DNA from: Terriglobales bacterium
GTDB lineage: Bacteria > Acidobacteriota > Terriglobia > Terriglobales > Acidobacteriaceae
Direction of reading: 5' to 3'
Assembly: GCA_016185365.1 (NCBI GenBank)
Contig: JACPNP010000021.1
Span: forward strand, 1-64,000
Length of the DNA: 64,000 nt
The translations under genes and the position numbers were made by a program. Below, piece after piece: positions 1 to 64,000 of this stretch (positions within the stretch are counted from its first letter, which is position 1; the number at the start of each line of letters is the position of its first letter). The notes under the pieces are model-generated. The model searched no databases and was not told the DNA's origin. It saw nothing but the letters and a program-made list of their open reading frames with translations.

Positions 1-509
1 GGCTCCGGCGCTTGCAAGGACATCCCGCCGGAACTTACTTCCAGGCTGAGGGCGTTCAACCTCTGGTTCTCATTCTCAATGTCCACGCCGATCGCGACCG
101 GCACGCGCACATAACGGCGAAACTCATGCAATGCCAGCAGGTACGTGCTGCGCACCAGCTTCAGGGTGGGTTGCTTCTCGATCGGCGTGGGGAAGACCAC
201 ATTGATCCCATATTGGGAGAAGCGGATCGCGACCTTGGTGTCAGCGATGGCATAGAGCACCATCGCGCGGTTGGAGGGCGCGCTGCGGATGGCCTTAAGC
301 GTCGGCTCGGAATCTTCGTTCAAGCGCAAGACCGCGCCTTCGAATTTTTCCTTGGTCAGATGGCGCACCGGATCTTCCTCCACCGGCACGGCTTCGATCT
401 TGAATTGGCGGAAGCACTCCGTGAGGACTGCGGCCTCCGCGGGTTGCAACTGCACCAGCGCGACACGCGCGGCGAGCTTGTGGATCAGTAGTTCTCCGGG
501 GCTGCTCAT
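1..509 (-). CDS. PilZ-domain protein, 3' end cut by the window edge
   Basis: Reading the minus strand from an ATG at 509 gives about 169 codons without a stop, running off the left edge. The first ~110 residues resemble no domain I recognise. They are followed by RRYVRVPVAIGVDI and, about 25 residues on, LEVSSGGMSL. These fit the RxxxR and (D/N)xSxxG motifs by which PilZ domains bind c-di-GMP, with E in place of D/N. The gene starts 33 bp after the stop of the upstream diguanylate cyclase, on the same strand. The pair therefore looks like an operon of a c-di-GMP maker and its receptor. Output of the receptor is unknown. Open frames on the plus strand here are shadows. Confidence 0.8.
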   Translation of the reverse strand, partial: MSSPGELLIHKLAARVALVQLQPAEAAVLTECFRQFKIEAVPVEEDPVRHLTKEKFEGAVLRLNEDSEPTLKAIRSAPSNRAMVLYAIADTKVAIRFSQYGINVVFPTPIEKQPTLKLVRSTYLLALHEFRRYVRVPVAIGVDIENENQRLNALSLEVSSGGMSLQAPE

Positions 510-542
510 ACGGCTTGGCTTACCAGCTCCTTTGGATGGGGG

Positions 543-2015
543 TCAGGACGTCTTGGGGCTCAGGGTGGCCTCGACGATCCGGTTGCGGCCGCTCTGTTTG
601 GCCTGGTACAGCGCGGTATCGGCGGCCGAGACGATCTCATCGCGGGTCTTGCCGAACTCAGGGAAATCCGCAACGCCGGCGCTGATCGTCACCGGACGAG
701 CCACGCCGGGAAAATGATACGTCTCGATGCTGCGGCGCAGTTTCTCCGCCACGTCGGCGGCGTTGTCGCCGGTGGTTTGCGGCAGCAGGATGGCGAACTC
801 CTCGCCGCCATAGCGGCAGACCACATCGCCCTTGCGCAGATGCTGCTGGAAGATGGCGGAGACCTGGCGCAGCACTTCGTCTCCCAGCAAGTGCCCGAAC
901 TCATCATTGAGCCGCTTGAAGTGGTCGATGTCCAGCATCACCACCGAGAGCGACGCTTCATAGCGTTGGGCGCGTTCCAGCTCTTCCCGGATGCGCATCT
1001 CGAAAAACCGCCGGTTGAAGATGCCGGTCAGGCCGTCCTGATATGCGAGAGTGCGGGCGCGTTCGAAGTGGCGGGAGTTCACGATGGCCGCGGCGCAGAT
1101 GTCCGCCACCGATTCCAGCGGCTGGATGTCACTGGGTTCGAAGCCCTGCGCCCGCGCGCTCTCCAGCGCCAGCACGCCGAGCTTCTCGCCGAAGAACACC
1201 AGCGGGACGCAAAGCTCCGCTTTGGTCTCCGCGCAACCGGGGACGTATCCGGTGAACTTCGCAACGTCATTCTCCAGCGCGGACTTTCCTTGTCCCAGCG
1301 CGCGTCCGGCCAGGCCGGTCAGCGGCACGCGTTCCCCGGCGGGTAAGAGCCGGGTCAGATGGCCGTAGTTGGCGCGCACGTAAAGATCATCGCCTTCAAG
1401 CAGCAACACCGCCACCTGGTCCACCTGGAACCGCTCCAAAACCTGTTCGCAGACCTTTTCCAGAAGCTGGTCCAGCTCCAGCAGCGCCGTGGTCTGTTGC
1501 GCGATGGCGTTGATGGCCTCCAGCTGGCGCGCGCGGCGCTGTTCCATCGAATAAAGCCGCGCGTTTTCCAATGCGATCGAGGCCTGGGTGGAGAACAGCG
1601 TGAGCAGGTCGATGGTCTCGCTGTCGAAGTAGTCCACAATGTCGCTCTGCAGGTCGAGCACGCCGACGATCTCATGGCGCACGATCAGCGGGATGGCGAG
1701 TTCGGACCGCGTGGTGGCAAAGCCCATCAGGTAGCGCGGATCTTTGCTGACGTCCGGCACGTAGACCGGCCGCTTCATGCGCACGGCCGCGCCGCTGATG
1801 CCTGAGCCCTTGGGCACGCGTGTATGGGCCCGCGAGCGGCCGAACTCGGAGCGCACCACCAGGTCGCCGGTGGCCGGCTCGATCAGCATCACCGCCGCGT
1901 TCTTGATGTGGAAATAGTCGCGCATGATCGCCAGGATCTGCTGCAACACCTCGTCCAGTTCGAATGTGGACATGACCACCTGGCTGGCGTCGTAGAGGAT
2001 GGCGATCTTTTGCAT
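543..2015 (-). CDS. Diguanylate cyclase with two GAF domains (GAF-GAF-GGDEF)
   Basis: A 490-residue soluble protein predicted to make c-di-GMP from two GTP. Residues ~1-160 and ~170-320 each look like GAF sensor domains. The C-terminal ~165 residues are a GGDEF domain with an intact active-site loop, RYGGEEFAI. RKGD lies exactly five residues before GGEEF, matching the RxxD inhibitory I-site, so product feedback inhibition is expected. No transmembrane segment or signal peptide is visible, so sensing should be cytoplasmic. A PilZ gene follows 33 bp downstream, suggesting local signalling. The ligand of the GAF domains cannot be told from the sequence. Confidence 0.93.
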   Translation of the reverse strand: MQKIAILYDASQVVMSTFELDEVLQQILAIMRDYFHIKNAAVMLIEPATGDLVVRSEFGRSRAHTRVPKGSGISGAAVRMKRPVYVPDVSKDPRYLMGFATTRSELAIPLIVRHEIVGVLDLQSDIVDYFDSETIDLLTLFSTQASIALENARLYSMEQRRARQLEAINAIAQQTTALLELDQLLEKVCEQVLERFQVDQVAVLLLEGDDLYVRANYGHLTRLLPAGERVPLTGLAGRALGQGKSALENDVAKFTGYVPGCAETKAELCVPLVFFGEKLGVLALESARAQGFEPSDIQPLESVADICAAAIVNSRHFERARTLAYQDGLTGIFNRRFFEMRIREELERAQRYEASLSVVMLDIDHFKRLNDEFGHLLGDEVLRQVSAIFQQHLRKGDVVCRYGGEEFAILLPQTTGDNAADVAEKLRRSIETYHFPGVARPVTISAGVADFPEFGKTRDEIVSAADTALYQAKQSGRNRIVEATLSPKTS

Positions 2016-2111
2016 GCGTCGTAGGTGGAACCCGGGGCGTGCGGAGCAGCAACAGGGTGTTGAGGGGAAAAGTCTATCGCATCACCGGGTTTGTTACCAT
2101 CCTACTCACCC

Positions 2112-4283
2112 ATGTCTCTGGATCTTTCCACCAGCGTCCAATACATCAAGGGCGTGGGCCCGGCGCGGGCCCAGTCGCTGGCCGCCAAGAACATCCAGAC
2201 CGTGGAAGACCTCCTTTATTACCTCCCGTTCCGCTACGAGGACCGGATGAACCCGCGCACCCTGGCGGAATTGCGGCCCGGTGAGATGGCCAGCCTCATC
2301 GCCGAGGTGCGCGGTTCCGGCTTCTTCCGCACCCGCAAGATGCCCCTGATGCAGGTCACCTTCGGCCAGGGAAGGAGCTCGCTCAAGGCCATCTGGTTCA
2401 ACGCTTCCTATTTGAAGGACCGTTTCAAAGCGGGAATGCTGGTCGCGCTTTACGGCAAAGTGGAAGACAGCCAGTTCGGACGCGGCGGCCTGGTGATGAA
2501 ACAGCCGCAGTTCGAGGTCCTGGGCATGCCCGAACAGGGCGAGCTTGACGCGGAGTCGGAGGCGAAGATCGAGCACTCGCTGGAGATCGGGCGCATCGTT
2601 CCCATCTACGAAAGCGCCGACCACCAGAAACTCACCTCGCGCTGGTTCCGCGGCGCATTATGGCGCACGCTGCAGCAGCTGCAAGGGCCTCTCGCGGATG
2701 GCATTCCCAAAGCCGTACGCGAGCGCATGGACTTGGTCGACCGCCTGGAAGCCTTCCAGAAGGCGCATTTTCCTCTTGCGGGCGAAAGTTTCGCCGACCT
2801 GCAAGCCAAGCGCACGCCCGCGCACCGCCGTCTGATCTTCGAAGAGCTGTTCTATCTCGAGGTCGGACTGGAGCTGAAGCGTGCGCGCCTGAAAGGCCGG
2901 CGCGGCATCGCCTTCACGGCGGGCGAGCCGGTGCGCGCAGCCATCAAGAAGTTCCTGCCGTTCCATCCCACGTCGGCCCAGAAGCGCGTGCTGAAGGAGA
3001 TCGCGGAGGACATGCAGCATCCCACGCCCATGCGCCGCCTGCTGCAAGGCGACGTGGGCAGCGGAAAAACGCTGGTGGCGCTGGAGGCCGTTGTCATCGC
3101 CATTGAGAACGGCCATCAGGCCGCGCTGATGGCGCCCACCGAGATCCTGGCCACGCAGCATTATCTTTCCGCGCGGCGGCTGCTCGAACCGTTGGGCTAC
3201 CGCATCGTGTTGCTCACCGGGTCGGTGGAACCGGCGCAGAAGCGCGGCATCCGGCGGCACATCGCGCAGGGTGGCGCGCAACTGGTGATCGGCACGCACG
3301 CCCTGATCGAGGAAAAAGTGGAGTTCGCCAAGATCGGACTGGTCATCGTGGACGAACAGCACCGCTTCGGCGTGATGCAGCGCTTCCGCCTGATGAAAAA
3401 GACCGGCGAGGCCGAGCCCCACGTGCTGGTGATGACGGCCACGCCCATCCCGCGCACGCTGGCGCTCACGCTTTACGGGGACCTCGACGTCAGCGTGCTG
3501 GACGAACTGCCGCCCGGGCGCACGCCTATCACCACGCGCCGCGTCACCGACGACCGCTCCGCCGACGTCTGGGAGTTCCTGCGCAAACAGGTCAAGGCCG
3601 GGCACCAGGCCTACGTTGTCTATCCCGTGATCGAAGCCGCGGAAGAGAACGATCTGCTGGGCCTGACCGCCGAGGAGGTCGAAGCGAACAAGGGCCGGTC
3701 GAAGCTCGGCCTGAAGGCCGCCATCAGCATGTATGACGAGCTGCGCAGGAAGCTCCTGCCTGACCTGCGCGTCGGCCTGCTGCATGGGCGGCTGCCGTCC
3801 GAGGAAAAAGATACGGTCATGCAACGCTTCCTGCGCAAGGAGATCGACGTGCTGGTCTCGACCACGGTGATCGAGGTCGGTGTGGACGTGGCCAACGCGA
3901 ACCTCATGGTCATCGAGCACGCCGAGCGCTTCGGACTTTCGCAGCTCAGCTACTGTGTGCTGATGACCGGGGGCAAGGTCTCGCCCGAAGCCGACCGCCG
4001 CCTCAGCGAGATGGTGCGCACCCAGAACGGGTTTGAGATCGCGGAGCTGGATCTTGAGCTGCGCGGCCCGGGAGAGTTTTTCGGCACGCGCCAGGCCGGC
4101 ATGCCGGAGTTCCGCGTCGCCAGCCTGTTGCGCGACCGCAAGATCCTGGAGCTGGCCAAGCGCGAGGCTGCGATCGTGGTCTCCGGCTCAGATCCCGCCA
4201 TCTCCAAACAAGAGGTGACGACCGTGATGGACCACCTCAAGAGCCACTGGCAGCGGCGGTATGGGTTGGTGGAGGTCGGCTAG
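2112..4283 (+). CDS. recG: ATP-dependent DNA helicase RecG
   Basis: RecG remodels stalled replication forks and branch-migrates recombination intermediates. The protein is about 723 residues, near the usual family length. The N-terminal wedge/OB region is followed by Walker A GDVGSGKT, the DExH-type box DEQHRFG, MTATPIPRTLALT, and the RecG-typical GDLDVSVLDELPPGR. The C-terminal helicase part has the family-specific GEFFGTRQAG. I chose ATG 2112 (MSLDLSTSVQYIKGVGP) because the helix-hairpin-helix-like start normally begins there; a TTG at 2091 is in frame but less likely. The stop overlaps the convergent ric stop by 4 bp. The last ~57 codons are present a second time near 7507-7701. Confidence 0.97.
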   Translation: MSLDLSTSVQYIKGVGPARAQSLAAKNIQTVEDLLYYLPFRYEDRMNPRTLAELRPGEMASLIAEVRGSGFFRTRKMPLMQVTFGQGRSSLKAIWFNASYLKDRFKAGMLVALYGKVEDSQFGRGGLVMKQPQFEVLGMPEQGELDAESEAKIEHSLEIGRIVPIYESADHQKLTSRWFRGALWRTLQQLQGPLADGIPKAVRERMDLVDRLEAFQKAHFPLAGESFADLQAKRTPAHRRLIFEELFYLEVGLELKRARLKGRRGIAFTAGEPVRAAIKKFLPFHPTSAQKRVLKEIAEDMQHPTPMRRLLQGDVGSGKTLVALEAVVIAIENGHQAALMAPTEILATQHYLSARRLLEPLGYRIVLLTGSVEPAQKRGIRRHIAQGGAQLVIGTHALIEEKVEFAKIGLVIVDEQHRFGVMQRFRLMKKTGEAEPHVLVMTATPIPRTLALTLYGDLDVSVLDELPPGRTPITTRRVTDDRSADVWEFLRKQVKAGHQAYVVYPVIEAAEENDLLGLTAEEVEANKGRSKLGLKAAISMYDELRRKLLPDLRVGLLHGRLPSEEKDTVMQRFLRKEIDVLVSTTVIEVGVDVANANLMVIEHAERFGLSQLSYCVLMTGGKVSPEADRRLSEMVRTQNGFEIAELDLELRGPGEFFGTRQAGMPEFRVASLLRDRKILELAKREAAIVVSGSDPAISKQEVTTVMDHLKSHWQRRYGLVEVG

Positions 4284-5050
4284 ACCGCGCCGCAGGCCAA
4301 CCCCGGCATCGTCGCCGGACGGGCGCCGCCGCCCGCTTCCTCCATCGCCATCGCCCGCGGGAAGAGGATGTTGTTCTCCAGATGCACGTGCAGATGCAGG
4401 TCCTTCTCAAAATCCGCGATCCCGGCATAGAGACCGCGGAAACTCGGGCACGCATCCTCCGGCGGTTGGAATCCGTCTGTGATCTTACGCAGTTCGGCCA
4501 GGATCGCGCCCGCGCTTTCGTGCTCGCCGATCATCATGCGCACCGGGTTCGCCACCGTGCCAAAAATGGACGGCGGCATCGGCTGGCCGGCGGAGAGTTC
4601 ATGCTCCATCCGTGCGATGAACGGGAACAGGATCTGTTCTTCCTTCATCATGTGCGCGCTCATGTCGTCGGCCAAGAGGTCCACCAGGGTCTGGACCTCG
4701 CGCAGCTCCGGGTGCTTCGCTTCATGGCGGGAGCGTACCTTAGCGGCCAGTTCGCGCAGCCGGGGCGACTCTCCGCGCACAAAGGCATGATGCCGCCGCA
4801 CGATGTGCTGGATCACCTTGGCCATCGCGGCGCCGGACCAATCGTTCAAGTCCGTCTCACCGGGAAGCCGTGTGGCTTCCGCCAGTTTCTCCCGGACCTG
4901 CTCCGGATCAAGTTGCAACTCCTGGCAGGCAGTCTCAAGACTCTTTCGCCCGCCGCAGCAGTAATCGATACCGAACCGCTCGAACACACGGATGGTGGCG
5001 GGGTTTTCGACGGCGATATCGCGGATGGTCTTCTGGGTCGCGACGCTCAT
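4280..5050 (-). CDS. ric: Iron-sulfur cluster repair di-iron protein (RIC/YtfE/ScdA family)
   Basis: RIC proteins supply iron to repair Fe-S clusters damaged by nitric oxide or oxidants. The 256-residue product has an N-terminal DUF542/ScdA part with the diagnostic YCCGG motif (FGIDYCCGGRKSLETAC). A hemerythrin-like domain follows, with many spaced His and Glu (RRHHAFVRGE, MMKEEQILFPF, GEHESAGAI, HLHVHLENNILFP) to hold the di-iron site. ATG 5050 is preferred because AAGGAGA lies just upstream; a longer frame to 5125 would swallow the promoter. A Crp/Fnr-type palindrome lies 52-65 bp upstream. It sits beside nirK and a Crp/Fnr gene, fitting protection from NO made by NirK. Confidence 0.93.
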   Translation of the reverse strand: MSVATQKTIRDIAVENPATIRVFERFGIDYCCGGRKSLETACQELQLDPEQVREKLAEATRLPGETDLNDWSGAAMAKVIQHIVRRHHAFVRGESPRLRELAAKVRSRHEAKHPELREVQTLVDLLADDMSAHMMKEEQILFPFIARMEHELSAGQPMPPSIFGTVANPVRMMIGEHESAGAILAELRKITDGFQPPEDACPSFRGLYAGIADFEKDLHLHVHLENNILFPRAMAMEEAGGGARPATMPGLACGAV

Positions 5051-5073
5051 GGCTGGGTCTCCTTGTTGACACA

Positions 5074-5115
5074 AGGCTACCGGCCAGGGGCCTTCGCGGC
5101 AGTGACTAATGTCAC
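5074..5115 (-). promoter_or_regulatory. Crp/Fnr-type box and -10-like element of ric
   Basis: On the minus strand the perfect palindrome GTGACATTAGTCAC (5102-5115) is followed, after 22 nt, by TAGCCTTG (5079-5072). The nirK promoter has the same arrangement. A start about 6-7 nt after the -10 would put the palindrome centre near -41.5, the class II position typical of FNR/DNR activators. The site lies in the 71-bp gap between the regulator's stop and the ric start, so ric has its own promoter. That the regulator encoded at 5122-5832 binds here is inference. Confidence 0.75.
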
Positions 5116-5121
5116 GCGCCT

Positions 5122-5832
5122 TCAACCGGATTGCGATTCGCTTTGTTGCAGCGTTTGCAACGCTTTCAGGTCCTTGATAAGGATGTGGCGTCCGTCCACC
5201 TCCAGCAGTCCCTCCGCCTGCAAGCGCGCAAGGTTGCGCGAGACAAGTTCGCGCACCGTGCCGATCTGGTTCGCCAACTCCTGATGGGAGCCCGGCAGCT
5301 CCAGCGCGATGCCGCGTGCGGTCTTGTGTCCGCTCTCTGACAAGCGCAGGAGCGAAGCGATCAACCGCTGGCGCACTGTCGTGAAACTTAGCTCCTCGAT
5401 GATGCCCACCAGCCGCCGTAATCGGGAACCGACCACGGCCAGGAGCTTCAAGGCGACTTCGGGACGCTCACGGCAGAACGCATGAAAGTCCTTGCGCGAG
5501 ATGAAGATCATCTCTGTCTCCGTGGTCGCATTCGCTGACGCCGGATACGGGCCGCCGTCAAATACCGGAAGCTCCGCGATCGAACTACCCGGTCCCTCCA
5601 TGGCCAGGACCTGCTCCCGTCCCTGGGGTGAGAGTTTGAAGATGCGCACGCCGCCCTGGGCCACTACGTAAAACCCCGCGCAGGGTTCACCTTCCGCGAA
5701 CAACAGTTCGCCTTCGCCATAAAGCTTGCGCACCGCCCGGCCCGCCAGCTGGGCCATCTCCTCTTCCGACAATCCGGAGAAAAGGGCCGCTTTTCCAAGG
5801 GCTTGCAGGATGGTGGAGCGCGCTTCCGGCAT
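5122..5832 (-). CDS. Crp/Fnr-family transcription regulator
   Basis: A 236-residue protein with a cyclic-nucleotide-binding-like sensor fold (residues ~15-130) and a winged-helix DNA-binding domain (~150-225). The recognition helix (GTVRELVSRN, R194 E195 S198 R199) resembles the E..SR helix of FNR plus the extra Arg of CRP, which fits TGAC-type half-sites. There is no N-terminal cysteine cluster; only C51 and C120 are present, so an FNR-like 4Fe-4S oxygen sensor is unlikely. A DNR-like (heme/NO) sensor is a possibility, not shown. It is transcribed away from nirK, and the palindrome at 5881-5894 lies between them, so it may also regulate itself. Confidence 0.9.
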   Translation of the reverse strand: MPEARSTILQALGKAALFSGLSEEEMAQLAGRAVRKLYGEGELLFAEGEPCAGFYVVAQGGVRIFKLSPQGREQVLAMEGPGSSIAELPVFDGGPYPASANATTETEMIFISRKDFHAFCRERPEVALKLLAVVGSRLRRLVGIIEELSFTTVRQRLIASLLRLSESGHKTARGIALELPGSHQELANQIGTVRELVSRNLARLQAEGLLEVDGRHILIKDLKALQTLQQSESQSG

Positions 5833-5880
5833 GCGGCGATTGTAGCAACTTGCGCCATGCCCTGGCGTATCAAGGTCCCC

Positions 5881-5922
5881 GTGACATTAGTCACTGCTGC
5901 CCGGCCCACCCCTCGCTAGCCT
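5881..5922 (+). promoter_or_regulatory. Crp/Fnr-type box and -10-like element of nirK
   Basis: The perfect palindrome GTGACATTAGTCAC (5881-5894) is followed after 22 nt by TAGCCTTG (5917-5924), the same box, gap and -10-like word as at ric. It lies between the divergent regulator gene (start 5832) and nirK (start 5955). The matched geometry suggests one regulon activated from a class II site. The site is also 49 bp upstream of the regulator's own start. Confidence 0.77.
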
Positions 5923-5954
5923 TGGAAACACAGGAATTCATAAGGAGGACTCAT

Positions 5955-7493
5955 ATGCGGTCGAAACTTTGGATCCTGATCACGGCCCTGTTGCTGGGAA
6001 GCACGATGTCGGCGCAGATCGGCGAACGCCGCAAGCTGGTGTTGGAACCAAAAGCCACATTGAAGACGGAGCCGGCGGCCTGGACACACGCTCCCATGGT
6101 CCCGGCGCCCATCACACGGAAGGAACAGCGGCGGGTCGTCGTGAATTGGGAAGCGCGCGAGACCAAGGCGGAGATCGCCCCGGGCGTGATCTACGAAGAT
6201 TACTGGGCGTTCGAAGGCCGGGTCCCCGGCCCGGTGCTGCGCGTGCGCGAAGGCGACCTGGTGGAGGTGCATCTCACCAACAACATCACCAGCATGAGGA
6301 ACCACAACATTGATTTTCACTTTGTGACCGGCCCGGGTGGCGGCGCGTCGTCGCTGAACGTGGCTCCGGGCGAGACCGCGGTGCTCGAGGCCCGGGCCCT
6401 GATGCCCGGCTTCTATATGTTCCATTGCGCCAGCCCGGACATTCCCACGCACATCGCCAACGGCATGTTCGGATTCGTGATCGTGGAACCGGCGGAGGGT
6501 TTGCCTGCCGCGGACCGCGAATACTACGTGGTGCAACACGAGCTCTACACGCTCAACGGCAACAAGGGCAAGCAGACTTTTTCCATGGAGCGCGGCGACC
6601 GCGAAGACGCGCAATATGTGGTCTTCAACGGCGCGGTCGGCTCCACCATGGGCCCCAAGGCCCTGAAGGCGAACCTCGGTGAGACCGTCCGTTTGTGGGT
6701 GGGCAATGCCGGACCGAATTACATCTCGTCGTTCCATGTGATCGGCCAGATCTTTTCCAATGTCTACCGCGAGGGTGACATCCTCTCGCCTCCCGGCCAC
6801 GGCATCCAGACCACGCTCATCCCGGCCGGAGGTTCGGCCGTGGTGGAGTTTGCGTCCTCCGTGCCCGGCACATTTTTATTGGTGGACCACGCCATCTTCC
6901 GCCTGCACAAAGGCGCGGCCGCTTCGATCGTGATCGACGGGCCCAAGAATGGTGAAGTGTTCGATCCCGTCACCGCCGGAGCCAAAGCCATGACCATGAG
7001 TGACAGTGACCACGTGGCCGCGCCCGCCGCCCATGATCATGCCGCGCCGTCGATGGAGAAACCGGCCGCGCCTCCTGCGGCCGCGCCGCGCAAGACCGTG
7101 CCCAAGAAGCCCGCAAAGCCCGTGTCCCTGGCCTACCCGATCACCAGCTTCAGCGCCGCCAGTTTTCCCGAGGAATTGGAGGATCTAAAGAGCTCGGTGA
7201 ATGCGATGAGCGGTAATGTGGTGATCAAGATGCTGCCCGGCGCCGGCAACTACAATCCCGACCCGGCCAACTCGTATTCATCGCCGCATGTGACGGTCAG
7301 GTCCGGCAGCAGGGTCACGTTCCTCAATACCGATGACATGGTCCACTTCAACAAGGATGACAAAGGCGAGTTCCAGACTCCCATGCTGAAGTCAGGCATG
7401 GCGTTCAGCCATGTGTTCAGCAAGCCCGGCGTATACCACTACACCTGCATCCCTCATCCGTGGATGAAGGGCACGATCACTGTCGTGAAGTGA
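5955..7493 (+). CDS. nirK: Copper nitrite reductase (NO-forming) with C-terminal cupredoxin domain
   Basis: Reduces nitrite to nitric oxide in the cell envelope. The 512-residue product starts at ATG 5955 behind a strong AAGGAGGA and has a signal peptide (MRSKLWILITALLLGSTMSA). Copper ligands can be placed: type 1 H117, C158, H166, M171 (FHCASPDIPTHIANGM) and type 2 H122, H157, H312. The catalytic Asp and His equivalents are D120 (HNIDFH) and H261 (SFHVIGQ). After residue ~330 comes an Ala/Pro/Lys-rich linker with His, then a third cupredoxin domain ending YTCIPHPWMKG (C498, H501, M504), probably a tethered electron donor. It is regulated by the Crp/Fnr box upstream. Ric nearby fits NO stress. 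A different multicopper oxidase activity is less likely. Confidence 0.88.
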   Translation: MRSKLWILITALLLGSTMSAQIGERRKLVLEPKATLKTEPAAWTHAPMVPAPITRKEQRRVVVNWEARETKAEIAPGVIYEDYWAFEGRVPGPVLRVREGDLVEVHLTNNITSMRNHNIDFHFVTGPGGGASSLNVAPGETAVLEARALMPGFYMFHCASPDIPTHIANGMFGFVIVEPAEGLPAADREYYVVQHELYTLNGNKGKQTFSMERGDREDAQYVVFNGAVGSTMGPKALKANLGETVRLWVGNAGPNYISSFHVIGQIFSNVYREGDILSPPGHGIQTTLIPAGGSAVVEFASSVPGTFLLVDHAIFRLHKGAAASIVIDGPKNGEVFDPVTAGAKAMTMSDSDHVAAPAAHDHAAPSMEKPAAPPAAAPRKTVPKKPAKPVSLAYPITSFSAASFPEELEDLKSSVNAMSGNVVIKMLPGAGNYNPDPANSYSSPHVTVRSGSRVTFLNTDDMVHFNKDDKGEFQTPMLKSGMAFSHVFSKPGVYHYTCIPHPWMKGTITVVK

Positions 7494-7506
7494 CCCGTTT
7501 GTGGCA

Positions 7507-7701
7507 TGGGCCGGCGGCACATCGGAGTTCCGCTTCGCAAGCTTGGTGCGCGACCGCAAGATCCTGGAGCTGGCCAAGCGCGAGGCTGCGATTGTGGTCG
7601 CAGGAAACGATCCGGCCATCTCCAAACAGGGGGTCGTGACTGTGATGGACCACCTTAAGAGCCACTGGCAGCGCCGCTACGGAGTGGTGGAAGTGGGATG
7701 A
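7507..7701 (+). pseudogene. Duplicated 3' end of recG (fragment)
   Basis: This stretch encodes EFRFASLVRDRKILELAKRE and the rest of the RecG C-terminus up to RYGVVEVG and a stop. It matches the last 57 codons of the intact recG (4110-4283). By hand I count about 29 differences in 174 nt (roughly 83% identity) but only 7 amino-acid changes. That bias to silent sites means the copy diverged while still part of a working recG, probably in another lineage, rather than decaying here. It has no helicase motifs and no upstream recG sequence beyond about 7507. With the intact gene it brackets the ric-regulator-nirK block. An in-frame ATG at 7507 could express 65 residues, but no function is expected. 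Confidence 0.85.
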
Positions 7702-7715
7702 GCCTTTCAATGGTA

Positions 7716-7737
7716 GCTAAAAAGTCCTGCTTTTAGC
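7716..7737. terminator. Possible hairpin after the recG fragment
   Basis: GCTAAAA (7716-7722) pairs with TTTTAGC (7731-7737) around an 8-nt loop, just after the recG fragment stop and before the convergent nuclease gene. A weak two-way terminator is plausible; stem energy is low because it is A/T-rich. Confidence 0.35.
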
Positions 7738-7754
7738 CGGAGGGAATATAGGCC

Positions 7755-8309
7755 TCAAATCTTAGGGAAGTCAATCTCACCGTCGATCAATCTCATAATC
7801 AACGTACCATTGTCCTTAACCCATTTATTTGGAATGCTTTTCCGATATCTCTGAGGGTATGGGTCCGGATATTCAGCTTTCCATTTGTCGAAGAATTTGG
7901 ATGCCTTTTTCCCAGTAACGAATCTAAGCTCAACACGCTTCAAATTGTCCGAATGACTAAAAAACAGATGACCTACACGAGAGTCGTCATCCAATTTCTG
8001 CTTTCCGGTGTCTTTGTGATACTGGTACTCAAAACTTCCGCCCTTCTCGGCGGACTTAACCTCGTACTTCTTCAGGTCCGTGCCTTTTCCGCGCTTTGTG
8101 CCTTCGTCCCTAACCAAGATCGATGCGAAAACTTCCCAATCAGATGGCAGCACCTTCCCGGCGCCATGGATGTCTCGGGCAAGATACAGTCTTAGTTTTC
8201 CCTGAAGAGGCCCGTACATATATGCATGGAAAAACATCAGGGCTTTTTCGAAATCAAGATCGGATGGAGGCGACATCACTAAGGGCTTGGGCTTTCGAAT
8301 TCTTGCCAT
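7755..8309 (-). CDS. Probable type II restriction endonuclease
   Basis: A 184-residue basic protein, third in a minus-strand operon after vsr and a C5-cytosine methyltransferase. I do not recognise its family by sequence, but GTDLKKYEVKSAEKGG fits a PD-(D/E)xK active site (D, then E-V-K six to eight residues on). Position and size match the restriction partner of the methyltransferase. Its ATG (8309) lies 56 bp inside the methyltransferase gene; an internal ATG at 8276 would cut the overlap to 23 bp. Base composition is clearly lower in GC than the flanks, like the rest of this operon, suggesting recent transfer. Recognition site unknown. Confidence 0.6.
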   Translation of the reverse strand: MARIRKPKPLVMSPPSDLDFEKALMFFHAYMYGPLQGKLRLYLARDIHGAGKVLPSDWEVFASILVRDEGTKRGKGTDLKKYEVKSAEKGGSFEYQYHKDTGKQKLDDDSRVGHLFFSHSDNLKRVELRFVTGKKASKFFDKWKAEYPDPYPQRYRKSIPNKWVKDNGTLIMRLIDGEIDFPKI

Positions 8310-9393
8310 TGCGCAGACCTATTTGTCCGTTGCTGGAGATGCAATTTCTAATTACCCACTGTACCGCAGGGACGCACACTGCGTCACCAAAACCCAGCAA
8401 TGCCATGTTTTCAGGCACGTCAATGGTAAATTCCGGCGCTCCCTGTAATCTCGCATATTCCCGCGCCGTCATGTTCCTGACTCGCCACCGACCGCGCCCG
8501 GCCTGGATAACGAATTGCTTGCTGCTCCCACCTCGGGGCGTACGTAGACAGCCCGCAATGCCATCTGTGCGCAATTCCGCTCTGCACTTGCCTTCTCGTA
8601 TCCTTTTGTAAACCGTTGCAAATGAGTCCGACTGCGACCTGACGATTGTCTGTAATTTCTCCCGATGCAATTCGTTCATCTGAGAATAAAGATGTTTCTT
8701 GCGATCGTTGCCCCACCAAATTGACGAAGAATCGGGAAACCGCTCGAGTAACTGAGAAAGGGTCTCTCGCTTGATATTTAGGGGACTCAAGTTCGAAATA
8801 GACCAATCCAGTCCCGGATTCTTCAGAATGAAATCTACTACGGCTTTGGGCCGGGCTAAATGTGTCCTGAGCAGTCCATTGTTGCTATTCGGAATAGGTG
8901 GTTTCCCGATGATGAAAAGCCGCGGACGGCTCTGGGGAACGAAAAATCTGGCATCGACTACAACAATGTCACATGCATATCCTAGTGAATTTAGTGTCCT
9001 AAGAATTTCACGTAAATCGCGACCTTCATTGGAAGTCAATAATCCGAGTACGTTTTCCAATAACACCCATCGGGGACGCTTTGAAGCCATTCCTTTCAGA
9101 ATGCGCGCAAATTCCCAAAACGTTGATGAATGTTTACCGGCAAGGCCGGCTCGGTTTCCCGCTAGTGAGACGTCAATGCAGGGGAATGATGCAGTGGCAA
9201 GGTCGACCTTGGGAACAGATTCAGAGGTGATGTCTTGAATGTCACAATGCCGAAAATCCGTCCCCCCAAAGTTGCCTTGATACATTGCAAACTTCTTTTC
9301 GTCATTATCGTTGGCAAATACCACTTGCCAGCGCTCATTTTCTAGAGCCATGCGGACCAATCCAATACCTGAAAAAAATTCCGCCGCCCTCAT
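8254..9393 (-). CDS. DNA (cytosine-5)-methyltransferase
   Basis: Transfers a methyl group from SAM to C5 of cytosine in a specific site. The 379 residues hold the family motifs in order: I (EFFSGIGLVRMALE), IV with catalytic Cys72 (SFPCIDVSLAG), VI (WVLLENVLGLL), VIII (QSRPRLFIIG), IX (REYARLQG) and X (GFGDAVCVPAVQWV). The target-recognition region lies between VIII and IX. Start ATG overlaps the vsr stop by 4 bp (ATGA), and the downstream nuclease gene overlaps its 3' end, so the three genes are translationally coupled. Low GC marks it as acquired. Confidence 0.95.
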   Translation of the reverse strand: MRAAEFFSGIGLVRMALENERWQVVFANDNDEKKFAMYQGNFGGTDFRHCDIQDITSESVPKVDLATASFPCIDVSLAGNRAGLAGKHSSTFWEFARILKGMASKRPRWVLLENVLGLLTSNEGRDLREILRTLNSLGYACDIVVVDARFFVPQSRPRLFIIGKPPIPNSNNGLLRTHLARPKAVVDFILKNPGLDWSISNLSPLNIKRETLSQLLERFPDSSSIWWGNDRKKHLYSQMNELHREKLQTIVRSQSDSFATVYKRIREGKCRAELRTDGIAGCLRTPRGGSSKQFVIQAGRGRWRVRNMTAREYARLQGAPEFTIDVPENMALLGFGDAVCVPAVQWVIRNCISSNGQIGLRNGKNSKAQALSDVASIRS

Positions 9394-9833
9394 TGTCCTG
9401 CTCTCCTTCTTTCGACAGTCCGCATGATTTTTTTCAAACAGACATTCGGGCGCTGCTTCCAGTCACCTTCCCAGATTCGTATTACTGACCAACCGCTTTT
9501 CCTCAACCGCCTGCTTACAGCGCGATCACGCGCTGCGTTTGAATGTATCTTCCTTATCCAATAACTGCGATTATTGCAATTGCGAAGCTGATCCTCAAGG
9601 CTACGAAAACCTCGCGTGCGCCATTGTCGCCCATGCCAAAAATCTCCATCTAGAAAGATTGCTAACCGCCAATCATATAAAACAAAATCAGGCTTTCCTT
9701 CAACGCCCTTAGGATGTGCGCGAAATCTCAGTTGAGATCTACGCAAGACCGACGCAAGGCTTTTTTCAGGGCGCGTTCCCGTTGATTTGATGGAACGCAT
9801 GATCTTGGAGACCAGTTGTCGAGCTCGCTTCAT
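9390..9833 (-). CDS. vsr: Very short patch repair endonuclease (Vsr)
   Basis: Nicks next to T:G mismatches that arise when 5-methylcytosine deaminates. The 147 residues carry the family pattern: MRSIKSTGTRPE near the N-terminus, KPDFVLYDWRLAIFLDGD with the catalytic Asp, FWHG, and WSVIRIWEGDW near the C-terminus. It is the first gene of the operon and overlaps the methyltransferase by 4 bp, the usual partnership. About 190 bp of AT-rich sequence upstream (9834-10024) holds the likely promoter; I see no clear operator. Confidence 0.93.
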   Translation of the reverse strand: MKRARQLVSKIMRSIKSTGTRPEKSLASVLRRSQLRFRAHPKGVEGKPDFVLYDWRLAIFLDGDFWHGRQWRTRGFRSLEDQLRNCNNRSYWIRKIHSNAARDRAVSRRLRKSGWSVIRIWEGDWKQRPNVCLKKIMRTVERRRAGQ

Positions 9834-10024
9834 ACAATTACTTTAGTCAACCGAGCATATCATAGCGAATAAACATCGAAGAAACAAGAATTGCATGAAT
9901 CCGTGGAAGTCTTTCTCTGACTGGGAAGAAGGTTCATTGCGGCAGCTACTTTGTGGCACACAGCGCTATTTACAAGAGTTTGTCGGCGGCATCCGAGCCC
10001 GTTATCCCAAGGTACAATAATCGC

Positions 10025-11425
10025 GTGAGCCAGGCGGCCAACGCGCTCTATCGCAAGCTTCCCTCCGTGGATGAGCTGCTGCGCACCACGGCCATGCTGG
10101 AACTGGCGGTGCGCGAAGGCAATGCGGTCGTGGCCGAGGCCACGCGCGTGGTGCTGGCGCGTCTGCGCGAAGAGATCGCCGCGGGACATCTGGACACCGC
10201 CGGCGTCGACCTGGCCGTCACCGGCATCCATGATGCCGTGGAGCGCGAGTTGCGGCGCAACCTGGCGCCTTCGCTGCGCCCGGTGATCAACGCCACCGGC
10301 GTGGTCCTGCATACGAACCTCGGTCGCGCGCCGCTTTCCCGGCCCGCCATCGAACGCATCGCCGCCACCGCCGGCGGATACTCCAATCTTGAATTCGACC
10401 TTGAGACCGGACAGCGCGGCAAGCGCGACGTCCACGTGCAGCGCCTGTTCGCCAAACTGCTGGGCCCGGCCGCCTATGAAGCGCACACCGTGGTGGTGAA
10501 CAACTGCGCCGCCGCCGTGCTGCTGGCGCTGAACACCCTGGCCGAGGGCGGGGAAGTCATCGTGAGCCGCGGCGAGCTGGTGGAGATCGGCGGCAGCTTC
10601 CGCGTGCCCGAGATCATGGCCAAGAGCGGGGCCACGCTGCGCGAGGTGGGCACCACCAACCGCACCCGCATCGCCGATTACGAGAACGCCATCACCGAGC
10701 GGACCCGGCTCCTGTTGCGCGTGCATCGCTCGAACTTCGCCATCGTCGGATTCACCGAGCAGCCTTCGCTGGAGGAGTTGGTGGCGCTGGGCAAGAAGCA
10801 CAAGGTCCCGGTATTGGAAGACCAGGGCAACGGTTCACTCTTCGACCTGAGGCAAGTGGGTGTGAACAACGAATCGGGAGTGATGGAGAGTCTGCGCGCC
10901 GGCGTGGACGTGGTGACCTATAGCGGCGACAAATTGTTAGGTGGCCCACAGGCCGGCATCCTCAGCGGACGCAAGGAGTGGATCGCGAAGATCCGCTCCA
11001 ACGCGCTCTTTCGCGCCTTGCGCCTCGATAAGCTGGCCTATGCCGCGCTGGAAGCGACACTGGCGGAGTATGTGCGCGGCTCGTATGACACGGTCCCGGC
11101 CTTGCGGATGATGCGCATTTCCGCGGATGTGCTTCGGATGCGCGCCGAGGCGCTGAAAGCCCGGTTGCGTCATCCCAAGCTGGCGGCCGAAGTGGTCGCC
11201 GGCGAATCCGTGATCGGCGGCGGCACCGCGCCCACGGCCACGCTGCCCACGTTCCTGCTCGCGGTCACGCACAAAGACCTGAGTGCGGATGAGCTGCAAG
11301 CCCGCCTCCGCGCCAACGACCCGCCTATCATCGCCCGCGTGGACGAAGGCCGGGTGATGCTCGACCTGCGCACGGTGTTTGAAGAGCAGGTGGCGGCCCT
11401 GCAGGAAGCGCTCAGTCGTTTGTGA
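10025..11425 (+). CDS. selA: L-seryl-tRNA(Sec) selenium transferase
   Basis: SelA converts Ser-tRNA(Sec) to selenocysteinyl-tRNA(Sec) using selenophosphate and PLP. The 466-residue product shows RPVINATGVVLHTNLGRAPL, VVNNCAAAVLLALN, SRGELVEIGGSFRVP, GTTNRT and the PLP-lysine motif YSGDKLLGGPQAG. GTG 10025 (SQAANALYRKLPSVDELL) matches where SelA proteins start; a longer in-frame start at 9953 is unlikely. No selB, selC or selD is in the window, so they must lie elsewhere if the pathway is complete. This gene supports reading the in-frame UGA of the SelW-like gene at 55538-55804 as selenocysteine. Confidence 0.95.
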   Translation: MSQAANALYRKLPSVDELLRTTAMLELAVREGNAVVAEATRVVLARLREEIAAGHLDTAGVDLAVTGIHDAVERELRRNLAPSLRPVINATGVVLHTNLGRAPLSRPAIERIAATAGGYSNLEFDLETGQRGKRDVHVQRLFAKLLGPAAYEAHTVVVNNCAAAVLLALNTLAEGGEVIVSRGELVEIGGSFRVPEIMAKSGATLREVGTTNRTRIADYENAITERTRLLLRVHRSNFAIVGFTEQPSLEELVALGKKHKVPVLEDQGNGSLFDLRQVGVNNESGVMESLRAGVDVVTYSGDKLLGGPQAGILSGRKEWIAKIRSNALFRALRLDKLAYAALEATLAEYVRGSYDTVPALRMMRISADVLRMRAEALKARLRHPKLAAEVVAGESVIGGGTAPTATLPTFLLAVTHKDLSADELQARLRANDPPIIARVDEGRVMLDLRTVFEEQVAALQEALSRL

Positions 11426-11449
11426 TGGGCTGCGGCGCCTAGCGATGGA

Positions 11450-11613
11450 AGGATCGGGTAAATTGGGGATTTAGTGATCTGGTAATTTGAAATCTGTTGA
11501 TTGTGCGATTCGGTGATTTTGCTCTCTTGGTCCTTGCTGGTTAGTGTCGTGATTGCGGAATATTCTTGCCTTTGCTTTTCAATTACCGGATTACGAAATT
11601 ACTAAATTGCTCA
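11450..11613. repeat. AT-rich wordy repeat tract before acpS
   Basis: The gap between selA and acpS is much richer in A/T than its flanks and repeats variants of 'ttagtgatctggtaattt', 'gattcggtgatttt' and 'attacgaaattactaaattg'. It looks like a slipped, degenerate repeat tract rather than a gene. It may contain the acpS promoter, but no clear -35/-10 pair stands out. Confidence 0.5.
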
Positions 11614-11991
11614 ATGCTGCTCGGCACCGGAACAGACATCACCGAAGTCCCCCGCGTCGCTCAGGCCATCGCCCGCTTCGGCGAGCGGTTCCTTGAGCGT
11701 GTGTTCACGCCGCGCGAGATCGCGTATTGCAAGAGCAAGAAGAACGCGGTGGAGCGGTTCGCCGCACGTTTCGCCGCGAAAGAGGCCGGCATGAAGGCCA
11801 TCGGCACCGGACTGCGGCAGGGCGTGACCTGGCAGAGCGTGGAAGTGGGACGCGAGCCCGGCGGCCGACCCACCATCCTTTATCATGGCCGCGCCCGCGA
11901 ACACTTCGAGCGCCTCGGCGCCAAACGCGCGCATCTTTCCCTCACCCACACTGAAGAAATGGCATTCGCCATCGTTGTGATAGAAGATTGA
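11614..11991 (+). CDS. acpS: Holo-[acyl-carrier-protein] synthase
   Basis: Transfers 4'-phosphopantetheine from CoA to acyl carrier protein for fatty acid synthesis. The 125-residue protein is of normal AcpS size and has GTGTDITEVPRV at the N-terminus (metal-binding Asp), FAARFAAKEAGMKAIGTG (metal-binding Glu and CoA site) and LSLTHTEEMAFAIVV. ATG 11614 gives MLLGTGTDI; the frame extends upstream to 11566 through the AT-rich repeat, which is not conserved sequence. Confidence 0.95.
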   Translation: MLLGTGTDITEVPRVAQAIARFGERFLERVFTPREIAYCKSKKNAVERFAARFAAKEAGMKAIGTGLRQGVTWQSVEVGREPGGRPTILYHGRAREHFERLGAKRAHLSLTHTEEMAFAIVVIED

Positions 11992-12047
11992 AGTGTGAAG
12001 TAGGTTTCTAAATCGTACTTCGTACATCAAACCTCGAACCTTTATCC

Positions 12048-14522
12048 ATGCTCTCCTCCCCAACCGGATCCTCCCGCACGCTCGCCGCCATCGCGCTCGT
12101 CAGTTTCTCCAGCCTGTTGCTGGAACTCGGCATGACGCGGTTGTTCAGCGTGGTGCTCTTCTACCACTTCGCATTTCTCGCCATTTCCGTGGCTCTGCTT
12201 GGGCTGGGCGCGGGTGGCGTGTTCAGCTACGTGCGCCGCGCCTGGCTGGAGCAGTGGAGCGTGCGCACGCTGGGCGCGTGGTTGTGCGGCCTCAACGCCG
12301 TCGCCATCCTGCTGGTGCTGGAAGTAGTGCTGCGCTTGCCTATCTCACTGGAGCTTTCGCGCTGGAACTTCGCCAAGCTGACGGTGGTGTACCTGGCCAC
12401 GGCGGTGCCGTTCTTTTTTACCGGATTGCTGTTCTCCGTGGTCTTTGCCCGGGAGACGGTGCGCATCGGACGCATGTATGCGTCGGACCTTGTCGGCGGA
12501 TCGCTCGCCTGTCTGGCCATCGTGCCGCTGCTGGACTGGATCGGCGGGCCCAACGCGATCCTCTTCGCGGCGGTGTCCATGGCCGCCGCGGCGGCCCTTT
12601 GGGCGGAGTCGCGGCGCGCGCGCCGCGCGGGATTCGCGCTGGCGGCGGGATTCGTCGTGCTGATCGGCGCCAATCACAGCGGCAGGTGGATCGACATCGT
12701 CTACGCCAAGGGCCAGCGTCGCGACCAGCCCTGGGTGGAGTACACCAAGTGGAACGCCATCTCCCGCATCGAGGTGGACAAGGTCGGCGAGGCCAAGTAC
12801 GTGGTCATTGACGCCGACGCCTCCACCGCCATCATGAACGTGGACCCGGCCAAGTGGGACCAGCCCGCCGATCCGCCCGCCAACCTGAATCTGGTGGACC
12901 GCGACAAGGCCGCGCGCGGCCAAGGCTACAACTGGAAGAAGGACCTGATGTCGGCGGCTCCGGCCATCGCCAACGTGCTGCGGCCGCAGGGCAAGTTCGC
13001 CATCATCGGCCCGGGCGGCGGCGTGGATGTGCTGCGCGCCGTGGCCAGCGGCAGCAAAGACGTGACCGCCATCGAGATCAATGACATCATCGCCACCGAC
13101 GTGATGCGCGGCAAGTACGCCGATTATTCCTATCATCTTTATGAGCGGCCCGAGGTGCATCTGCACGTGGGCGACGGGCGCAGCTTCATCCGCAACTCCA
13201 AAGAACAGTACGACGTGATCCAGATGACCCTGGTGGACACCTGGGCCTCCACCGCCGCCGGCGCCTTCGCCCTCAGCGAGAACAACCTGTATACGGTGGA
13301 AGCCTTCGAGGAATATTTCCAGCACCTGAAGCCCGACGGTTTCATCGCCATCACCCGCTGGGAGTTCAAGGAGCCGAGAGAAGCGCTGCGCGTGGTGAGC
13401 CAGGGGATTGAGGCACTGCATCGCCTCGGCACTAAAGATCCACAAAACCACTTTCTCGTTGTCTCCGATGGGCCCCTGGATGCCGATGGCCGACCAGTCG
13501 CGGTCGTCATCAAGAAGTCAGCGCTGGATGAGACAGAGATTCGTGAAGTAAGACAGTATTTGTCCGCGAACGACTCGTTGCATTTGATCTATCAACCGGG
13601 AATGGCGAGCCTATTCGGTGAAACGTACGAAGGAAGTGGCACACCTACCGAATTTGCTTTTTGCACATTGATTGGCCAGAATTCACCACGCTGGACTTCA
13701 CTTCACTACCCTTACAACATCACCCCTGTCTACGACTCCAATCCTTTCTTCTTCTTCACCTTCAAGACCAGCGACGTGATCGACCGCATCCTCGCCGGCA
13801 CCGGACGCGGCATGGACTGGCGCATTAACCTGGGCGTGACCGTCCTGTTCATGGTGCTGGTTATCAGCTTCGTGGCTGTGCTGGCATTCCTCATCCTCCC
13901 GCTCCTGCTTTTCTCTAGAAGCCGGAAACTAGAAACTAGAAACGCAAGCGGTTTCAGCCGCTTGTTCTACTTCCTCGCCATCGGTCTGGGATTCATCTTT
14001 GTGGAGATCGCGCTCATTCAGCGCTTTGTCCTGTTCCTCGGGCATCCGGTCTACGCGCTGACCGTGGTCGTGTTCCTCATGCTGCTGTTCAGCGGCCTGG
14101 GCAGTGCGGCCGCTCGCCGCTGGCTCACGCACAGCGCGCGGGTGTGGATGCCGTTGCTGGCCATCGTCGCCGGCGTATCTATTTATGTGTGGCTGTTGCC
14201 GGTGGTGATCAGCCGCCTGGTGGGCCTGGACTTCGTCCTCAAGCTCCTGCTCAGCGGCCTGATGATCGCGCCGCTCGGCTTTCTGATGGGCATGCCGTTC
14301 CCCACCGGCCTGCGCGCGCTGGACGAACTCGGCGACCGCCGCATCGAGTGGGCCTGGGCCTTGAACGCGGCTGCCAGCGTGCTCGGCTCGGTGAGCGCCA
14401 TGGTGATCGCCATCCACTTCGGATTGAATGTGACCCTGGCCTGCGGCGCCGCCGCCTACGCGATAGCGGTGCTATTCCGGGTCAAGCCGGCCGGCAAGGT
14501 CCGCTCTGAAGTCGCCGGATGA
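12048..14522 (+). CDS. Spermidine-synthase-like integral membrane protein
   Basis: An 824-residue protein: a hydrophobic N-terminus (several membrane helices up to ~205), a soluble SAM-dependent Rossmann domain (~260-480, FAIIGPGGGVDVLRAVASG and VTAIEIND, then HVGDGRSFI), and a C-terminal block of membrane helices (~595-815). The middle resembles polyamine aminopropyltransferases, but the membrane fusion is typical of a family of unknown substrate common in Acidobacteria. Residues ~622-640 (RSRKLETRNASGFSRLF) lie between two membrane helices and are encoded by what looks like an intergenic repeat. The stop is followed by another repeat. Substrate unknown; spermidine synthesis should not be assumed. 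Confidence 0.75.
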   Translation: MLSSPTGSSRTLAAIALVSFSSLLLELGMTRLFSVVLFYHFAFLAISVALLGLGAGGVFSYVRRAWLEQWSVRTLGAWLCGLNAVAILLVLEVVLRLPISLELSRWNFAKLTVVYLATAVPFFFTGLLFSVVFARETVRIGRMYASDLVGGSLACLAIVPLLDWIGGPNAILFAAVSMAAAAALWAESRRARRAGFALAAGFVVLIGANHSGRWIDIVYAKGQRRDQPWVEYTKWNAISRIEVDKVGEAKYVVIDADASTAIMNVDPAKWDQPADPPANLNLVDRDKAARGQGYNWKKDLMSAAPAIANVLRPQGKFAIIGPGGGVDVLRAVASGSKDVTAIEINDIIATDVMRGKYADYSYHLYERPEVHLHVGDGRSFIRNSKEQYDVIQMTLVDTWASTAAGAFALSENNLYTVEAFEEYFQHLKPDGFIAITRWEFKEPREALRVVSQGIEALHRLGTKDPQNHFLVVSDGPLDADGRPVAVVIKKSALDETEIREVRQYLSANDSLHLIYQPGMASLFGETYEGSGTPTEFAFCTLIGQNSPRWTSLHYPYNITPVYDSNPFFFFTFKTSDVIDRILAGTGRGMDWRINLGVTVLFMVLVISFVAVLAFLILPLLLFSRSRKLETRNASGFSRLFYFLAIGLGFIFVEIALIQRFVLFLGHPVYALTVVVFLMLLFSGLGSAAARRWLTHSARVWMPLLAIVAGVSIYVWLLPVVISRLVGLDFVLKLLLSGLMIAPLGFLMGMPFPTGLRALDELGDRRIEWAWALNAAASVLGSVSAMVIAIHFGLNVTLACGAAAYAIAVLFRVKPAGKVRSEVAG
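13914..13967 (+). repeat. Repeat/palindrome apparently inserted in frame in a coding sequence
   Basis: Inside the membrane-protein gene, 'aaactagaaactagaaac' is followed by the hairpin CAAGCGG (13945-13951) / CCGCTTG (13958-13964) with loop TTTCAG. Both words resemble repeats otherwise seen only between genes here ('gaaactagctgcc' near 32800; 'ggcttcagccgctgggg' near 30495). The stretch of about 54 nt keeps the frame and falls in a loop between two predicted membrane helices, like the Rickettsia palindromic elements. Confidence 0.5.
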
Positions 14523-14577
14523 GATCTGTCCGCATTTCCGTCGTGCCCCTTCATTTCCTTGGTGGTGCAAGTTTCTT

Positions 14578-14622
14578 CTGGTAGCTGGTAGCTGGCAGCT
14601 GGTAGCTGGCAGCTGGCTACTG
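14578..14622. repeat. (A)GCTGGTAGCTGGC-type direct repeat
   Basis: Four-plus tandem copies of GTAGCTGGCAGCTG with small variation, between the membrane-protein gene and the MCE gene. Related tracts on either strand occur at 27090-27115, 32754-32784 and 32862-32890. No protein is encoded. The MCE promoter probably lies just downstream in 'ctgatatattcaccg'. Confidence 0.65.
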
Positions 14623-14671
14623 CTTCTGATATATTCACCGCTCTGTAGCACTTTTCGCCCCAAGGGACACC

Positions 14672-15745
14672 GTGCCGAGCCAACAGCAGCTGAAGTGGTC
14701 CCAGCTCCGTGTGGGGATCACGGTCATCGTTGCCAGCATCACTCTGGCGGTGCTCATCTTCCTGATGAGCGGCAGCGGCGGCATTTTCACCCGCAAACTT
14801 ACGATCAAAAGTTATTTTCAGGGCGTACAGGGCCTGCGTGTCGGGGCCCCGGTTGCGCTCGAAGGCGTGACCATCGGCAATGTCACCGCCATTCGCGTCA
14901 TGCCGGGCCGGCAGCTAGACCCCGTGGAAGTCACGATGCGGGTGAACCCGGCGTACCGCTTCCGCATCCGCAAGGATTCGCTGGCCAATCTATCCACCAC
15001 TGGCGTGATCGGCGATGTTTACGTGAACATCGAGAGCAAATTGGCCAAGCTGGGTGAGGTGCAGGAGGGTGATGAGATCCCCGGCGAAGGCGCCACCTCG
15101 ATCGACGACACGGTCAAGGCCGGCCAGAGCACCTTGCAGAACATGGACGTGCTGGTGAAGCGCATGGACCGCATCCTGCAGACGGTGGAGAGTGGACAGG
15201 GCACGGTCGGTCTTTTGATCAAGGACCCTGGCCTTTACAACCGCGCCAATTCCATGGTGCTGCAGATGCAGCAGATCGTGGCGGACATCAATGCGGGCAA
15301 AGGCAACATCGGCAAGTTGCTCAAAGATGATCAGCTTTACAAGCGGATGGACAACACCATCACCAAGCTGGAAAAGATCGCGGACGATCTCGACGCGGGC
15401 AAGGGCAGCGCGGGCAAGTTCCTGAAGGATGAAGCGCTTTACAAGAACGCCAACGAGACGCTGGCCAAGGCCAATCAGCTGATGGCGGACATCAACGCCG
15501 GCAAGGGCTCGCTCGGCAAGCTGGCCCACGATGAAGAATTCGCCAGGAAATTCGACACCATCGTGACCAAGCTGGCCTCGATCACGGAGCGCATCGATTC
15601 CGGGCAGGGAAGCGTGGGCAAGCTGATGATCGATCCTTCCTTATATAACAACGCCGATCAGATGCTGGTGGAAACACGCAATCTGGTGAAGGCCATCCGG
15701 GAAAATCCCAAGAAGTATCTGACCATCCGATTCAAGTTGTTCTGA
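14672..15745 (+). CDS. MCE/MlaD-family lipid-transport protein with five GKG repeats
   Basis: MCE proteins form rings that carry lipids across the periplasm. The 357-residue product begins at GTG 14672, has one N-terminal membrane anchor (LRVGITVIVASITLAVLIFL), then an MCE domain (residues ~40-120: FQGVQGLRVGAPVALEGVTI). From ~150 to 340 there are five repeats of about 37-40 residues on the pattern (I/V)(D/N/E)(A/S)G(K/Q)GxxGKLLxDxxLYxx, likely an amphipathic helical barrel or coiled-coil extension. No ABC transporter partners (MlaE/F) are adjacent. Ends with KYLTIRFKLF. Confidence 0.88.
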   Translation: MPSQQQLKWSQLRVGITVIVASITLAVLIFLMSGSGGIFTRKLTIKSYFQGVQGLRVGAPVALEGVTIGNVTAIRVMPGRQLDPVEVTMRVNPAYRFRIRKDSLANLSTTGVIGDVYVNIESKLAKLGEVQEGDEIPGEGATSIDDTVKAGQSTLQNMDVLVKRMDRILQTVESGQGTVGLLIKDPGLYNRANSMVLQMQQIVADINAGKGNIGKLLKDDQLYKRMDNTITKLEKIADDLDAGKGSAGKFLKDEALYKNANETLAKANQLMADINAGKGSLGKLAHDEEFARKFDTIVTKLASITERIDSGQGSVGKLMIDPSLYNNADQMLVETRNLVKAIRENPKKYLTIRFKLF

Positions 15746-15973
15746 AGAGCAGAGCTCAGGTTTCACAAAGTACCTGTCCCGACCAGTCCACGGCTTGTCC
15801 CAACACCTTTCCAATCCCGCTCGGATACGGCTATTATGGTGGGTTGCCGGGGCGTCGAACGGCAACTTATATGCGGTCTGCCGCGTATAGAGGTAGCACG
15901 GCGGGGTCTGTACACCGCCACCGGACAGTCAGCTTCTGATTCCCGAATCCTACTGAAAGAGACGAGGTTCCTG
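15746..15973. other. Gap between the MCE gene and the first M13 gene
   Basis: About 230 bp. An in-frame extension of the M13 gene runs back to 15836, but its residues lack a signal peptide or family similarity, so it is not treated as coding. No hairpin terminator or clear promoter was recognised. Confidence 0.5.
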
Positions 15974-18082
15974 ATGCGTGCCTTCAAGTCTTTCTCCCTG
16001 CTTGCCGCGCTGATGCTCTTGCTGACGTGCGGCGCTCTATATGCTGCCGACAACAAGGCCAAGCCGGCGGCCAAGCCCGCCGCCGCGGCGACCGCTCCGA
16101 CCAAGGCGACCGTGGTCGCTGATGCTCTCGATAAGTCCGTCGACCCCTGCGAAGACTTCTACGAATTTGCCTGCGGCACCTGGCGGAAGAAGAACCCGCT
16201 GCCCGCCGACCTTAGCCGCTATGGCCGTTTTACCGAACTCTATGAGAACAACCTGAAGATGCTGCGCGAGATCCTGGACGCTTCGGCCAAAGGCGGCGCC
16301 GGCCGCAATGCCGTGGACCAGAAGATCGGCGACCTGTACTCCTCCTGCATGGATGAGCCCGCGGTCAACAAGGCCGGCATCGCCCCGATCTCCAAGGAAC
16401 TGGCCAAGATCGATGGCATGACCTCCAAAGACCAGCTGACGGATGTCCTGATCGCGCTGCACCGGGCCACTCTGCCCGGGTTCTTCAATTACTATTCCTC
16501 GCCCGATCTGAAGGACGCCAACAAGGTGATCGCGTATGTGGATCAGGGCGGACTCGGTCTTCCCACCAACGAGTACTACTCCAAGACGGACCCCAAGTCG
16601 GTGGAGATCCGCGAGAAGTACCAGGCGCATGTGGCCAGGATGCTGGAACTCTCCGGCTACTCGGCGGCGCAGGCCGCGGCCGGCGCAAAGGCGGTGATGG
16701 CGGTCGAGACCGCGCTGGCCAAGAGCTCTCTGACTCCGGTGCAGCAGCGCGATCCGCAGATCCAGTACAACCCCACCTCCATCCTGATCCTGCAGAATCT
16801 TTCTCCCGCGATTGATTGGGAGAAATATGTTCCCGGCGTGGGCACCCCCAAGCTGGATACGTTGAATGTCTCTGTGCCCAAGTTCCTCACCGGTGTGAAC
16901 GCGGTGGTGCAAAGCTCCAGCCTGGACGACATCAAGACCTACCTGCGCTGGCAGGCGGTGCACAATGCCGCGACCGTTCTCTCCGATGACTTCGTGAATG
17001 AGAACTTCAATTTTTACAGCAAGTCATTGCGCGGCACGCAGAAGCTGCGTGACCGCTGGAAGCGGTGTGTGGATTTCGTCGACCAGAGCCTGGGCGAAGC
17101 CCTCGGCATCGCCTATGTGAAGAAGGCCTATGGTCCCGAAGCCAAGCAGCGCATGGACAAGATGATCGCCGATCTCTACACCGCGCTCGGCCAGGACATC
17201 CGTACCCGGCTGCCGTGGATGAGTCCGGAGACCAAGAAGCAGGCCCTGCACAAGCTGGAAAAGATCGCCAACAAGGTCGGCTATCCGTCGAAATGGCGTG
17301 ACTATTCGGCGGTGAACATCGTGCCGGGTGATTTCGCCGGCAACATGGGCCGCGCCTCGGAGTTCGAATTCCAGCGCCAACTGGGGAAGATCGGCAAGCC
17401 CATCGACAAGACGGAATGGCTGATGACGCCGCCCACGGTGAACGCGTATTACAACCCGCAGGAGAACAACATCAACTTCCCCGCCGGCATCCTGCAGCCT
17501 CCGTTTTTCTATAAGGAACTCGATGATGCCGTGAATTACGGCGCCATCGGCGTGGTCATCGGCCATGAGATCACCCACGGCTTCGATGACCAGGGCCGCC
17601 AATTCGACGCCGACGGCAACCTGAAAGACTGGTGGACGGAAGCGGACGGCAAGGCTTTTGAAGAGCGGGCCGGCTGTTTCGTGGACCAGTACAACGGCTA
17701 TGTCGCGGTAAAAGATGACAAGGGCAATGACGTGCATGTGAACGGCAAGCTCACGCTGGGCGAGAACGGCGCGGACAATGCCGGCATGCGCATCTCCTGG
17801 ATGGCGTTGATGAACGTGCTGGCCAAGCAGCCGGCCAGGAAGAACGTGAAGGTCGACGGCTTTACGCCGGAACAGCGTTTCTTCCTCGGCTATGCCCAGG
17901 TGTGGTGCCAGAACAACACTGACCAGTCGGCGCGCGTACAGGCCCTCGGCGACCCCCATTCGCCGGGCCGCTACCGGGCCAATGGTGCGGTGCGCAACAT
18001 GCCGGAGTTCCAGAAGGCGTTCGCGTGCAAGGCGGGTGCGGCCCTGGCGCCGGACCCGGCCAAGCGCTGCAGCGTCTGGTAG
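15974..18082 (+). CDS. M13-family zinc endopeptidase, copy 1 (neprilysin/PepO-like)
   Basis: A secreted or envelope metallopeptidase that cleaves peptides. ATG 15974 gives a signal peptide (MRAFKSFSLLAALMLLLTCG ending ALYAA). The mature start is an Ala/Lys/Pro-rich linker, then SVDPCEDFYEFACGTW, the family's hallmark. The catalytic region has NAYYNP, the zinc motif HEITH in GHEITHGFDDQG, and the third-ligand motif GENGADNAG. The latter differs from the usual GExxxDNGG but keeps E and D. Ends CSVW, the typical M13 end. First of three tandem paralogues, all on the plus strand and all near 680-700 residues. Confidence 0.95.
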   Translation: MRAFKSFSLLAALMLLLTCGALYAADNKAKPAAKPAAAATAPTKATVVADALDKSVDPCEDFYEFACGTWRKKNPLPADLSRYGRFTELYENNLKMLREILDASAKGGAGRNAVDQKIGDLYSSCMDEPAVNKAGIAPISKELAKIDGMTSKDQLTDVLIALHRATLPGFFNYYSSPDLKDANKVIAYVDQGGLGLPTNEYYSKTDPKSVEIREKYQAHVARMLELSGYSAAQAAAGAKAVMAVETALAKSSLTPVQQRDPQIQYNPTSILILQNLSPAIDWEKYVPGVGTPKLDTLNVSVPKFLTGVNAVVQSSSLDDIKTYLRWQAVHNAATVLSDDFVNENFNFYSKSLRGTQKLRDRWKRCVDFVDQSLGEALGIAYVKKAYGPEAKQRMDKMIADLYTALGQDIRTRLPWMSPETKKQALHKLEKIANKVGYPSKWRDYSAVNIVPGDFAGNMGRASEFEFQRQLGKIGKPIDKTEWLMTPPTVNAYYNPQENNINFPAGILQPPFFYKELDDAVNYGAIGVVIGHEITHGFDDQGRQFDADGNLKDWWTEADGKAFEERAGCFVDQYNGYVAVKDDKGNDVHVNGKLTLGENGADNAGMRISWMALMNVLAKQPARKNVKVDGFTPEQRFFLGYAQVWCQNNTDQSARVQALGDPHSPGRYRANGAVRNMPEFQKAFACKAGAALAPDPAKRCSVW

Positions 18083-18104
18083 AAGCAGTTGACAGGACCA
18101 GCAC

Positions 18105-18129
18105 GACCCGGCGTGACCAGCGCCGGGTC
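18105..18129 (+). terminator. Hairpin after M13 copy 1
   Basis: GACCCGGCG (18105-18113) pairs perfectly with CGCCGGGTC (18121-18129) around a 7-nt loop. No long T-run follows ('ctggctcct'), so it may only slow transcription or protect the mRNA end. Confidence 0.45.
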
Positions 18130-18160
18130 CTGGCTCCTATAGATTAAATTCGAGGTGGCC

Positions 18161-20209
18161 ATGAAACGGATGATGATGGTGGCGGTATGCCTTTTTCTCG
18201 GGGTGGCGGCTTTCGCCCAGGGTAGCGAAAAAATGTCGCCGCCGCGCAGTCTGGACCTGAGCGCGATCGACAAGAGCGTGGATCCATGCCAGGACTTTTA
18301 TCAGTATGCGTGCGGTGGATGGCGCAAGGCCAACCCCATCCCGGGCGATAAGTCCCGCTGGGGCCGGTTCGACTACCTCGCCGAGTACAACCGTTATGTG
18401 TTGAAAGACATTCTGGAGAAAGCCTCGCAGCCGGGCGTGAAGCACGGCAAGCTGGAGGCGCAGGTCGGCGACTTCTATGCCTCCTGCATGGACACCAAGA
18501 CCATCGACGGCCGCGGCATCCAGCCGTTGGCGCCTTATCTCAAGAAATTGGACGCGGCCGCCACCAAGGCGGACTTGGTCCGCGCTATGGGTGAGTTCCG
18601 TCGCGAAGGCCTTGTTGCGCTGTTCAACTTCGGCGTGGGCTCCGACCTCAAGGACTCGAACCGGACCTTGATGAATATAGATCAGGGCGGCACCAGCCTG
18701 CCCGACCGGGACTACTACCTGAAGCCCGACCCGCGCTCGGCCGATATCCGCGAGAAATATGTTGCCTACATGACCAAGATGTTCCGACTGGCCGGTGACA
18801 GCGCGGAGAAGGCCGCGGCCCAGGCCGCGGCCATCCTGGCGCTGGAGACTAAGTTGGCGGACGCGCAGTTGGACCGTGTGGGCCGCCGCGATCCGAAGAA
18901 CCGCGACCACAAGATGAGCTATGCGGAGATGGCCGCGCTCACTCCGAGCTTCGACTTCAACGCGTACTTCACGGCGTCGGAGTCGCCCAAGTTCGAGACC
19001 GTCAACGTCGGCTGGCCCAAGTTCTTCCAGGCGCTGGATGGGACCTGGAAAGACACACCACTCGACGACCTGAAGGCGTATGTGCGCTGGCGTTTGCTGA
19101 ACTCCGCCGCGCAGACCCTGGCCTCCGATTTCGAAAAGGCGAACTTCGACTTCTACAACGGCTTCCTGCGCGGCATCAAGGAACAGCCCCCACGCTGGAA
19201 GACCTGCGTGAACAGTGTGGATGGCAACCTGGGAGAGGCCCTCGGCCCGCTCTATGTGGCCGCGGCTTTCGGTGGTGACAGCAAAGCCCGCATGAAGAAA
19301 CTGGTGGAAGCCCTTACGGTCGCGTTGGAGCAGGACATCAACCAGCTCGATTGGATGACACCGGAGACCAAGAAGAAAGCGGTCGAAAAGCTGAAGCTGC
19401 TCAATAAGGACAAGATCGGATATCCCGATATCTTCCGCGACTACTCCTCGGTCGCGGTCAAGCGCGACGACTTCTTCGGCAACAACCTGCGCACCAACGT
19501 GTTTGAGACCAAGCGCAACAACGCCAAGCTGGGCAAGCCGGTGGACAAGACCGAGTGGGGCATGACCCCGCCCACCGTCAACGCCTATTACAACCCCCAG
19601 TTCGCGGAGATCGTCTTCCCGGCCGGCATCCTGCAGCCCCCGTTCTTCAGCAACATGATCGATGACGCGGTGAACTTCGGCGGCATCGGCGCGGTCATCG
19701 GCCATGAGCTTTCCCATGGCTTCGACGACTCCGGCCGCAAGTTCGACGGCAAGGGCAACTTGCAGGACTGGTGGACGGAGACGGACGGCAAGCAATTCGA
19801 GGACCGGGCCGCCTGCATCGTCAACCAATATGGGTCGTATTCTCCGGTGAATGATTCCAAGACCGGAGAGCCGGCCAGGTTGAATGGCAAGTTGACCCTG
19901 GGGGAGAACATCGGCGACAACGGCGGCCTGCGCATCGCCTATATGGCGCTGATGAACACTCTCGCCGGCAAAGACAAGAAAGTGGTCGACGGTTTCACGC
20001 CGGCGCAGCGCTTCTTCCTTGGCTTTGCCCAGGTATGGTGCCAGAACACCACGGACGCGGAATCACTCAACCGGGTGAAGACCGATCCGCACTCTCCGGG
20101 TGAGTTCCGCGCCAACGGCACCATCGGCAACATGGAGGAGTTCCAGAAAGCCTTCAGTTGCAAGGCCGGTGACAAGATGGCGCCGGAGAAACGGTGCCGA
20201 GTCTGGTAA
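18161..20209 (+). CDS. M13-family zinc endopeptidase, copy 2
   Basis: Second of three tandem M13 peptidases. ATG 18161 (MKRMMMVAVCLFLGVAAFAQ) starts a signal peptide; a GTG two codons upstream is also in frame. SVDPCQDFYQYACGGW, NAYYNPQFAEIVFPAGILQP, GHELSHGFDDSG (zinc motif HELSH) and GENIGDNGG are intact, and the protein ends CRVW. A strong terminator-like hairpin follows, so the three copies may be transcribed separately. Its sequence is closer to copy 3 than to copy 1 in the catalytic block. Confidence 0.95.
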   Translation: MKRMMMVAVCLFLGVAAFAQGSEKMSPPRSLDLSAIDKSVDPCQDFYQYACGGWRKANPIPGDKSRWGRFDYLAEYNRYVLKDILEKASQPGVKHGKLEAQVGDFYASCMDTKTIDGRGIQPLAPYLKKLDAAATKADLVRAMGEFRREGLVALFNFGVGSDLKDSNRTLMNIDQGGTSLPDRDYYLKPDPRSADIREKYVAYMTKMFRLAGDSAEKAAAQAAAILALETKLADAQLDRVGRRDPKNRDHKMSYAEMAALTPSFDFNAYFTASESPKFETVNVGWPKFFQALDGTWKDTPLDDLKAYVRWRLLNSAAQTLASDFEKANFDFYNGFLRGIKEQPPRWKTCVNSVDGNLGEALGPLYVAAAFGGDSKARMKKLVEALTVALEQDINQLDWMTPETKKKAVEKLKLLNKDKIGYPDIFRDYSSVAVKRDDFFGNNLRTNVFETKRNNAKLGKPVDKTEWGMTPPTVNAYYNPQFAEIVFPAGILQPPFFSNMIDDAVNFGGIGAVIGHELSHGFDDSGRKFDGKGNLQDWWTETDGKQFEDRAACIVNQYGSYSPVNDSKTGEPARLNGKLTLGENIGDNGGLRIAYMALMNTLAGKDKKVVDGFTPAQRFFLGFAQVWCQNTTDAESLNRVKTDPHSPGEFRANGTIGNMEEFQKAFSCKAGDKMAPEKRCRVW

Positions 20210-20217
20210 AAGATGGC

Positions 20218-20250
20218 AACGCCGTGCCGCCAGGCACGGCGTTGTTGTTT
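20218..20250 (+). terminator. Intrinsic terminator after M13 copy 2
   Basis: AACGCCGTGCC (20218-20228) pairs perfectly with GGCACGGCGTT (20233-20243) around a GCCA loop, followed by GTTGTTT. The 11-bp GC-rich stem and T-rich tail fit a Rho-independent terminator. Confidence 0.8.
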
Positions 20251-20291
20251 GCACGGACGCAGTTGCCCGGATCGCGGGCCAAGGACGGACT

Positions 20292-22340
20292 GTGAAACGA
20301 CTTTTCTGCGGATGTCTCCTATTCGCTGTGACGAATCTGATTGCCCAGGCGCCGGCGGCCAAGTCAGGCGCCGCCGGGTTCGACTTGGGCCAGCTCGATA
20401 CCAAGGCCGATCCCTGCGCGGACTTCTATCAGTATGCGTGCGGCGGCTGGCGCGCAGCCAATCCCATCCCGGCGGACCAGTCCCGTTGGGGCCGGTACAA
20501 CGAGATGGCGGAGCTGAACCGCACGCGCCTGCGCACCATCCTGGAGGAACTGTCCGATCCGAAGAACCGGCACAATGCGGTCGAGAAGCAAGTGGGCGAT
20601 TACTATGCCGCTTGCATGGATGAGAAGGGCGTGGAGGCGAAAGGCGCTTCCGTCATCCAGCCCTATCTGAAAAGGATCGCCGCGGTCTCCGGCCGCAAAG
20701 CGCTGCTCGCGGTGGTGGCGGATCTGCACGCGGATGGCATCGGCGCGTTGTTCAATTTCGGCGCGGCGCCCGATCTGAAGAACGCCTCGCAAGTCATCGC
20801 CGAGATTGATCAATCCGGCATCAGCCTGCCGGACCGCGACTACTATCTGAAGTCCGATCCCAAGTCCGTGGAGCGGCGCGAGAAGTACCTGGAACACATG
20901 AACAAGATGTTCACGCTGCTGGGGGAGACTCCGGAAGCCGCGGCCGCCGACGCCAAGAGCGTGATGGAGGTCGAGACCGCATTGGCCCAGGCGTATATGG
21001 ACCGCACGCTGCGCCGCGACCCCAAGAACCTTGACCACAAGATGGCCCGCGCGGATGTGATCAAGCTGGCGCCGAACTTCGAGTTGGCCCGTTATTTTGA
21101 CGCCATCGCCTCGCCCGCGTTCACGGAAATGAACGTGGTCAATCCTGAGTTTTTCAAGAACATCAACACCGCTCTGGAGAGTCTCCCGCTTGACCAGTGG
21201 AAGGCGTATCTGCGCTGGAGGGTATTGCGCAGCAGCGCCAACCGCATGTCCTCCGCTTTCGTGGAGGAGAATTATCGTTTCAACAACGAATACCTGCGCG
21301 GCACCCGCGCCATGGAGCCGCGCTGGAAGCGTTGCGTCGCGTCGGCAGACGCCCAGATCGGCGAGGCCTCGGGCAAGCTCTTCGTGGAGCGCTACTTCGG
21401 CTCCGAAGGCAAGGCCAAGATACGCGAGCTGGTCAACAATGTGATGGCCGCGCTCGAAGAGAGCATCCGCACGGTGGATTGGATGGGCGACGCCACCCGC
21501 AAGAAGGCCATCGAAAAACTCCACGCCATCAGCACCAGGAAGCTGGGGTTCCCCGAGACCTATCGCGATTACTCCGCGGTGAAGGTCGCGCGCGACGACT
21601 ACTTCGGCAACAGTATCCGTGCCAACCGCTTCGAGCAGAAGCGCGACCTGGCCAAGATCGGCAAGCCCGTGGACAAGAGCGAGTGGGGCATGACGCCGCC
21701 CACCGTCAACGCCTATTACGATCCCCAGTTCGCGGAGATCGTCTTCCCGGCCGGCATCCTGCAGCCGCCCATGTTCGGCCTGGCCTTTGACGATGGTTAC
21801 AGCTATGGCGCCATCGGCCGCGTGGTGGGCCACGAATTGACCCACGGCTTTGACGATGAAGGCCGCAAGTTCGACGCTCAGGGCAACCTCACCGACTGGT
21901 GGACCGAGGCCGATGCCCAGGCCTTCGAAGAGCGCGCCTCCTGTATCGAGAAGCAGTATGCGGAATACTCTCCGGTGAATGATGACAAGACCGGTCAACC
22001 CATGTATCTCAACGGCAAGCTCACGCTGGGTGAGAACACGGCCGACAATGGCGGTGTGCGCATGGCCTATCTGGCCTACATGAAGTCGCTGGAGGGCAAG
22101 GAGCGCAAGATCGTGGACGGCTTCACGCCGGAACAACGCTTCTTCCTCGGTTACGCCGTCAGCCGCTGCGAGAACGTCACCGATCAGACCTCACGTCTGC
22201 TGGTGGTGACCGACCCGCACTCGCCCGGTAAGTTCCGCCTGATCGGCGCGGTCACCAACATGCCGGAGTTTTGGAAGGCGTTCAGTTGCAAGCCGGACCA
22301 GCCGATGGTCCGCGGCGATAAATCCTGCAAGGTGTGGTGA
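20292..22340 (+). CDS. M13-family zinc endopeptidase, copy 3
   Basis: Third tandem M13 peptidase. GTG 20292 behind AAGGACGG gives a signal peptide (KRLFCGCLLFAVTNLIAQA); the frame is open back into the previous gene but that part is not plausible protein and includes the terminator. KADPCADFYQYACGGW, NAYYDPQFAEIVFPAGILQP, GHELTHGFDDEG and GENTADNGG are all intact, and the product ends CKVW. The three copies differ in zinc-motif middle residues (HEITH, HELSH, HELTH), suggesting old duplications with retained activity, perhaps with different peptide preference. Confidence 0.95.
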   Translation: MKRLFCGCLLFAVTNLIAQAPAAKSGAAGFDLGQLDTKADPCADFYQYACGGWRAANPIPADQSRWGRYNEMAELNRTRLRTILEELSDPKNRHNAVEKQVGDYYAACMDEKGVEAKGASVIQPYLKRIAAVSGRKALLAVVADLHADGIGALFNFGAAPDLKNASQVIAEIDQSGISLPDRDYYLKSDPKSVERREKYLEHMNKMFTLLGETPEAAAADAKSVMEVETALAQAYMDRTLRRDPKNLDHKMARADVIKLAPNFELARYFDAIASPAFTEMNVVNPEFFKNINTALESLPLDQWKAYLRWRVLRSSANRMSSAFVEENYRFNNEYLRGTRAMEPRWKRCVASADAQIGEASGKLFVERYFGSEGKAKIRELVNNVMAALEESIRTVDWMGDATRKKAIEKLHAISTRKLGFPETYRDYSAVKVARDDYFGNSIRANRFEQKRDLAKIGKPVDKSEWGMTPPTVNAYYDPQFAEIVFPAGILQPPMFGLAFDDGYSYGAIGRVVGHELTHGFDDEGRKFDAQGNLTDWWTEADAQAFEERASCIEKQYAEYSPVNDDKTGQPMYLNGKLTLGENTADNGGVRMAYLAYMKSLEGKERKIVDGFTPEQRFFLGYAVSRCENVTDQTSRLLVVTDPHSPGKFRLIGAVTNMPEFWKAFSCKPDQPMVRGDKSCKVW

Positions 22341-22416
22341 TTCCTTGTGGCAGAGATCGGCCTGGCGGCCATTTGCCTCCGGGCCTTTTTAGTGCGATAA
22401 ATGTTTCTTCTCCCTC

Positions 22417-24150
22417 ATGACTCGCTGGGTTCCCAGATCGATCCAGGCACTGCGCGAGTACGACCGCACAAAATTCCTGCATGACCTGATCGCCGGCATC
22501 ACCGTCGGCCTGGTCGCGCTGCCTTTGGCGATGGCCTTCGCCATCTCCTCCGGATTGCCGCCGCAGAGCGGGCTGTACACGGCGGTGATCGCCGGCTTCC
22601 TGATCTCCGCGCTCGGCGGCTCCACCGCGCAGATCGGCGGCCCGACCGGCGCCTTCGTCGTCATCGTCTACAACATCGTGCAGAAGTACGGTGTGGATGG
22701 GCTCATGGTCTGCACGCTGATGGCGGGCGTGTTGCTCTTCGTGATGGGCGCCACCGGCCTGGGCACGGCCGTGCGTTACATCCCGCGGCCGGTGGTGGTG
22801 GGCTTCACCAACGGCATCGCCGTGCTCATCGCCAGCACGCAGATCAAGGACTTTTTCGGCCTGAAGCTCGATAAGGTCCCGGGCGACTTCCTCGGCCGCA
22901 TGGAAGCGCTCATCCGCGCCTTTCCCACCATCTCGCCGGTCGAGACCACGCTCGCCTGTCTCTCGCTCGCCACCATCCTGCTCTGCCTGCGTTACGCCAA
23001 GCATGTGCCCGGCGCCATCGCCGCCATGGTGTTCGGCACCACGCTGGCATTCCTGATGCGCCTGCCGGTGGAGACCATCGCCACCCGTTTCAACGGCATC
23101 CCGGAAGGCCTGCCCCACGCGGAGTTCCCCCACGTCTCTCTTGCGCTGATGATCACGTTGATCTCACCGGCGGTGACCGTGGCCATGCTGGGCGCGATCG
23201 AGTCCCTGATGTCCGCCGTGGTCAGTGACCGCATGACCGGCGACAAGCACAACCCCAACACGGAGCTGATGGCGCAGGGCGTGGCCAATATCTTCTCGCC
23301 CATCTTCGGCGGATTCCCCGCCACCGGCGCCATCGCGCGCACCGCCACCAACATCCGCGCCGGCGCCAGGACCCCGGTCGCCGGCATGATCCACGCCGTG
23401 GTGCTGCTGTTCGTGCTGGTGGTGGCCGCGCCGCTCGCCGGACACATCCCGCTGGCCGTCCTCGCCGCCATCCTCATGACCGTGGCCTACAACATGGGCG
23501 AATGGCATGAGGTCCCCAAGCTCGTCCGCCTGAGCGCGGCCGACCGCTGGGTCTGGGCGCTGACCTTCCTGCTCACCGTCTTCGCCGACCTCACCGTCGC
23601 CGTTGAGTTCGGCATGATCGTGGCCGCGCTGGTGTTCATCCGCAAAGTCACCGCCACCACCACCGTGGCCGAAGCCACCGAGGATTACATCGAGGCTGGA
23701 CGCGTCCACACCCTGCAGGACAAGGACATCCCCAACTACGCCGTGGTCTTCCGCATCCACGGCCCGTTCCTCTTCGGCTCCACCGAGAAGCTGCTGGAAC
23801 TGGAGCACATCCTGCCCACCATGCCGCCCGTGGTCCTGCTGCGGCTGCGCAACATGACCGCGCTCGACACCACCGGCCTGCACGCCCTTGAGCAGTTCGC
23901 CGACAAGGTGCACAACTCCGGGCGCGCGCTGGTCCTCTGCGGCGCACCGCGTCAGCCCGCCGAGCTGATGAAAGAGGCCGGGTTCGAAAAGCACGTGGGC
24001 AAGGAGAACATCTGCAACAACGTGGTCGAGGCGCTCATCCGCGCCCGCGAGGTGTTTCCGCTGGTGAAAGATACCTGTCCGAACAATGAGTGGGACCGCC
24101 GCCGGAAGAAGCGGGAAGAATCCGCCGAGCCCGCCGCCACGACCGTCTGA
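22417..24150 (+). CDS. SulP-family anion transporter with STAS domain
   Basis: A 577-residue membrane transporter. About 12 hydrophobic segments span residues ~20-430, with the SulP-typical LIAGITVGLVALPLAMAFAI near the start and GPTGAFVVIVYNI. The cytoplasmic C-terminus (~440-560) is a STAS domain (NMTALDTTGLHALEQF). SulP members move sulfate, bicarbonate or other anions by symport; the substrate cannot be fixed here. A persulfide dioxygenase-rhodanese gene lies 0.6 kb away, which hints at sulfur chemistry but is weak evidence. It converges with the toxin gene, with stops adjacent at 24150/24151. Confidence 0.92.
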   Translation: MTRWVPRSIQALREYDRTKFLHDLIAGITVGLVALPLAMAFAISSGLPPQSGLYTAVIAGFLISALGGSTAQIGGPTGAFVVIVYNIVQKYGVDGLMVCTLMAGVLLFVMGATGLGTAVRYIPRPVVVGFTNGIAVLIASTQIKDFFGLKLDKVPGDFLGRMEALIRAFPTISPVETTLACLSLATILLCLRYAKHVPGAIAAMVFGTTLAFLMRLPVETIATRFNGIPEGLPHAEFPHVSLALMITLISPAVTVAMLGAIESLMSAVVSDRMTGDKHNPNTELMAQGVANIFSPIFGGFPATGAIARTATNIRAGARTPVAGMIHAVVLLFVLVVAAPLAGHIPLAVLAAILMTVAYNMGEWHEVPKLVRLSAADRWVWALTFLLTVFADLTVAVEFGMIVAALVFIRKVTATTTVAEATEDYIEAGRVHTLQDKDIPNYAVVFRIHGPFLFGSTEKLLELEHILPTMPPVVLLRLRNMTALDTTGLHALEQFADKVHNSGRALVLCGAPRQPAELMKEAGFEKHVGKENICNNVVEALIRAREVFPLVKDTCPNNEWDRRRKKREESAEPAATTV

Positions 24151-24495
24151 TCAGGGCCGCTTCTTGCCGAGGATCAAGAATGCGGTCTCCGGGTCATTCC
24201 AGAATCCCTGGATCTCATCTCGCCGCGCGCACAATATCTCAACAACCAGTTGGGTACGGCAGTTACCAAGTTGTAGCCACAGGACTTTGGGAGGTTGGCC
24301 GGCTTGCGCGCTCCGTTCGTAGAAGTCCGCGTCTTTGGTGACCAGTACGAATCGTTCTCGCTTGGCGAACTCCCAAACATCCGAATCAGGCGCCGAAGCG
24401 AACCCAATGTGGAACAGATGTGCGGATCCCGGGAACACATCCTTTAAGAGTGTTGGAAGATGGACGGAAAGATTTTCGTCAAAAAGCAGCTTCAC
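24151..24495 (-). CDS. DUF5615 PIN-like protein, probable toxin
   Basis: 114 residues starting MKLLFDENLSVHLPTLLKD, the standard DUF5615 (Mut7-C-like/PIN-like) opening with its acidic Asp-Glu, followed by SDVWEFAKRERFVLVTKDADF with further conserved acidic residues. Such proteins are predicted ribonucleases paired with DUF433 antitoxins. The ATG overlaps the DUF433 stop by 4 bp (24492-24495), so the pair is co-translated. Confidence 0.88.
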   Translation of the reverse strand: MKLLFDENLSVHLPTLLKDVFPGSAHLFHIGFASAPDSDVWEFAKRERFVLVTKDADFYERSAQAGQPPKVLWLQLGNCRTQLVVEILCARRDEIQGFWNDPETAFLILGKKRP

Positions 24496-24716
24496 GCCGT
24501 GAGTGTGGTCACGCCTCTTTCACGGTCGGCGGCGAAGGCGAGGCAGGCAAGGATATCGTCCCGGGTGAGGTCGGGATGTTCCTGCACGATCTCATCAAAG
24601 GTCATGTCCGACGCCAGCCATTCCAGAACGTCCGCCACTGAGATGCGCAGGCCGCGGACGCAGGGCCGCCCGCCCTTCTTGCCCGGTTCGATGGTGATGT
24701 ACTTCTTGTAATCCAT
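24492..24716 (-). CDS. DUF433 antitoxin
   Basis: 74 residues: DYKKYITIEPGKKGGRPCVR, GLRISVADVLEWLASDMTFDEI and HPDLTRDDILACLAFAADRE are typical of DUF433 helix-turn-helix proteins, the partners of DUF5615 toxins. It is first in a two-gene operon; antitoxins of this kind usually repress their own promoter, though no operator was identified here. Confidence 0.9.
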   Translation of the reverse strand: MDYKKYITIEPGKKGGRPCVRGLRISVADVLEWLASDMTFDEIVQEHPDLTRDDILACLAFAADRERGVTTLTA

Positions 24717-24755
24717 GCCCCGAGAGTACTGCCCACCTCCGCTGAGGTCAAGAAC

Positions 24756-26144
24756 CTACATCACCACCGGATACCCCGCTCGTTTCCACGCCGTCATGCC
24801 GCCCATCACATTGGTGATGTCGGTGCGACCGGCGCGGCGCAGCACGCTGGTGGCGATCGAGGAGCGGTAGCCGCTGCCGCAGAACGTGTGGATACTCTTG
24901 TCGCGCGGCACCTCCGCCACCCGCGCCGGCAGCGACCCGCCGGGGATATGCACCGCGCCCGCCACGTGGCCCGCCTTCCACTCGCCTGGACTGCGGACAT
25001 CCAGCAGGAACAGCCCGTTCGCGCTCATGCGCTGGCGCAGTTCTTCCACGCTGATCTGCGGCACGTGCGCCACCGGCGATCCGGCCAGCATCCAAGCGCG
25101 GAAGCCGCCTTTCAGCATGCCGCGCACCGTGTCATGTCCCACGCGCACCAGCGCCCGCCGCGCGTGATACTCCACGTTCTCTTCGCCCACCAGATAGATG
25201 GGCTGGTCGTAGGGCACCACCCAGGCCGCCCAGCTGGCCAGGTTCTGGTCGCCGCCGATGCTGTAACTTCCCGGGATGTGTCCTCCACCGAACGCTTCCG
25301 GACGCCGCAGGTCGATCACCACCGCGCCTGCCTCGGCGATGCCGCGCTGAAACTCCGCTAACGCCATCTCCGGATTGCCGGGGATGCCGCCCAGCAGCGC
25401 CGGCCCCTCCGAGTTCACCCGCTTCATGCGCTTGTAGTACTCCGGGAACTCGGGAACCGTCGAAAGGATGTGCTCCACGAACTTGGCCTTGTCGCGGTCG
25501 GCGAAGTAGGCGTTGCACAGGCGCTCATAGCCCAGCGTGGACTGCGGTCGCTCGCTCATGCCCGCGCCGCACAGCGATCCGGCGCCGTGCGCGGGATGGA
25601 CCTCGATCCCGTCCGGCAGGTCCTTGATCTTTTCGAAAACGCTGTCATAGAGCTGGCCGGCCAGCTTGCGCTTGGCCGCTTCGCCCAGCAGGTCCGGCCG
25701 TCCCAGCGACCCGACGAAGACGAAGTCGCCGGAGAGCATCAGCATGGGCCGCCCGCCGCGCGACTTCTCCGCCACCAGAAAGCTCAAGTGTTCGGGCGTG
25801 TGTCCCGGGGTGTGCAGCGCGGTGATGCGCATGTCGCCGAGCTCGAGCACCTCGCCGTCCATGAAGTCGCGGTGCGGCCAGCGATACTGGAAGTCCTCGC
25901 CCACGTCATGGCCGCTCATCCAGGCCTCGGCGCCGGTGATCTGCGCCAGCTCGCGCGCGCCCGAGGCGTAGTCGGCATGGATGTGCGTCTCCAGGATGTG
26001 GCTGATGGCCAGGTCATTGGCCGCGGCGTATTCGGTGTAGATGTCCACATCGCGCCGCGGGTCCACCACCACGGCCTTGCCCTCGGAACTGAGCACGTAG
26101 GAGTAATGCGCCAGGCCGGGCACTTCGAAGCGTTGCAGTCTCAT
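24756..26144 (-). CDS. Metallo-beta-lactamase persulfide dioxygenase fused to two rhodanese domains
   Basis: 462 residues. The N-terminal MBL fold (1-245) has ETHIHADYASG, TPGHTPEHLSF and SGDFVFVGSLGRPDL; the Tyr after HIHAD, where ETHE1 has His, is common in bacterial PDO-rhodanese fusions. The first rhodanese domain (~265-355) lacks an active-site Cys at its expected loop (VGEENVEYHARR). The second (~365-462) has FCGSGYRSS with the catalytic Cys. Expected role: oxidise glutathione persulfide or similar and move sulfane sulfur. Upstream there is a repeat-rich gap; no regulator is adjacent. Confidence 0.9.
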   Translation of the reverse strand: MRLQRFEVPGLAHYSYVLSSEGKAVVVDPRRDVDIYTEYAAANDLAISHILETHIHADYASGARELAQITGAEAWMSGHDVGEDFQYRWPHRDFMDGEVLELGDMRITALHTPGHTPEHLSFLVAEKSRGGRPMLMLSGDFVFVGSLGRPDLLGEAAKRKLAGQLYDSVFEKIKDLPDGIEVHPAHGAGSLCGAGMSERPQSTLGYERLCNAYFADRDKAKFVEHILSTVPEFPEYYKRMKRVNSEGPALLGGIPGNPEMALAEFQRGIAEAGAVVIDLRRPEAFGGGHIPGSYSIGGDQNLASWAAWVVPYDQPIYLVGEENVEYHARRALVRVGHDTVRGMLKGGFRAWMLAGSPVAHVPQISVEELRQRMSANGLFLLDVRSPGEWKAGHVAGAVHIPGGSLPARVAEVPRDKSIHTFCGSGYRSSIATSVLRRAGRTDITNVMGGMTAWKRAGYPVVM

Positions 26145-26521
26145 TCGTGCGGTCTCCTCTTACCGGGTCAACCGCATATTGTTCCATAAACATCGTGCTT
26201 CGGGATGTGCTGAATGTCACAGGCAGTCTGTGAGGGGTTTAGCTGTCTGCTGTTTTTAAGGTGTCATCCTGAGCGCCGCGAAGGACCTGTTTTTGATTTT
26301 CCTGACGACTGACCGCTGACCACTGACAACTGATCTTTGGTGAGCGAGCGCCGCGAGCGAAATGAAGGACTTGTTTTTGCTTTTCAATTCCGCAATTACC
26401 CGATTTCCAGATTCCACAATGGTTTCTTGAGTCTCTTTCTCCTGCACGAATTGTGGAGTACCGGCCGGTTCGCTCTTGATTCGGCAATTGAATTTCCTAC
26501 CCCTGCCTTTCGCCATCCATC
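26145..26521. repeat. Intergenic repeat stretch
   Basis: No credible gene. It contains 'gacgactgaccgctgacc' and 'actgacaactgat' (26302-26335), a dispersed wordy repeat related to tracts at 31783-31812 and 51750-51782. Other words such as 'tcctgagcgccgcgaagg' and 'gaaatgaaggacttgttttt' also look like degenerate repeats. The promoter of the PDO gene should lie near 26150-26215. Confidence 0.5.
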
Positions 26522-26805
26522 CCCACGGACAGCTTCCGCGTCTACTTCGGGCCCACCCACCGGTTCTACCTGCGCAGCGTGCCGGTGATCGTCGTGGGCG
26601 GCTATCCGCGCTTCCAGTACGGCGGATTCTGGTTCGCCCTGGTCGACCCCTGGCCCGAGTACTGGGCCAATGACTGGTACGATCGCGATGAGTTCTATGT
26701 GGACTACATCGGCGATGGGTACTACCTCTGCGACCGCCGCCACTCGGATGTCCGCCTGCGGTCAACATCCTGGTGGATTAGCGGGTCCCCGGGCGCCCGC
26801 TTGCG
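26522..26805 (+). pseudogene. Remnant of a secreted Tyr/Trp-rich protein
   Basis: The frame SFRVYFGPTHRFYLRSVPVI continuing through GGYPRFQYGGFWFALVDPWP and YWANDWYDRDEFYVDYIGDG looks like a real conserved protein C-terminus, but the sequence upstream has no start and dissolves into repeats. Near 26760, adding one base would restore RLAVNILVD and a stop at the following TAG; as it stands the frame shifts to RSTSWWISG. A terminator follows. I read it as a 5'-truncated, frameshifted remnant. A short functional protein from GTG 26579 (78 aa) cannot be excluded. Confidence 0.55.
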
Positions 26806-26821
26806 GCATTCGTGAGCGGAA

Positions 26822-26855
26822 CACGGCGGGCGGGAAACCACCCGCCGTGGTTTTT
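26822..26855 (+). terminator. Intrinsic terminator
   Basis: CACGGCGGG (26822-26830) pairs with CCCGCCGTG (26841-26849) around a 10-nt loop, followed by GTTTTT. It probably belonged to the gene remnant just upstream. Confidence 0.75.
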
Positions 26856-27531
26856 ACCATCCGTGGCTGGTCCGCGGAATGCCGGCTGGTGCAAGAAAAC
26901 TGTCTGCTGAATTTCAAAGAACAACTGCCACCCGGGCTGACCGGGCCTTTGGAGGATACCGGGGATATCCCCACCCCCACCCCCAGTTGTGCAAAAAAAA
27001 AGAGTTACAGACGGGATATCCCCTTAGCTCCTTGGGAAGGAAGGAGTTAGGCCGGTGATATGCCGATTGGCGTGGGTTTCAGCGATAAGCCGCCAGCTAC
27101 CAGCCTCCAGCTCTCAGAAAATCCAAGATCAGCACAAAACAACCAAAACCAGAAACCAACCTCAAGAAACCAGTGGGTACCCCCTCCCCCACCCCATGTC
27201 AAAGATTTGAAAACAGGCACTTTAGAGGGAAGGTGGTCCGCAAAGATTTCAAAACAAACGGGTTAGAGGTAAAGATTTGAAAACATTAATCTTAGTCCGG
27301 GTCTTTAATGAATAGCTAATTGATATAATAACAGTTCATATAGTATCATTGTGTGCGAGTGGATGTCAAGGGAAAATCTGACTACATGTTTGTGTCGAGA
27401 CTCAATCTAAATTCCCATTGTCGCTATTGTGAATAGGCTTAGTACCCACCTGAGCCCGTGACTCTGGAATTGAAGTGAAAAGTAACTTTTTCCGCCTACC
27501 AAGAATCGAGACGCGCGTCGGCAGCTTGCAA
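26856..27531. repeat. Repeat-rich gap with homopurine/homopyrimidine runs
   Basis: No gene recognised. Contents: a run of 'cccc(a)' around 26968-26985 flanked by GGGATATCCCC words, another at 27180-27196, a nine-A run near 26995, a GCTGG-type tract (27090-27115), 'aaaccaacctcaagaaacc' words, and three copies of AAAGATTT(G/C)AAAAC near 27201, 27242 and 27271. From 27290 the sequence is AT-rich and might hold promoters. Confidence 0.5.
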
Positions 27532-28401
27532 TCACTTTCCAGCATCAGGAGAGCCAGACTTGGCTTCCGGAATTGTCGGCAAAGCATCCAGAATTCCTTT
27601 TGCATTGGCGAACGACTTACGATCCTCTTCAACCTCTCTAACTAGCTCCATGACGTCAGCCCTAAGCGTTGAAACAAGCTGTTCGAGCTCGGCGCCAGTG
27701 AGTCGATGTTCAAATTGGCTAATAAGGGTTTCCGCGGTGCGGGGACTAAATCTCAACCAATTAGACTGATTACCTTCTTCAAGTGAGTAGAGTTGAATCG
27801 CATTGTGCGCACTAGAGCCACCGACGTGGTCGCTTTCCAAGAATACAGCACCGATTAAGAGTAGTAGTTTGCTCACATGTTTCTTTTCGTCGAATTGTAA
27901 CCAGCAACGAATGTTGATAATTCTACGTTCGAAATAAACCCTAGAGCGGGAGAGGATTGTTCCTGACTTAATCTCCGGATACTCGCTCAGTAGCTTTGCA
28001 AGGACCTTAAGCTCAATTTCCCATGTCCCTTCAGCGCCGGAAATGCCTCTTGCTTTGAATGTCTTCGTATAATGCGCGATGCTCCCAAGGCGTTGTAGCG
28101 TCTCATCTACTACAGTCCAATAGTCAAGCTCTTGAACTGAAATCGGCGATGCGATAATCGTGACAATTCGAAGGTCAGCTTTTACCTCAGCCGCCTCTGA
28201 ACTAGAGAACGCGACATCGATGGCAGTCTCAAGCCTTTCCTTTGAGAATGCCCCATCTCTTGTTTTTGCGATTACTTCTTGTAGCTTCTCTGGACTTGGG
28301 GCAGTGGAGGACGGGCGTCTGTCACGGCGGTCTTTATATATTTGATAAAGAAAATTTAGTGCGGAAAGGAAAATGTTCAACTCATTCATTGAAGTTGCCA
28401 T
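27532..28401 (-). CDS. Unknown cytoplasmic protein in a low-GC accessory stretch
   Basis: 289 residues, no family recognised. It opens MATSMNELNIFLSALNFLYQ, with a possible amphipathic helix then a basic stretch (KDRRDRRPSS). The middle alternates strands and helices and the C-terminal third (RLTGAELEQLVSTLRADVM to EEDRKSFANAKG) is probably helical. No membrane segment, signal peptide or enzymatic motif is visible. Codon use and base composition are AT-richer than housekeeping neighbours, and an FRG-domain gene lies 1 kb away, so it may belong to a mobile or defence-type cargo. Function unknown. Confidence 0.7.
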   Translation of the reverse strand: MATSMNELNIFLSALNFLYQIYKDRRDRRPSSTAPSPEKLQEVIAKTRDGAFSKERLETAIDVAFSSSEAAEVKADLRIVTIIASPISVQELDYWTVVDETLQRLGSIAHYTKTFKARGISGAEGTWEIELKVLAKLLSEYPEIKSGTILSRSRVYFERRIINIRCWLQFDEKKHVSKLLLLIGAVFLESDHVGGSSAHNAIQLYSLEEGNQSNWLRFSPRTAETLISQFEHRLTGAELEQLVSTLRADVMELVREVEEDRKSFANAKGILDALPTIPEAKSGSPDAGK

Positions 28402-28928
28402 TTCTATTTTAGTGCGCCCCTAGGCGAATTGATCGTTACTCGAAGTCTTGAAATTGATGAAATCCCATTTCCCTAAATATTGGTAGAAATTGTCGATACT
28501 GCGGATTTCGCAGTAGCGTACCCACTACCTACAATTCCATTTATTGATTCTATAGAGCATTTAGTCTATGGCGCCAATAGTCATGGTGGTGCATAGGCCG
28601 CGTTCAATTTCATTACGACTAAATTTACTGATGTGAAGTGACGAGGAGCTCGCAATCGTGGCCTCCCGACAATCAACTCGCTTTTATTCCCATTTCGGGA
28701 AAGTTTGGGAAGCCACACAAAACAAAGACATTTCGATGTGCGCGAAGAGCACCTAACACATAGCTTAGGACGCATCTAGAATAGGGATAGGCTGGTCGCT
28801 TTGTATCGTCTTCGCAAAAGTGAATCTTTGATATCAGTCAGCGCTAGACTCGGTGTATACTCGCGCCGTCTAAATCGTGGGAATGCCGAGACAGACTTCC
28901 ACCAATTTCGGCAACCGATGAAGTCGTC
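28402..28928. other. AT-rich gap, nothing identified
   Basis: About 530 bp of low-GC sequence between the unknown minus-strand gene and the frameshifted plus-strand gene. Short open frames occur on both strands but none has recognisable sequence or a ribosome binding site. It may hold divergent promoters. Confidence 0.4.
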
Positions 28929-29416
28929 ATGCCCGACCCTCGCTATGTCCGGGTAGTAAATCATTGCAACGAAACCATACATATTTCTTTTGCCAAGCAC
29001 TCCCGCCCGAAAAAAGGGAAACAGCACGGGCTAAAACCCGCGACCCTGAGACCGAAAAAAAGCTATGGACCGGTCCTTTACGATGTCCTTGCGAATTCCG
29101 ATACCTGGGACGAACTTTCCCGCACCGAGTGTGTCGAGTCAGAGTCAGGCTCAAGCCGGGCAAGCGGCTTACCGTCCAGACCAAGAGGATCGGGCTGGAA
29201 CCGCATCAAACACGGGCTTTCACCGAGTCTGCGCTGAAGCGCCAGCCGGAGATACTGGATCTTGCCAAACGGAATGTGATCAAGATGAGTCCAATCGTGT
29301 TTGCGCTGCCGCCTGCTCCCTCGTCGTATGGATATGACGAAGGCTTCTATGTCTGCGACGAGTGTGGTGGGCCGATCATTTTCCGATACTCACCACCGCG
29401 TCCGATCCACGTGTAA
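28929..29416 (+). pseudogene. Frameshifted unknown gene upstream of the FRG gene
   Basis: Two frames look protein-like in series. The first starts at ATG 28929 (MPDPRYVRVVNHCNETIHIS ... SDTWDELSRTECV). A different frame continues from about 29130 with VRVRLKPGKRLTVQTKRIG through GFYVCDECGGPIIFRY to a stop at 29416. A shift near 29130-29136 joins them into one ~162-residue protein with a beta-rich start and a CxxC near its end. Whether this is a true mutation or a sequencing error cannot be told. The FRG gene starts 14 bp downstream, so the two may have been one operon. Confidence 0.45.
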
Positions 29417-29430
29417 AGGTGCTGTGATCC

Positions 29431-30189
29431 ATGCCCGGAAAGCCAAGGCATCGACATTCCGTTGTCATCCGGGAAGCGACTTCGTTATCAGAGTATCTGA
29501 AGCTCCATTCCGACACTTCAAAAGGATGGGGTGACACAAAGATTTGGTGTCGAGGTCAATCGAATACCACTTGGAAGCTTTTGCCGTGGGAATATCGCCC
29601 GCCATTCGTATTAGACTCGGATGAAATCCGGTCTGAATTTCAATTGAAATCGTGGCCGTTGCTTAAGAATCTTCCAGGCAGTGAATGGGAGTGGTACTTC
29701 CTTATGCAGCATTACGGTTTACCAACACGACTACTGGATTGGAGCGTGGGCTCGCTCCTCGGTCTTTATTTTGCGTTGCGCAACAACACAGGAGAAACCG
29801 CGGCGGCGGTATGGTTATTAGATCCATGGGCGTTGAACGAGAAGACGATCAAAAGCGCAGAGCTCCTGCTGACGACGGACGACGCAGCAAGGCCCTTTCT
29901 ACCTCCGATATTTGCCAAAAGAGCCAAGCTCCCCCAAAAACCCATTGCGATCGTTCCTCCTTACAACAGCCCGAGAATTACGGTCCAGCGAGGAGCGTTT
30001 ACCGTGCATGGATCCGAACGAATGGGTCTAGAATCATTTATTCCAGAACGACTAATGAAGATCGAGATCCCAGCGAATCAATGTGTAAGAATGAAACGCG
30101 ATCTGCGCTTGGCCGGAATCAATGAGTTCACTGTCTTTCCCGATCTCGATGGGCTTTGCCGGGAAATCCGTGCCGAATTGAATTGTTAG
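29431..30189 (+). CDS. FRG-domain protein
   Basis: 252 residues with the FRG signature in order: IWCRGQSNTTWKLLPWEYRP, WYFLMQHYGLPTRLLDWSVG, and QRGAFTVHG near the C-terminus. The biochemical role of FRG proteins is not established; they are frequently found in accessory and phage-defence gene neighbourhoods. Low GC relative to the chromosome and flanking repeats support acquisition. A frameshifted unknown gene sits directly upstream. The start ATG 29431 is chosen because the family domain begins shortly after it. Confidence 0.85.
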   Translation: MPGKPRHRHSVVIREATSLSEYLKLHSDTSKGWGDTKIWCRGQSNTTWKLLPWEYRPPFVLDSDEIRSEFQLKSWPLLKNLPGSEWEWYFLMQHYGLPTRLLDWSVGSLLGLYFALRNNTGETAAAVWLLDPWALNEKTIKSAELLLTTDDAARPFLPPIFAKRAKLPQKPIAIVPPYNSPRITVQRGAFTVHGSERMGLESFIPERLMKIEIPANQCVRMKRDLRLAGINEFTVFPDLDGLCREIRAELNC

Positions 30190-31295
30190 TTGCGAAATGC
30201 CTTGCGGGTATTTTTCATAAGATGAATGACAGAGGATCAGAAAACACATCGACACCCAATCCCCCTGGGGCTTAAGCCCCAGGGGGATTGGGTGTCAAGC
30301 TTTTGGGGTGCGAAATTTTCAGGAAGCGCGGTGGGTGGAAAAAGCGAAAAATCGCGTTTCAGGGAGAGACAAAAGCAGATCCGTCACTTCGCTCAAGATG
30401 ACACGGCGAAAGGCAGTTTCAAGTATTAGGTCAACGGCGGATGGTCGCGGGTACAGCACGGTTTCAACCGTGCGACACGCCGCAAACAACCCCCGGCTTC
30501 AGCCGCTGGGGTAAACGCTCTTTGAAAATTCGTGCCGCCTATTCGCCTTCGGCTCACCCCGGCCTAAAGGCCGGGGCTTCCACCTTAGGCAGGTGCTTCC
30601 ACCATGTGCCACGGCTTCCGCCGTTCGTCGCTTCGCGAGTCAGGGCTAAAGCCCTGACCTACCCATTTCGCCCGCCACGGGCGGGCTGTGCCGTCGGCTG
30701 AAGCCGACTCTGGAGACGCACGCGCGCCTACCCCGCACTCACGTGCGGGGCTATCCGGTATGTCGTCGCTGCGCGACTCGGATGATGCGAATGTTTTTAT
30801 TTACTTTGCGTCTCTTTGCGTCCTTGGCGGTAAGGGTTTAATCCGATTTGATCCGCTCTGATCCGTGGTCAGGTTTTAGTGTTTAGGTGGAAGCACCGGC
30901 CTTTAGGCCGGTGAAAAAGCCCACTAATATCCCGGGCTTTAGCCCCTGAGGTGATTGTCCTTTGAAAATTCGTGCCGCCCCTAAAGGGGCTCGGGACGTT
31001 TTGGGGCGTTATCCCAGGCCTTACGGCCTGGGCTATTATCTTGCGGCCCGCCGGGCCTGAGGATCCCGAATCTCTGCGGCCTTTGTGTCCTCTGTGGTGA
31101 AAAGGTTTTGATCAGACATGATCCGATCTGATCCGCGGTCAGATTTGCTTTTGATCGGAACATGATCTGGTGTTGGTTTTCTCCGCGTCTCCGTGCCTCC
31201 GCGGTGAGATCCGCCTTGATCCGTTCGGATCCGCGGTTGGTTTCAAAGGATTTGTTGTTGGCCTGCGGCCTGCTGCCGACGGCCTGCGACGGCGC
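30190..31295. repeat. 1.1-kb cluster of palindromic repeats
   Basis: No gene. At least eight short palindromes of the type GG(G)CTaAAGCC(C) or CCGGCCTTTAGGCCGG occur, e.g. near 30495, 30560, 30645, 30690, 30738, 30898, 30938 and 31013. CTTTGAAAATTCGTGCCGCC is present twice (30520-30539 and 30960-30979). Between them are half-copies of another family ('gcgtctctttgcgtcc' near 30809; 'ctccgcgtctccgtgcctcc' near 31180) and 'gatccgatctgatccgcgg' words. It includes the 46-bp perfect palindrome listed separately. Confidence 0.8.
30251..30296. repeat. Perfect 46-bp palindrome
   Basis: The 23-nt arm beginning GACACCCAATCCCCCTGGGG and ending CTT is followed without any spacer by its exact complement ending TGGGTGTC. 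It sits 62 bp after the FRG gene stop, in a position where a terminator or an insertion end could lie; no T-run follows. The terminal 8 bp match those of the inverted repeat at 38184-38242. Confidence 0.9.
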
Positions 31296-31667
31296 TCACA
31301 CGATCGGCTGCAGGAACATCCGTCCATACGCGAGGAACGCCATGAGGATGCCCAGCACGGCGCTGAAGATGATGGGCCCAATCTCGCCGTACTTGACGTG
31401 CACCCAGATGAACACCAGGCTCTCGGCCGCCAGGACCGCAGCCGCCACCACCGTGAGCATCGGATACCAACGGAGGGCCGAGGGGACGATCAGCCCGACC
31501 GTGCAGATGAGTTCGAGGACACCGAGGGCTGTCCAAGCGCCCCGCGGCAGCGCCCCAAAGGACGGGACATCCCCGCTGATCTTCTCGAACAGGAACACCT
31601 TCATGCTGCCCGATGCTCCGTACACAAGCGCGGCGAGGACCTGCAGGACCCACAACAGGATGCTCAA
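31296..31667 (-). CDS. DoxX-like small membrane protein
   Basis: About 123 residues with four hydrophobic segments (ILLWVLQVLAALVYGASG, ALGVLELICTVGLIVPSA, MLTVVAAAVLAAESLVFIWV, IIFSAVLGILMAFLAYG), matching the DoxX/DoxX-like family of quinone-linked or redox membrane proteins with poorly known roles. I prefer TTG 31667 because AGGAGG lies at the right distance upstream; a GTG eight codons earlier (31691) lacks a ribosome binding site. Isolated gene flanked by repeats. Confidence 0.78.
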   Translation of the reverse strand: MSILLWVLQVLAALVYGASGSMKVFLFEKISGDVPSFGALPRGAWTALGVLELICTVGLIVPSALRWYPMLTVVAAAVLAAESLVFIWVHVKYGEIGPIIFSAVLGILMAFLAYGRMFLQPIV

Positions 31668-31815
31668 TGGATGCCTCCTTCCGGTTGCCACGGATGGGTT
31701 TCTCTGTGCTCTCCGTGCCTCTGTGGTGAGATCGGATATGGTCCGATCTAATCCGCGGTTAGGTTCTTTGGTTTTGCTTTTCCCAACGACCTGCGACCAA
31801 CGACCGACGACGGGG

Positions 31816-32724
31816 TTATCTCAATCCCGTCGAGACCGCCTGCTCGTGCGCGTGGTAGCTCGAACGCACCAGCGGCCCGCTCTCCACGTGGCGGAAGCCG
31901 AGCTTGAGCGCTTCGTCCTTCAACATGCGGAACTCGTCGGGCGAGTAGTAGCGCATCATGGGCGCGTGGTGTTTCGAAGGACGCAGATATTGCCCGATGG
32001 TGAGGATGTCGACCTTGCGCTCGGCCAGGTCGCGAAAGACGGCGAGCAGTTCCTCGATCTCTTCGCCCAGGCCGACCATCACGCCGGTCTTTGACACCAT
32101 GCCCGGGGCGAAGCGCTTCACGTTGGCCAGCAGGTCAAGCGTGCGCTGGTAACGCGCGCCCGAGCGCACGGCGCGGTAGAGCCGCGGCACGGATTCGGTG
32201 TTGTGGTTCAGGATCTCGGGGCGGGCGTCGAGCACGATGCGCAGCGCGTCCTCGCGGCCCTGCAGGTCGGGGATGAGCACTTCCACGTGGCAATCCGGGG
32301 TGAGCCGGCGGACGGCGCGGATGGTCTCGGCAAAGACCCGGGCCGCGCCCAGGTTGTCGTCGTCGCGATTCACGCTGGTGATCACGGCGTACTTGAGCCG
32401 CAGCGCGTGCACGGCCTCGGCCACGCGCTGAGGCTCGTCAAAGTCGATGGCTTCGGGACGTCCTTTGGGCACGGCGCAGAAACCGCAGCGCCGGGTGCAG
32501 ACGTTGCCCAGCAGCATGAACGTGGCCGTACCCTGGTTCCAGCACTCGCCGATGTTGGGACACTGCGCCGACTCGCAGACCGTGTGCAGCTCCAGTCCGC
32601 GGGCCAGCTTCTTCAGCTCGTGGTAGCGGTCACCCATGGGCGCGCGGGCCTTGAGCCACTCCGGCTTTTTGCCCGGACGTCGCGGCGCCAGGTCGATCTG
32701 CACGAGTTCAGCGGGTGAGGCCAT
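31816..32724 (-). CDS. lipA: Lipoyl synthase (radical SAM)
   Basis: Inserts two sulfurs into octanoyl groups of lipoyl-dependent enzymes. 302 residues, normal length. The auxiliary cluster motif (CESAQCPNIGECW) and the radical-SAM motif (CTRRCGFC) are intact, followed by VITSVNRDDDNLGAARVFAE, the RPEILNHNTESVPRL motif and a C-terminal RSSYHA with the conserved serine ligand. No lipB is adjacent. The 5' flank holds repeats of the GCTGG type. Confidence 0.97.
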   Translation of the reverse strand: MASPAELVQIDLAPRRPGKKPEWLKARAPMGDRYHELKKLARGLELHTVCESAQCPNIGECWNQGTATFMLLGNVCTRRCGFCAVPKGRPEAIDFDEPQRVAEAVHALRLKYAVITSVNRDDDNLGAARVFAETIRAVRRLTPDCHVEVLIPDLQGREDALRIVLDARPEILNHNTESVPRLYRAVRSGARYQRTLDLLANVKRFAPGMVSKTGVMVGLGEEIEELLAVFRDLAERKVDILTIGQYLRPSKHHAPMMRYYSPDEFRMLKDEALKLGFRHVESGPLVRSSYHAHEQAVSTGLR

Positions 32725-32861
32725 ACGTAGTTTGATTATAGTCGCTCAAGAGCAGCCGGCAGCTACCAGCCGCCAGCTGCTAGCCAAAGCGAAACCACGA
32801 GAAACTAGCTGCCAATGTCTAGATGTAAGCGGCCAGCAGATAGTCGCCGGAGCCTGATCTG

Positions 32862-32890
32862 GAGGCTGGGAGCTGACAGCTGGCTACTGG
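32862..32890. repeat. GCTGG-type repeat overlapping a gene end
   Basis: 'ggaggctgggagctgacagc' continuing 'tggctactgg' resembles the tract at 14578-14622. A sister tract at 32754-32784 lies in the same gap. The last bases reach the stop of the cytochrome gene (32884). Confidence 0.5.
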
Positions 32891-33228
32891 GTCTTCAGAT
32901 ACGCCACCAGGTCCGCGACCTGGGCGTCATCCAGCGTGCGGGCATAGCCGGGCATCATGCGCTTGCCCTGCTTGATCACTTCGGTCACGCGCTCGTCGTT
33001 GGCGGGCGCGCCACTGGGCAGGTAGGGCTTGCTGTAGAGGCCGGTCATGGCCGGACCCTGCGTGGGTCCGATCTCCGCCGTGCCGTGGCACTGTGCGCAG
33101 TTGGCCTGATAGACGCGCTCGCCGCGCTGCTCCTGCGCGGTCAGGGGACGGCGCGGCTTCTCGGTTTTGCCGCAGCCGGCCAGCAGGAATGCGGCCAGCA
33201 GGAGATAGATGTTGGCAACGGGGCGCAA
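32884..33228 (-). CDS. Monoheme cytochrome c, lipoprotein
   Basis: An electron carrier anchored at the cell surface or inner-membrane outer face. TTG 33228 gives RPVANIYLLLAAFLLAGC, a lipoprotein signal with lipobox LAGC. The heme site is NCAQCH, and a likely axial Met is in KRMMPGYARTLDD. About 114 residues, class I c-type size. Longer frames upstream (to 33495) overlap the divergent DUF3891 gene and are not plausible. Only 42 bp separate the two divergent starts. Partner oxidoreductase unknown; NirK elsewhere in the window would need such a donor, but this is speculation. Confidence 0.83.
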   Translation of the reverse strand: MRPVANIYLLLAAFLLAGCGKTEKPRRPLTAQEQRGERVYQANCAQCHGTAEIGPTQGPAMTGLYSKPYLPSGAPANDERVTEVIKQGKRMMPGYARTLDDAQVADLVAYLKTQ

Positions 33229-33270
33229 GCGGGTATTATAGTCGGCGTCTCCCGGGCGAATGGAGTCTGG

Positions 33271-34071
33271 ATGATCGTCCGACCTCTCGAAGTCCCTCTT
33301 GCCCCGGAACCATCCCGGAAGGCCGCCGAACCCGTGTGGGCGGCCATCGAACGCTCGCAATCCCAGAAGCTGGAAAGCTGCTGGCTGATCACCCAGCCCA
33401 CGCACGCCGCGCTGGCCGCGGAGATGGCGGCCAAACTCGATGATGAGCAGTTTCCCGATATCGACGCCAACGTGGTGCGCGCCATCGCGCTGCATGATGC
33501 CGGATGGAGTGCCGCCGATGCGCGCGCCATCCAGACCTCCCGCGCCGTTGACGGGAACAAAAAGATCAGCCGGGTACGTACCTTCCTGGAGTATCAGGCC
33601 ACGGAGGTGATTGAGATCTGGACCAGCTCGATCGAGACCGCCGCCAAGCTCTCACCGCTGGGCGGAGCTCTGGTGAGCCGGCACTTTGCCTCGATCGCGG
33701 GGCATTATTCCGCAGATCCAAAGCCGGCCGAGCCAACACGCATGTTCATGAAACGGGAGGCTGAGCGACAGGAAGCACTACTCAAGAGAAGCCTTGCCTC
33801 TGCGCAAAAAGTGCAAAGACTTGTCGAAGCATTGCAGTTTTGTGACCTGCTATCACTCTATTTGTGTTGCGGGTTGGCCGGGAATGTTCAATTCCCACAG
33901 ACCATCCACAACAGGCCGATCGAGCTTGCATCCGAGGGGGACGGCGAGACCTGCCGCTTGTCGCCTAACCCCTTTAAGAATGAACAAGTTTTCACGGTCG
34001 CAGGGATACGGCATCCGAAGCTGGGAAGGGGTGGAGCCAACAGTCTGGTATTCTTTTTGCGGGTCAAATGA
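33271..34071 (+). CDS. DUF3891-family protein
   Basis: 266 residues beginning MIVRPLEVPLAPEPSRK. ITQPTHAALAAEMAAKL and RAIALHDAGWSAADARA fit the DUF3891 pattern, which includes an HD-like His-Asp pair and might bind metal. The C-terminal third (VEALQFCDLLSLYLCCGL) is likewise conserved in the family. Function is not known. The frame is open upstream to 32815 across the cytochrome gene, but the family start is clearly ATG 33271. Confidence 0.82.
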   Translation: MIVRPLEVPLAPEPSRKAAEPVWAAIERSQSQKLESCWLITQPTHAALAAEMAAKLDDEQFPDIDANVVRAIALHDAGWSAADARAIQTSRAVDGNKKISRVRTFLEYQATEVIEIWTSSIETAAKLSPLGGALVSRHFASIAGHYSADPKPAEPTRMFMKREAERQEALLKRSLASAQKVQRLVEALQFCDLLSLYLCCGLAGNVQFPQTIHNRPIELASEGDGETCRLSPNPFKNEQVFTVAGIRHPKLGRGGANSLVFFLRVK

Positions 34072-34202
34072 GCCGTTTTCTGGGAAAAGTAATCAGATAC
34101 AGGTTACCTTTGGTATTCCAATTGCAGGTTTCACTTGAGCCCTAAACAATCCCTGTGTTGGAATACAGGTCCCCGGAGCCTAGCAAGGATGGTCCGTTGA
34201 AG

Positions 34203-34619
34203 ATGGCGGCCAAAGTCCACGAGATGAGCCAGCACAGAAGGCAGATCCCGGCCAAGCTTTTCCAGGAGTACCTGGAGAACGTGGCCCAGGCCCATGAACC
34301 CCAGGCCAGTGAGATCCGGCATTCCGAGCTTCTGCGGTCGTACGCCGAACTGCAGTTCCGGCTGAACGGCAACGCCCGCTGTGCCATCTGCAACGCCACC
34401 GTGCGGCACAAGGTGCCGATCACGGTGGAACGCCCCGACGGCCGGGTGGACCATTATGAATGCCTTTGCACCCGTTGTTTCGAAGGGGAGAAGGCGCAGA
34501 GCGTGCGCATCATCCAGCAATTGGGCGAGGCCCGGGTGGAGCAGGAGCCAAAGCCGCCCGTGCTCAAGGCCACCGACTTCCGCAAGAAGAAGCATGTGAG
34601 CAAGACGCGCGCGAGCTGA
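34203..34619 (+). CDS. Unknown protein with two CxxC pairs
   Basis: About 138 residues from ATG 34203 (AAKVHEMSQHRRQIPAKLFQ); an earlier in-frame start at 34155 adds 16 residues. A helical N-terminal half is followed by CAICNATV and, about 30 residues on, CLCTRCFEGEK, which could together bind one zinc. The C-terminus is basic (ATDFRKKKHVSKTRAS). No family recognised. Followed by an intrinsic terminator. Confidence 0.7.
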   Translation: MAAKVHEMSQHRRQIPAKLFQEYLENVAQAHEPQASEIRHSELLRSYAELQFRLNGNARCAICNATVRHKVPITVERPDGRVDHYECLCTRCFEGEKAQSVRIIQQLGEARVEQEPKPPVLKATDFRKKKHVSKTRAS

Positions 34620-34642
34620 GCAAAGAGATTTGTATGGTCAAG

Positions 34643-34670
34643 GCAAGAGCATCAGCTCTTGCTCTTTTTC
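34643..34670 (+). terminator. Intrinsic terminator overlapping the end of dacB
   Basis: GCAAGAGC (34643-34650) pairs with GCTCTTGC (34655-34662) around an ATCA loop, followed by TCTTTTTCTTT. It ends transcription of the zinc-motif gene on the plus strand. The distal half (from 34652) is also the stop and last lysine-rich codons of the convergent dacB gene, so the bases do double duty. Confidence 0.8.
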
Positions 34671-36301
34671 TTTGCCCGGCGTGCGGGCGGCTTGTCGTTG
34701 GCAATGGCCTTGACGATGGCGTCGATCACCTGCTTGCCCCCGGCGCTGGTCAGCGGATGATGATTGGCGAAGATGGAGAATGCCAGGCGCACGCCCTTCG
34801 CCGTCTCCAGATAACCGGAAAGCGAGTTCACGAAACTGAGCGTGCCGGTCTTGGCCTGGACGCGGCCGGTGGATGCCGGCACGCGAAGGCGGTCCGCCAG
34901 GGTGCCGTCCTGACCGGAGACGGGCAGGGTGCTGCGGAAGTCGGCGGCCCAGGGCTGCTGGTCTGCCCATAGCAAGAGCTTGACCACGGCGCGCGGCGAG
35001 ACAAGATTCTGCTGCGAAAGCCCGGAGCCATCGAAGAGATCGTACTCATCACGGCCGATGCCGGCCTGGTCCAGCACGCCTTGCTCCGCGGCCAGGGCCC
35101 CTTCCAGTGTGGGCGCGGTGCCGAAGCGGCGGCCCATCACGCGCAGCACCAACTCCGCATGCAGGTTCTGGCTGACCTTGTTGATCACGCGCAGGTCTTC
35201 CAGCAGCGGCGTTGACTCGTACGTTGCCAATACGGTGCGGCCGGTGGAAGCCGTGTACGCAGGCTCGTCCGCGCCGCCTTTTCCGGTGAGCGAATTCTTG
35301 TCCACCTGAAGGGCGGTGATGGGCAGGGTCGCGGTCAAGGTATGTTGCGCGCGGGTACGGCCGGTGATCTTGATCCCGCGCTGCTGCAGCAGGGTGCGCA
35401 GCGCCTGCGCGGCGAACTCGGCGGGGTCTTCGAGGGCGACGGAAATGGCCATGCCGGGATCGCTCATCGGGATGGCGCCCCAGACCACGAGGGTGCGCGA
35501 GCCGGGCTGGCGGTCCATGCCGATCTCGCGCGGCCCATTGCCGGCGGACGTGACCGTTCGGTTGTCGATGTCGTAATACGCGACGTCGGGATTCAGCGTG
35601 ATCACGGCCTTCTCTCCGGCGGCGGCGCCGGGCGCGATCACCAGACCCTGGGTATTGTCGTGAAGCGTCAGCGCGGAGACGGGCGCGCCGTCAGGCCACA
35701 TAAGATCGTCCTGGGCCCAACCCTGTGGGTAACGCTGGAAGGCAAAGAAACTGTCGTCGCCGATCACGTCGCCTTCCACCACCTTCACACCGCGCGCGGT
35801 GAGCTGATCGGCCAGCGCTTCCAGCACTCTCAGCCTTGGGCCGTCAAAGACGGAACGGTCCTGGTAGGGAAGCACGCGGTTGGAGAGATTGGGATCACCG
35901 CGTCCCACCAGGAGCAGATCGCCCTGTAATCGGCCGCTCGAATCCATGGCGCCGGAGGATTCAAGCGTTGTCTGAAAGCGGAAATCAGGGCCGAGCGTGG
36001 CCAATGCCGTCGCGGTGGTGAACAGCTTGGTGTTCGATGCAGGCGTGAAAAGCTTGTCCGGGTCCAACTCGAACAGGGTCTTGCCTGTATCGAGCGAGAC
36101 CACCTGGATGCCCCAGAATCCGCGGCTGGCCTGCTTGTCACTGAGGATCTTCCTGATGGCGCGGGCGATCTGCGGGCCCCGATGGGAGCGGTAGGCGCGC
36201 TGGGCGGCGGTTTCCTTGACCTCCGTACGCTCCTGCGCCGGCGCCGCCAGAAGAAGGCAGGCGGAAAGAAAGAGCAGCGGCAGTTGGCGGCGACGGAACA
36301 T
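34652..36301 (-). CDS. dacB: D-alanyl-D-alanine carboxypeptidase/endopeptidase (PBP4, peptidase S13)
   Basis: Trims peptidoglycan cross-links in the periplasm. 549 residues with a signal peptide (MFRRRQLPLLFLSACLLLAA). The three penicillin-binding motifs are present: SNTK (TPASNTKLFTT), the second serine motif region in DGSGLSQQNLVSP, and KTG (VQAKTGTLSFVNSLSGYL). The large insert between the first two motifs is the S13 family feature. The C-terminus is a lysine-rich tail. Divergent from folP with about 56 bp between them. Confidence 0.95.
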   Translation of the reverse strand: MFRRRQLPLLFLSACLLLAAPAQERTEVKETAAQRAYRSHRGPQIARAIRKILSDKQASRGFWGIQVVSLDTGKTLFELDPDKLFTPASNTKLFTTATALATLGPDFRFQTTLESSGAMDSSGRLQGDLLLVGRGDPNLSNRVLPYQDRSVFDGPRLRVLEALADQLTARGVKVVEGDVIGDDSFFAFQRYPQGWAQDDLMWPDGAPVSALTLHDNTQGLVIAPGAAAGEKAVITLNPDVAYYDIDNRTVTSAGNGPREIGMDRQPGSRTLVVWGAIPMSDPGMAISVALEDPAEFAAQALRTLLQQRGIKITGRTRAQHTLTATLPITALQVDKNSLTGKGGADEPAYTASTGRTVLATYESTPLLEDLRVINKVSQNLHAELVLRVMGRRFGTAPTLEGALAAEQGVLDQAGIGRDEYDLFDGSGLSQQNLVSPRAVVKLLLWADQQPWAADFRSTLPVSGQDGTLADRLRVPASTGRVQAKTGTLSFVNSLSGYLETAKGVRLAFSIFANHHPLTSAGGKQVIDAIVKAIANDKPPARRAKKKSKS

Positions 36302-36357
36302 CCTGAGCGGATGATAGCGCAGGTCCGGGGGTTGCTACACTAGCAACTCGGATACCC

Positions 36358-37230
36358 ATGAAACGACCCCGGCACACATGGCGGTTGCGGACGCGGACGC
36401 TCGAACTGGGCGCGCGCACGCGGGTGATGGGCGTGGTCAACGTAACCCCGGATTCGTTCTCCGACGGCGGACGGTACTTCTCGACCGATGTCGCCATCTC
36501 CCATGCGCTCGAGATGCTGGATGAAGGCGCCGATATCCTGGACATCGGCGGCGAATCCACCCGGCCAGGACAGAAAGAGCCAGTGACCCAGGCGATGGAG
36601 CTGGATCGCGTCCTGCCGGTGTTGCGCGGCATCCTGCGGCTGCGGCCGGAGTCGGTGATCTCCGTGGACACGTACAAAGCCGGCGTGGCCCGGGTGGCGC
36701 TGGACGAGGGCGCGGAGATCATCAATGACGTGAGCGGCTTCCAGTGGGACTCGAACATGCCCGAGGTGGTGGCCGAGACCGGGTGCGGCGTGGTGCTGAT
36801 GCACATGCGCGGGCGTCCGGAGACCTGGCGCTCGCTGCCGCCGCTGCCCGATCCCACCGATACGGTGAAGAAAGAGCTGGCGTATTACGTGGGTGTGGCC
36901 CTGAAGTTCGGGGTGCGCCGGGAGCAGATCGCGCTCGATCCCGGATTCGGGTTCGGCAAGAACTTCGACGAGAATTATCCTCTGCTGGCGCGGCTGGCGG
37001 AGTTGCACGAACTCGGGTTCCCGCTGTTGAGCGGCACTTCGCGCAAGAGTTTTGTGGGACACACCCTGGGTGACGCTCCGCCGGAGCAGCGGCTCTACGG
37101 CACGCTGGCCACCGTCACCGCCAGCGTGCAAGCCGGTGCGCACATCGTCCGCGTGCATGATGTGCCGGCGGCGGTGGAAGCGGTGAAGGTGGCGGACGCG
37201 TTGCTGCGGGCGTCCAAGGACGGTGAATGA
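36358..37230 (+). CDS. folP: Dihydropteroate synthase
   Basis: Joins 4-aminobenzoate to the pterin pyrophosphate in folate synthesis; the sulfonamide target. 290 residues with VMGVVNVTPDSFSDGGRYF, DIGGESTRPGQ, SVDTYKAGVA, INDVSGFQ, MHMRGRPETW, DPGFGFGK and GTSRKSF, all family motifs. Its stop overlaps nothing, but the next short gene (antitoxin) begins 46 bp later on the same strand and may be cotranscribed. Confidence 0.97.
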   Translation: MKRPRHTWRLRTRTLELGARTRVMGVVNVTPDSFSDGGRYFSTDVAISHALEMLDEGADILDIGGESTRPGQKEPVTQAMELDRVLPVLRGILRLRPESVISVDTYKAGVARVALDEGAEIINDVSGFQWDSNMPEVVAETGCGVVLMHMRGRPETWRSLPPLPDPTDTVKKELAYYVGVALKFGVRREQIALDPGFGFGKNFDENYPLLARLAELHELGFPLLSGTSRKSFVGHTLGDAPPEQRLYGTLATVTASVQAGAHIVRVHDVPAAVEAVKVADALLRASKDGE

Positions 37231-37276
37231 TGCCAGGCATCATGGATTTGTGGCAAAATGCAGGCAAGAGGAAGGC

Positions 37277-37498
37277 ATGACGTTCGAACAGTTATTGCAA
37301 GACAAGTTACGGAGTCTTTCACCGAAGAAACAGCAGGAAGTGCTCGCATTCGTGGAGTCATTGAAGTCCGGCGAGAAGGTCAACGGAAGAAAAAGCTTGC
37401 AAGGTCTCTGGGCGGATCTCGATCTTGACCTCGACGAAAAGGACATCGCCGATGTGCGGCGTGAAATGTGGCAGGATTTCCCCCGGGATCCTTCCTGA
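37277..37498 (+). CDS. DUF2281-type antitoxin
   Basis: 73 residues: TFEQLLQDKLRSLSPKKQQE and VLAFVESLKSGEK followed by LQGLWADLDLDLDEKDI and a Trp-containing tail (RREMWQDF). This matches DUF2281 proteins that neutralise PIN-domain toxins. ATG 37277 follows GAGGAAGG. Its stop overlaps the toxin start by one base (TGATG). Confidence 0.85.
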   Translation: MTFEQLLQDKLRSLSPKKQQEVLAFVESLKSGEKVNGRKSLQGLWADLDLDLDEKDIADVRREMWQDFPRDPS

Positions 37499-37896
37499 TG
37501 TCGCTGCTTCTGGATACACACGCCGCAATCTGGCATTTGCTCGACTCCGACCGACTTTCTCAACAGGCAAAGGCACGGATCGAAGAGGAGATTCGAGCTG
37601 GAGAAACGATCTACTTGCCCTCCATCTCTTTGATCGAAGTCATTTATCTTGTTGAACGTAAGCGGCTGCCGCGCGTTGCTTTTGATCGCCTCGTCTCTGC
37701 GCTGGGGGAACCCGACTCCGGTTACCGTGTCGCCGTGCTGGATGATGCAGTGGCCATGGCCGTCAGCCGGATCCCCCGCGATGTCGTTCCCGACCTGCCT
37801 GACCGCGTCATTGCAGCCACAGCCTTACATCTTGATCTTCCCCTCGTCAGTAAAGATGCGCGGATCCACCAGACCGGAATTCGGTTGGTCTGGTAG
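37498..37896 (+). CDS. PIN-domain ribonuclease toxin (VapC-like)
   Basis: 132 residues: SLLLDTHAAIWHLLDSDRLS with the first Asp, LPSISLIEVIYLVERKRL with the conserved Glu, and LPDRVIAATALHLDLPLVSK with the later Asp of the PIN active site. Translationally coupled to the DUF2281 antitoxin. The family cleaves RNA, often tRNA or rRNA; the target here is unknown. Confidence 0.9.
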   Translation: MSLLLDTHAAIWHLLDSDRLSQQAKARIEEEIRAGETIYLPSISLIEVIYLVERKRLPRVAFDRLVSALGEPDSGYRVAVLDDAVAMAVSRIPRDVVPDLPDRVIAATALHLDLPLVSKDARIHQTGIRLVW

Positions 37897-37915
37897 AAAT
37901 GACGAGGGAATCGTG

Positions 37916-38120
37916 ATGTGGGAACCTGGCCCCAGAAACACGAACGAAACCGTCGAAGGCGTGCGCGGCTGGCTGCTGTGGTTCTGTATTTCCAGCCCCT
38001 CTTGCTGTTCGTTGGATCAACGCAGCCTCGTTGATCAGCTCTTCAGGTGTAATCTCAGCGTGGTTTCTTTACTTCAAGCTGTCAAAGCGCGTCCGTAATA
38101 CCTTCGGACGCAATCTATGA
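37916..38120 (+). pseudogene. Remnant of a small membrane protein (DUF2569-like)
   Basis: The 5' part reads EGVRGWLLWFCIS, like the first helix of GWLL-type membrane proteins. The 3' part in another frame reads SGVISAWFLYFKLSKRVRNT followed by FGRNL and a stop, like the last helix and tail of the same family. The central helices are missing and the frames do not join, so this is an internally deleted remnant. Family assignment is from memory of such proteins and is tentative. Confidence 0.5.
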
Positions 38121-38183
38121 GTCACGCGGCATCGAGAAGATGGGTTGCCCCACGAATCGCGCGGGCAAGATGCCCGCGCCACA

Positions 38184-38242
38184 GCCGGCGACACCCACCC
38201 CAGTGAGCCAACTGAGGGCTCACTGGGGTGGGTGTCGCCGGC
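38184..38242. repeat. Perfect 26-bp inverted repeat with 7-nt loop
   Basis: Arms 38184-38209 and 38217-38242 are exact complements (GCCGGCGACACCCACCCCAG..., ending GAGCC). A second short hairpin (GCGGGCAAGATGCCCGC) precedes it at 38161-38177. The inner ends GACACCCA/TGGGTGTC are the same as those of the palindrome at 30251-30296. It lies between the membrane-protein remnant and the end of the DinB-like gene. Confidence 0.9.
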
Positions 38243-38253
38243 GCTACAGACAG

Positions 38254-38733
38254 TTAATCGAACTCTTTCCTCGGCGCGGCCTGTTCCGCGCCCACGCGTC
38301 CGGCCTGGATCTCAGCCACGAAGTAGTTCTCGCCCTTCATCGGGCACTCGGCCATGCGGCGAAGCATGGCGATCTGGCCGGTGTGGGTGAGCGCGTCGGC
38401 GATCGGGCCCTGGAACAGCTTCTCGACCGACGCCTGCAGCGGCGCGTCTGAGGCGAGATACTCATCAAACTTCTTTACCGCGGCAAAGAAGCGCGCGACT
38501 TCCTGCTCCCAGGGCAGAGGCGTGGAGTCATTCCACTTCTGCGCGCCGATGGCCATGGAGAGGCCCCAATCCATCAAGTCGCCGATGTGGGCCAGGATCT
38601 TGGCCGGCGGTCGCGTGCCACCCGCGTATGCGGCAAAGCTCGAGGGCGCGTCACGCAGGGTCTTACCGCAGCGATAGGCGAGGGTGGCGAGGGTGTGACG
38701 AAGGAGTTGGCGGGAGGGACCGGTGGCAGACAT
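38254..38733 (-). CDS. DinB-like four-helix protein
   Basis: 159 residues from ATG 38733. ILAHIGDLMDWGLSMA, ADALTHTGQIAMLRRM and a further C-terminal block (GENYFVAEIQAGRVG) follow the DinB/YfiT pattern, in which three histidines bind a metal. His residues are visible in the first two blocks. Roles of DinB relatives vary (thiol transferases, stress proteins); none can be assigned. A longer start at 38769 is possible. Confidence 0.82.
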   Translation of the reverse strand: MSATGPSRQLLRHTLATLAYRCGKTLRDAPSSFAAYAGGTRPPAKILAHIGDLMDWGLSMAIGAQKWNDSTPLPWEQEVARFFAAVKKFDEYLASDAPLQASVEKLFQGPIADALTHTGQIAMLRRMAECPMKGENYFVAEIQAGRVGAEQAAPRKEFD

Positions 38734-38794
38734 GCCACGATTCTCACACAAACAATATGAAGGATGCACGTCAAGGTGCGCTGCAGCGGAAGAC

Positions 38795-39244
38795 CTAGAA
38801 CAGTTTCTCCGAATCCAGCAGAATCGTCACCGGGCCGGTGTTGATCATCTCAACGTCCATCATGGCCTGGAACTTTCCTGTGGCGCACTCCACGCCGCGC
38901 TCGCGGACTTTGGCGACGAAGTATTCATACAGCCGATTGGCGTCGTCGGGCCGGGCGGCCTGGTCGAATGACGGCCGCTTACCTTTGCGGGCATCGCCAT
39001 AAAGCGTGAATTGCGAGACCACCAGGACCGCGCCGCCGGCATCAACGACCGAGAGGTTCATCTTGCCATCGGCATCCTCGAAGATCCGTAATCCCAAAAT
39101 CTTTTCGACAAGGTAATCGGCGGCGGCTTCGGTGTCGCCCTGGCCCACACCCAGCAGGACCAACAGGCCTTGGCCGATCTGCCCGGTGACCTCATTCCCG
39201 GCGGTGACGCGGGCCCGGCTGACGCGTTGGATCACGGCGCGCAT
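38795..39244 (-). CDS. dtd: D-aminoacyl-tRNA deacylase
   Basis: Removes D-amino acids wrongly attached to tRNA. 149 residues from ATG 39244 ([14 protein letters not shown]), full family length. The catalytic-site motifs [17 protein letters not shown] and [13 protein letters not shown] (NxGPVT) are intact. Divergent from the amidohydrolase pair, with starts 90 bp apart. Confidence 0.96.
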
Positions 39245-39334
39245 GGGGTCTGGATTTCGTCCCACCCGGTTTCGGAAGTAAGTCTTTGCTTACTATACAA
39301 TCTTCCTTCTGTACCCATCCCAAAGGAGATTCCC

Positions 39335-40684
39335 ATGAAGGCGAAGCATTTACGCGCTTCCGTCTTGTGCGCGGCCGTGATGCTATGGGCCCTGTTCGCT
39401 TCGGCCCAGACATCGAAGCCGCCGCAGCCGGAAGACGTAGTCATCAAGAACGCCACCATCCTCACGGTCACGCACGGGACCATTGAGAACGGCAGCATCC
39501 TGATCCATAACGGCAAGATCGCCGAAGTCGGCAAGTCGGTGAGCGCTCCCGCGAACGCCAAGGTGATCGACGCCACCGGCAAGTATGTGATGCCGGGCAT
39601 CATCGATTCGCACGCTCACCTGGCGCTCGGCGACGATGTGAACGAGGCCACCTCGCCCGTGACCCCGCACATGATGATGCTGGACGCGTTCGATTACACC
39701 GACAAGGCCATCTACCATTCGCTGGCTGGCGGCGTGACCAGTGAGATGTTGCTGCACGGCTCCGCCAACATGATCGGCGGCCAGGCGGTGATCGTAAAGA
39801 ACCGCTTCGGCCTGGACCGCGAGGCCATGCTCTTCGAGGGCGCGCCCCGCTCCATCAAGTTCGCCAGCGGCGAGAATCCGAAGCGCGTCTACGGCAATCG
39901 CAACCAGATGCCCTCCACCCGCATGGGCAACTTCGCGGTGCAACGCGCCGCCTTGCAGGAAGCGCGCGAGTACATACGCGATTGGGACGCCTACAACGAA
40001 AAGGCCGCCAAAGGCGACAAGGACGCCAAAGCTCCCAAGCGCGACCTGAAGCTGGAGGCGCTGGCCGACGTGCTGCGCGGCAAGGTGATGGTGCAGATCC
40101 ACTGCTACCGCGCCGACGAGTTCCTTACGGAGATGGCCATTGCGCGCGAGTTCGGCTACAAGGTGCGCGCCTTCCACCACGGGCTCGAGGTCTACAAGGT
40201 CGCCGACAAGGTGGCCGCCGAGGGTGTCGGGCTGGCCACATTCACCGATTGGTGGGGCTACAAGATGGAAGTGTGGGACGCCATCCCCTGGAATGCCGTG
40301 ATCTCCATGCGCAAGGGCGTGAAGGTCGCGATCAAGAGTGACTCGAACGATTTCATGCGGCGGTTGAATCAGGAAGCCGCGAAGACGATGCGCTACGGCG
40401 GCGCCACCGAGGAAGAGGCGCTGAAGATGATCACGCTGAATCCGGCGTGGATCCTGGGCGTGGACAACCGCGTGGGCTCGATCGACGTGGGCAAGGACGC
40501 GGACCTGGCCATCTGGAACCATCATCCGCTGTCCAGCTATGCCATCGTGGACAAGGTGCTGATCGACGGCACCGTGTACTTTGACCGTTCGCTGCCCGGC
40601 CTGGGACTGCCGTTCTGGAAGGACGCGCCCATGTCCGGTGGTGGATTCGGCGGCGCTGATGACGAAGAAGGGGTGCGCGAATGA
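39335..40684 (+). CDS. Secreted amidohydrolase-family metalloenzyme
   Basis: 449 residues from ATG 39335 behind AAAGGAGA, with a signal peptide (KHLRASVLCAAVMLWALFAS, AQ). Amidohydrolase features: IKNATILTVTHGTIENGSIL (beta-sandwich part), PGIIDSHAHLAL with the HxH metal motif, a later QIHCYRADE with His, RAFHHGLE, and a final metal Asp region (VAIKSDSND). Closest in shape to imidazolonepropionase/prolidase-like hydrolases. Substrate unknown. The next gene, a paralogue, starts within its stop (ATGA). Confidence 0.9.
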   Translation: MKAKHLRASVLCAAVMLWALFASAQTSKPPQPEDVVIKNATILTVTHGTIENGSILIHNGKIAEVGKSVSAPANAKVIDATGKYVMPGIIDSHAHLALGDDVNEATSPVTPHMMMLDAFDYTDKAIYHSLAGGVTSEMLLHGSANMIGGQAVIVKNRFGLDREAMLFEGAPRSIKFASGENPKRVYGNRNQMPSTRMGNFAVQRAALQEAREYIRDWDAYNEKAAKGDKDAKAPKRDLKLEALADVLRGKVMVQIHCYRADEFLTEMAIAREFGYKVRAFHHGLEVYKVADKVAAEGVGLATFTDWWGYKMEVWDAIPWNAVISMRKGVKVAIKSDSNDFMRRLNQEAAKTMRYGGATEEEALKMITLNPAWILGVDNRVGSIDVGKDADLAIWNHHPLSSYAIVDKVLIDGTVYFDRSLPGLGLPFWKDAPMSGGGFGGADDEEGVRE

Positions 40685-42024
40685 AAACGATAAAGACTTT
40701 TCTGACCATACTAACGATCACAGTACTGAGCGTCACCGCTTCGGCGCAGGCCAAGAAAACTGCGACACCCGCTTCCACCGCTGTCGCTTTGAAGGGCGGC
40801 AAAGTCATGACCATCACCAAAGGCACCATCGAGAATGGTGTGGTGGTGATGGAGAACGGTAAGATCACGGCGGTGGGCGCGGCCGGCGCGGTCACCATCC
40901 CCAAAGGCGCAAAGGTGATCGACGTGACCGGAATGACGGTGTATCCCGGGCTGATCGATTCGCACACCCGGCTGGGACTGACGGAGATCTCCGCCGTGGA
41001 CATGACCAACGACACCCAGGAACCGAGCGACCCCATCACGCCGCAGATCCGCGTGGCGGATGCTTTTCACGCGGAAAGCGAACTGATCCCGGTGACGCGG
41101 CTGAACGGCATCACCAACGCCATCGTCTCGCCCACCAACCGCAACACGTTGCCGGGGCAGCTCTCGTTCATCCAGCTCGACGGGAAAGACCGTGACGAGA
41201 TGCTGATGGTGCAGGACCTGGCCCTGCCGCTCAACTTCAACGGGCGCCAGCGCCGCAATGAGAGCTTCGCCAACTCGAAGTTCCCGGCCACGCGCATGGG
41301 CGTGGCCGCGCAGCTGCGCCAGGCGCTCATCGATGCGCAGGACTATCAGCAGAAGTGGGCCGACTTTGACAAGAAATCCGCCGAGTGGGAGAAAAAGCCC
41401 GAAGCGGAGCGCAAGGACAAGCCCACACCGCCGAAACGCGACCTGAAGTTTGAATCGCTGGTCCCGTATCTGCAAGGCAAGAAGCCCGTGGTCCTCACCG
41501 CGGACACCACCAGCGACGTGAAGGTGGCGCTGGAGATGGCGCATGAGTTCAACCTGAAGGTCATCCTCAGCGGGGTGATGCAGGCCCAGAGCATGTTCGA
41601 TGAGATCGCCGCCACCAAGCTGCCGGTGGTGCTGGGCGAGATCTATGACACGCCGAAACCCAACCAGCGCTATGACGCGGAATACAGCGTGCCCGCGGAA
41701 CTGGCCAAGCGCGGGGTGAAGATCGCGTTCGCGTCCTACGATTCTCATCAGGTGCGCAACCTGCCCTATGCCGCCGGTTATGCGGTGGCCTTCGGCCTGC
41801 CGTATGACGAAGCCATGAAGGCGCTGACCATCAATCCGGCGGAGATCTGGGGCGTGGCCGACAAGCTCGGTTCGCTCGAGGTCGGAAAGATGGCCAACGT
41901 GGTGGTGGCCAACGGCGATCCCCTGGAACTGAAGACCGACGTGAAGATGGTGTTCATCAACGGGCACGAGGTCCCGATGGTGAGCAAGCAGACGCAGTTG
42001 CGCGACGCTTACATGCAACGGTGA
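40681..42024 (+). CDS. Secreted amidohydrolase paralogue with altered metal motif
   Basis: 447 residues with signal peptide (MKTIKTFLTILTITVLSVTA, SAQA). It parallels the upstream protein along its length (KGGKVMTITKGTIENGVVVM, PGLIDSHTRLGL, TINPAEIWGVADKLGSLEVG), but the HxH metal pair is HTR here, and the expected later histidines are also missing (VVLTADTTSD, SGVMQAQS). It therefore may not be a metal-dependent hydrolase and might be a partner subunit of the upstream enzyme. The 4-bp overlap of the two genes supports joint production. An intrinsic terminator follows. Confidence 0.88.
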   Translation: MKTIKTFLTILTITVLSVTASAQAKKTATPASTAVALKGGKVMTITKGTIENGVVVMENGKITAVGAAGAVTIPKGAKVIDVTGMTVYPGLIDSHTRLGLTEISAVDMTNDTQEPSDPITPQIRVADAFHAESELIPVTRLNGITNAIVSPTNRNTLPGQLSFIQLDGKDRDEMLMVQDLALPLNFNGRQRRNESFANSKFPATRMGVAAQLRQALIDAQDYQQKWADFDKKSAEWEKKPEAERKDKPTPPKRDLKFESLVPYLQGKKPVVLTADTTSDVKVALEMAHEFNLKVILSGVMQAQSMFDEIAATKLPVVLGEIYDTPKPNQRYDAEYSVPAELAKRGVKIAFASYDSHQVRNLPYAAGYAVAFGLPYDEAMKALTINPAEIWGVADKLGSLEVGKMANVVVANGDPLELKTDVKMVFINGHEVPMVSKQTQLRDAYMQR

Positions 42025-42043
42025 TCCTCGCTCGACTTGATCC

Positions 42044-42070
42044 GGCCGCGCCTTGTGCGCGGCCTTTTTT
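42044..42070 (+). terminator. Intrinsic terminator of the amidohydrolase operon
   Basis: GGCCGCGC (42044-42051) pairs with GCGCGGCC (42057-42064) around CTTGT, followed by six T. Textbook Rho-independent form. Confidence 0.92.
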
Positions 42071-42094
42071 CCTGCGGCGTGGTGAAATAAGGCC

Positions 42095-42919
42095 ATGAGC
42101 AACGTGCTGTTCTGCCCGCCCACCTATTTCGACGTGATCGACGTGAAGAATCCCTTCATGCAGGGCGCGTCCGTGGACAAAGCGAAGGCGCGGGCGCAAT
42201 GGGAGGGCGTGCGCCAGGCGTTTGCGGACGCCGGTTGCGGCGTGCGCGAGATCGAAGCCGTGCCCGGGCTGGAAGACATGGTCTTCGCCGCGAACCAGAC
42301 GTTTGCCGCCGTGACCCCGCGCGGGGAAAAGTTCATCGTGCCCAGCGCGATGCGGTTCGAATCCCGGCGGCGCGAGGTGCCGTATTTTGTCGAGTACTTC
42401 CGCAAGGCAGGCTATCGTGTGATCGACCTGGCATTACCGGAGGGCGAGTTCCTGGAGGGTGGAGGCGACCTGCTCTGGAACGCGGATGAGAGATTCGTGT
42501 GGGCGGGCCATGGATCCCGTTCGACCCGCGGCGGCGTGGCGCGATTCACCCAGGCCATGGCGCTGGTGGGAGTCAAGGTGGTGCAACTGGAACTGTGCGA
42601 TCCGCGCTTTTACCACCTGGATACGTGCCTGGCCGTTCTGACACACGAGTCTGTGCTGATCCATCCGGCCGCGTTCACGGATGATGCGTTGGCCGAGATC
42701 CGCAGTCGCGCCAAGCGCGTGCATGAGGTAAGTGAAGAGGATGCGCTGCGGTTCACTTGCAATGGGGTGTCCGTGAATGGGCGGTTTCTCGTCTCCGCGC
42801 TGACGCCAGGGCTGGAGAAGATACTGGCGGCGGAAGGGCTGCAGCCCATGCCGGTGGACACCGGCGAGTTTGAGAAGTCCGGCGGGAGTGTCTGCTGCCT
42901 GAAGCAGTTCGTGCCCTAG
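42095..42919 (+). CDS. Dimethylarginine dimethylaminohydrolase-like (amidinotransferase-fold) hydrolase
   Basis: 274 residues of the guanidine-modifying fold: NVLFCPPTYFDVIDVKNPFM, EDMVFAANQTFA, EGEFLEGGGDLLW, RFYHLDTCLAVL with the catalytic His, and SGGSVCCLKQFVP with the catalytic Cys near the C-terminus. Members hydrolyse methylarginine, arginine or ornithine-type substrates; which one is open. Ends 4 bp into the convergent aldolase gene. Confidence 0.88.
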   Translation: MSNVLFCPPTYFDVIDVKNPFMQGASVDKAKARAQWEGVRQAFADAGCGVREIEAVPGLEDMVFAANQTFAAVTPRGEKFIVPSAMRFESRRREVPYFVEYFRKAGYRVIDLALPEGEFLEGGGDLLWNADERFVWAGHGSRSTRGGVARFTQAMALVGVKVVQLELCDPRFYHLDTCLAVLTHESVLIHPAAFTDDALAEIRSRAKRVHEVSEEDALRFTCNGVSVNGRFLVSALTPGLEKILAAEGLQPMPVDTGEFEKSGGSVCCLKQFVP

Positions 42920-43677
42920 GCGAAGGAGAGCAGTTCGGAATTGGCGCAGGCGGCGTAGAAGATCGCGAACCCCAGGCTCTTCAGCACCCACATCTTCGAT
43001 CCCAATGGGCCGGGCGGCAGGCTGGCCTGCGAGCGGTTGCCGGCATACTTGGTCCGCGCTTCCACAAGTTTGCGCACATTCTCTTCACTCAGGCAGTTGT
43101 GTTTGCCCAGGTGGACGGTGGTGAGCACCACCTGGGCGAAGTGCTCGACCGTTTCCATCTTGAAATACGCGTTCTCCAAGTCACAGCCGTAACTTACGGC
43201 GCCATGGTTTGCGAGCAGGATGGCGTCATAGTCCGGCAGGAAGGGCAGCAGAGATTCGCTCAACTGCGGCGTGCCGGTGGTGGCGTATTCCGCGATCGGG
43301 ATCGCGCCCAGCGTGACCACGACTTCGGCGCACATCGGCTGGTCCAGCGGGATGCCGGCGCAGGCGAACCCGGTGGCCACCGGGGGATGCGCGTGCAGCA
43401 CGGCTTTTACGTCCGGCCGGGTGCGGTAGATGGTGAGATGCATCAGCAGTTCGCTGGACGGGTCGCGCTCGCCGCTGAGCTTGTTGCCGTCGAGGTCCAC
43501 CACCACCATGTCCTCCGGCTTCATCCTGCCCTTGCTCACGCCGGTGGGCGTGGTGAGGACGGTCTTCTCATCGAGCCGGACAGAGAGGTTGCCGTCGGTC
43601 GCGGCCACCCAGCCTTGCTGGTGGACCATGGCGCCGTAGCGCACCAGTTCTTCGCGGTCATGCATGGCGGAAAGCAT
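42916..43677 (-). CDS. Class II aldolase/adducin-family protein (L-fuculose-phosphate aldolase-like)
   Basis: 253 residues. VAATDGNLSVRLDEKTVLTT with the substrate loop (TPTGVSKGRM), the zinc pair HAHPPVATGFACAG and the later ANHGAVSYG are typical of class II aldolases (FucA/AraD). The C-terminal ~35 residues (GSKMWVLKSLGFAIFYAACA) are hydrophobic and unusual. Substrate unknown. Start at ATG 43677; a second ATG four codons in is equally possible. Confidence 0.88.
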   Translation of the reverse strand: MLSAMHDREELVRYGAMVHQQGWVAATDGNLSVRLDEKTVLTTPTGVSKGRMKPEDMVVVDLDGNKLSGERDPSSELLMHLTIYRTRPDVKAVLHAHPPVATGFACAGIPLDQPMCAEVVVTLGAIPIAEYATTGTPQLSESLLPFLPDYDAILLANHGAVSYGCDLENAYFKMETVEHFAQVVLTTVHLGKHNCLSEENVRKLVEARTKYAGNRSQASLPPGPLGSKMWVLKSLGFAIFYAACANSELLSFA

Positions 43678-43763
43678 CGAGGGTTATCCTACCCCACACA
43701 ATTCACTCCGCCAACACTTTTTGGGACGAAAAATGAGTATTTGCCTGCCCCTATAATGGGCGG

Positions 43764-44849
43764 GTGCAGGTCGCGGAATTCGATTTTCCATTGCCCGATG
43801 AGATGATCGCGCAGCAGCCGCTCGCAGACCGCGCGGCCGCGCGGATGCTGCACCTGGAGCGCGCAAGCGGCGCGTCCCAGGACCGCATGTTCCGCGACCT
43901 GCCCGCGCTGCTTCGTCCCGATGATCTGCTGGTGTTCAACAATACCCGGGTGTTTCCCGCGCGGCTCTTCGGGCGCCGCGCGGGGGTGCGCGCGCAGGCG
44001 GTGAGTCCGAAGAATCCGGCGGCCCGGGAGTTCCTGCAGGGGAGGGTGGAAGTATTGCTCACCAAACCCCTTGGCAATGACCGATGGGAGACCCTGGTGC
44101 GCCCCGGACGGAAGATCGGCATAGGAGAGCGGCTGACATTCGGCGAGGACGAGTTGCATGCCGAGGTGATCGCGCGCGGCCAGCACGGCGAACGGACATT
44201 GCGTTTTGATGCGCCCGCGCCGGACGCGTTCTTTGCCGCCGCCGAGAGACTGGGACACATACCCTTGCCGCCGTACATCGCGCGGCCGGATTCACCCGCG
44301 GACCGCGAACGCTACCAAACGGTTTTCGCAAGGGAGCGTGGCTCGGTGGCCGCGCCGACTGCCGGGCTCCACTTCACAACAGAGATCCTCGAACAGATCC
44401 GCGCGCGCGGGATCGAGACCGCCGAGGTCACACTGCACGTCGGACTGGGCACGTTCCAGCCGCTGCATCATGAGACCGTGGAAGAGAACCGGCTGCACAC
44501 AGAACAGTTCACCATCAGCGAAGCGGCGGCGGAAAAGGTCCTGCGGGCCAGGTCGCAGGGCCGTCGGGTCGTCGCCGTGGGCACCACCACCGTGCGCACA
44601 CTGGAATTCGCCGCTCTGCAACCGGGCGGCTTGCGCGCCATGAGCGGCGAGGCGGAGATCTTCATCTATCCCGGTTTCCGTTTCCAGGTGGTGGACACGC
44701 TGCTCACCAACTTCCATCTGCCCAAGTCGTCACTGCTGATGCTGGTCTGCGCCTTCGCGGGGAAGGAGAACGTCCTGCGCGCGTATGCGCACGCGGTGAC
44801 GGAGCGCTACCGGTTCTTCTCCTACGGCGATTGCATGTTCATTGAGTGA
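43764..44849 (+). CDS. queA: S-adenosylmethionine:tRNA ribosyltransferase-isomerase
   Basis: Makes epoxyqueuosine in the tRNA wobble base from preQ1 and SAM. 361 residues from GTG 43764: [62 protein letters not shown] and [19 protein letters not shown] are standard QueA blocks. Upstream 'cccctataatggg' may supply a -10. Confidence 0.96.
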
Positions 44850-44893
44850 TGTGCGAGTTGTGATTTACGATTTCCGGGCTTATGGGAGGCTCG

Positions 44894-45676
44894 ATGAAAA
44901 CTTTAGGAATTGATTTTGCAGTGCAGCCAGAAAATACCGCATGGTGTGAAATTGAATGGAATCACAATGGCGCAATCATCTGCGACGTCAAGGAGGATTG
45001 TCATGATTACGAAATCATTTCCAAAGTCGGAAAATTTGGTAACGATGACAAATGCGGCATAGACGTACCGTTTGGATGGCCGACTGACTTTGTCTCACTC
45101 ATCCAGTGGCATCAAGTAAGCGCCGATGATCTGCCGGACATTGGTGAAACACTTTGGTTGAGGAAGACTGATATCAATGTTCGAGACAAGATTAAGAAAA
45201 CTCCCCTTTCAGTCGCGGCGGACAAGATAGGACGAGCCACGGGAAGAGCAGCCTGGCTTCTCAGAAGCTTGGGTATACATGATCGGAGTGGCAAAGAATG
45301 TTGTGTTGAAGTTTATCCCGCAGCAAGTCTAAAACGTTGGGGGCTCCAGTCGCACGGATATAAGGGAAAGAATAAGGCGAAGCTCGGGGAACTCGTTTCG
45401 GAGCTATGTGGAAAGATGCCTAATGGGCTGAAAATGGGAAAGCACCTCCAACGGATCAGGGAATCAGACAATGTTTTCGACGCGCTTGTTGCTTCGCTTA
45501 CCACCCGCGCCTTTTGTCTCGGCCTAGTGGAGCCGATACCTGACAACGATGCCAGAACTGCCGAACGTGAAGGTTGGATTGCACTACCGCTTGCGGACTC
45601 CTTGCATAAATTGTGCAACGATTCCGCCAGTAAGGGTAAGCACAACTCAGCTTTGGCCCCCAAGTACACTAGGTGA
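44894..45676 (+). CDS. DUF429-family predicted nuclease
   Basis: 260 residues: MKTLGIDFAVQPENTAWCEI opens an RNase-H-like fold with an acidic residue, followed by CGIDVPFGWPTDFVSL, TDINVRDKIKKTPLSV, VEVYPAASLKRWGL and SDNVFDALVASLTTRAF with a late Asp. These fit DUF429, a family of predicted nucleases without known role. ATG 44894 is placed 5 nt after GGAGG. Base composition is clearly AT-richer than queA and polA, so the gene looks inserted. Its stop is one base before the polA start. Confidence 0.83.
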   Translation: MKTLGIDFAVQPENTAWCEIEWNHNGAIICDVKEDCHDYEIISKVGKFGNDDKCGIDVPFGWPTDFVSLIQWHQVSADDLPDIGETLWLRKTDINVRDKIKKTPLSVAADKIGRATGRAAWLLRSLGIHDRSGKECCVEVYPAASLKRWGLQSHGYKGKNKAKLGELVSELCGKMPNGLKMGKHLQRIRESDNVFDALVASLTTRAFCLGLVEPIPDNDARTAEREGWIALPLADSLHKLCNDSASKGKHNSALAPKYTR

Positions 45677-45677
45677 C

Positions 45678-48485
45678 ATGCCCAAGGCCCCCGCCAAGTC
45701 CGAAGAAAAACCCGCCGCGCGGAAGGCAGACGCCGGGCCGGAGCTGAAGCGTCCCAAGGGCGACAAGCCCACGGTCTACCTCATCGACACCTTCGCCTTC
45801 ATCTTCCGCGCGTACCACGCGATGATGCGGCAGCGCTCGATGACCACGCGCAGCGGCATCCCCACGGCGGCCATCTATGTGTTCGTCAACATGCTGAACA
45901 AGCTGCGCCAGGACTTTGGCCCGGAATACCTGGCCGCGGTCTATGACGTGAGCGGCCCCACCTTCCGCGACGTGGAGGCGGAGAAGGTCACCACCATCAA
46001 GAAGTTCGATGTGAAGACGCAGAAATTCGAGGAGGTGGAGTACCGCGGCTACAAAGCCAATCGCGCGGCGATGCCGGAGGAGCTGGCGCAACAGTTGCCG
46101 TACATCGAGCGCGCGCTGGAGGCGTATCGCATCCCCATCCTGAAGAGCGAAGGCTATGAGGCGGACGACGTGATCGGCACGCTGGCCAAGCAGGCCGCGG
46201 CCAAGGGGCATCCGGTGTATGTGCTCTCCAGCGACAAGGACATGATGCAGCTGGTGAACGACCGCGTGTTCATCCTCAACCTGGCGAAGGACAATCTGAT
46301 CCTCGATCCCGACGGTGTGCAGCAGGCGCTGGGCGTGCCGCCGGAGAAAGTGGTGGACGTGATGGCGCTGCGTGGCGACGCCATCGATAACATCCCCGGC
46401 GCGCCCGGCATCGGCGAAAAGGGCTCGCTGGAGCTGGTGCAGCGCTTTGGCACGGTGGAATCCGCGCTCGACCGCGCCGCGGAGATCGAGCACAAGAGTT
46501 ACCGCGAGTCGCTCGAGCATAATCGTGAGCTGGTGATGTTCAGCAAGCGCATGGCCACCATCGAGACCAACGTCCCGGTCAAGCTGGAACTGGAGGCGAT
46601 GGCCTCGCAGGAACCGGACTATGACGCGCTGCGCAAGCTGTTCAATGAGCTGGAGTTCACCTCGCTGCTGAAGACCGTGGTGCCGGACGCGGGCGCGGAA
46701 GTATCGGCGACCGAGTATGGCGAACTGAAGACGGAGAAAGAGCTGAGCGCGCTGCTGGCGAAAGCGAAGAAGTCGACACTTGCGGTCGCGTTCGCGGCGC
46801 TCAAGGAGCAAACAGGAACGGAAGACGCCGACGAGGAAGCCCTCACGGAATCGAAGCCCGCGGTGAGCGGCGATCTGTTCGCCGCGGTCGCGCCGGAAAA
46901 GACGGAGATCGAGGTCGGCCTCTCCGCCGAGGCCGGCGTAGGCGCGCATGCCAAGCTGGCCGGCCCGGTCGGCAAGAAGATCGAGGCGGCGCTGGCGGAT
47001 GAGAAGGTGGCGAAATCCGTGCATGACCTTAAGTCCGCGCTGCACGCGTGCCGCGAAGCCCATGTGTCGCTGGCCGGGGTGAAGCACGATACGTTCCTCT
47101 ACTCGTATCTTCTCGACCCCACGGATTCGCGCCACCCGCTGCCCATCGTGGCGCTGCGGCGCTTCAACGTGCAGCTTTCCGGATCGCTGGCGCAGGCGGC
47201 CGACTATACCGCGCGCCTCGCACCTGCATTGCGGCCGGAGATCGAGCGCGAAGGACTGCTCCCCGTGTATGAGGACATCGAGCTGCCACTGGCGCCGGTG
47301 CTGGCACGCATGGAAGAGGCGGGTGTTTCGCTGGACACCGAAGTCCTCGCCGGACTTTCCACGCGGTTGGGCAAGGAGTGTGACGACAAGGCGCGGAAGA
47401 TCCACAAGCTGGCGGGCGAGGAGTTCAACATCAACTCGCCCAAGCAGCTCTCGCGCATCCTGTTCGAGGTGCTGAAGCTGGAGCCGCCGGCACGGCGCGG
47501 CGGACGCGTGAAGGCCACGTCCACCGCGCAGGATGTGCTCGAAGAGCTGGCGCTGCACCATGACCTGCCGCGCCTGGTGCTGGAGTATCGCACGGTGGCG
47601 AAGTTGAAATCCACTTACGTGGACGCGCTGCCCGCGCTGGTGGACGCGCGCACCGGACGCCTGCACACCACGTTTAACCAGGCGGGCACGGCCACAGGCC
47701 GGCTGAGTTCCACCAATCCCAACCTGCAGAACATTCCCATCCGCACCGAGCAGGGACGCGAGATCCGCGCCGCGTTCCTCGCCGCGCCCGGCCACGCGCT
47801 GCTGGCGGCGGATTATTCGCAGATCGAACTGCGCCTGCTGGCGCACTATTCCGAAGACCCGCTGCTGCTCGAGGCCTTCCGCCGCGGGGATGACATCCAC
47901 ACCCTCACTGCCGGCGAGGTCTTCGGCGTGCCCACGGTGCTGGTCACGCCGGAACATCGCCGCCAGGCCAAGGCGGTGAACTTCGGCATCGTTTACGGGC
48001 TCTCGGCGTTCGGGCTGGCGCAGCAACTGGGCATCGAGCAGAAAGAAGCCAAGCGCTACATCGAACACTACTTCGAGACCTACAAAGGCGTGCGCGCATT
48101 CATCGACCGCACCCTTGAGGAGACGCGCCGCGCCGGCAACGTGCGCACGCTGTTCGGACGCAAGCGCCCCATCCCGGACATCAACAACTCCAATCCCAAC
48201 CTGCGCGGCTTCGCCGAGCGCACCGCCGTGAACACGCCGCTGCAGGGCACCGCCGCCGACCTGATCAAGCTGGCCATGATCCGCATCGACGCGGAGCTGC
48301 GCGCGCGCCGGCTCAAGACCCGCATGACACTGCAGGTGCACGATGAACTGGTGTTCGAGGCGCCCAAGGGCGAGGTGGAGGAACTGCGCGCGCTGGTGAC
48401 GGAACTGATGGAGAATGTCCACGCGCTGAAAGTGCCGCTGGAAGTGGAAGTGGGTGTGGGCAAGAACTGGCGGGATATGGATTAG
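45678..48485 (+). CDS. polA: DNA polymerase I, proofreading domain degenerate
   Basis: 935 residues. N-terminal 5' nuclease (residues ~35-320: TVYLIDTFAFIFRAYHAMMR, SEGYEADDVIGTLA, GDAIDNIPGAPGIGEKG). The middle (~340-520) is where the 3'-5' exonuclease should be, but its DxE, NxxxD and YxxxD motifs cannot be found; an acidic low-complexity part (KEQTGTEDADEEALTES) lies there. The polymerase domain has motif A (DYSQIELRLLAHYSEDP), the O-helix (RRQAKAVNFGIVYG) and motif C (LQVHDELVFE). Probably a non-proofreading gap-filling enzyme, as in Taq. The N-terminal 35 residues are a charged extension. Confidence 0.95.
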   Translation: MPKAPAKSEEKPAARKADAGPELKRPKGDKPTVYLIDTFAFIFRAYHAMMRQRSMTTRSGIPTAAIYVFVNMLNKLRQDFGPEYLAAVYDVSGPTFRDVEAEKVTTIKKFDVKTQKFEEVEYRGYKANRAAMPEELAQQLPYIERALEAYRIPILKSEGYEADDVIGTLAKQAAAKGHPVYVLSSDKDMMQLVNDRVFILNLAKDNLILDPDGVQQALGVPPEKVVDVMALRGDAIDNIPGAPGIGEKGSLELVQRFGTVESALDRAAEIEHKSYRESLEHNRELVMFSKRMATIETNVPVKLELEAMASQEPDYDALRKLFNELEFTSLLKTVVPDAGAEVSATEYGELKTEKELSALLAKAKKSTLAVAFAALKEQTGTEDADEEALTESKPAVSGDLFAAVAPEKTEIEVGLSAEAGVGAHAKLAGPVGKKIEAALADEKVAKSVHDLKSALHACREAHVSLAGVKHDTFLYSYLLDPTDSRHPLPIVALRRFNVQLSGSLAQAADYTARLAPALRPEIEREGLLPVYEDIELPLAPVLARMEEAGVSLDTEVLAGLSTRLGKECDDKARKIHKLAGEEFNINSPKQLSRILFEVLKLEPPARRGGRVKATSTAQDVLEELALHHDLPRLVLEYRTVAKLKSTYVDALPALVDARTGRLHTTFNQAGTATGRLSSTNPNLQNIPIRTEQGREIRAAFLAAPGHALLAADYSQIELRLLAHYSEDPLLLEAFRRGDDIHTLTAGEVFGVPTVLVTPEHRRQAKAVNFGIVYGLSAFGLAQQLGIEQKEAKRYIEHYFETYKGVRAFIDRTLEETRRAGNVRTLFGRKRPIPDINNSNPNLRGFAERTAVNTPLQGTAADLIKLAMIRIDAELRARRLKTRMTLQVHDELVFEAPKGEVEELRALVTELMENVHALKVPLEVEVGVGKNWRDMD

Positions 48486-48627
48486 GTGTTTTCACCGCGG
48501 AGACGCGGAGAAAGACTTTGCCACCGATCACACGGAGTTTCACGGATTAAACCAATACAAGAATAATCCGTGTTCATCCGTGAGATCCGTGGCCAGGTTC
48601 TTGACTGTCTCCGCGCCTCCGTGGTGA
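48486..48627. repeat. Convergent-gene gap with an imperfect inverted repeat
   Basis: 'accgcggagacgcggag' near 48492 is matched in reverse by 'ctgtctccgcgcctccgtgg' near 48605. An inner 'cacggagtttcacggat' pairs loosely with 'atccgtgagatccgtgg'. The long hairpin could end both polA and glmM transcripts. It belongs to the same family as 50078-50175 and 58101-58184. Confidence 0.65.
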
Positions 48628-49974
48628 TCACACACCCAACGTCGACTGGATCGCGCTGGAGATCGCAGCGGCGTGGCGTTGCATCTTCTTCTCGTCGGCG
48701 GCTTCGATCATCACCCGGCAAAGCGCTTCCGTGCCGGAGTAGCGCACCACCACGCGGCCATCGCCGTCGAGGTCCTGCTCGGCGGCGCGGATGGCGGCCA
48801 TCACATCCACCAGCTCCGCCAGCGGCTTCTTCTCCCGCACCTTCACGTTCTTGATGATCTGGGGATAGACCCTCAGGTCGCCGATCAGCTCGGCGAGGCC
48901 CTTGCCGCTCTTGGCGACGACCTCCAGCACGCGCAGCGCGGTCATCAGGCCGTCGCCGGTGGTGTGCGCGCCGGAGAAGATGATGTGGCCGCTCTGTTCG
49001 CCGCCCAGCACCGCGCCGGTCTTCCGCATCTCTTCCAGCACGTACTTATCGCCCACGGGCGCGCGCAGCATGTTGATGCCGGAGGCGCGCAGCGCGGCTT
49101 CGAGGCCCATGTTGCTCATGGTGGTGGCCACCACGGTGTCCGCGGCGAGCGCTCCGCGCGACTTCATCTCCCGCGCGGCCAGTAGCATGATGGCATCCCC
49201 GTTGACCACGTTGCCCTTGTGGTCGGCAAAGAGGGCGCGGTCGGCATCGCCATCGAAGCAGACACCCAGGTCGGCCTTGCGCTCCACCACTTCTTTCGCC
49301 ACCACGTCCGGATGCAGCGCGCCACAGCTCTCATTGATGTTGCGTCCGGTGGGCGCGATGTGGGTGAACTCGGCGCGGATGCCGCAGAACCGCATCAGCT
49401 CCGGCGCCACGGCGCTGGCCGCCCCGTTCGCGCAATCCACCACGACCTTCAGCCGGCTGAAATCCAGGTCCTTGAACGCCGTGGCCAACCAGGTCTCATA
49501 CGCCTCCGCCAGCGCGTGATCGCCGGGCAGGGAAGGCTTGCGCGATGCGGCGTTGGCGGGCGCGTCGGTCTGCGCGAAGATCTCCTTCTCGATCTCCAGC
49601 TCGACCGCGTCCGGAAGTTTGAAGCCGTCATGGCCGAAGCTCTTGATGCCGTTGTCCTGCCAGGGATTGTGCGAGGCGGAAATGACGATGCCGGCGGAGA
49701 AATCCTGGGTGCGCGCCAGATAGGCAATGGCCGGGGTGGTGACCACGCCCGCGCTGTCCACTTTTGCGCCGCTGGACTCGAGCCCGGCGGTGAGCGCGTC
49801 CGCGATCCAGCCGCTGGATTCGCGCGTGTCCTGCCCGATGACCACGTGGATCTTGTGTCCGTTGTGCTCGAGATGGCGGGCCAGGGCCACGCCGGTCTTG
49901 AAGATGGTGGGACGGTCCAGCGGATACGCGCCCGCGACGCCGCGGATACCGTCAGTGCCAAAGAGCTTGCGCAA
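48628..49974 (-). CDS. glmM: Phosphoglucosamine mutase
   Basis: Interconverts glucosamine-6-phosphate and glucosamine-1-phosphate for cell-wall precursors. 448 residues: LFGTDGIRGVAG, the active serine S101 in VISASHNPWQDNGIK, the metal loop CFDGDADRALF, GGEQSGHIIF and RYSGTEALCRVMIE. It lies downstream of cdaA on the same strand, as in many bacteria where CdaA and GlmM interact. Here a 220-bp gap with a large hairpin separates them and no cdaR is present. Confidence 0.97.
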   Translation of the reverse strand: MRKLFGTDGIRGVAGAYPLDRPTIFKTGVALARHLEHNGHKIHVVIGQDTRESSGWIADALTAGLESSGAKVDSAGVVTTPAIAYLARTQDFSAGIVISASHNPWQDNGIKSFGHDGFKLPDAVELEIEKEIFAQTDAPANAASRKPSLPGDHALAEAYETWLATAFKDLDFSRLKVVVDCANGAASAVAPELMRFCGIRAEFTHIAPTGRNINESCGALHPDVVAKEVVERKADLGVCFDGDADRALFADHKGNVVNGDAIMLLAAREMKSRGALAADTVVATTMSNMGLEAALRASGINMLRAPVGDKYVLEEMRKTGAVLGGEQSGHIIFSGAHTTGDGLMTALRVLEVVAKSGKGLAELIGDLRVYPQIIKNVKVREKKPLAELVDVMAAIRAAEQDLDGDGRVVVRYSGTEALCRVMIEAADEKKMQRHAAAISSAIQSTLGV

Positions 49975-50077
49975 TGTGCTTCTCCGAGTGTGCTCCCTTG
50001 CCGTGCGGAGCGGGATCAGGGGGAATCATCATTCTATCGGAGAGCCGCGGATTTCCGTTCTTTCGCGCGCAGATCTC

Positions 50078-50175
50078 ACCGCGAAGACGCGAAGGCGCGA
50101 AGTTTCGCGAAGGGTTCATGAATCATAACTAAACAGCTTTTTCGCGTGTCTTGGCGTCCTTCGCGTCTTCGCGGT
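50078..50175. repeat. Long inverted repeat between cdaA and glmM
   Basis: ACCGCGAAGACGCGAAGG (50078-50095) and its exact complement (50158-50175) flank ~62 nt. Inside, GCGCGAAGTTTCGCGAAG is a second small palindrome; the same word occurs in the copy at 58101-58184. The element sits in the cdaA-glmM gap. Confidence 0.85.
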
Positions 50176-50194
50176 TCAAAAAGCAGTCGAGTGA

Positions 50195-51061
50195 TTACTC
50201 GGGCTTGCGGTCGAGCGCGGCACGGGCGTCCTGCGTGCCGGTGAGAGGCGTGGGCAAAGTCGTTGGCGGGACGTAGCGCTTGAGCAGGGTGCTGAGCCGG
50301 TCGCGCAGCTGCTCCACGGTGAGGTTGCGCTCGATCTTGCCGGCCTGGGCCATGGCGATCTGTCCGTTCTCCTCGCTGACGATGATGGCCACGGCGTCCG
50401 TCTCCTCGGTGATGCCGATGGCGGCGCGGTGGCGCGTACCCAGCTGGTTCGAGAGCACGGGATTCATGCTCAACGGCAGGAAGCAGGCGGCGGCGGCGAT
50501 GCGGTCGCCCTGCAGGATCACGGCGCCGTCGTGCAGCGGCGCGGCCGGGCGGAATATCGTGGCCAGCAGGTCGTAGGAGATGCGTGCATCCAGCGGGACA
50601 CCGCTCTCGATGTAGGTGCGCAGCCCGGTCTCGCGCTCGATGGCGATCAGCGCGCCGATCTGTTGTTGCGCGAAAAAGCTTACGGCCAGCACCAGGTCGT
50701 CATAGGCGCCGGATTCGCTCTGCCGTCCGCGGAACATGATGGCCCGGCCCAACCGCTCCAGCGCCCAGCGGATCTCGGTGCGGAAGATCACCACCAGCAC
50801 CAGGATGGCGATGGGGAAGAGCTGGTTGCCGATGGCGGTGAGGATGGGCATGCGCAGCCGGCGTCCGGCCACCAGCAGGAGCACGAGCGAGACCGCGCCG
50901 ATCAGCATCTGCCAGGCGCGGGTGCCGCGCAGCACGCGCAGCAGGCCATAGGCCAGCAGCGACACCATGAGGATATCCGCGGCGGTGGTCCACGACCATG
51001 CGAAGGGCGGCGTCACTCGCTTTATTGTAAGCGCAAAGCCCGCGGGAACACGGCCGAACAT
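50195..51061 (-). CDS. cdaA: Diadenylate cyclase (membrane-anchored DisA_N/CdaA)
   Basis: Makes c-di-AMP, which controls potassium, osmolyte and cell-wall balance. 288 residues with three N-terminal hydrophobic segments (~25-100: ADILMVSLLAYGLLRVL, MLIGAVSLVLLLVAG, LFPIAILVLVVIF) and a diadenylate cyclase domain holding PLHDGAVILQG (DGA) and GTRHRAAIGITEE (RHR). The C-terminus is a short Pro/Thr-rich tail. glmM is next on the strand; cdaR, common between them in Firmicutes, is absent. Confidence 0.95.
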   Translation of the reverse strand: MFGRVPAGFALTIKRVTPPFAWSWTTAADILMVSLLAYGLLRVLRGTRAWQMLIGAVSLVLLLVAGRRLRMPILTAIGNQLFPIAILVLVVIFRTEIRWALERLGRAIMFRGRQSESGAYDDLVLAVSFFAQQQIGALIAIERETGLRTYIESGVPLDARISYDLLATIFRPAAPLHDGAVILQGDRIAAAACFLPLSMNPVLSNQLGTRHRAAIGITEETDAVAIIVSEENGQIAMAQAGKIERNLTVEQLRDRLSTLLKRYVPPTTLPTPLTGTQDARAALDRKPE

Positions 51062-51127
51062 GGCCTTTGGGCAGCGGAAATCGCGGGTTTCCTTGTGCTA
51101 TAGTCGCTGGGTCAGGAGCCTTGCGCC

Positions 51128-51748
51128 GTGACCGTCGACGAGGAACTTTCCCATCTCGAGAACATGATCCGCCAGCTGAAGATCGAGTATGACGTGTACT
51201 TCGGCGGCGGGGCCAAGAAGCCCCCGGCGGACACCGAGTGGAAGGTCAACCAGATCCTCAAGAAATATTCCGACGGCAGCAAGATGAACTTCGCCCAGCG
51301 CTTCCGCTACAACTCCATGCAGCAGAAGTTCGCCCTCTATAACAGCCTGTGGCAGCAGAAGATGAAGATCAAGGAGGAGGGCTACCGGCGTCCCCAGGAC
51401 GCGGTGCTGGGCATCGCCGGCATGCGCATCGATGAGAAACACGCTGCCGCCGCGGCCTTGGCCAAGAAAAAAGCACAAGACAAGGAAGGCGAAGAGGCCC
51501 TGGCATTCAAGACACACGTCTCGGACGTGGGCGCCGACCAGGAAGGCGTGCAGCGCCTGTTCAACGCCATGATGGCGGCGAAATCGAAGGCCGGAGAGAA
51601 GAACCCGAATGCGAGTTTCGATTCCTTCAAGGCGTTCGTCCAGAAAAAGACCGAGCAGATCCGCAAAGACTACGGCTGCCACGCCGTGGAGTACTCGGTG
51701 GAGATGGAGAACGGCCAGGTGCGGCTGAAGGCGAAGGCAAAAGTCTAA
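51128..51748 (+). CDS. Conserved unknown protein (MXAN_5187 C-terminal-like)
   Basis: 206 residues from GTG 51128. ENMIRQLKIEYDVYFGGGAK and the following RFRYNSMQQKFALYNSLWQQ match a conserved domain I know only as the C-terminal part of MXAN_5187-type proteins. The product is mostly helical and charged, with an Ala/Lys-rich middle (AAAAALAKKKAQDKEGEEA). The C-terminal part (FDSFKAFVQKKTEQIRKDYG) is again helical, then a beta strand pair. No signal peptide. Function unknown. Confidence 0.75.
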   Translation: MTVDEELSHLENMIRQLKIEYDVYFGGGAKKPPADTEWKVNQILKKYSDGSKMNFAQRFRYNSMQQKFALYNSLWQQKMKIKEEGYRRPQDAVLGIAGMRIDEKHAAAAALAKKKAQDKEGEEALAFKTHVSDVGADQEGVQRLFNAMMAAKSKAGEKNPNASFDSFKAFVQKKTEQIRKDYGCHAVEYSVEMENGQVRLKAKAKV

Positions 51749-52023
51749 ACGACAGTCGGTGGTCGTTGGTCGTCGGTCGGCAGCAAGATCAAAAGCAACC
51801 TCAAAATCAAAAGCAACAACAAGATCAAACGCAACAACAAGATCAAGAGCAACAACAAGATCAAGAGCAACAACATAGCCACGGAGTTCGCGGGTAACCA
51901 CGGATCAATGATCTGGAAAAAGCTTGGATCTATCCGTGACTATCCGTGTGATCCGTGGCTGGTCATTTTGCCTGATACCAGCACACCATTTACCCTGATA
52001 CGTCACATCTCCCGAGGCGACCT
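51749..52023. repeat. Low-complexity repeat tract before purH
   Basis: Three elements in order: 'gtcggtggtcgttggtcg' words (51750-51782), then six or more copies of AACAACAAGATCAA-like units (about 51788-51877), then an imperfect inverted repeat built on 'ccacggatca'/'tgatccgtgg' (51884-51962). No gene. The purH promoter is probably near 51975-52005. Confidence 0.75.
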
Positions 52024-53592
52024 GTGTCAACCGGAAAGATCGCGCGCGCGCTGCTCAGTGTGACGGACAAGTCCGGCGTGGTGGAGTTCGCCCGCGGGCT
52101 GGCGGCGCTGGGCGTGGAGCTGGTCTCCACCGGGGGCACGGCCAAGCTGCTGAGGGAGTGCGGCGTGGCGGTGCGCGACGTGAGCGAGCTGACCGGCTTT
52201 CCCGAGATGCTCGACGGCCGGGTGAAGACGCTGCATCCCAGGGTGCACGGCGGCATCCTGCACGTGCGCGGGAACACGGAGCATGAGCAATCGGTGCGCG
52301 AGCACGGCATCGCGCCCATTGACATGGTGGTGGTGAACCTCTACGCCTTCGAGAAGTCAGCCGCCCGCCCCGGCGTGACCCTGGAAGAGTTGATCGAGAA
52401 CATCGATATCGGCGGGCCGAGCATGGTGCGCTCGGCGGCCAAGAACTTTCATGACGTGGCCATCGTCACCGCACCCGCGGACTACCCGGAGGTCCTGGCC
52501 GAGATGCAAGGGAGCGGCGGCGCGCTTTCTCTCGACACGCGGTGGAAGCTGGCACAACGCGCCTTCGCCGCTACAGCCGCGTATGACGCCGCCATCGCCG
52601 GCACGCTGGAGCGCATCCCCAGCGCGTCCGTGAAAGCGCCGGACCTGAGCGCGCACGCGGCGATGCCGCAAAACCTGAGATTGCATTACGCCAAGAAGTT
52701 GGATCTCCGCTATGGCGAGAATCCGCACCAGCGCGCCGCGCTCTATGTGGATGCGGGAAGCACAGGCGTCGCGCACGGAAGCCAGCTCCAGGGCAAGGAA
52801 CTTTCCTATAACAACATCGTGGACCTGCAAGCGGCCTGGGATCTGGCACAGGAGTTCGAGCAACCCGCGGTGGCCATCATCAAGCACACCAATCCCTGCG
52901 GCGCGGCCACCGGTGCGTCCGTGGCGGAGGCCTACCGGCGCGCGCTGGAGGCGGACCCGGTCTCGGCCTTCGGCGGCGTGATCGGCATCAACCGGCCTGT
53001 GGATGCCGAGGCTGCCGAAGAGATCGCCAAGCTGTTCGTGGAGGCCATCGCCGCGCCGGAGTTCACGGAAGCCGCGCGCGCGAGATTTGCCGCGAAGAAA
53101 AACCTTCGCCTGCTTGAGGTCACGCCCGCGGCGCACGGGCTCACCTTCAAGCAGGTCTCCGGCGGGATGCTGGCGCAGGATGCGGACGTGCATCCGCTCA
53201 CGCCGGCCGATCTGAAGGTGGTGAGCAAGCGCCCGCCCACGGCGGAGGAGCTGCGCGCGCTGTGGTTCGCGTGGCAGGTGTGCAAGCACGTGAAGTCGAA
53301 CGCCATCGTCTACGCGCGCGACGGGCAGACGGTGGGCGTGGGCGCGGGACAGATGAGCCGCGTGGACTCCTGCCGCATCGGCGCAATGAAAGCCGTGCTG
53401 CCGCTGGCGGGAACGGTGGTCGCGTCCGATGCGTTCTTCCCTTTTCCTGACGGCGTGGAAGAAGTGGCCAAAGCCGGGGCCACCGCGGTGATCCAGCCCG
53501 GCGGCTCGGTCAAGGACCCGGAAGTGATCGCTACGGCGGACCGGTTGGGTTTGGCCATGGTGTTCACCGAAGTGCGGCACTTCCGGCACTGA
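52024..53592 (+). CDS. purH: Bifunctional AICAR transformylase/IMP cyclohydrolase
   Basis: Catalyses the last two steps of IMP synthesis. 522 residues from GTG 52024. The N-terminal cyclohydrolase (MGS-like) has [19 protein letters not shown] and [17 protein letters not shown]. The transformylase part has [31 protein letters not shown] and the catalytic Lys-His in [13 protein letters not shown], then [16 protein letters not shown] and the C-terminal [10 protein letters not shown]. Complete. Confidence 0.97.
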
Positions 53593-53650
53593 GCTGGCTG
53601 GCCCACCTCACGTATCCGGTTCGAAGGACTTGGTTGATTTACAAATCACT

Positions 53651-54130
53651 ATGAAATTCGCATGGTGGGTCGGGATTGTCCAGGCTGCATTTGCTTCCGT
53701 GCTCCTTAAGATGGGTGAGAGCGCGTACCAATATGGCCATTCCGCCCCTTGGACTACGCAATTGAGTCTGGGCCTCAATGCTCCAGCTGCGTTGGCTCGA
53801 TACTGGTTGTTTGGTGCTCGCATCTTCCAAGATCATCCGACATTCGAGATTGCAGCCTATTTCTTGGCTTGCGCATGTTCGTGGACCTGGGCGATCGCGT
53901 GGAGTCGCATTGTCTTGGAAAAAGCCAGATGGAAAACACCATTTGTGATTGCATCGATAATTATTTCTTACTCTGTTGCGATGTGTCTCGCCTATGTGAT
54001 TTGGAACGAAGCACCAAAGACTGGCGCCCCACGACCCTTTTGGTTGCTCGTTGGTGCATGGACTCTTTTCTTGATTGGAACTTCAGCGTGGGTGACCGGG
54101 CGAGGGATTAGGCGCTGCTTTTCAAAGTAA
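53651..54130 (+). CDS. Unknown membrane protein with four hydrophobic segments
   Basis: 159 residues from ATG 53651 (KFAWWVGIVQAAFASVLLKM). Hydrophobic stretches at ~5-22, ~70-95, ~105-125 and ~135-152 suggest four membrane spans; the tail is basic (RGIRRCFSK). No family recognised. It is AT-richer than purH and looks like an insertion between two chromosomal genes. Confidence 0.6.
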   Translation: MKFAWWVGIVQAAFASVLLKMGESAYQYGHSAPWTTQLSLGLNAPAALARYWLFGARIFQDHPTFEIAAYFLACACSWTWAIAWSRIVLEKARWKTPFVIASIIISYSVAMCLAYVIWNEAPKTGAPRPFWLLVGAWTLFLIGTSAWVTGRGIRRCFSK

Positions 54131-54224
54131 CCGCTCAAGACGCGCACAATGAAGCTTTCGTTAAGTAAGTCATGCGTTAACTGGGGTAATAAAGCTTACG
54201 TTTCACTGAAGAGCTGGAGGCCTC

Positions 54225-55493
54225 ATGAAGAAGCTCCTTACCGCCGTCGCATTTTCGATGATCTTAACGGGCGCACTTTCGGCGCAAGCCAAGCCACAGG
54301 CGCAGACGGAGGCGGACGAGTACACCCGCTACGAGCTGCTTGCTCCGGAGACCTCCAGCTTCCGCATACGCTACGAGGTGACCGCGACCACGCCGGGCGC
54401 GACCGTGTATTTCAATCCCATCCGCAAAGGCAGCCAGGCCAGCGAGGAATCGGTGCTGGATGCCATGACCGGCCAGCCGCTTGCGTTCGAAGTGGTGCCC
54501 GGCGAGGACGCGGTCAAGGACCCGCTGCTGCGCGGCGAAGACAAAGATGTGGATTACATCAAAGTGCGTCTGGCGCGGCCCGTGCCGAAGGATGGCGGCG
54601 GGCGGATCGTGATCCTCAAGACCTACCGCGATGCGAAGAGTTATTTTCGCGAGGGTGACGCCATCGTGTTCGACCGGCCTTTGAGCATCCCGCGCAACAG
54701 CGTGGTGCTCCCGGCGGGCTATGAGCTGGTCGCGTGCAATGTGCCATCGCAGGTGCTGGCCGGGCCTGACGGCCGCATCCAGGCGAGCTTCATGAATGCC
54801 GGCGACAAGCCCGCGCCCCTGGTCCTGCGGGCGAAGCCGGGCGCGCAGACCGGAGCGGCGGCCGCGCCCCGTCCGCCGACCACCGCCCGCAGCTGGGAGT
54901 CACCCTTCGAGGGCGAGACCGAACAGGACCGGCTTACAGAGCGCGCGCATCAGGAGCGGGACATCGTCTATTTCCTGAACCAGCCGGGGACGAATTCGTT
55001 CGCGCTCTATCACGACTACACGGAGTCGCGCCCGGGGACGGACAGATATCTCAACGTGGTGCGCCGCGGCAGCAAAGTCTCAGACCCCTCGGCTTATGTG
55101 CTCGATACCGGCGCAACGCTGCCCGTGCGCCTGGCGAGCGCGGCGGAACTCATCGCCGCGAAAGTGGAGATCGAGGACCCGGTCCAGCCGGATTCGCAGG
55201 TGGTGGTCATCTCCTTCCCGCCGGTGGAGAAGGGCCGCTCGCTACGGCTGCGCATCTCGGAGACCTACACCGACCCGGTGAGTTACCGGCGCAAAGACGA
55301 CGAGCTGGTCTTTGATCGCAGCCTGGGCCGGGCGCGCAACGCCGTGGTCCTGCCCGAGGGCTGGTATCACACGGCCAGCTCGATCCCGGCCACGGTCTCG
55401 CAACTGCCGGATGGTCGGATCAGGCTGGATCTCTGGAACGGCCGGCCGGAGGCGATCGCAGTCTTGATCAAAGCGAAGCGGCGGAGGCGGTAA
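54225..55493 (+). CDS. Unknown secreted protein of two similar beta-rich domains
   Basis: 422 residues with signal peptide (MKKLLTAVAFSMILTGALSA, QA). Two parallel halves can be aligned by eye. One runs from SSFRIRYEVTATTPGATVYF through KTYRDAKSYFREGDAIVFDR to AGYELVACNVPSQVLAGPDG. The other runs from NSFALYHDYTESRPGTDRYL through ETYTDPVSYRRKDDELVFDR to EGWYHTASSIPATVSQLPDG. An Ala/Pro-rich linker (~210-230) joins them. This is an internal duplication of ~170 residues, each probably an immunoglobulin-like sandwich. No catalytic motif; role unknown. Confidence 0.75.
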   Translation: MKKLLTAVAFSMILTGALSAQAKPQAQTEADEYTRYELLAPETSSFRIRYEVTATTPGATVYFNPIRKGSQASEESVLDAMTGQPLAFEVVPGEDAVKDPLLRGEDKDVDYIKVRLARPVPKDGGGRIVILKTYRDAKSYFREGDAIVFDRPLSIPRNSVVLPAGYELVACNVPSQVLAGPDGRIQASFMNAGDKPAPLVLRAKPGAQTGAAAAPRPPTTARSWESPFEGETEQDRLTERAHQERDIVYFLNQPGTNSFALYHDYTESRPGTDRYLNVVRRGSKVSDPSAYVLDTGATLPVRLASAAELIAAKVEIEDPVQPDSQVVVISFPPVEKGRSLRLRISETYTDPVSYRRKDDELVFDRSLGRARNAVVLPEGWYHTASSIPATVSQLPDGRIRLDLWNGRPEAIAVLIKAKRRRR

Positions 55494-55537
55494 GGGTGGG
55501 GTACTCGCGGCGTCCTGCGGGAATTGCTTTGTGACAT

Positions 55538-55804
55538 TTAATGCGGTGAGTCGCGCGCATTCAGCTTAGCGAGTTGCTCCACCAGGCCATCTAGATCGGG
55601 ATAACCAGCGCCAAAGCTGCGCGTGAGCCAATTCCCGCCGCGTTCGGCGATGGTCTTGCCGTCCGCGAGAACCTCAAATTGACCGGTCTTGCCAGGAGTC
55701 CTGACGGCCTCTATTCCCAGACGCTCTTTGATAAGGGCCGCGAGACTCGCGACCTTGGACTTATTGTTCAGTCAGGTGGGGCAATAGACGATTTCGATCC
55801 TCAT
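55538..55804 (-). CDS. SelW/Rdx-family thioredoxin-like protein with in-frame UGA (probable selenoprotein)
   Basis: Reading from ATG 55804 gives MRIEIVYCPT, then UGA at 55774-55772, then 77 more codons to TAA at 55538-55540. Translating UGA as Sec gives an 88-residue protein with CPTU in place of the family's CxxC/CxxU. It continues LNNKSKVASLAALIKERLGI, TGQFEVLADGKTIAERGG and GAGYPDLDGLVEQLAKL, all as expected for Rdx/SelW proteins. AGGA precedes the ATG by seven bases. A SECIS-like hairpin begins 15 nt after the UGA. selA is in this window. The alternative, a Cys-to-stop pseudogene, is less likely because the rest of the frame is clean and conserved. It would be a redox protein. Confidence 0.82.
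55733..55756 (-). promoter_or_regulatory. Bacterial SECIS-like hairpin after the SelW UGA
   Basis: On the minus strand the RNA AAGGUCGCG pairs with CGCGGCC(C)UU (one bulged C, one G-U pair) around the loop AGUCU. It begins 15 nt after the UGA, with its loop about 24-28 nt away, the distance at which SelB binds in known bacterial selenoprotein mRNAs. The stem also encodes KVASLAAL, so it is limited by coding needs. Confidence 0.6.
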
Positions 55805-55861
55805 GGGGCTGTCCTGTGCATCGATTCGCCCGGCAATTGTATTCCTAATAACCGCCTACGG

Positions 55862-56007
55862 GGATGGATTCTGTTGTGCTTGTAAAAGCGTACAATCAAT
55901 CCATCCGTCGGGAATCGCTTCGGGGAAGCCAAACCTGCGGACGCAGCATCTAAACGGGAAACGCCGGTCGAAGGCGGCGTCTCCTGATCAGGGCGGTCCC
56001 AAACCTC
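55862..56007 (+). other. Structured leader upstream of the TPR gene
   Basis: Contains GGATGGATT and its complement AATCCATCC around 'ctgttgtgcttgtaaaagcg'; within it TACAAT could be a -10. Two further short hairpins follow: CTGC-GGAC-GCAG near 55938 and ACGCCG/CGGCGT near 55960. It also has GCCAAACC and GGACGCAGC words. I cannot assign a riboswitch class. Confidence 0.35.
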
Positions 56008-58068
56008 ATGCGTTCGACCCATTCCGGCCGGCTTTTATTCGCACTCTTACTTTCTTCTCTTGCTCTGGCGCAGGCGCCGAAAGGCGGCGGTGCAGCGGTC
56101 CCGCTCGCGGACCAGACGCCGCCCGACCGCGCCCAGGCCTATTACCACTATTCCCTGGCGCGGGCCTATGCCGACCTGGCCCAGTTCGGCCGCGGCGAAT
56201 ACGCACCCAAAGCCATTGAAGAGTACAAGAAGGCGCTGGCCTTCGATCCCGAGTCCCCGACATTGAATATCGGACTGGCGGAGCTGTATCTCCAGACCAA
56301 CCGCATCCGCGACGCCGTGACCGAGGCGCAGAAGCTGATCCAGAAAGACGCCAACAATCTCGAGGCCCGCAAGCTGCTGGGCCGGATCTACCTACGCTCG
56401 CTGGGGGACATGTCCAGCGGCACGCAGTCGCGCGAGATCCTGAACCTGGCCATCGACCAGTACGAGAACATCGTGCGGCTCGACCCCAAGGCGGTGGATT
56501 CCCGCATCCTGCTCGGACGCCTCTATCTGCTGGGCAAAGACACCACCAAAGCTGAGGCCGCGTTCAAATCCGCGCTGGAGTTCCAGCCGGAGTCGGAGGA
56601 GGCGGTGACCAATCTGGTGTTCATGTACAACGAGCAGGGCCAGTCCGACAAAGCCGCGAAAGTCCTGGACTCCGTTGTGGCCAAGGCGCGCAGCGCGCGG
56701 TTGTATATCGCGCTGGGCTACACCTATGACCAGCAGCGCGAATATGCCAAAGCCGCCGAGGCGTATCGCAAGGCGATCGAGCTTGACAGCGACAACCTTG
56801 ACGCGATGCGCGGCCTGGCCCAGAGCCTGCTGAATGCCGGCCAGACCGACGAAGCGCTGAAGCAGTATGAAGCCATCGCCGCGGAGGACCCGCAGGATTC
56901 ACAGTCGCTGCTGCGCATCGCGGAGATCCAGCGCCGCCGCGGCAAATTCGATCTGGCGATCCAGGCGCTGAAGCGGGCCGAGGGCGCGTCCGGCGATTCA
57001 CTGGAAGTGCCGTATCAATACGCGCAGGTCTACGCCGCGCAGGGACGCTACGACGAAGCCATCACCACGCTGCAGGCTTTACTCGACAAGACCGAGCGCA
57101 AGAACGGCACTTACATGCAGGGCGAAGCCGGCAACCGCGCCATCTTCCTCGGCCTGCTGGGCTCGCTCTATCGCGAGACCGGGAAGACGGACAAGGCGGT
57201 CGAGACCTTCCGCCGCATGCTGGAATTGGGCGATGAGCAAGCGGTGCGCGGCTACTTGCAGCTGATCGACACCTATCGTGAAGCCCGCCAATGGACCCAG
57301 GCCTCCGCCCTGGCGGACGAAGCGGTGCAGCGTTTCCCCAAGGACCGCAGCTTGTTGATCACGCAGGCCGGATTGGACGCTGATACCGGCAAGGGCGCGC
57401 GCGCGTCTGAGATCCTGCATTCTCTGCTCACGCCGGGTGACGATCGTGACAATCGCGAGATCCAGGTGGCGCTGGCCCAGGTGAACAGCCGTTTGCGCAA
57501 CTGGCGTGAGGCGGAAGAGGCCGCGGCCGCCGCCGAGCGTCTCAGCAACTCACCCGAAGAGCTGCAATACATCGCTTTCCTGCTGGGCTCGATCTACGAG
57601 CGCCAGAAGAAATTCGAGCAGGCCGAAGAGCGCTTCCGCGCGGTGCTGAAGAACGATCCTGACAACGCCGCCACGCTCAACTACCTGGGCTACATGCTGG
57701 CGGACCGTGGTGTCCGCCTGGACGAGGCCCTGGCCATGATCAAGAAGGCCGTGGCGATGGAGCCGCAAAACTCCGCGTATCTGGATTCGCTCGGCTGGGC
57801 GTACTACCGTCTGGGCGATAACGTGCAAGCGGAGGATTACTTGCGCAAGGCGGTGGCCAAGAGCGGGAATGACGGCACGCTGCACGACCATCTCGCCGAG
57901 CTGTATCAGAAGACCGGCCGCCTGAAGCTGGCGGCCACGCACTGGGAACGCGCGCTGGAAGAGTGGGGCAAGGCCGCTGCGTCGGAAGTCGATCCCGCGG
58001 ACATCGCCCGGGTGCAGAAAAAGCTGGACTCGGCGAAGGTCAAACTCGCAAAAAAAGAAAAACAGTAG
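56008..58068 (+). CDS. Exported TPR-repeat protein
   Basis: 686 residues with signal peptide (MRSTHSGRLLFALLLSSLAL, AQA). From ~45 to the end, tandem tetratricopeptide repeats of the form ...A...Y.KAL.LDP....A...LA can be followed, e.g. AIEEYKKALAFDPESPTLNI, AAEAYRKAIELDSDNLDAMR, AEERFRAVLKNDPDNAATLN and ALAMIKKAVAMEPQNSAYLD. About 15 repeats are likely. Such proteins scaffold envelope complexes or secretion; none identified here. The C-terminus is lysine-rich (KLDSAKVKLAKKEKQ). Confidence 0.88.
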   Translation: MRSTHSGRLLFALLLSSLALAQAPKGGGAAVPLADQTPPDRAQAYYHYSLARAYADLAQFGRGEYAPKAIEEYKKALAFDPESPTLNIGLAELYLQTNRIRDAVTEAQKLIQKDANNLEARKLLGRIYLRSLGDMSSGTQSREILNLAIDQYENIVRLDPKAVDSRILLGRLYLLGKDTTKAEAAFKSALEFQPESEEAVTNLVFMYNEQGQSDKAAKVLDSVVAKARSARLYIALGYTYDQQREYAKAAEAYRKAIELDSDNLDAMRGLAQSLLNAGQTDEALKQYEAIAAEDPQDSQSLLRIAEIQRRRGKFDLAIQALKRAEGASGDSLEVPYQYAQVYAAQGRYDEAITTLQALLDKTERKNGTYMQGEAGNRAIFLGLLGSLYRETGKTDKAVETFRRMLELGDEQAVRGYLQLIDTYREARQWTQASALADEAVQRFPKDRSLLITQAGLDADTGKGARASEILHSLLTPGDDRDNREIQVALAQVNSRLRNWREAEEAAAAAERLSNSPEELQYIAFLLGSIYERQKKFEQAEERFRAVLKNDPDNAATLNYLGYMLADRGVRLDEALAMIKKAVAMEPQNSAYLDSLGWAYYRLGDNVQAEDYLRKAVAKSGNDGTLHDHLAELYQKTGRLKLAATHWERALEEWGKAAASEVDPADIARVQKKLDSAKVKLAKKEKQ

Positions 58069-58100
58069 CCGCCGTTACGCTCTCGACCAGAAACCCTTGA

Positions 58101-58184
58101 GCCGCGAAGGCGCGAAGTTTCGCGAAGTATCAACAAGTAAGTCTCTTTTCGCGTTCCTTCGCGTCTCTGAGTCTTCGCGGTTTA
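58101..58184. repeat. CGCGAAG-family inverted repeat between the TPR gene and dgt
   Basis: 'agccgcgaaggcgcgaag' near 58101 is answered by 'ccttcgcgtctctgagtctt' and 'cgcggttta' near 58157-58184. It shares GGCGCGAAGTTTCGCGAAG with the element at 50078-50175. It may act as a terminator for the TPR gene. Confidence 0.75.
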
Positions 58185-58246
58185 GACCCCTTCTGAATGA
58201 CACCGATCGGCTGACGGCGCTCGACGCCACCGAGTACACTGCCATC

Positions 58247-59374
58247 ATGCTCGCCCCTTATGCAACGCATCCCGAACAATCCCCGGGGCGGCGGCATCCC
58301 GAGCCGGAGCATCCCTACCGCGGCGTATTCCAGCGCGACCGGGACCGCGTGATCCATAGCCGCGCCTTCCGCCGGCTGGAGAACAAGACCCAGGTCTTCA
58401 CCCGGCGTTATTCTGACCACTTCCGCAACCGGCTCACGCACACCATCGAGGTGGCGCAGATCTCGCGCACCGTGGCCGCTGAGCTGGGGCTGAACGTCGA
58501 CCTGACGGAGACGCTGGCGCTGGTGCACGATGTGGGCCATCCACCTTTCGGCCACGCCGGAGAGCATGAGCTCGATGCCTGTATGCGCGAACACGGCAAG
58601 AGCTTCGACCACAATCTGCATGCGTTGCGGATCGTGGAGCACTTCGAGCAGCGTTACGCGGCCTTCCGGGGGTTGAATCTGACCTTCGAGGTGCGTGAGG
58701 GCATCATCAAGCACTCGCGGGATTACGACGCGGCCACATCGCCGCAGCTCGCGGAGTACCGGCTCGACCAGCGCCCGCCGCTCGAGGCCCAGCTGATCGA
58801 CCTGACGGACGAGATCGCCTACAACACCGGCGACCTCGACGACGGCCTGGAGTCAGGCTTCATCACGCTGGAACAGGTGCGCGCCGGAGTCGGTCTGCTG
58901 GACAGGTTCTACCGCGAAGCCGACAGGAAATATCCCGCCGCGCTGGACAAGCTGAAGTTCAATGAAGCGCTCAAGCGCATGTTGGACGCGCTGGCAGGCG
59001 ACCTGATCGCGCACACCCGCGCGCGGGTGCTGGAGGCCGGCGTGGATTCGCTCGAAGAGGTCCGCGCCTGGCCGGAGCGGTTGGCCGCCTTCAGCCCGCC
59101 CATCGAAGCCGCGCGCCGTGAGTGCAAGAAATTCCTGCATGACAACCTTTATTACTGTCCGGAGTTGAAGGCGGACAAAGAGCGCGGGCGGCGCATCGTG
59201 CGGGAGATGTTCGACCACTGGATGGCGGACCCGGCCAAGCTTCCCGCAAGCTACCAGGAGCAGATCAGCGCAGGGTCTTCTTCGCCGGCGCGTGTGGTGT
59301 GCGATTACATCGCCGGCATGACGGACACGTTCATCGCCGAGCAGCACCGCATCGCGTCCGGCGCTTCGTCCTAG
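58247..59374 (+). CDS. dgt: Deoxyguanosinetriphosphate triphosphohydrolase-like (HD) protein
   Basis: Hydrolyses dNTPs to nucleoside and triphosphate. 375 residues from ATG 58247: DRDRVIHSRAFRRLENKTQV, then the HD-fold ligands H in RLTHTIEVAQISRT and HD in LALVHDVGHPPFGHAGEHEL, and a later Asp in DLTDEIAYNTGDLDDGL. Typical of the short Dgt-like subfamily. The frame opens upstream to 58097 through the repeat, which is not coding. Confidence 0.93.
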   Translation: MLAPYATHPEQSPGRRHPEPEHPYRGVFQRDRDRVIHSRAFRRLENKTQVFTRRYSDHFRNRLTHTIEVAQISRTVAAELGLNVDLTETLALVHDVGHPPFGHAGEHELDACMREHGKSFDHNLHALRIVEHFEQRYAAFRGLNLTFEVREGIIKHSRDYDAATSPQLAEYRLDQRPPLEAQLIDLTDEIAYNTGDLDDGLESGFITLEQVRAGVGLLDRFYREADRKYPAALDKLKFNEALKRMLDALAGDLIAHTRARVLEAGVDSLEEVRAWPERLAAFSPPIEAARRECKKFLHDNLYYCPELKADKERGRRIVREMFDHWMADPAKLPASYQEQISAGSSSPARVVCDYIAGMTDTFIAEQHRIASGASS

Positions 59375-61924
59375 TCAATTCGCGCGCAGCACAGTGGCGA
59401 ATGGGTCCAGCACCAAACTTTTCGTCCCGGGCGGGACCGTGAGCTTCAGTTCGGTCTCGGCGCCGTCGGCGAAGACGCGTTTCACGAACACCAACTTGCC
59501 ACCGGGCATCTCCGCGTAGATGGGGACCGAAGTGACCAGCAGTTCCGGCGCGTCTTTCTGCCGGAGCACGGCACTGGCGGTGGTCTGCGCGATGCGCACC
59601 TTCTCCAGTTCATATTTTGGCACCGCGATCCCGCCCACCCAGCCATCGAAGAACCAATCGAGCGATTTTCGGTTCTCGAACCAGAGCGACGTCGGCAATT
59701 CCTCTTCGAAGGCGGTGCGCAGGTCCTGCATGGACATGACTTTTCCCGTGAACCGCTCCTGCAAGTGGCGGAGCGCGGTAAAGAAGGTGCTGTCCGGATC
59801 GCCAACAGCGGGCGGCGCGATCGGCGCCAGGGAGGTCCGCCCGGTGGGGGAGGCGCGGCGCGCCGGTCGGCGCTGCGTGGGCGGATGCTCGGCCGCGTCG
59901 CGCAGCATGTGGCGCAGCATGTGGATCATCCAGGTGCCGCGGCCGTAGGCGATGATGTCGTACGAATCGGGGAACTTCGACGAATTGAGCCGCCCGCCCA
60001 GCGTGACCGCACCGGCATTCTTCATAGGCAGGCCCTGATACGGCTCCAGCAACTGGTCGCGGTAGGTCTCCATCAGGACGCGGAAAGAATCAGGGTCGTC
60101 GACTTCGAGCTGCAGTAAGGCACAATAGTTCGCCAGCGCTTCCATGATCCACTGGTCACGATAGGAGCGCCAGAAGACGTTGTCACCCCACCACTGGTGC
60201 GCCGTCTCATGCGCGGCCATCACCCGGTTATAGAGGATCTCCGCCGGGGCATCGGGCCGGATCTTGCCCCGCCAGCGCTCCTGCGGCGTCAGAAAGACAT
60301 AACTGGAGAGATAGATCAAACCGGGCCAGCCCTGGCTGTCCGTGCCCGGATTCTGCGTAAGGGAGAGCGTGGCGAAGGGGAAGGCGCCGATGCGCGGTGA
60401 CAGGTAATCGATGGTACGTGCCGCCTGGTCGGCCACGCCCTGCGCATTGCGCGCTGGATCGGGCAGGAGCGGCACGATCGAGATCGAATCCACCTGTCCG
60501 GCGCGGCGGCGCTGGCCAGGCCGGTAGATCGTGATCTCCGTGGGACTGAGTTTTTCCGTGAAGGCACGTTCCATGGAGCGAGTGGCATAGCTTTCCACGG
60601 CCACGCCCTGTCCGCTCACGGACTTGGCCTCGGCATACTTACCCAGGTTGAATCCGGCGAGCGGGACCGATCGTTCCGAGACCCAGCGGGAGACTTCCAC
60701 GCCATCGCGGACATCCTGCGCGACGCGCTTGCCGGTGGCCAGCAGTTTCCAATCGGCCGGCGTGTGGAATTCCATCTCGAAATCAGACATCCCCGCGCCC
60801 CGGTGCGGATACCAAGCGCCGCGTGCGCCCACGTAGAGCAGTCCGCCACCGGCGTCACTCATCACCGGACCGGAGTATTGGAACCGTATCTTCACCTGCG
60901 AGCCCCCCGATAGTAGCTTGGGGAAAACCACCGCGATCAGGTCGTTGCTGCGCCGGGCCAGTTGCGTCCCTTCGGCGGCCTCATTCTGTATCACTTCCAG
61001 CGGCGTGGCGGAGTCGCCCTCGCCCTGCCACGCGCCGGTGACGCGCAGAGAGCGGGAAAGCTCGAAAACGACCGTGCGATCGCCGCCGGTCAGAATGTCG
61101 AGCGTAAGTGTGGCGTCGGCGATGATGTCCGTCGGCGGATGCACTTCGGTGCGCAATTTGTAGGCGGAGATACGCAGTATGTCCGCGCGTAAGAACGAGG
61201 GGTCTGCGTTGCGCACGCTGCGCATGGGAAAGCTGGTCCATTGGTCGTAATACACGCCTTTGGGGGTCGGCGTGGCCTGGCCGGCGAAGACCTGCTCATC
61301 CAATTCCGGATCCAGGACCACGTCAAAGTTGCCAAGCTTCACCCCGCCGACGCGGGCGCGCAGGAACCCCGCCCGCTGGGCCGCGGGGTCGCGCGTGAGC
61401 GAGACCAGGATGCGCAGGCCATCGGTCACCGTCAGGTTGCGGACCACGGAGTCATATCGCTCGACGAAGCCGGCCGGGTCTTCCGCATCGCGCAATGCCG
61501 GGGCCAGATCATCCATGACGCGGGGGTCGTCGAAGCGCAGATAGGCAAGAGTGAATTGTTCGCTGAGCACGGCGCTGCCCGTGAACAGGGACAGTGACTG
61601 CCGCTCGGTGTGGTCCGGCGGGACCAGTAAGACCTGGCCTTCGCCCACAAAGAACGCGCCGGTCACGCGGCCGTCCACCGGAGGCAGGAAGCCGATCACG
61701 CCGGCGCCGAAGGTGAGGTGCACGTCTTCGCGGTCGATCCCGCCATCGCGGATCGCATACACATGTTTGGGATCGAGTCCCAGGTTCTGTAAGCGGCGGT
61801 AGAGCGCCTGGCCTGGCCCCTCGGCGGCCTGCGCCGCGGAGGGAACAACCCAAGACAACAGTGCCGCCATCAGAAGTAGGCGGGAACGGGTGCGGGAATT
61901 GCTACTATTCAGGATTGTGCTCAC
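59375..61924 (-). CDS. M1-like zinc aminopeptidase, exported
   Basis: About 849 residues with GTG 61924 (STILNSSNSRTRSRLLLMAA, LLSWVVPSAAQA). An ATG at 61870 would shorten the signal peptide too much. The central part has the zinc motif HETAHQWWGD and the downstream Glu in WIMEALANYCALL, as in M1 peptidases. The usual GxMEN exopeptidase motif is not seen; NPGTDSQGWPGLIYL stands where it should be, so N-terminal amino-group recognition may differ. A long N-terminal region (~40-330) is unfamiliar. A Pro/Arg-rich insert (TQRRPARRASPTGRT) lies near residue 700. Its start overlaps that of the divergent gene by 8 bp. Confidence 0.8.
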   Translation of the reverse strand: MSTILNSSNSRTRSRLLLMAALLSWVVPSAAQAAEGPGQALYRRLQNLGLDPKHVYAIRDGGIDREDVHLTFGAGVIGFLPPVDGRVTGAFFVGEGQVLLVPPDHTERQSLSLFTGSAVLSEQFTLAYLRFDDPRVMDDLAPALRDAEDPAGFVERYDSVVRNLTVTDGLRILVSLTRDPAAQRAGFLRARVGGVKLGNFDVVLDPELDEQVFAGQATPTPKGVYYDQWTSFPMRSVRNADPSFLRADILRISAYKLRTEVHPPTDIIADATLTLDILTGGDRTVVFELSRSLRVTGAWQGEGDSATPLEVIQNEAAEGTQLARRSNDLIAVVFPKLLSGGSQVKIRFQYSGPVMSDAGGGLLYVGARGAWYPHRGAGMSDFEMEFHTPADWKLLATGKRVAQDVRDGVEVSRWVSERSVPLAGFNLGKYAEAKSVSGQGVAVESYATRSMERAFTEKLSPTEITIYRPGQRRRAGQVDSISIVPLLPDPARNAQGVADQAARTIDYLSPRIGAFPFATLSLTQNPGTDSQGWPGLIYLSSYVFLTPQERWRGKIRPDAPAEILYNRVMAAHETAHQWWGDNVFWRSYRDQWIMEALANYCALLQLEVDDPDSFRVLMETYRDQLLEPYQGLPMKNAGAVTLGGRLNSSKFPDSYDIIAYGRGTWMIHMLRHMLRDAAEHPPTQRRPARRASPTGRTSLAPIAPPAVGDPDSTFFTALRHLQERFTGKVMSMQDLRTAFEEELPTSLWFENRKSLDWFFDGWVGGIAVPKYELEKVRIAQTTASAVLRQKDAPELLVTSVPIYAEMPGGKLVFVKRVFADGAETELKLTVPPGTKSLVLDPFATVLRAN

Positions 61925-63344
61925 GTTGAGGTCGCGGATCCGTTTCCCCTGGGTGCTGGGCGCAGTCGTGTGCCTGTGCGCGGCCGCCGCGGGCGATACC
62001 ATTCGCCTCAAGAACGGCCGGAGCATCGTGGTTGACACGGTACGCGAAGTGGGCAACCGCGTCGAGTACACCATCGGCGAGAGCAGCTATGCCATCCCGA
62101 AGTCGGCTGTTGAAAGAATAGACGCCGGCGGGGCCCCAATGGTTTCCCAGGAAGGGGCCCCATCCGTCCCGGAAGTCGAGTTCCAGGACGGAGCCCCGCC
62201 CGCTCCCGCCGACCTGCAAAGCCGGATCGTCCACGACGGCCGGGTGGATATCGACGCCGTGGCGGCCGCGGAGGGGCTTGGCTCGGAGATAGCTGCCGCC
62301 ACCAATTTCTTTGCCGGGCAGTTTGAACGCGCCAACAATCGCCTCGATACCGCTCTGCGTTTCTTCGAACGCGCCCGGACGTTCCTCCCGGACCAGCCAT
62401 CCCTGGCCATTCACCATGCGACATTGCTTCTCCAGATGGGCCGGCTGGGCGAGGCCGTGACCCTGGGCAATCGCGTGATCCGACTGGCGCCGCTGGAGCC
62501 TGCCGGTTTCACAGTGCTGGGTTACGCCCTGTATCAGCAGGGAAAATTGAAGGAAGCCATCCTCGCGCTGCAAAAGTCCTATGAATTGCTGCCGAATGAG
62601 AACGTCCGCGCGGTGCTGGAACGCGCCCGGCGCGAGCTGAAGGCCGAGGGGGATTTCTCCGAGCAGTCCAGCAGCCACTTCACCCTGCGCTACGAAGGCG
62701 GCGCCGCTCCGCCGGTCCTTCGCCGGCAGATCCTGGACACGCTGGAACAACACTACAACGACCTGGTCCGTGACCTGGACTACTATCCGCGCGAACCCAT
62801 CCAGGTGGTGCTGTACACGGACAAGCAATTCTTCGACGTCACCCACGCGCCTTCCTGGACCGGCGCGCTGAATGACGGGCGCATCCGCGTCCCCATCAGC
62901 GGCATGAGTGACATGACCGCCGACCTGGCCCGCGTGCTGAAGCACGAGCTGGCCCATTCGTTCATCAGCGCCATCACCCGGAACCGAGCGCCCACCTGGC
63001 TGAACGAAGGCGTGGCCCAATCCGTGGAGCCGCAAAGCATCAGCAGCAACGGACGCCGGCTGGCCACGATGTTCGCCAACGGCCAGGCCATTCCGCTGAA
63101 TGAGCTTGAGGGCACGTTTGTGAACTTCTCGTCCTCCAAGGCGGGGCTTGCCTATGCCCAGTCACTGGCCGCGGTGGAGTGTATCCGCGAGACCTACGGC
63201 ATGAGCAGCGCCGTGGACATCCTCAAGCGCATCGGCCAGGGCAGTTCCACCGAAGCCGCCATGCGCACCGTGCTGCACTCCGGCTACGCCCAGTTCCAGC
63301 GCGAACTGGCCGATTGGCTGCGACGCACATACGGGACGGAGTAA
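61917..63344 (+). CDS. Exported TPR protein with gluzincin peptidase-MA domain
   Basis: About 475 residues from GTG 61917 (LTLRSRIRFPWVLGAVVCLC, signal peptide); GTG 61890 is also possible. Residues ~30-75 look like a small SH3-like domain (DTIRLKNGRSIVVDTVREVG). TPR-like helices follow (~130-270). The C-terminal part is a metallopeptidase: LKHELAHSFISAITRNRAPT and WLNEGVAQSVE give HExxH and the downstream Glu of the peptidase-MA group. Target unknown. Its divergent neighbour is another metallopeptidase, and their starts overlap (61917-61924). Confidence 0.83.
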   Translation: MLTLRSRIRFPWVLGAVVCLCAAAAGDTIRLKNGRSIVVDTVREVGNRVEYTIGESSYAIPKSAVERIDAGGAPMVSQEGAPSVPEVEFQDGAPPAPADLQSRIVHDGRVDIDAVAAAEGLGSEIAAATNFFAGQFERANNRLDTALRFFERARTFLPDQPSLAIHHATLLLQMGRLGEAVTLGNRVIRLAPLEPAGFTVLGYALYQQGKLKEAILALQKSYELLPNENVRAVLERARRELKAEGDFSEQSSSHFTLRYEGGAAPPVLRRQILDTLEQHYNDLVRDLDYYPREPIQVVLYTDKQFFDVTHAPSWTGALNDGRIRVPISGMSDMTADLARVLKHELAHSFISAITRNRAPTWLNEGVAQSVEPQSISSNGRRLATMFANGQAIPLNELEGTFVNFSSSKAGLAYAQSLAAVECIRETYGMSSAVDILKRIGQGSSTEAAMRTVLHSGYAQFQRELADWLRRTYGTE

Positions 63345-63716
63345 AGCCCGGTTTCTCGTTCCTGGAAATCGCCTTTTCGCCCAATCAGATCAGGCGGGGC
63401 AGGCGGCAAAGCCGCCGCTAGAAAATTGCCCAACACGTAAGGGCTGGGTCAGCTACCAACGAGAGAAGAGGCCACGGAGGGGCCGGTACCCAGGCATCGT
63501 GTCGCCCTCTCCGAGGGCTTTCTCCAGCAAACGAAAGCAACCCAGGCCTTACGGCCTGGGCTATTTTCTTTCGGCGCGTTCCGCGCCTGGAACAGAGTGG
63601 TCCGCCGTTTCCACATATAGAGGTTTCCCGATTGTTGAATGGTCTGTTACAGTCACTGCGAAAAGCTTCAAAATAGAAATCAAGGCTCCGAACAACCACC
63701 AGGAACCAGAAACGGA
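63345..63716. repeat. Intergenic repeats before the phosphatase gene
   Basis: CCCAGGCC-TTAC-GGCCTGGG (63541-63560), followed by CTATTTTC, is a hairpin whose 25-nt context is identical to 31013-31037. A short 'ggcaaagccgccgc' palindrome (63407-63420) and 'accaggaaccagaaacgg' words near 63698 also occur. The promoter of the next gene probably lies near 63630-63680. Confidence 0.7.
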
Positions 63717-64000
63717 ATGCGGATCCCATTCACGAACAGCGAGCCGGCCAAGACTCTCCGCCAACCGCAACCCTCCTGCATCCCCATCCTTCCGGCGGTG
63801 GAGATCTCCGCGCGATACCGGGGCGCGCGCATCGGCGGTGATTTTTTTGATTTCCTCACCGTGCCCGGTGACAAATTACTTTTCATCCTCATGGACATCG
63901 CCGGCCGCCGCGAGAATGCCCTGAATATCGCCGCCGTGGTGCAATCCTGTCTCCGCGAGTACAGCGCGCATCACTTTCCCAACGCCAGCGTGGAAGATTC
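63717..64000 (+). CDS. SpoIIE/RsbU-type PP2C phosphatase, 5' part only
   Basis: Starting at ATG 63717 the frame runs off the right edge with 94 codons. ILPAVEISARYRGARIGGDF, FDFLTVPGDKLLFILMDIAG and the helix NIAAVVQSCLREYSAHHFPN match the start of the PP2C-like SpoIIE catalytic domain, with the metal Asp in GGDFFD and another in MDIAG. The N-terminus before it is only ~25 residues, so any sensor domain must be elsewhere or C-terminal. Role in partner-switch signalling is expected from family only. Confidence 0.8.
   Translation, partial: MRIPFTNSEPAKTLRQPQPSCIPILPAVEISARYRGARIGGDFFDFLTVPGDKLLFILMDIAGRRENALNIAAVVQSCLREYSAHHFPNASVED

Follow-up and report, generated by a model that had tools for sequence, protein, structure and literature searches.

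Phage 21 integrates in icd of E. coli. The element e14 lies in the same gene and leaves there a displaced end of 163 bp (PMC6379469). Homology-facilitated illegitimate recombination has been studied in experiments with competent bacteria and was seen rarely in E. coli conjugation (PMC3240628). Restriction-modification genes are known to insert with a long duplication of their target (Nobusato et al. 2000, cited in PMC1643837). Clusters of nirK, a CRP/FNR-type regulator gene and ric occur in Acidobacteriota, as in the genomes G084 and G849. The locus described here combines such genes with a duplicated recG 3′ end. As with e14 and phage 21 in icd, a working 3′ end is kept and a mostly silently different displaced end lies beyond the insert; unlike in these systems, integrase and phage genes are absent, the insert holds three metabolic or regulatory genes, and the junction lies directly against the nirK stop.

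The window, the whole stretch of 64,000 nucleotides that was analysed, belongs to a 99-kb contig of a draft MAG of soil-type Acidobacteriales (70 contigs, 2.38 Mb, 89% complete, listed contamination 0.47%). The relatives retrieved via recG were Acidobacteriales MAGs, and the recG product has 75% amino acid identity to that of the nearest genus (G022). The features of the locus are listed in Table 1. Further along the window, at 16400-22300, tandem paralogous genes with a DNA-level identity of 66–69% were observed.

Table 1. Features of the recG–selA region (positions in the window).
Feature	Position	Strand	Remarks
recG	2112..4283	+	complete, 723 aa; ends in tail copy 1 (4107-4280)
46-nt block identical between tails	4128..4173	+	limits approximate; may be a crossover segment
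ric/ytfE-type di-iron Fe-S repair protein	4280..5050	-	TIGR03652, 239 bits (cut-off 204.7)
Palindrome GTGACTAATGTCAC upstream of ric	5102..5115	.	probable regulator site; same place in G084
CRP/FNR-family regulator	5122..5832	-	64-65% identity in G084 and G849 cassettes
Palindrome GTGACATTAGTCAC in regulator–nirK divergent promoter gap	5881..5894	.	
nirK, copper nitrite reductase with C-terminal cupredoxin domain	5955..7493	+	best solved relative 2zoo
Tail copy 2, displaced recG 3′ end	7497..7701	+	clear homology 7525-7701; decayed 7497-7524
184-aa ORF	7755..8309	-	candidate restriction enzyme from position; no family match in three libraries
DNA cytosine-5 methyltransferase	8254..9393	-	PF00145, TIGR00675
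Vsr-type mismatch endonuclease	9390..9833	-	TIGR00632, 107 bits (cut-off 97.85)
selA	10025..11425	+	ancestral direct neighbour of recG

Between the two recG tails, ric and the CRP/FNR regulator gene are read leftward and nirK rightward, in a divergent arrangement. The gene identities proposed in an earlier, sequence-only reading were borne out: RIC/YtfE contains both the ScdA_N and the hemerythrin domain and scores above the family cut-off, the regulator is of the CRP/FNR family, and NirK reaches 295.6 bits with TIGR02376, marginally below the cut-off of 296.3 (E=5e-88). The NirK motifs HNIDFH, FHCA...THIANGM, SSFHVIG and LVDHAIF, which we take to be the copper ligands and the catalytic Asp and His, align with those of 2zoo. 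The insert abuts coding sequence tightly at both ends; the stop codon of ric overlaps that of recG as a shared CTAG, and tail copy 2 starts 3–4 bases past the nirK stop. The cassette has a native GC content (63%). Both palindromes have the form GTGAC-N4-GTCAC with centres TAAT/ATTA. Six exact copies of this form are present in the genome, and the AT-rich centre is found only in the two of the cassette.

The same cassette was sought next to recG in other genomes and was not found there; G084 and G849 carry it elsewhere, in stretches without recG. In G084 the divergent layout is identical and two palindromes, one of which has a single mismatch, occupy the corresponding positions; in G849 nirK lies beside crp-ric. 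The NirK proteins of these clusters are 55–64% identical to that of the cassette. The cassette is rare: in a search of 398 genomes of the family, G084 encoded the only close NirK elsewhere (58%), the others reaching at most 48%, and the NirK core with the highest identity comes from another family (G849, 64% over 356 aa). Since layout and palindromes are kept in G084, and crp-ric is kept with nirK in G849, the cassette is, as judged from these comparisons, a self-contained, autonomous and conserved unit. NirK would make NO, the regulator (probably responsive to NO or oxygen, a putative signal) would respond, probably at the two palindromes as its predicted sites, and RIC would repair iron centres damaged by NO.

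A repeat of the recG end beyond the cassette had been noticed in the sequence-only reading and is present (58 codons, 7525-7701). The tails at 4107-4280 and 7525-7698 align without gaps, with 147 of 174 nucleotides and 51 of 58 residues identical. The 27 nucleotide differences make up 16 silent and 7 replaced codons; the 29 differences counted earlier equal these 27 plus differences in the stop codon, and the seven residues agree. A search of the whole 2.38-Mb genome with the recG tail (84% over 183 nt, E=3e-52) yielded two tails in total. Homology 5′ of 7525 is weaker and reaches to about 7497, with three 1-nt deletions in copy 2 (p ∼0.005 in shuffles and 0.003 relative to genomic 31-mers).

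The divergence of the tails was characterized by a dS of 0.62, a dN of 0.074 and a dN/dS of 0.12, values within the range of working recG pairs. Simulation of a duplication with one neutral copy gave ∼15 replacements at the same distance, and 7 or fewer in 0 of 800 runs. Most of the divergence therefore arose in two working recG genes, in agreement with the earlier proposal of divergence under selection and not by decay of a local duplicate. In the tree the two tails pair with each other (98/78), with the nearest genus adjoining them, and thus both derive from one genus-level lineage. Sister tails within this species had been named beforehand as an argument against that proposal; the tails are indeed sisters, but a dS of 0.62 is far beyond within-species divergence and so indicates a congeneric donor. 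Copy-specific change was judged by outgroup comparison and branch lengths. The branch of copy 2 (0.11) is about twice that of copy 1 (0.048), and among 78 other tails 67 are closer to copy 1 and 8 to copy 2. V3, E35 and L53 are lost in copy 2 only; nearly all of these 78 tails have V/I, E/D and L, respectively, at the three positions. Because three near-invariant residues are broken and the 5′ end carries the apparent 1-nt deletions, copy 2 is now, on this evidence, a relic under relaxed constraint. The history of the tails would thus comprise a long divergence in two working congeneric genes, after which copy 2 went through a briefer period of relaxed constraint.

The comparison of gene order in relatives, suggested along with the sequence-only reading, revealed recG–selA as the ancestral arrangement, with no cassette, in the nearest genera and in others. 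In the nearest genus (L033, L034, L035) selA starts no more than a few bases after recG and precedes acpS, and the tight junction is also found in L164, L167, L170, L171, L174, L179, L180 and L194; the last of these is from G084, whose own recG still adjoins selA and whose cassette lies elsewhere. As recG and selA adjoin directly in the nearest genera, the whole stretch from 4284 to ∼10,010 was added; the flanking order in the window, GGDEF-recG...selA-acpS, is the ancestral one. Inserts of ∼0.7–1.1 kb between recG and selA are present in L165, L172, L173, L176 and L177, none with a tail duplication. The recG–selA gap therefore tolerates insertions, none of them like that of the window. In L165 (G168, nearest genus) a foreign-looking, AT-richer single gene (4250-5050) is placed exactly between recG and selA. 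Just before selA in the window (10012-10025), AGGTACAATAATCGC resembles the L033 recG–selA junction AGGTGGGATAATAATCCGA; this resemblance is suggestive only of a third recG remnant or a trace of the native junction.

The added stretch contains a second insert, the C5-methylase/Vsr block at 7755-9833 between tail 2 and selA, beyond the part that the earlier reading had covered (4110-7701). With 48% GC it is a separate low-GC insert of non-native composition.

Recombination with a related lineage, as had been proposed, is the best reading of the locus given the pattern of tail divergence and the ancestral recG–selA arrangement. We infer, with a probability of about 0.6, that the locus is a recombination scar between two congeneric lineages at the recG–selA junction, because a long divergence in working genes was followed by a relaxed phase in copy 2. 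One lineage would have carried the cassette fused behind its own recG. Its DNA would have entered a relative and undergone homologous recombination within or upstream of recG, and an illegitimate join just past the nirK stop would have connected it to the resident recG ∼65 codons short of the end of that gene. The cell would then keep one complete recG with tail 1, and the resident tail 2 would be left behind to decay. Homology-facilitated illegitimate recombination, with a homologous end and an illegitimate join, would yield exactly this product (PMC3240628). Unlike in those experiments, the event is here proposed from sequence, and a search of the genome, which is 89% complete, gave no comEC (PF03772); natural transformation is therefore not supported as the route. 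We lean towards the cassette and tail 1 as the import, since tail 2 is the one without a gene body. In the mirror version, which is somewhat less favoured, recG and the cassette were resident and tail 2, the methylase block and selA came in; the mechanism is identical with the roles swapped, and the number of steps is equal. The event is of an ordinary, tidy and not unprecedented kind, and provides a new example with a neat read-out.

Against recombination between congeners it can be held that the 46-nt identical block may instead have served as core in a site-specific event, in which case the locus would resemble e14 in icd: an element integrated into the recG 3′ end by crossover in this core and brought tail 1, tail 2 being the displaced host end and the integrase since lost or acting in trans. 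The anatomy fits, as an intact gene is completed by one tail, the displaced tail lies at the far end with silent differences, and each end of the insert bears a copy of the gene's 3′ end. However, the 99-kb contig is without a tyrosine integrase (the genome's three map to C10 and C60), and the cassette has no mobility gene and no site-specific recombinase among its proteins. The identical block comprises 14 consecutive codons (shuffle p 0.006); runs of 15 were found in 2 of 34 pairs of relatives. A full recG with an adjacent second tail was moreover found in none of the 397 other genomes of the family, and such an integration seems unlikely. With this count, and with no tyrosine integrase on the contig, the earlier suggestion that recG could be a landing site for such cassettes is not supported. 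That the recG 3′ end is an attachment site for integrative cassettes with their own recG ending, of which this would be the first seen, its recombinase lost or in trans, is accordingly held to be very improbable. Six other second-tail matches were obtained among the 398 family genomes, and none was adjacent to recG: a full-length paralog in G091, contig-edge pieces in G284, G403, G412 and G345 (the G345 piece belonging to a second recG), and in G299 a single stray tail that has decayed and lies at another place. A candidate recG fragment in G073 proved to be a frame-split recG. The stray tail of G299 (L178, 5645-5788) is decaying, lies far from recG beside an algH-like ORF, and has a dN/dS of 0.49 relative to recG of the same genome.

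The sister position of the tails, the longer branch of copy 2 and its relaxed residues would also suit a recG end that was duplicated locally in this genome and whose copy 2 then decayed. Such a history is very unlikely in view of the dN/dS of 0.12, the neutral-decay simulations and the absence of any stop codon in the 174 nt of copy 2 despite a dS of 0.62. An assembly chimera of co-occurring congeneric strains, in which a recG–cassette arrangement was joined to a recG–methylase block–selA arrangement, would account for a degree of tail divergence that fits two such strains, and the genome is a draft MAG in 70 contigs. A false join would need shared sequence at the junction of nirK and tail 2 (7493-7524), where none is evident, and both the listed contamination and the ancestral flanking order argue against it; we regard a chimera as improbable. 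Finally, the methylase block touches tail 2, so that this restriction-modification-like block might be considered to have caused an insertion with a long duplicated target. In the insertions of Nobusato et al. 2000 (cited in PMC1643837) a methylase block likewise shares its locus with direct repeats; in contrast to these, the block in the window is not flanked by repeats, and at no time were the repeats recent identical copies. They enclose the nirK cassette and leave the methylase block outside, and copies made by target duplication would start identical, whereas these tails diverged under selection, which makes this explanation extremely improbable.

Read as recombination between two congeneric lineages at recG, the locus is a well-preserved and legible record of the possible entry of a self-regulated nitrite-reductase cassette into a housekeeping operon of an uncultured member of the Acidobacteriales, and the two tails can be used to time it. 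The family has a patchy distribution of denitrification genes, with one close NirK (that of G084) in 397 other genomes, and scars of this kind show one route of entry.

Follow-up and report, generated by a model that had tools for sequence, protein, structure and literature searches.

The small gene at positions 55538–55804 of the window (the whole 64,000-nucleotide stretch of DNA that was analysed) raises the question of whether it has been broken by a stop codon or is an intact gene in which that stop is read as selenocysteine (Sec). Despite the stop, the gene is almost certainly whole and encodes a SelW-family redox protein that contains selenium, and we put the probability that the locus is a SelW/Rdx selenoprotein gene, with UGA-11 decoded as Sec by means of SelB and an RNA hairpin, at roughly 95%. 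The sequence-only reading that singled out the locus had proposed a SelW-like selenoprotein, and this proposal is supported by conservation of the frame and of the UGA, a covarying SECIS hairpin, matches to the Rdx family and to a SelW-type fold, the presence of selA and selB, and the finding of a further Sec gene, fdhA, elsewhere in this genome.

An 88-codon frame with UGA at codon 11

The interval first proposed for the gene is right, while its strand, which had been left unstated, is the minus strand, i.e. complement(55538..55804); a plus-strand reading of the same positions was rejected, as it gives no sensible product. The minus-strand gene consists of 88 codons followed by a TAA stop, and its sole interruption is the TGA at codon 11 (55772–55774, minus strand). 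Translated with TGA as U, it yields the 88-residue product MRIEIVYCPTULNNKSKVASLAALIKERLGIEAVRTPGKTGQFEVLADGKTIAERGGNWLTRSFGAGYPDLDGLVEQLAKLNARDSPH. This translation reproduces the protein sequences quoted in the sequence-only reading and confirms that the UGA is the eleventh codon and falls at the family's CxxU position (CPTU). The ATG and ribosome binding site had also been identified correctly: AGGA, the likely binding site, is found at 55812–55815 (minus strand), 7 nt 5′ of the ATG, and a purine-rich GGAG or GGA is also found 5′ of the start in homologues.

Downstream of the UGA is a bacterial SECIS-like hairpin (55736–55754, minus strand) with the 7-bp stem GGUCGCG/CGCGGCC and the loop AGUCU, which starts 24 nt after the UGA. 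We propose that UGA is decoded as Sec in the standard way, through SelB and a SECIS element, and that the product is a thioredoxin-like redox protein. Translation would start at the ATG at 55804 on the minus strand; SelB would attach to the hairpin 24 nt 3′ of UGA-11 and deliver Sec-tRNA(Sec) to the ribosome, UGA-11 would be read as selenocysteine, and translation would run on to the TAA at 55538–55540. The product would have a thioredoxin-like fold in which the C-P-T-U redox motif lies after strand 1 and before helix 1, and would probably act as a thiol/selenol oxidoreductase via a Cys8–Sec11 selenenylsulfide. Insertion of Sec in this organism and the presence of tRNA-Sec and selD are presumed in the mechanism, as are the redox activity with its partner and the physiological function.

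A scan of the window for in-frame TGA codons returned 277 candidates. A SECIS-type hairpin of 8 bp accompanies only a few of them, and within the top 40 by score it is found only in the SelW-like gene and in one other. No further convincing UGA-interrupted gene was found in this whole-window scan.

Selenium machinery and a second Sec gene

The window harbors selA, encoding L-seryl-tRNA(Sec) selenium transferase, at 10025–11425 on the plus strand, exactly where it had been placed from the sequence (TIGR00474, 561 bits against a cut-off of 267.9); an alternative start exists at an upstream GTG (9953). For the genome as a whole, represented by an assembly of 2.38 Mb that is 89.5% complete, the evidence comes from family and pattern searches. 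The sequence-only reading had named selB, selC and selD as the genes to look for. Of these, selB is present (G000:C23:28023-29891, 381 bits against a cut-off of 242), while neither selC (tRNA-Sec) nor selD was found in the 2.38-Mb, 89.5%-complete assembly. For selD there are only low-scoring relatives, which by sequence look like ThiL and PurM. The matches to the tRNA-Sec model proved to be ordinary Ser, His, Leu, Cys, Arg, Lys, Tyr and Thr tRNAs, and a tRNA-Sec pattern search gave two chance matches and nothing credible.

A second selenoprotein gene is found in the same genome. The formate dehydrogenase alpha gene, fdhA (G000:C34:98332-100384), contains an in-frame TGA at 98701, at the catalytic Sec position (SCNRT-U-HAPS, the UHxP motif), within an intact frame of 684 residues. 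A SECIS-like hairpin with the loop GGUCU follows 18 nt after this UGA. The N-terminal iron-sulfur part of the protein (profile positions 1–51) matches a separate open reading frame about 3 kb downstream (103018–103170).

One alternative to Sec insertion at codon 11 is that the lineage has recently lost Sec decoding together with selC and selD. UGA-11 would then act as an ordinary stop, the gene would be a newly formed pseudogene, and selA and selB would be what is left of the system. The failure to find either selC or selD in the assembly is what such a loss predicts, and the chance of missing both, if they are independent, is about 1%; the genome is also small for its family (2.38 Mb). Moreover, one homologue, in genome G215, has GGA in place of the UGA and a weakened hairpin, showing that Sec losses at this site do occur. 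Against this explanation, selA and selB are both intact and score far above their cut-offs, the SelW-like gene itself shows no damage to its frame or hairpin, and the long fdhA frame and its hairpin are likewise intact, which counts against a true loss of Sec decoding. The assembly lacks about 10% of the genome. The same kind of gap is seen in G001, a genome of the same family, whose assembly has no tRNA-Sec match above 45 bits and yet keeps a UGA-containing selD (G001:C3:11595-12518). We therefore consider a recent loss of Sec decoding very unlikely.

The absence of selC and selD is the one real gap in the case for Sec insertion. We read it as assembly incompleteness because all ten genomes with close homologues contain selD and eight of the ten contain tRNA-Sec. 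In a set of nine genomes from the class-wide scan, which partly overlaps these ten, tRNA-Sec was found in 9/9, and among 80 relatives about 54 match the tRNA-Sec model strongly, with at least 58 bits. The 16 genomes of the selD search yielded 14 full genes, of which 12 themselves contain a UGA.

Conservation of the UGA, the frame and the hairpin

A search of 84,980 species genomes identified ten close acidobacterial homologues, 57–77% identical over the aligned protein. All ten have TGA at codon 11, as do all 25 distinct aligned sequences, which come from independent assemblies. In a class-wide scan of 399 genomes, another eight strong matches had TGA; three of these are genes already found in the larger search, and one also has a TAA right at its end. 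A single match had no stop. Phylum-wide, 71 of 396 sampled acidobacterial genomes contain a match, either to the SelW-like gene or to a more distant relative, nearly always with exactly one TGA. In the loci that were read base by base, the TGA is at the CxxU position. The distant homologues L110 (genome G508) and L112 (genome G527) have a TAG in addition to the TGA. The TAG of L112 falls within the conserved part, and both could reflect either decay or assembly error.

The frame 3′ of the UGA, which the sequence-only reading had described as open and family-like, is also conserved: 215, 143 and 623 substitutions fall at codon positions 1, 2 and 3, a marked excess at third positions. According to the sequence-only reading, orthologues with decay of this frame, or with stops that truncate it away from the redox site, would speak against a selenoprotein. 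This is clearly not the pattern observed: the UGA is at the CxxU position in all but one homologue, which has Gly there.

It is also conceivable that the conserved element is an open reading frame on the opposite strand and that the minus-strand frame is merely its shadow, since one antisense frame is open over codons 12–80 in 14/16 sequences. That frame, however, is broken in the window and in the homologue L025, and single-base codon differences divide 2183:1210 between synonymous and nonsynonymous in the sense frame, compared with 681:2712 in the antisense frame. We regard an antisense gene as highly improbable.

Nor does the TGA appear to come from faulty sequencing or assembly, or from a common nonsense mutation in a gene with Cys at this codon, an explanation to which we assign a negligible probability. 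The match to the Rdx family is weak, and a single base change turns TGA into a Cys codon (TGT or TGC); nevertheless, independent assemblies show this TGA in 25 distinct sequences, which already excludes the explanation. In addition, no Cys form was seen among the matches covering codon 11 in the class- and phylum-wide scans, despite a search profile that had Cys at the Sec column and so did not penalise Cys forms. Matches without a stop do not span codon 11, with a single exception. This is the G215 homologue (L096, 1507–1752, minus strand), which has Gly (GGA) at codon 11 and a GTG start and is found in a genome that still has tRNA-Sec. It is possible that it arose by loss of Sec without a Cys intermediate, and it would then be a natural case of Sec loss that did not pass through Cys.

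The hairpin is conserved as a structure. Stem pairing holds in 97.1% of cells across the 25 distinct sequences, and 4/7 pairs show changes on both sides. In total, 25 cells are changed on both sides, compared with 6.3 in shuffles, and shifting the partner by 1–3 columns destroys the pairing. RNAalifold recovers the same stem unaided. In the window, the hairpin folds at −16.5 kcal/mol (z −3.5), and no shuffled sequence was equally good. A published bacterial SECIS model specifies a loop of 3–9 nt with a G in its first two positions, a stem of 4–16 bp, a spacing of 16–37 nt and a minimum free energy of −7.5 or lower (PMC13188914), and the window hairpin (AGUCU, 7 bp, 24 nt, −16.5 kcal/mol) agrees with it in every respect. 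The codon for Ser20 is AGT in 18/20 sequences, whereas AGT accounts for 7% of Ser codons in window genes, an excess that fits selection on the GU of the loop. An Rfam search of the locus gave no family match; the covarying alignment itself provides a ready model for detecting further members of the branch.

Decoding of UGA as another amino acid, through a reassigned code or plain read-through, has nothing in its favor beyond the open frame and next to no probability, given that ordinary window genes end in TGA (e.g. at 7491 and 15743) and that the SECIS hairpin, selA and selB point to Sec.

Family, fold and known relatives

The sequence-only reading had suggested comparing the 88-residue product with the Rdx/SelW families. 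The product narrowly passes the Pfam Rdx threshold (PF10262, 23.1 bits against a cut-off of 22.6), and this family matches 12/16 branch members at E ≤ 0.001 (best 1.7e-6). It falls below the curated NCBIfam cut-offs of TIGR02174 (CXXU_selWTH; 20.8 bits, E 3.5e-4, cut-off 34.2) and NF041051 (SelTWH_Campy; 25.8 bits, cut-off 88). An AlphaFold2 model (pLDDT 79) has the thioredoxin-like SelW fold, with a strand at residues 3–7, C8-P-T-U11 directly after this first beta strand, and a helix at residues 12–29. The best PDB matches in a fold search are SelW-related (E 7e-5, TM 0.69–0.73). At E ≤ 0.001 there are 21 matches from six entries, including 2p0g, 2fa8 and 2obk; three of the six are named as SelW-related or selenium-binding, and the other three, from structural genomics, agree with them in size and fold. 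A profile search of PDB sequences returned only unrelated, low-scoring matches. By its predicted fold and its motif, the protein is a divergent branch of the SelW/Rdx family, and the CxxU motif, by analogy with the known family, points to a thiol/selenol redox role.

Selenoproteins of the SelW-like kind have been on record in bacteria since the surveys of the Sargasso Sea and of 2006 (PMC1088965, PMC1794560), and Acidobacteria were listed with selenoproteins in 2006. The window protein shares with this family (PF10262; SELENOW-like, CxxU, PMC13188914) the CxxU after the first strand, the thioredoxin-like fold, the single small domain, and the in-frame UGA followed by a bacterial SECIS. It differs in that it scores below the TIGR02174 and NF041051 cut-offs and that the Pfam similarity ends near residue 52, leaving outside the matched part a C-terminal stretch, GGNWxTRxFGAGYPD, that is conserved across the branch. 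The SelW genes of Epsilonproteobacteria (SelTWH_Campy, NF041051) likewise encode Sec-containing proteins and were completely missed in genome annotation (PMC4607533); with 25.8 bits against 88, the window protein is not that equivalog. The SECIS of the same genome's fdhA resembles that of the SelW-like gene in its 7-bp hairpin and GU-containing five-base loop (GGUCU vs AGUCU), whereas the protein encoded is a different one and the spacing from UGA to loop is 18 nt rather than 24 nt.

The gene is a solid but ordinary addition to a known family whose members often escape routine annotation. The acidobacterial branch is probably under-annotated, since a standard gene call does not reveal its member here, which also scores below the curated NCBIfam cut-offs. 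In a literature search that was not exhaustive, we found no paper describing this branch. No gene neighborhood involving the window is common to the homologues; their loci share only overlapping antisense open reading frames and, in one pair of loci, a few distant genes. No relatives of the protein were found in the viral contigs searched. At somewhat less than even odds, these genes could represent an undescribed, Sec-only Rdx branch of the Acidobacteriota, with its own C-terminal GGNWxTRxFGAGYPD element, a patchy distribution and no shared neighborhood; the lack of Cys forms among the matches would then suggest a function in which Cys cannot easily replace Sec.

Two other features of the window may be mentioned. 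A C-5 cytosine DNA methylase gene (8254–9393, minus strand) adjoins a 184-aa open reading frame without a Pfam match (7755–8309, minus strand), which is possibly its restriction partner. The Acido-Lenti-1 RNA motif (RF01687) is found in three copies on the plus strand (30731–30778, 31013–31058 and 63541–63588), two of them within 330 bases.
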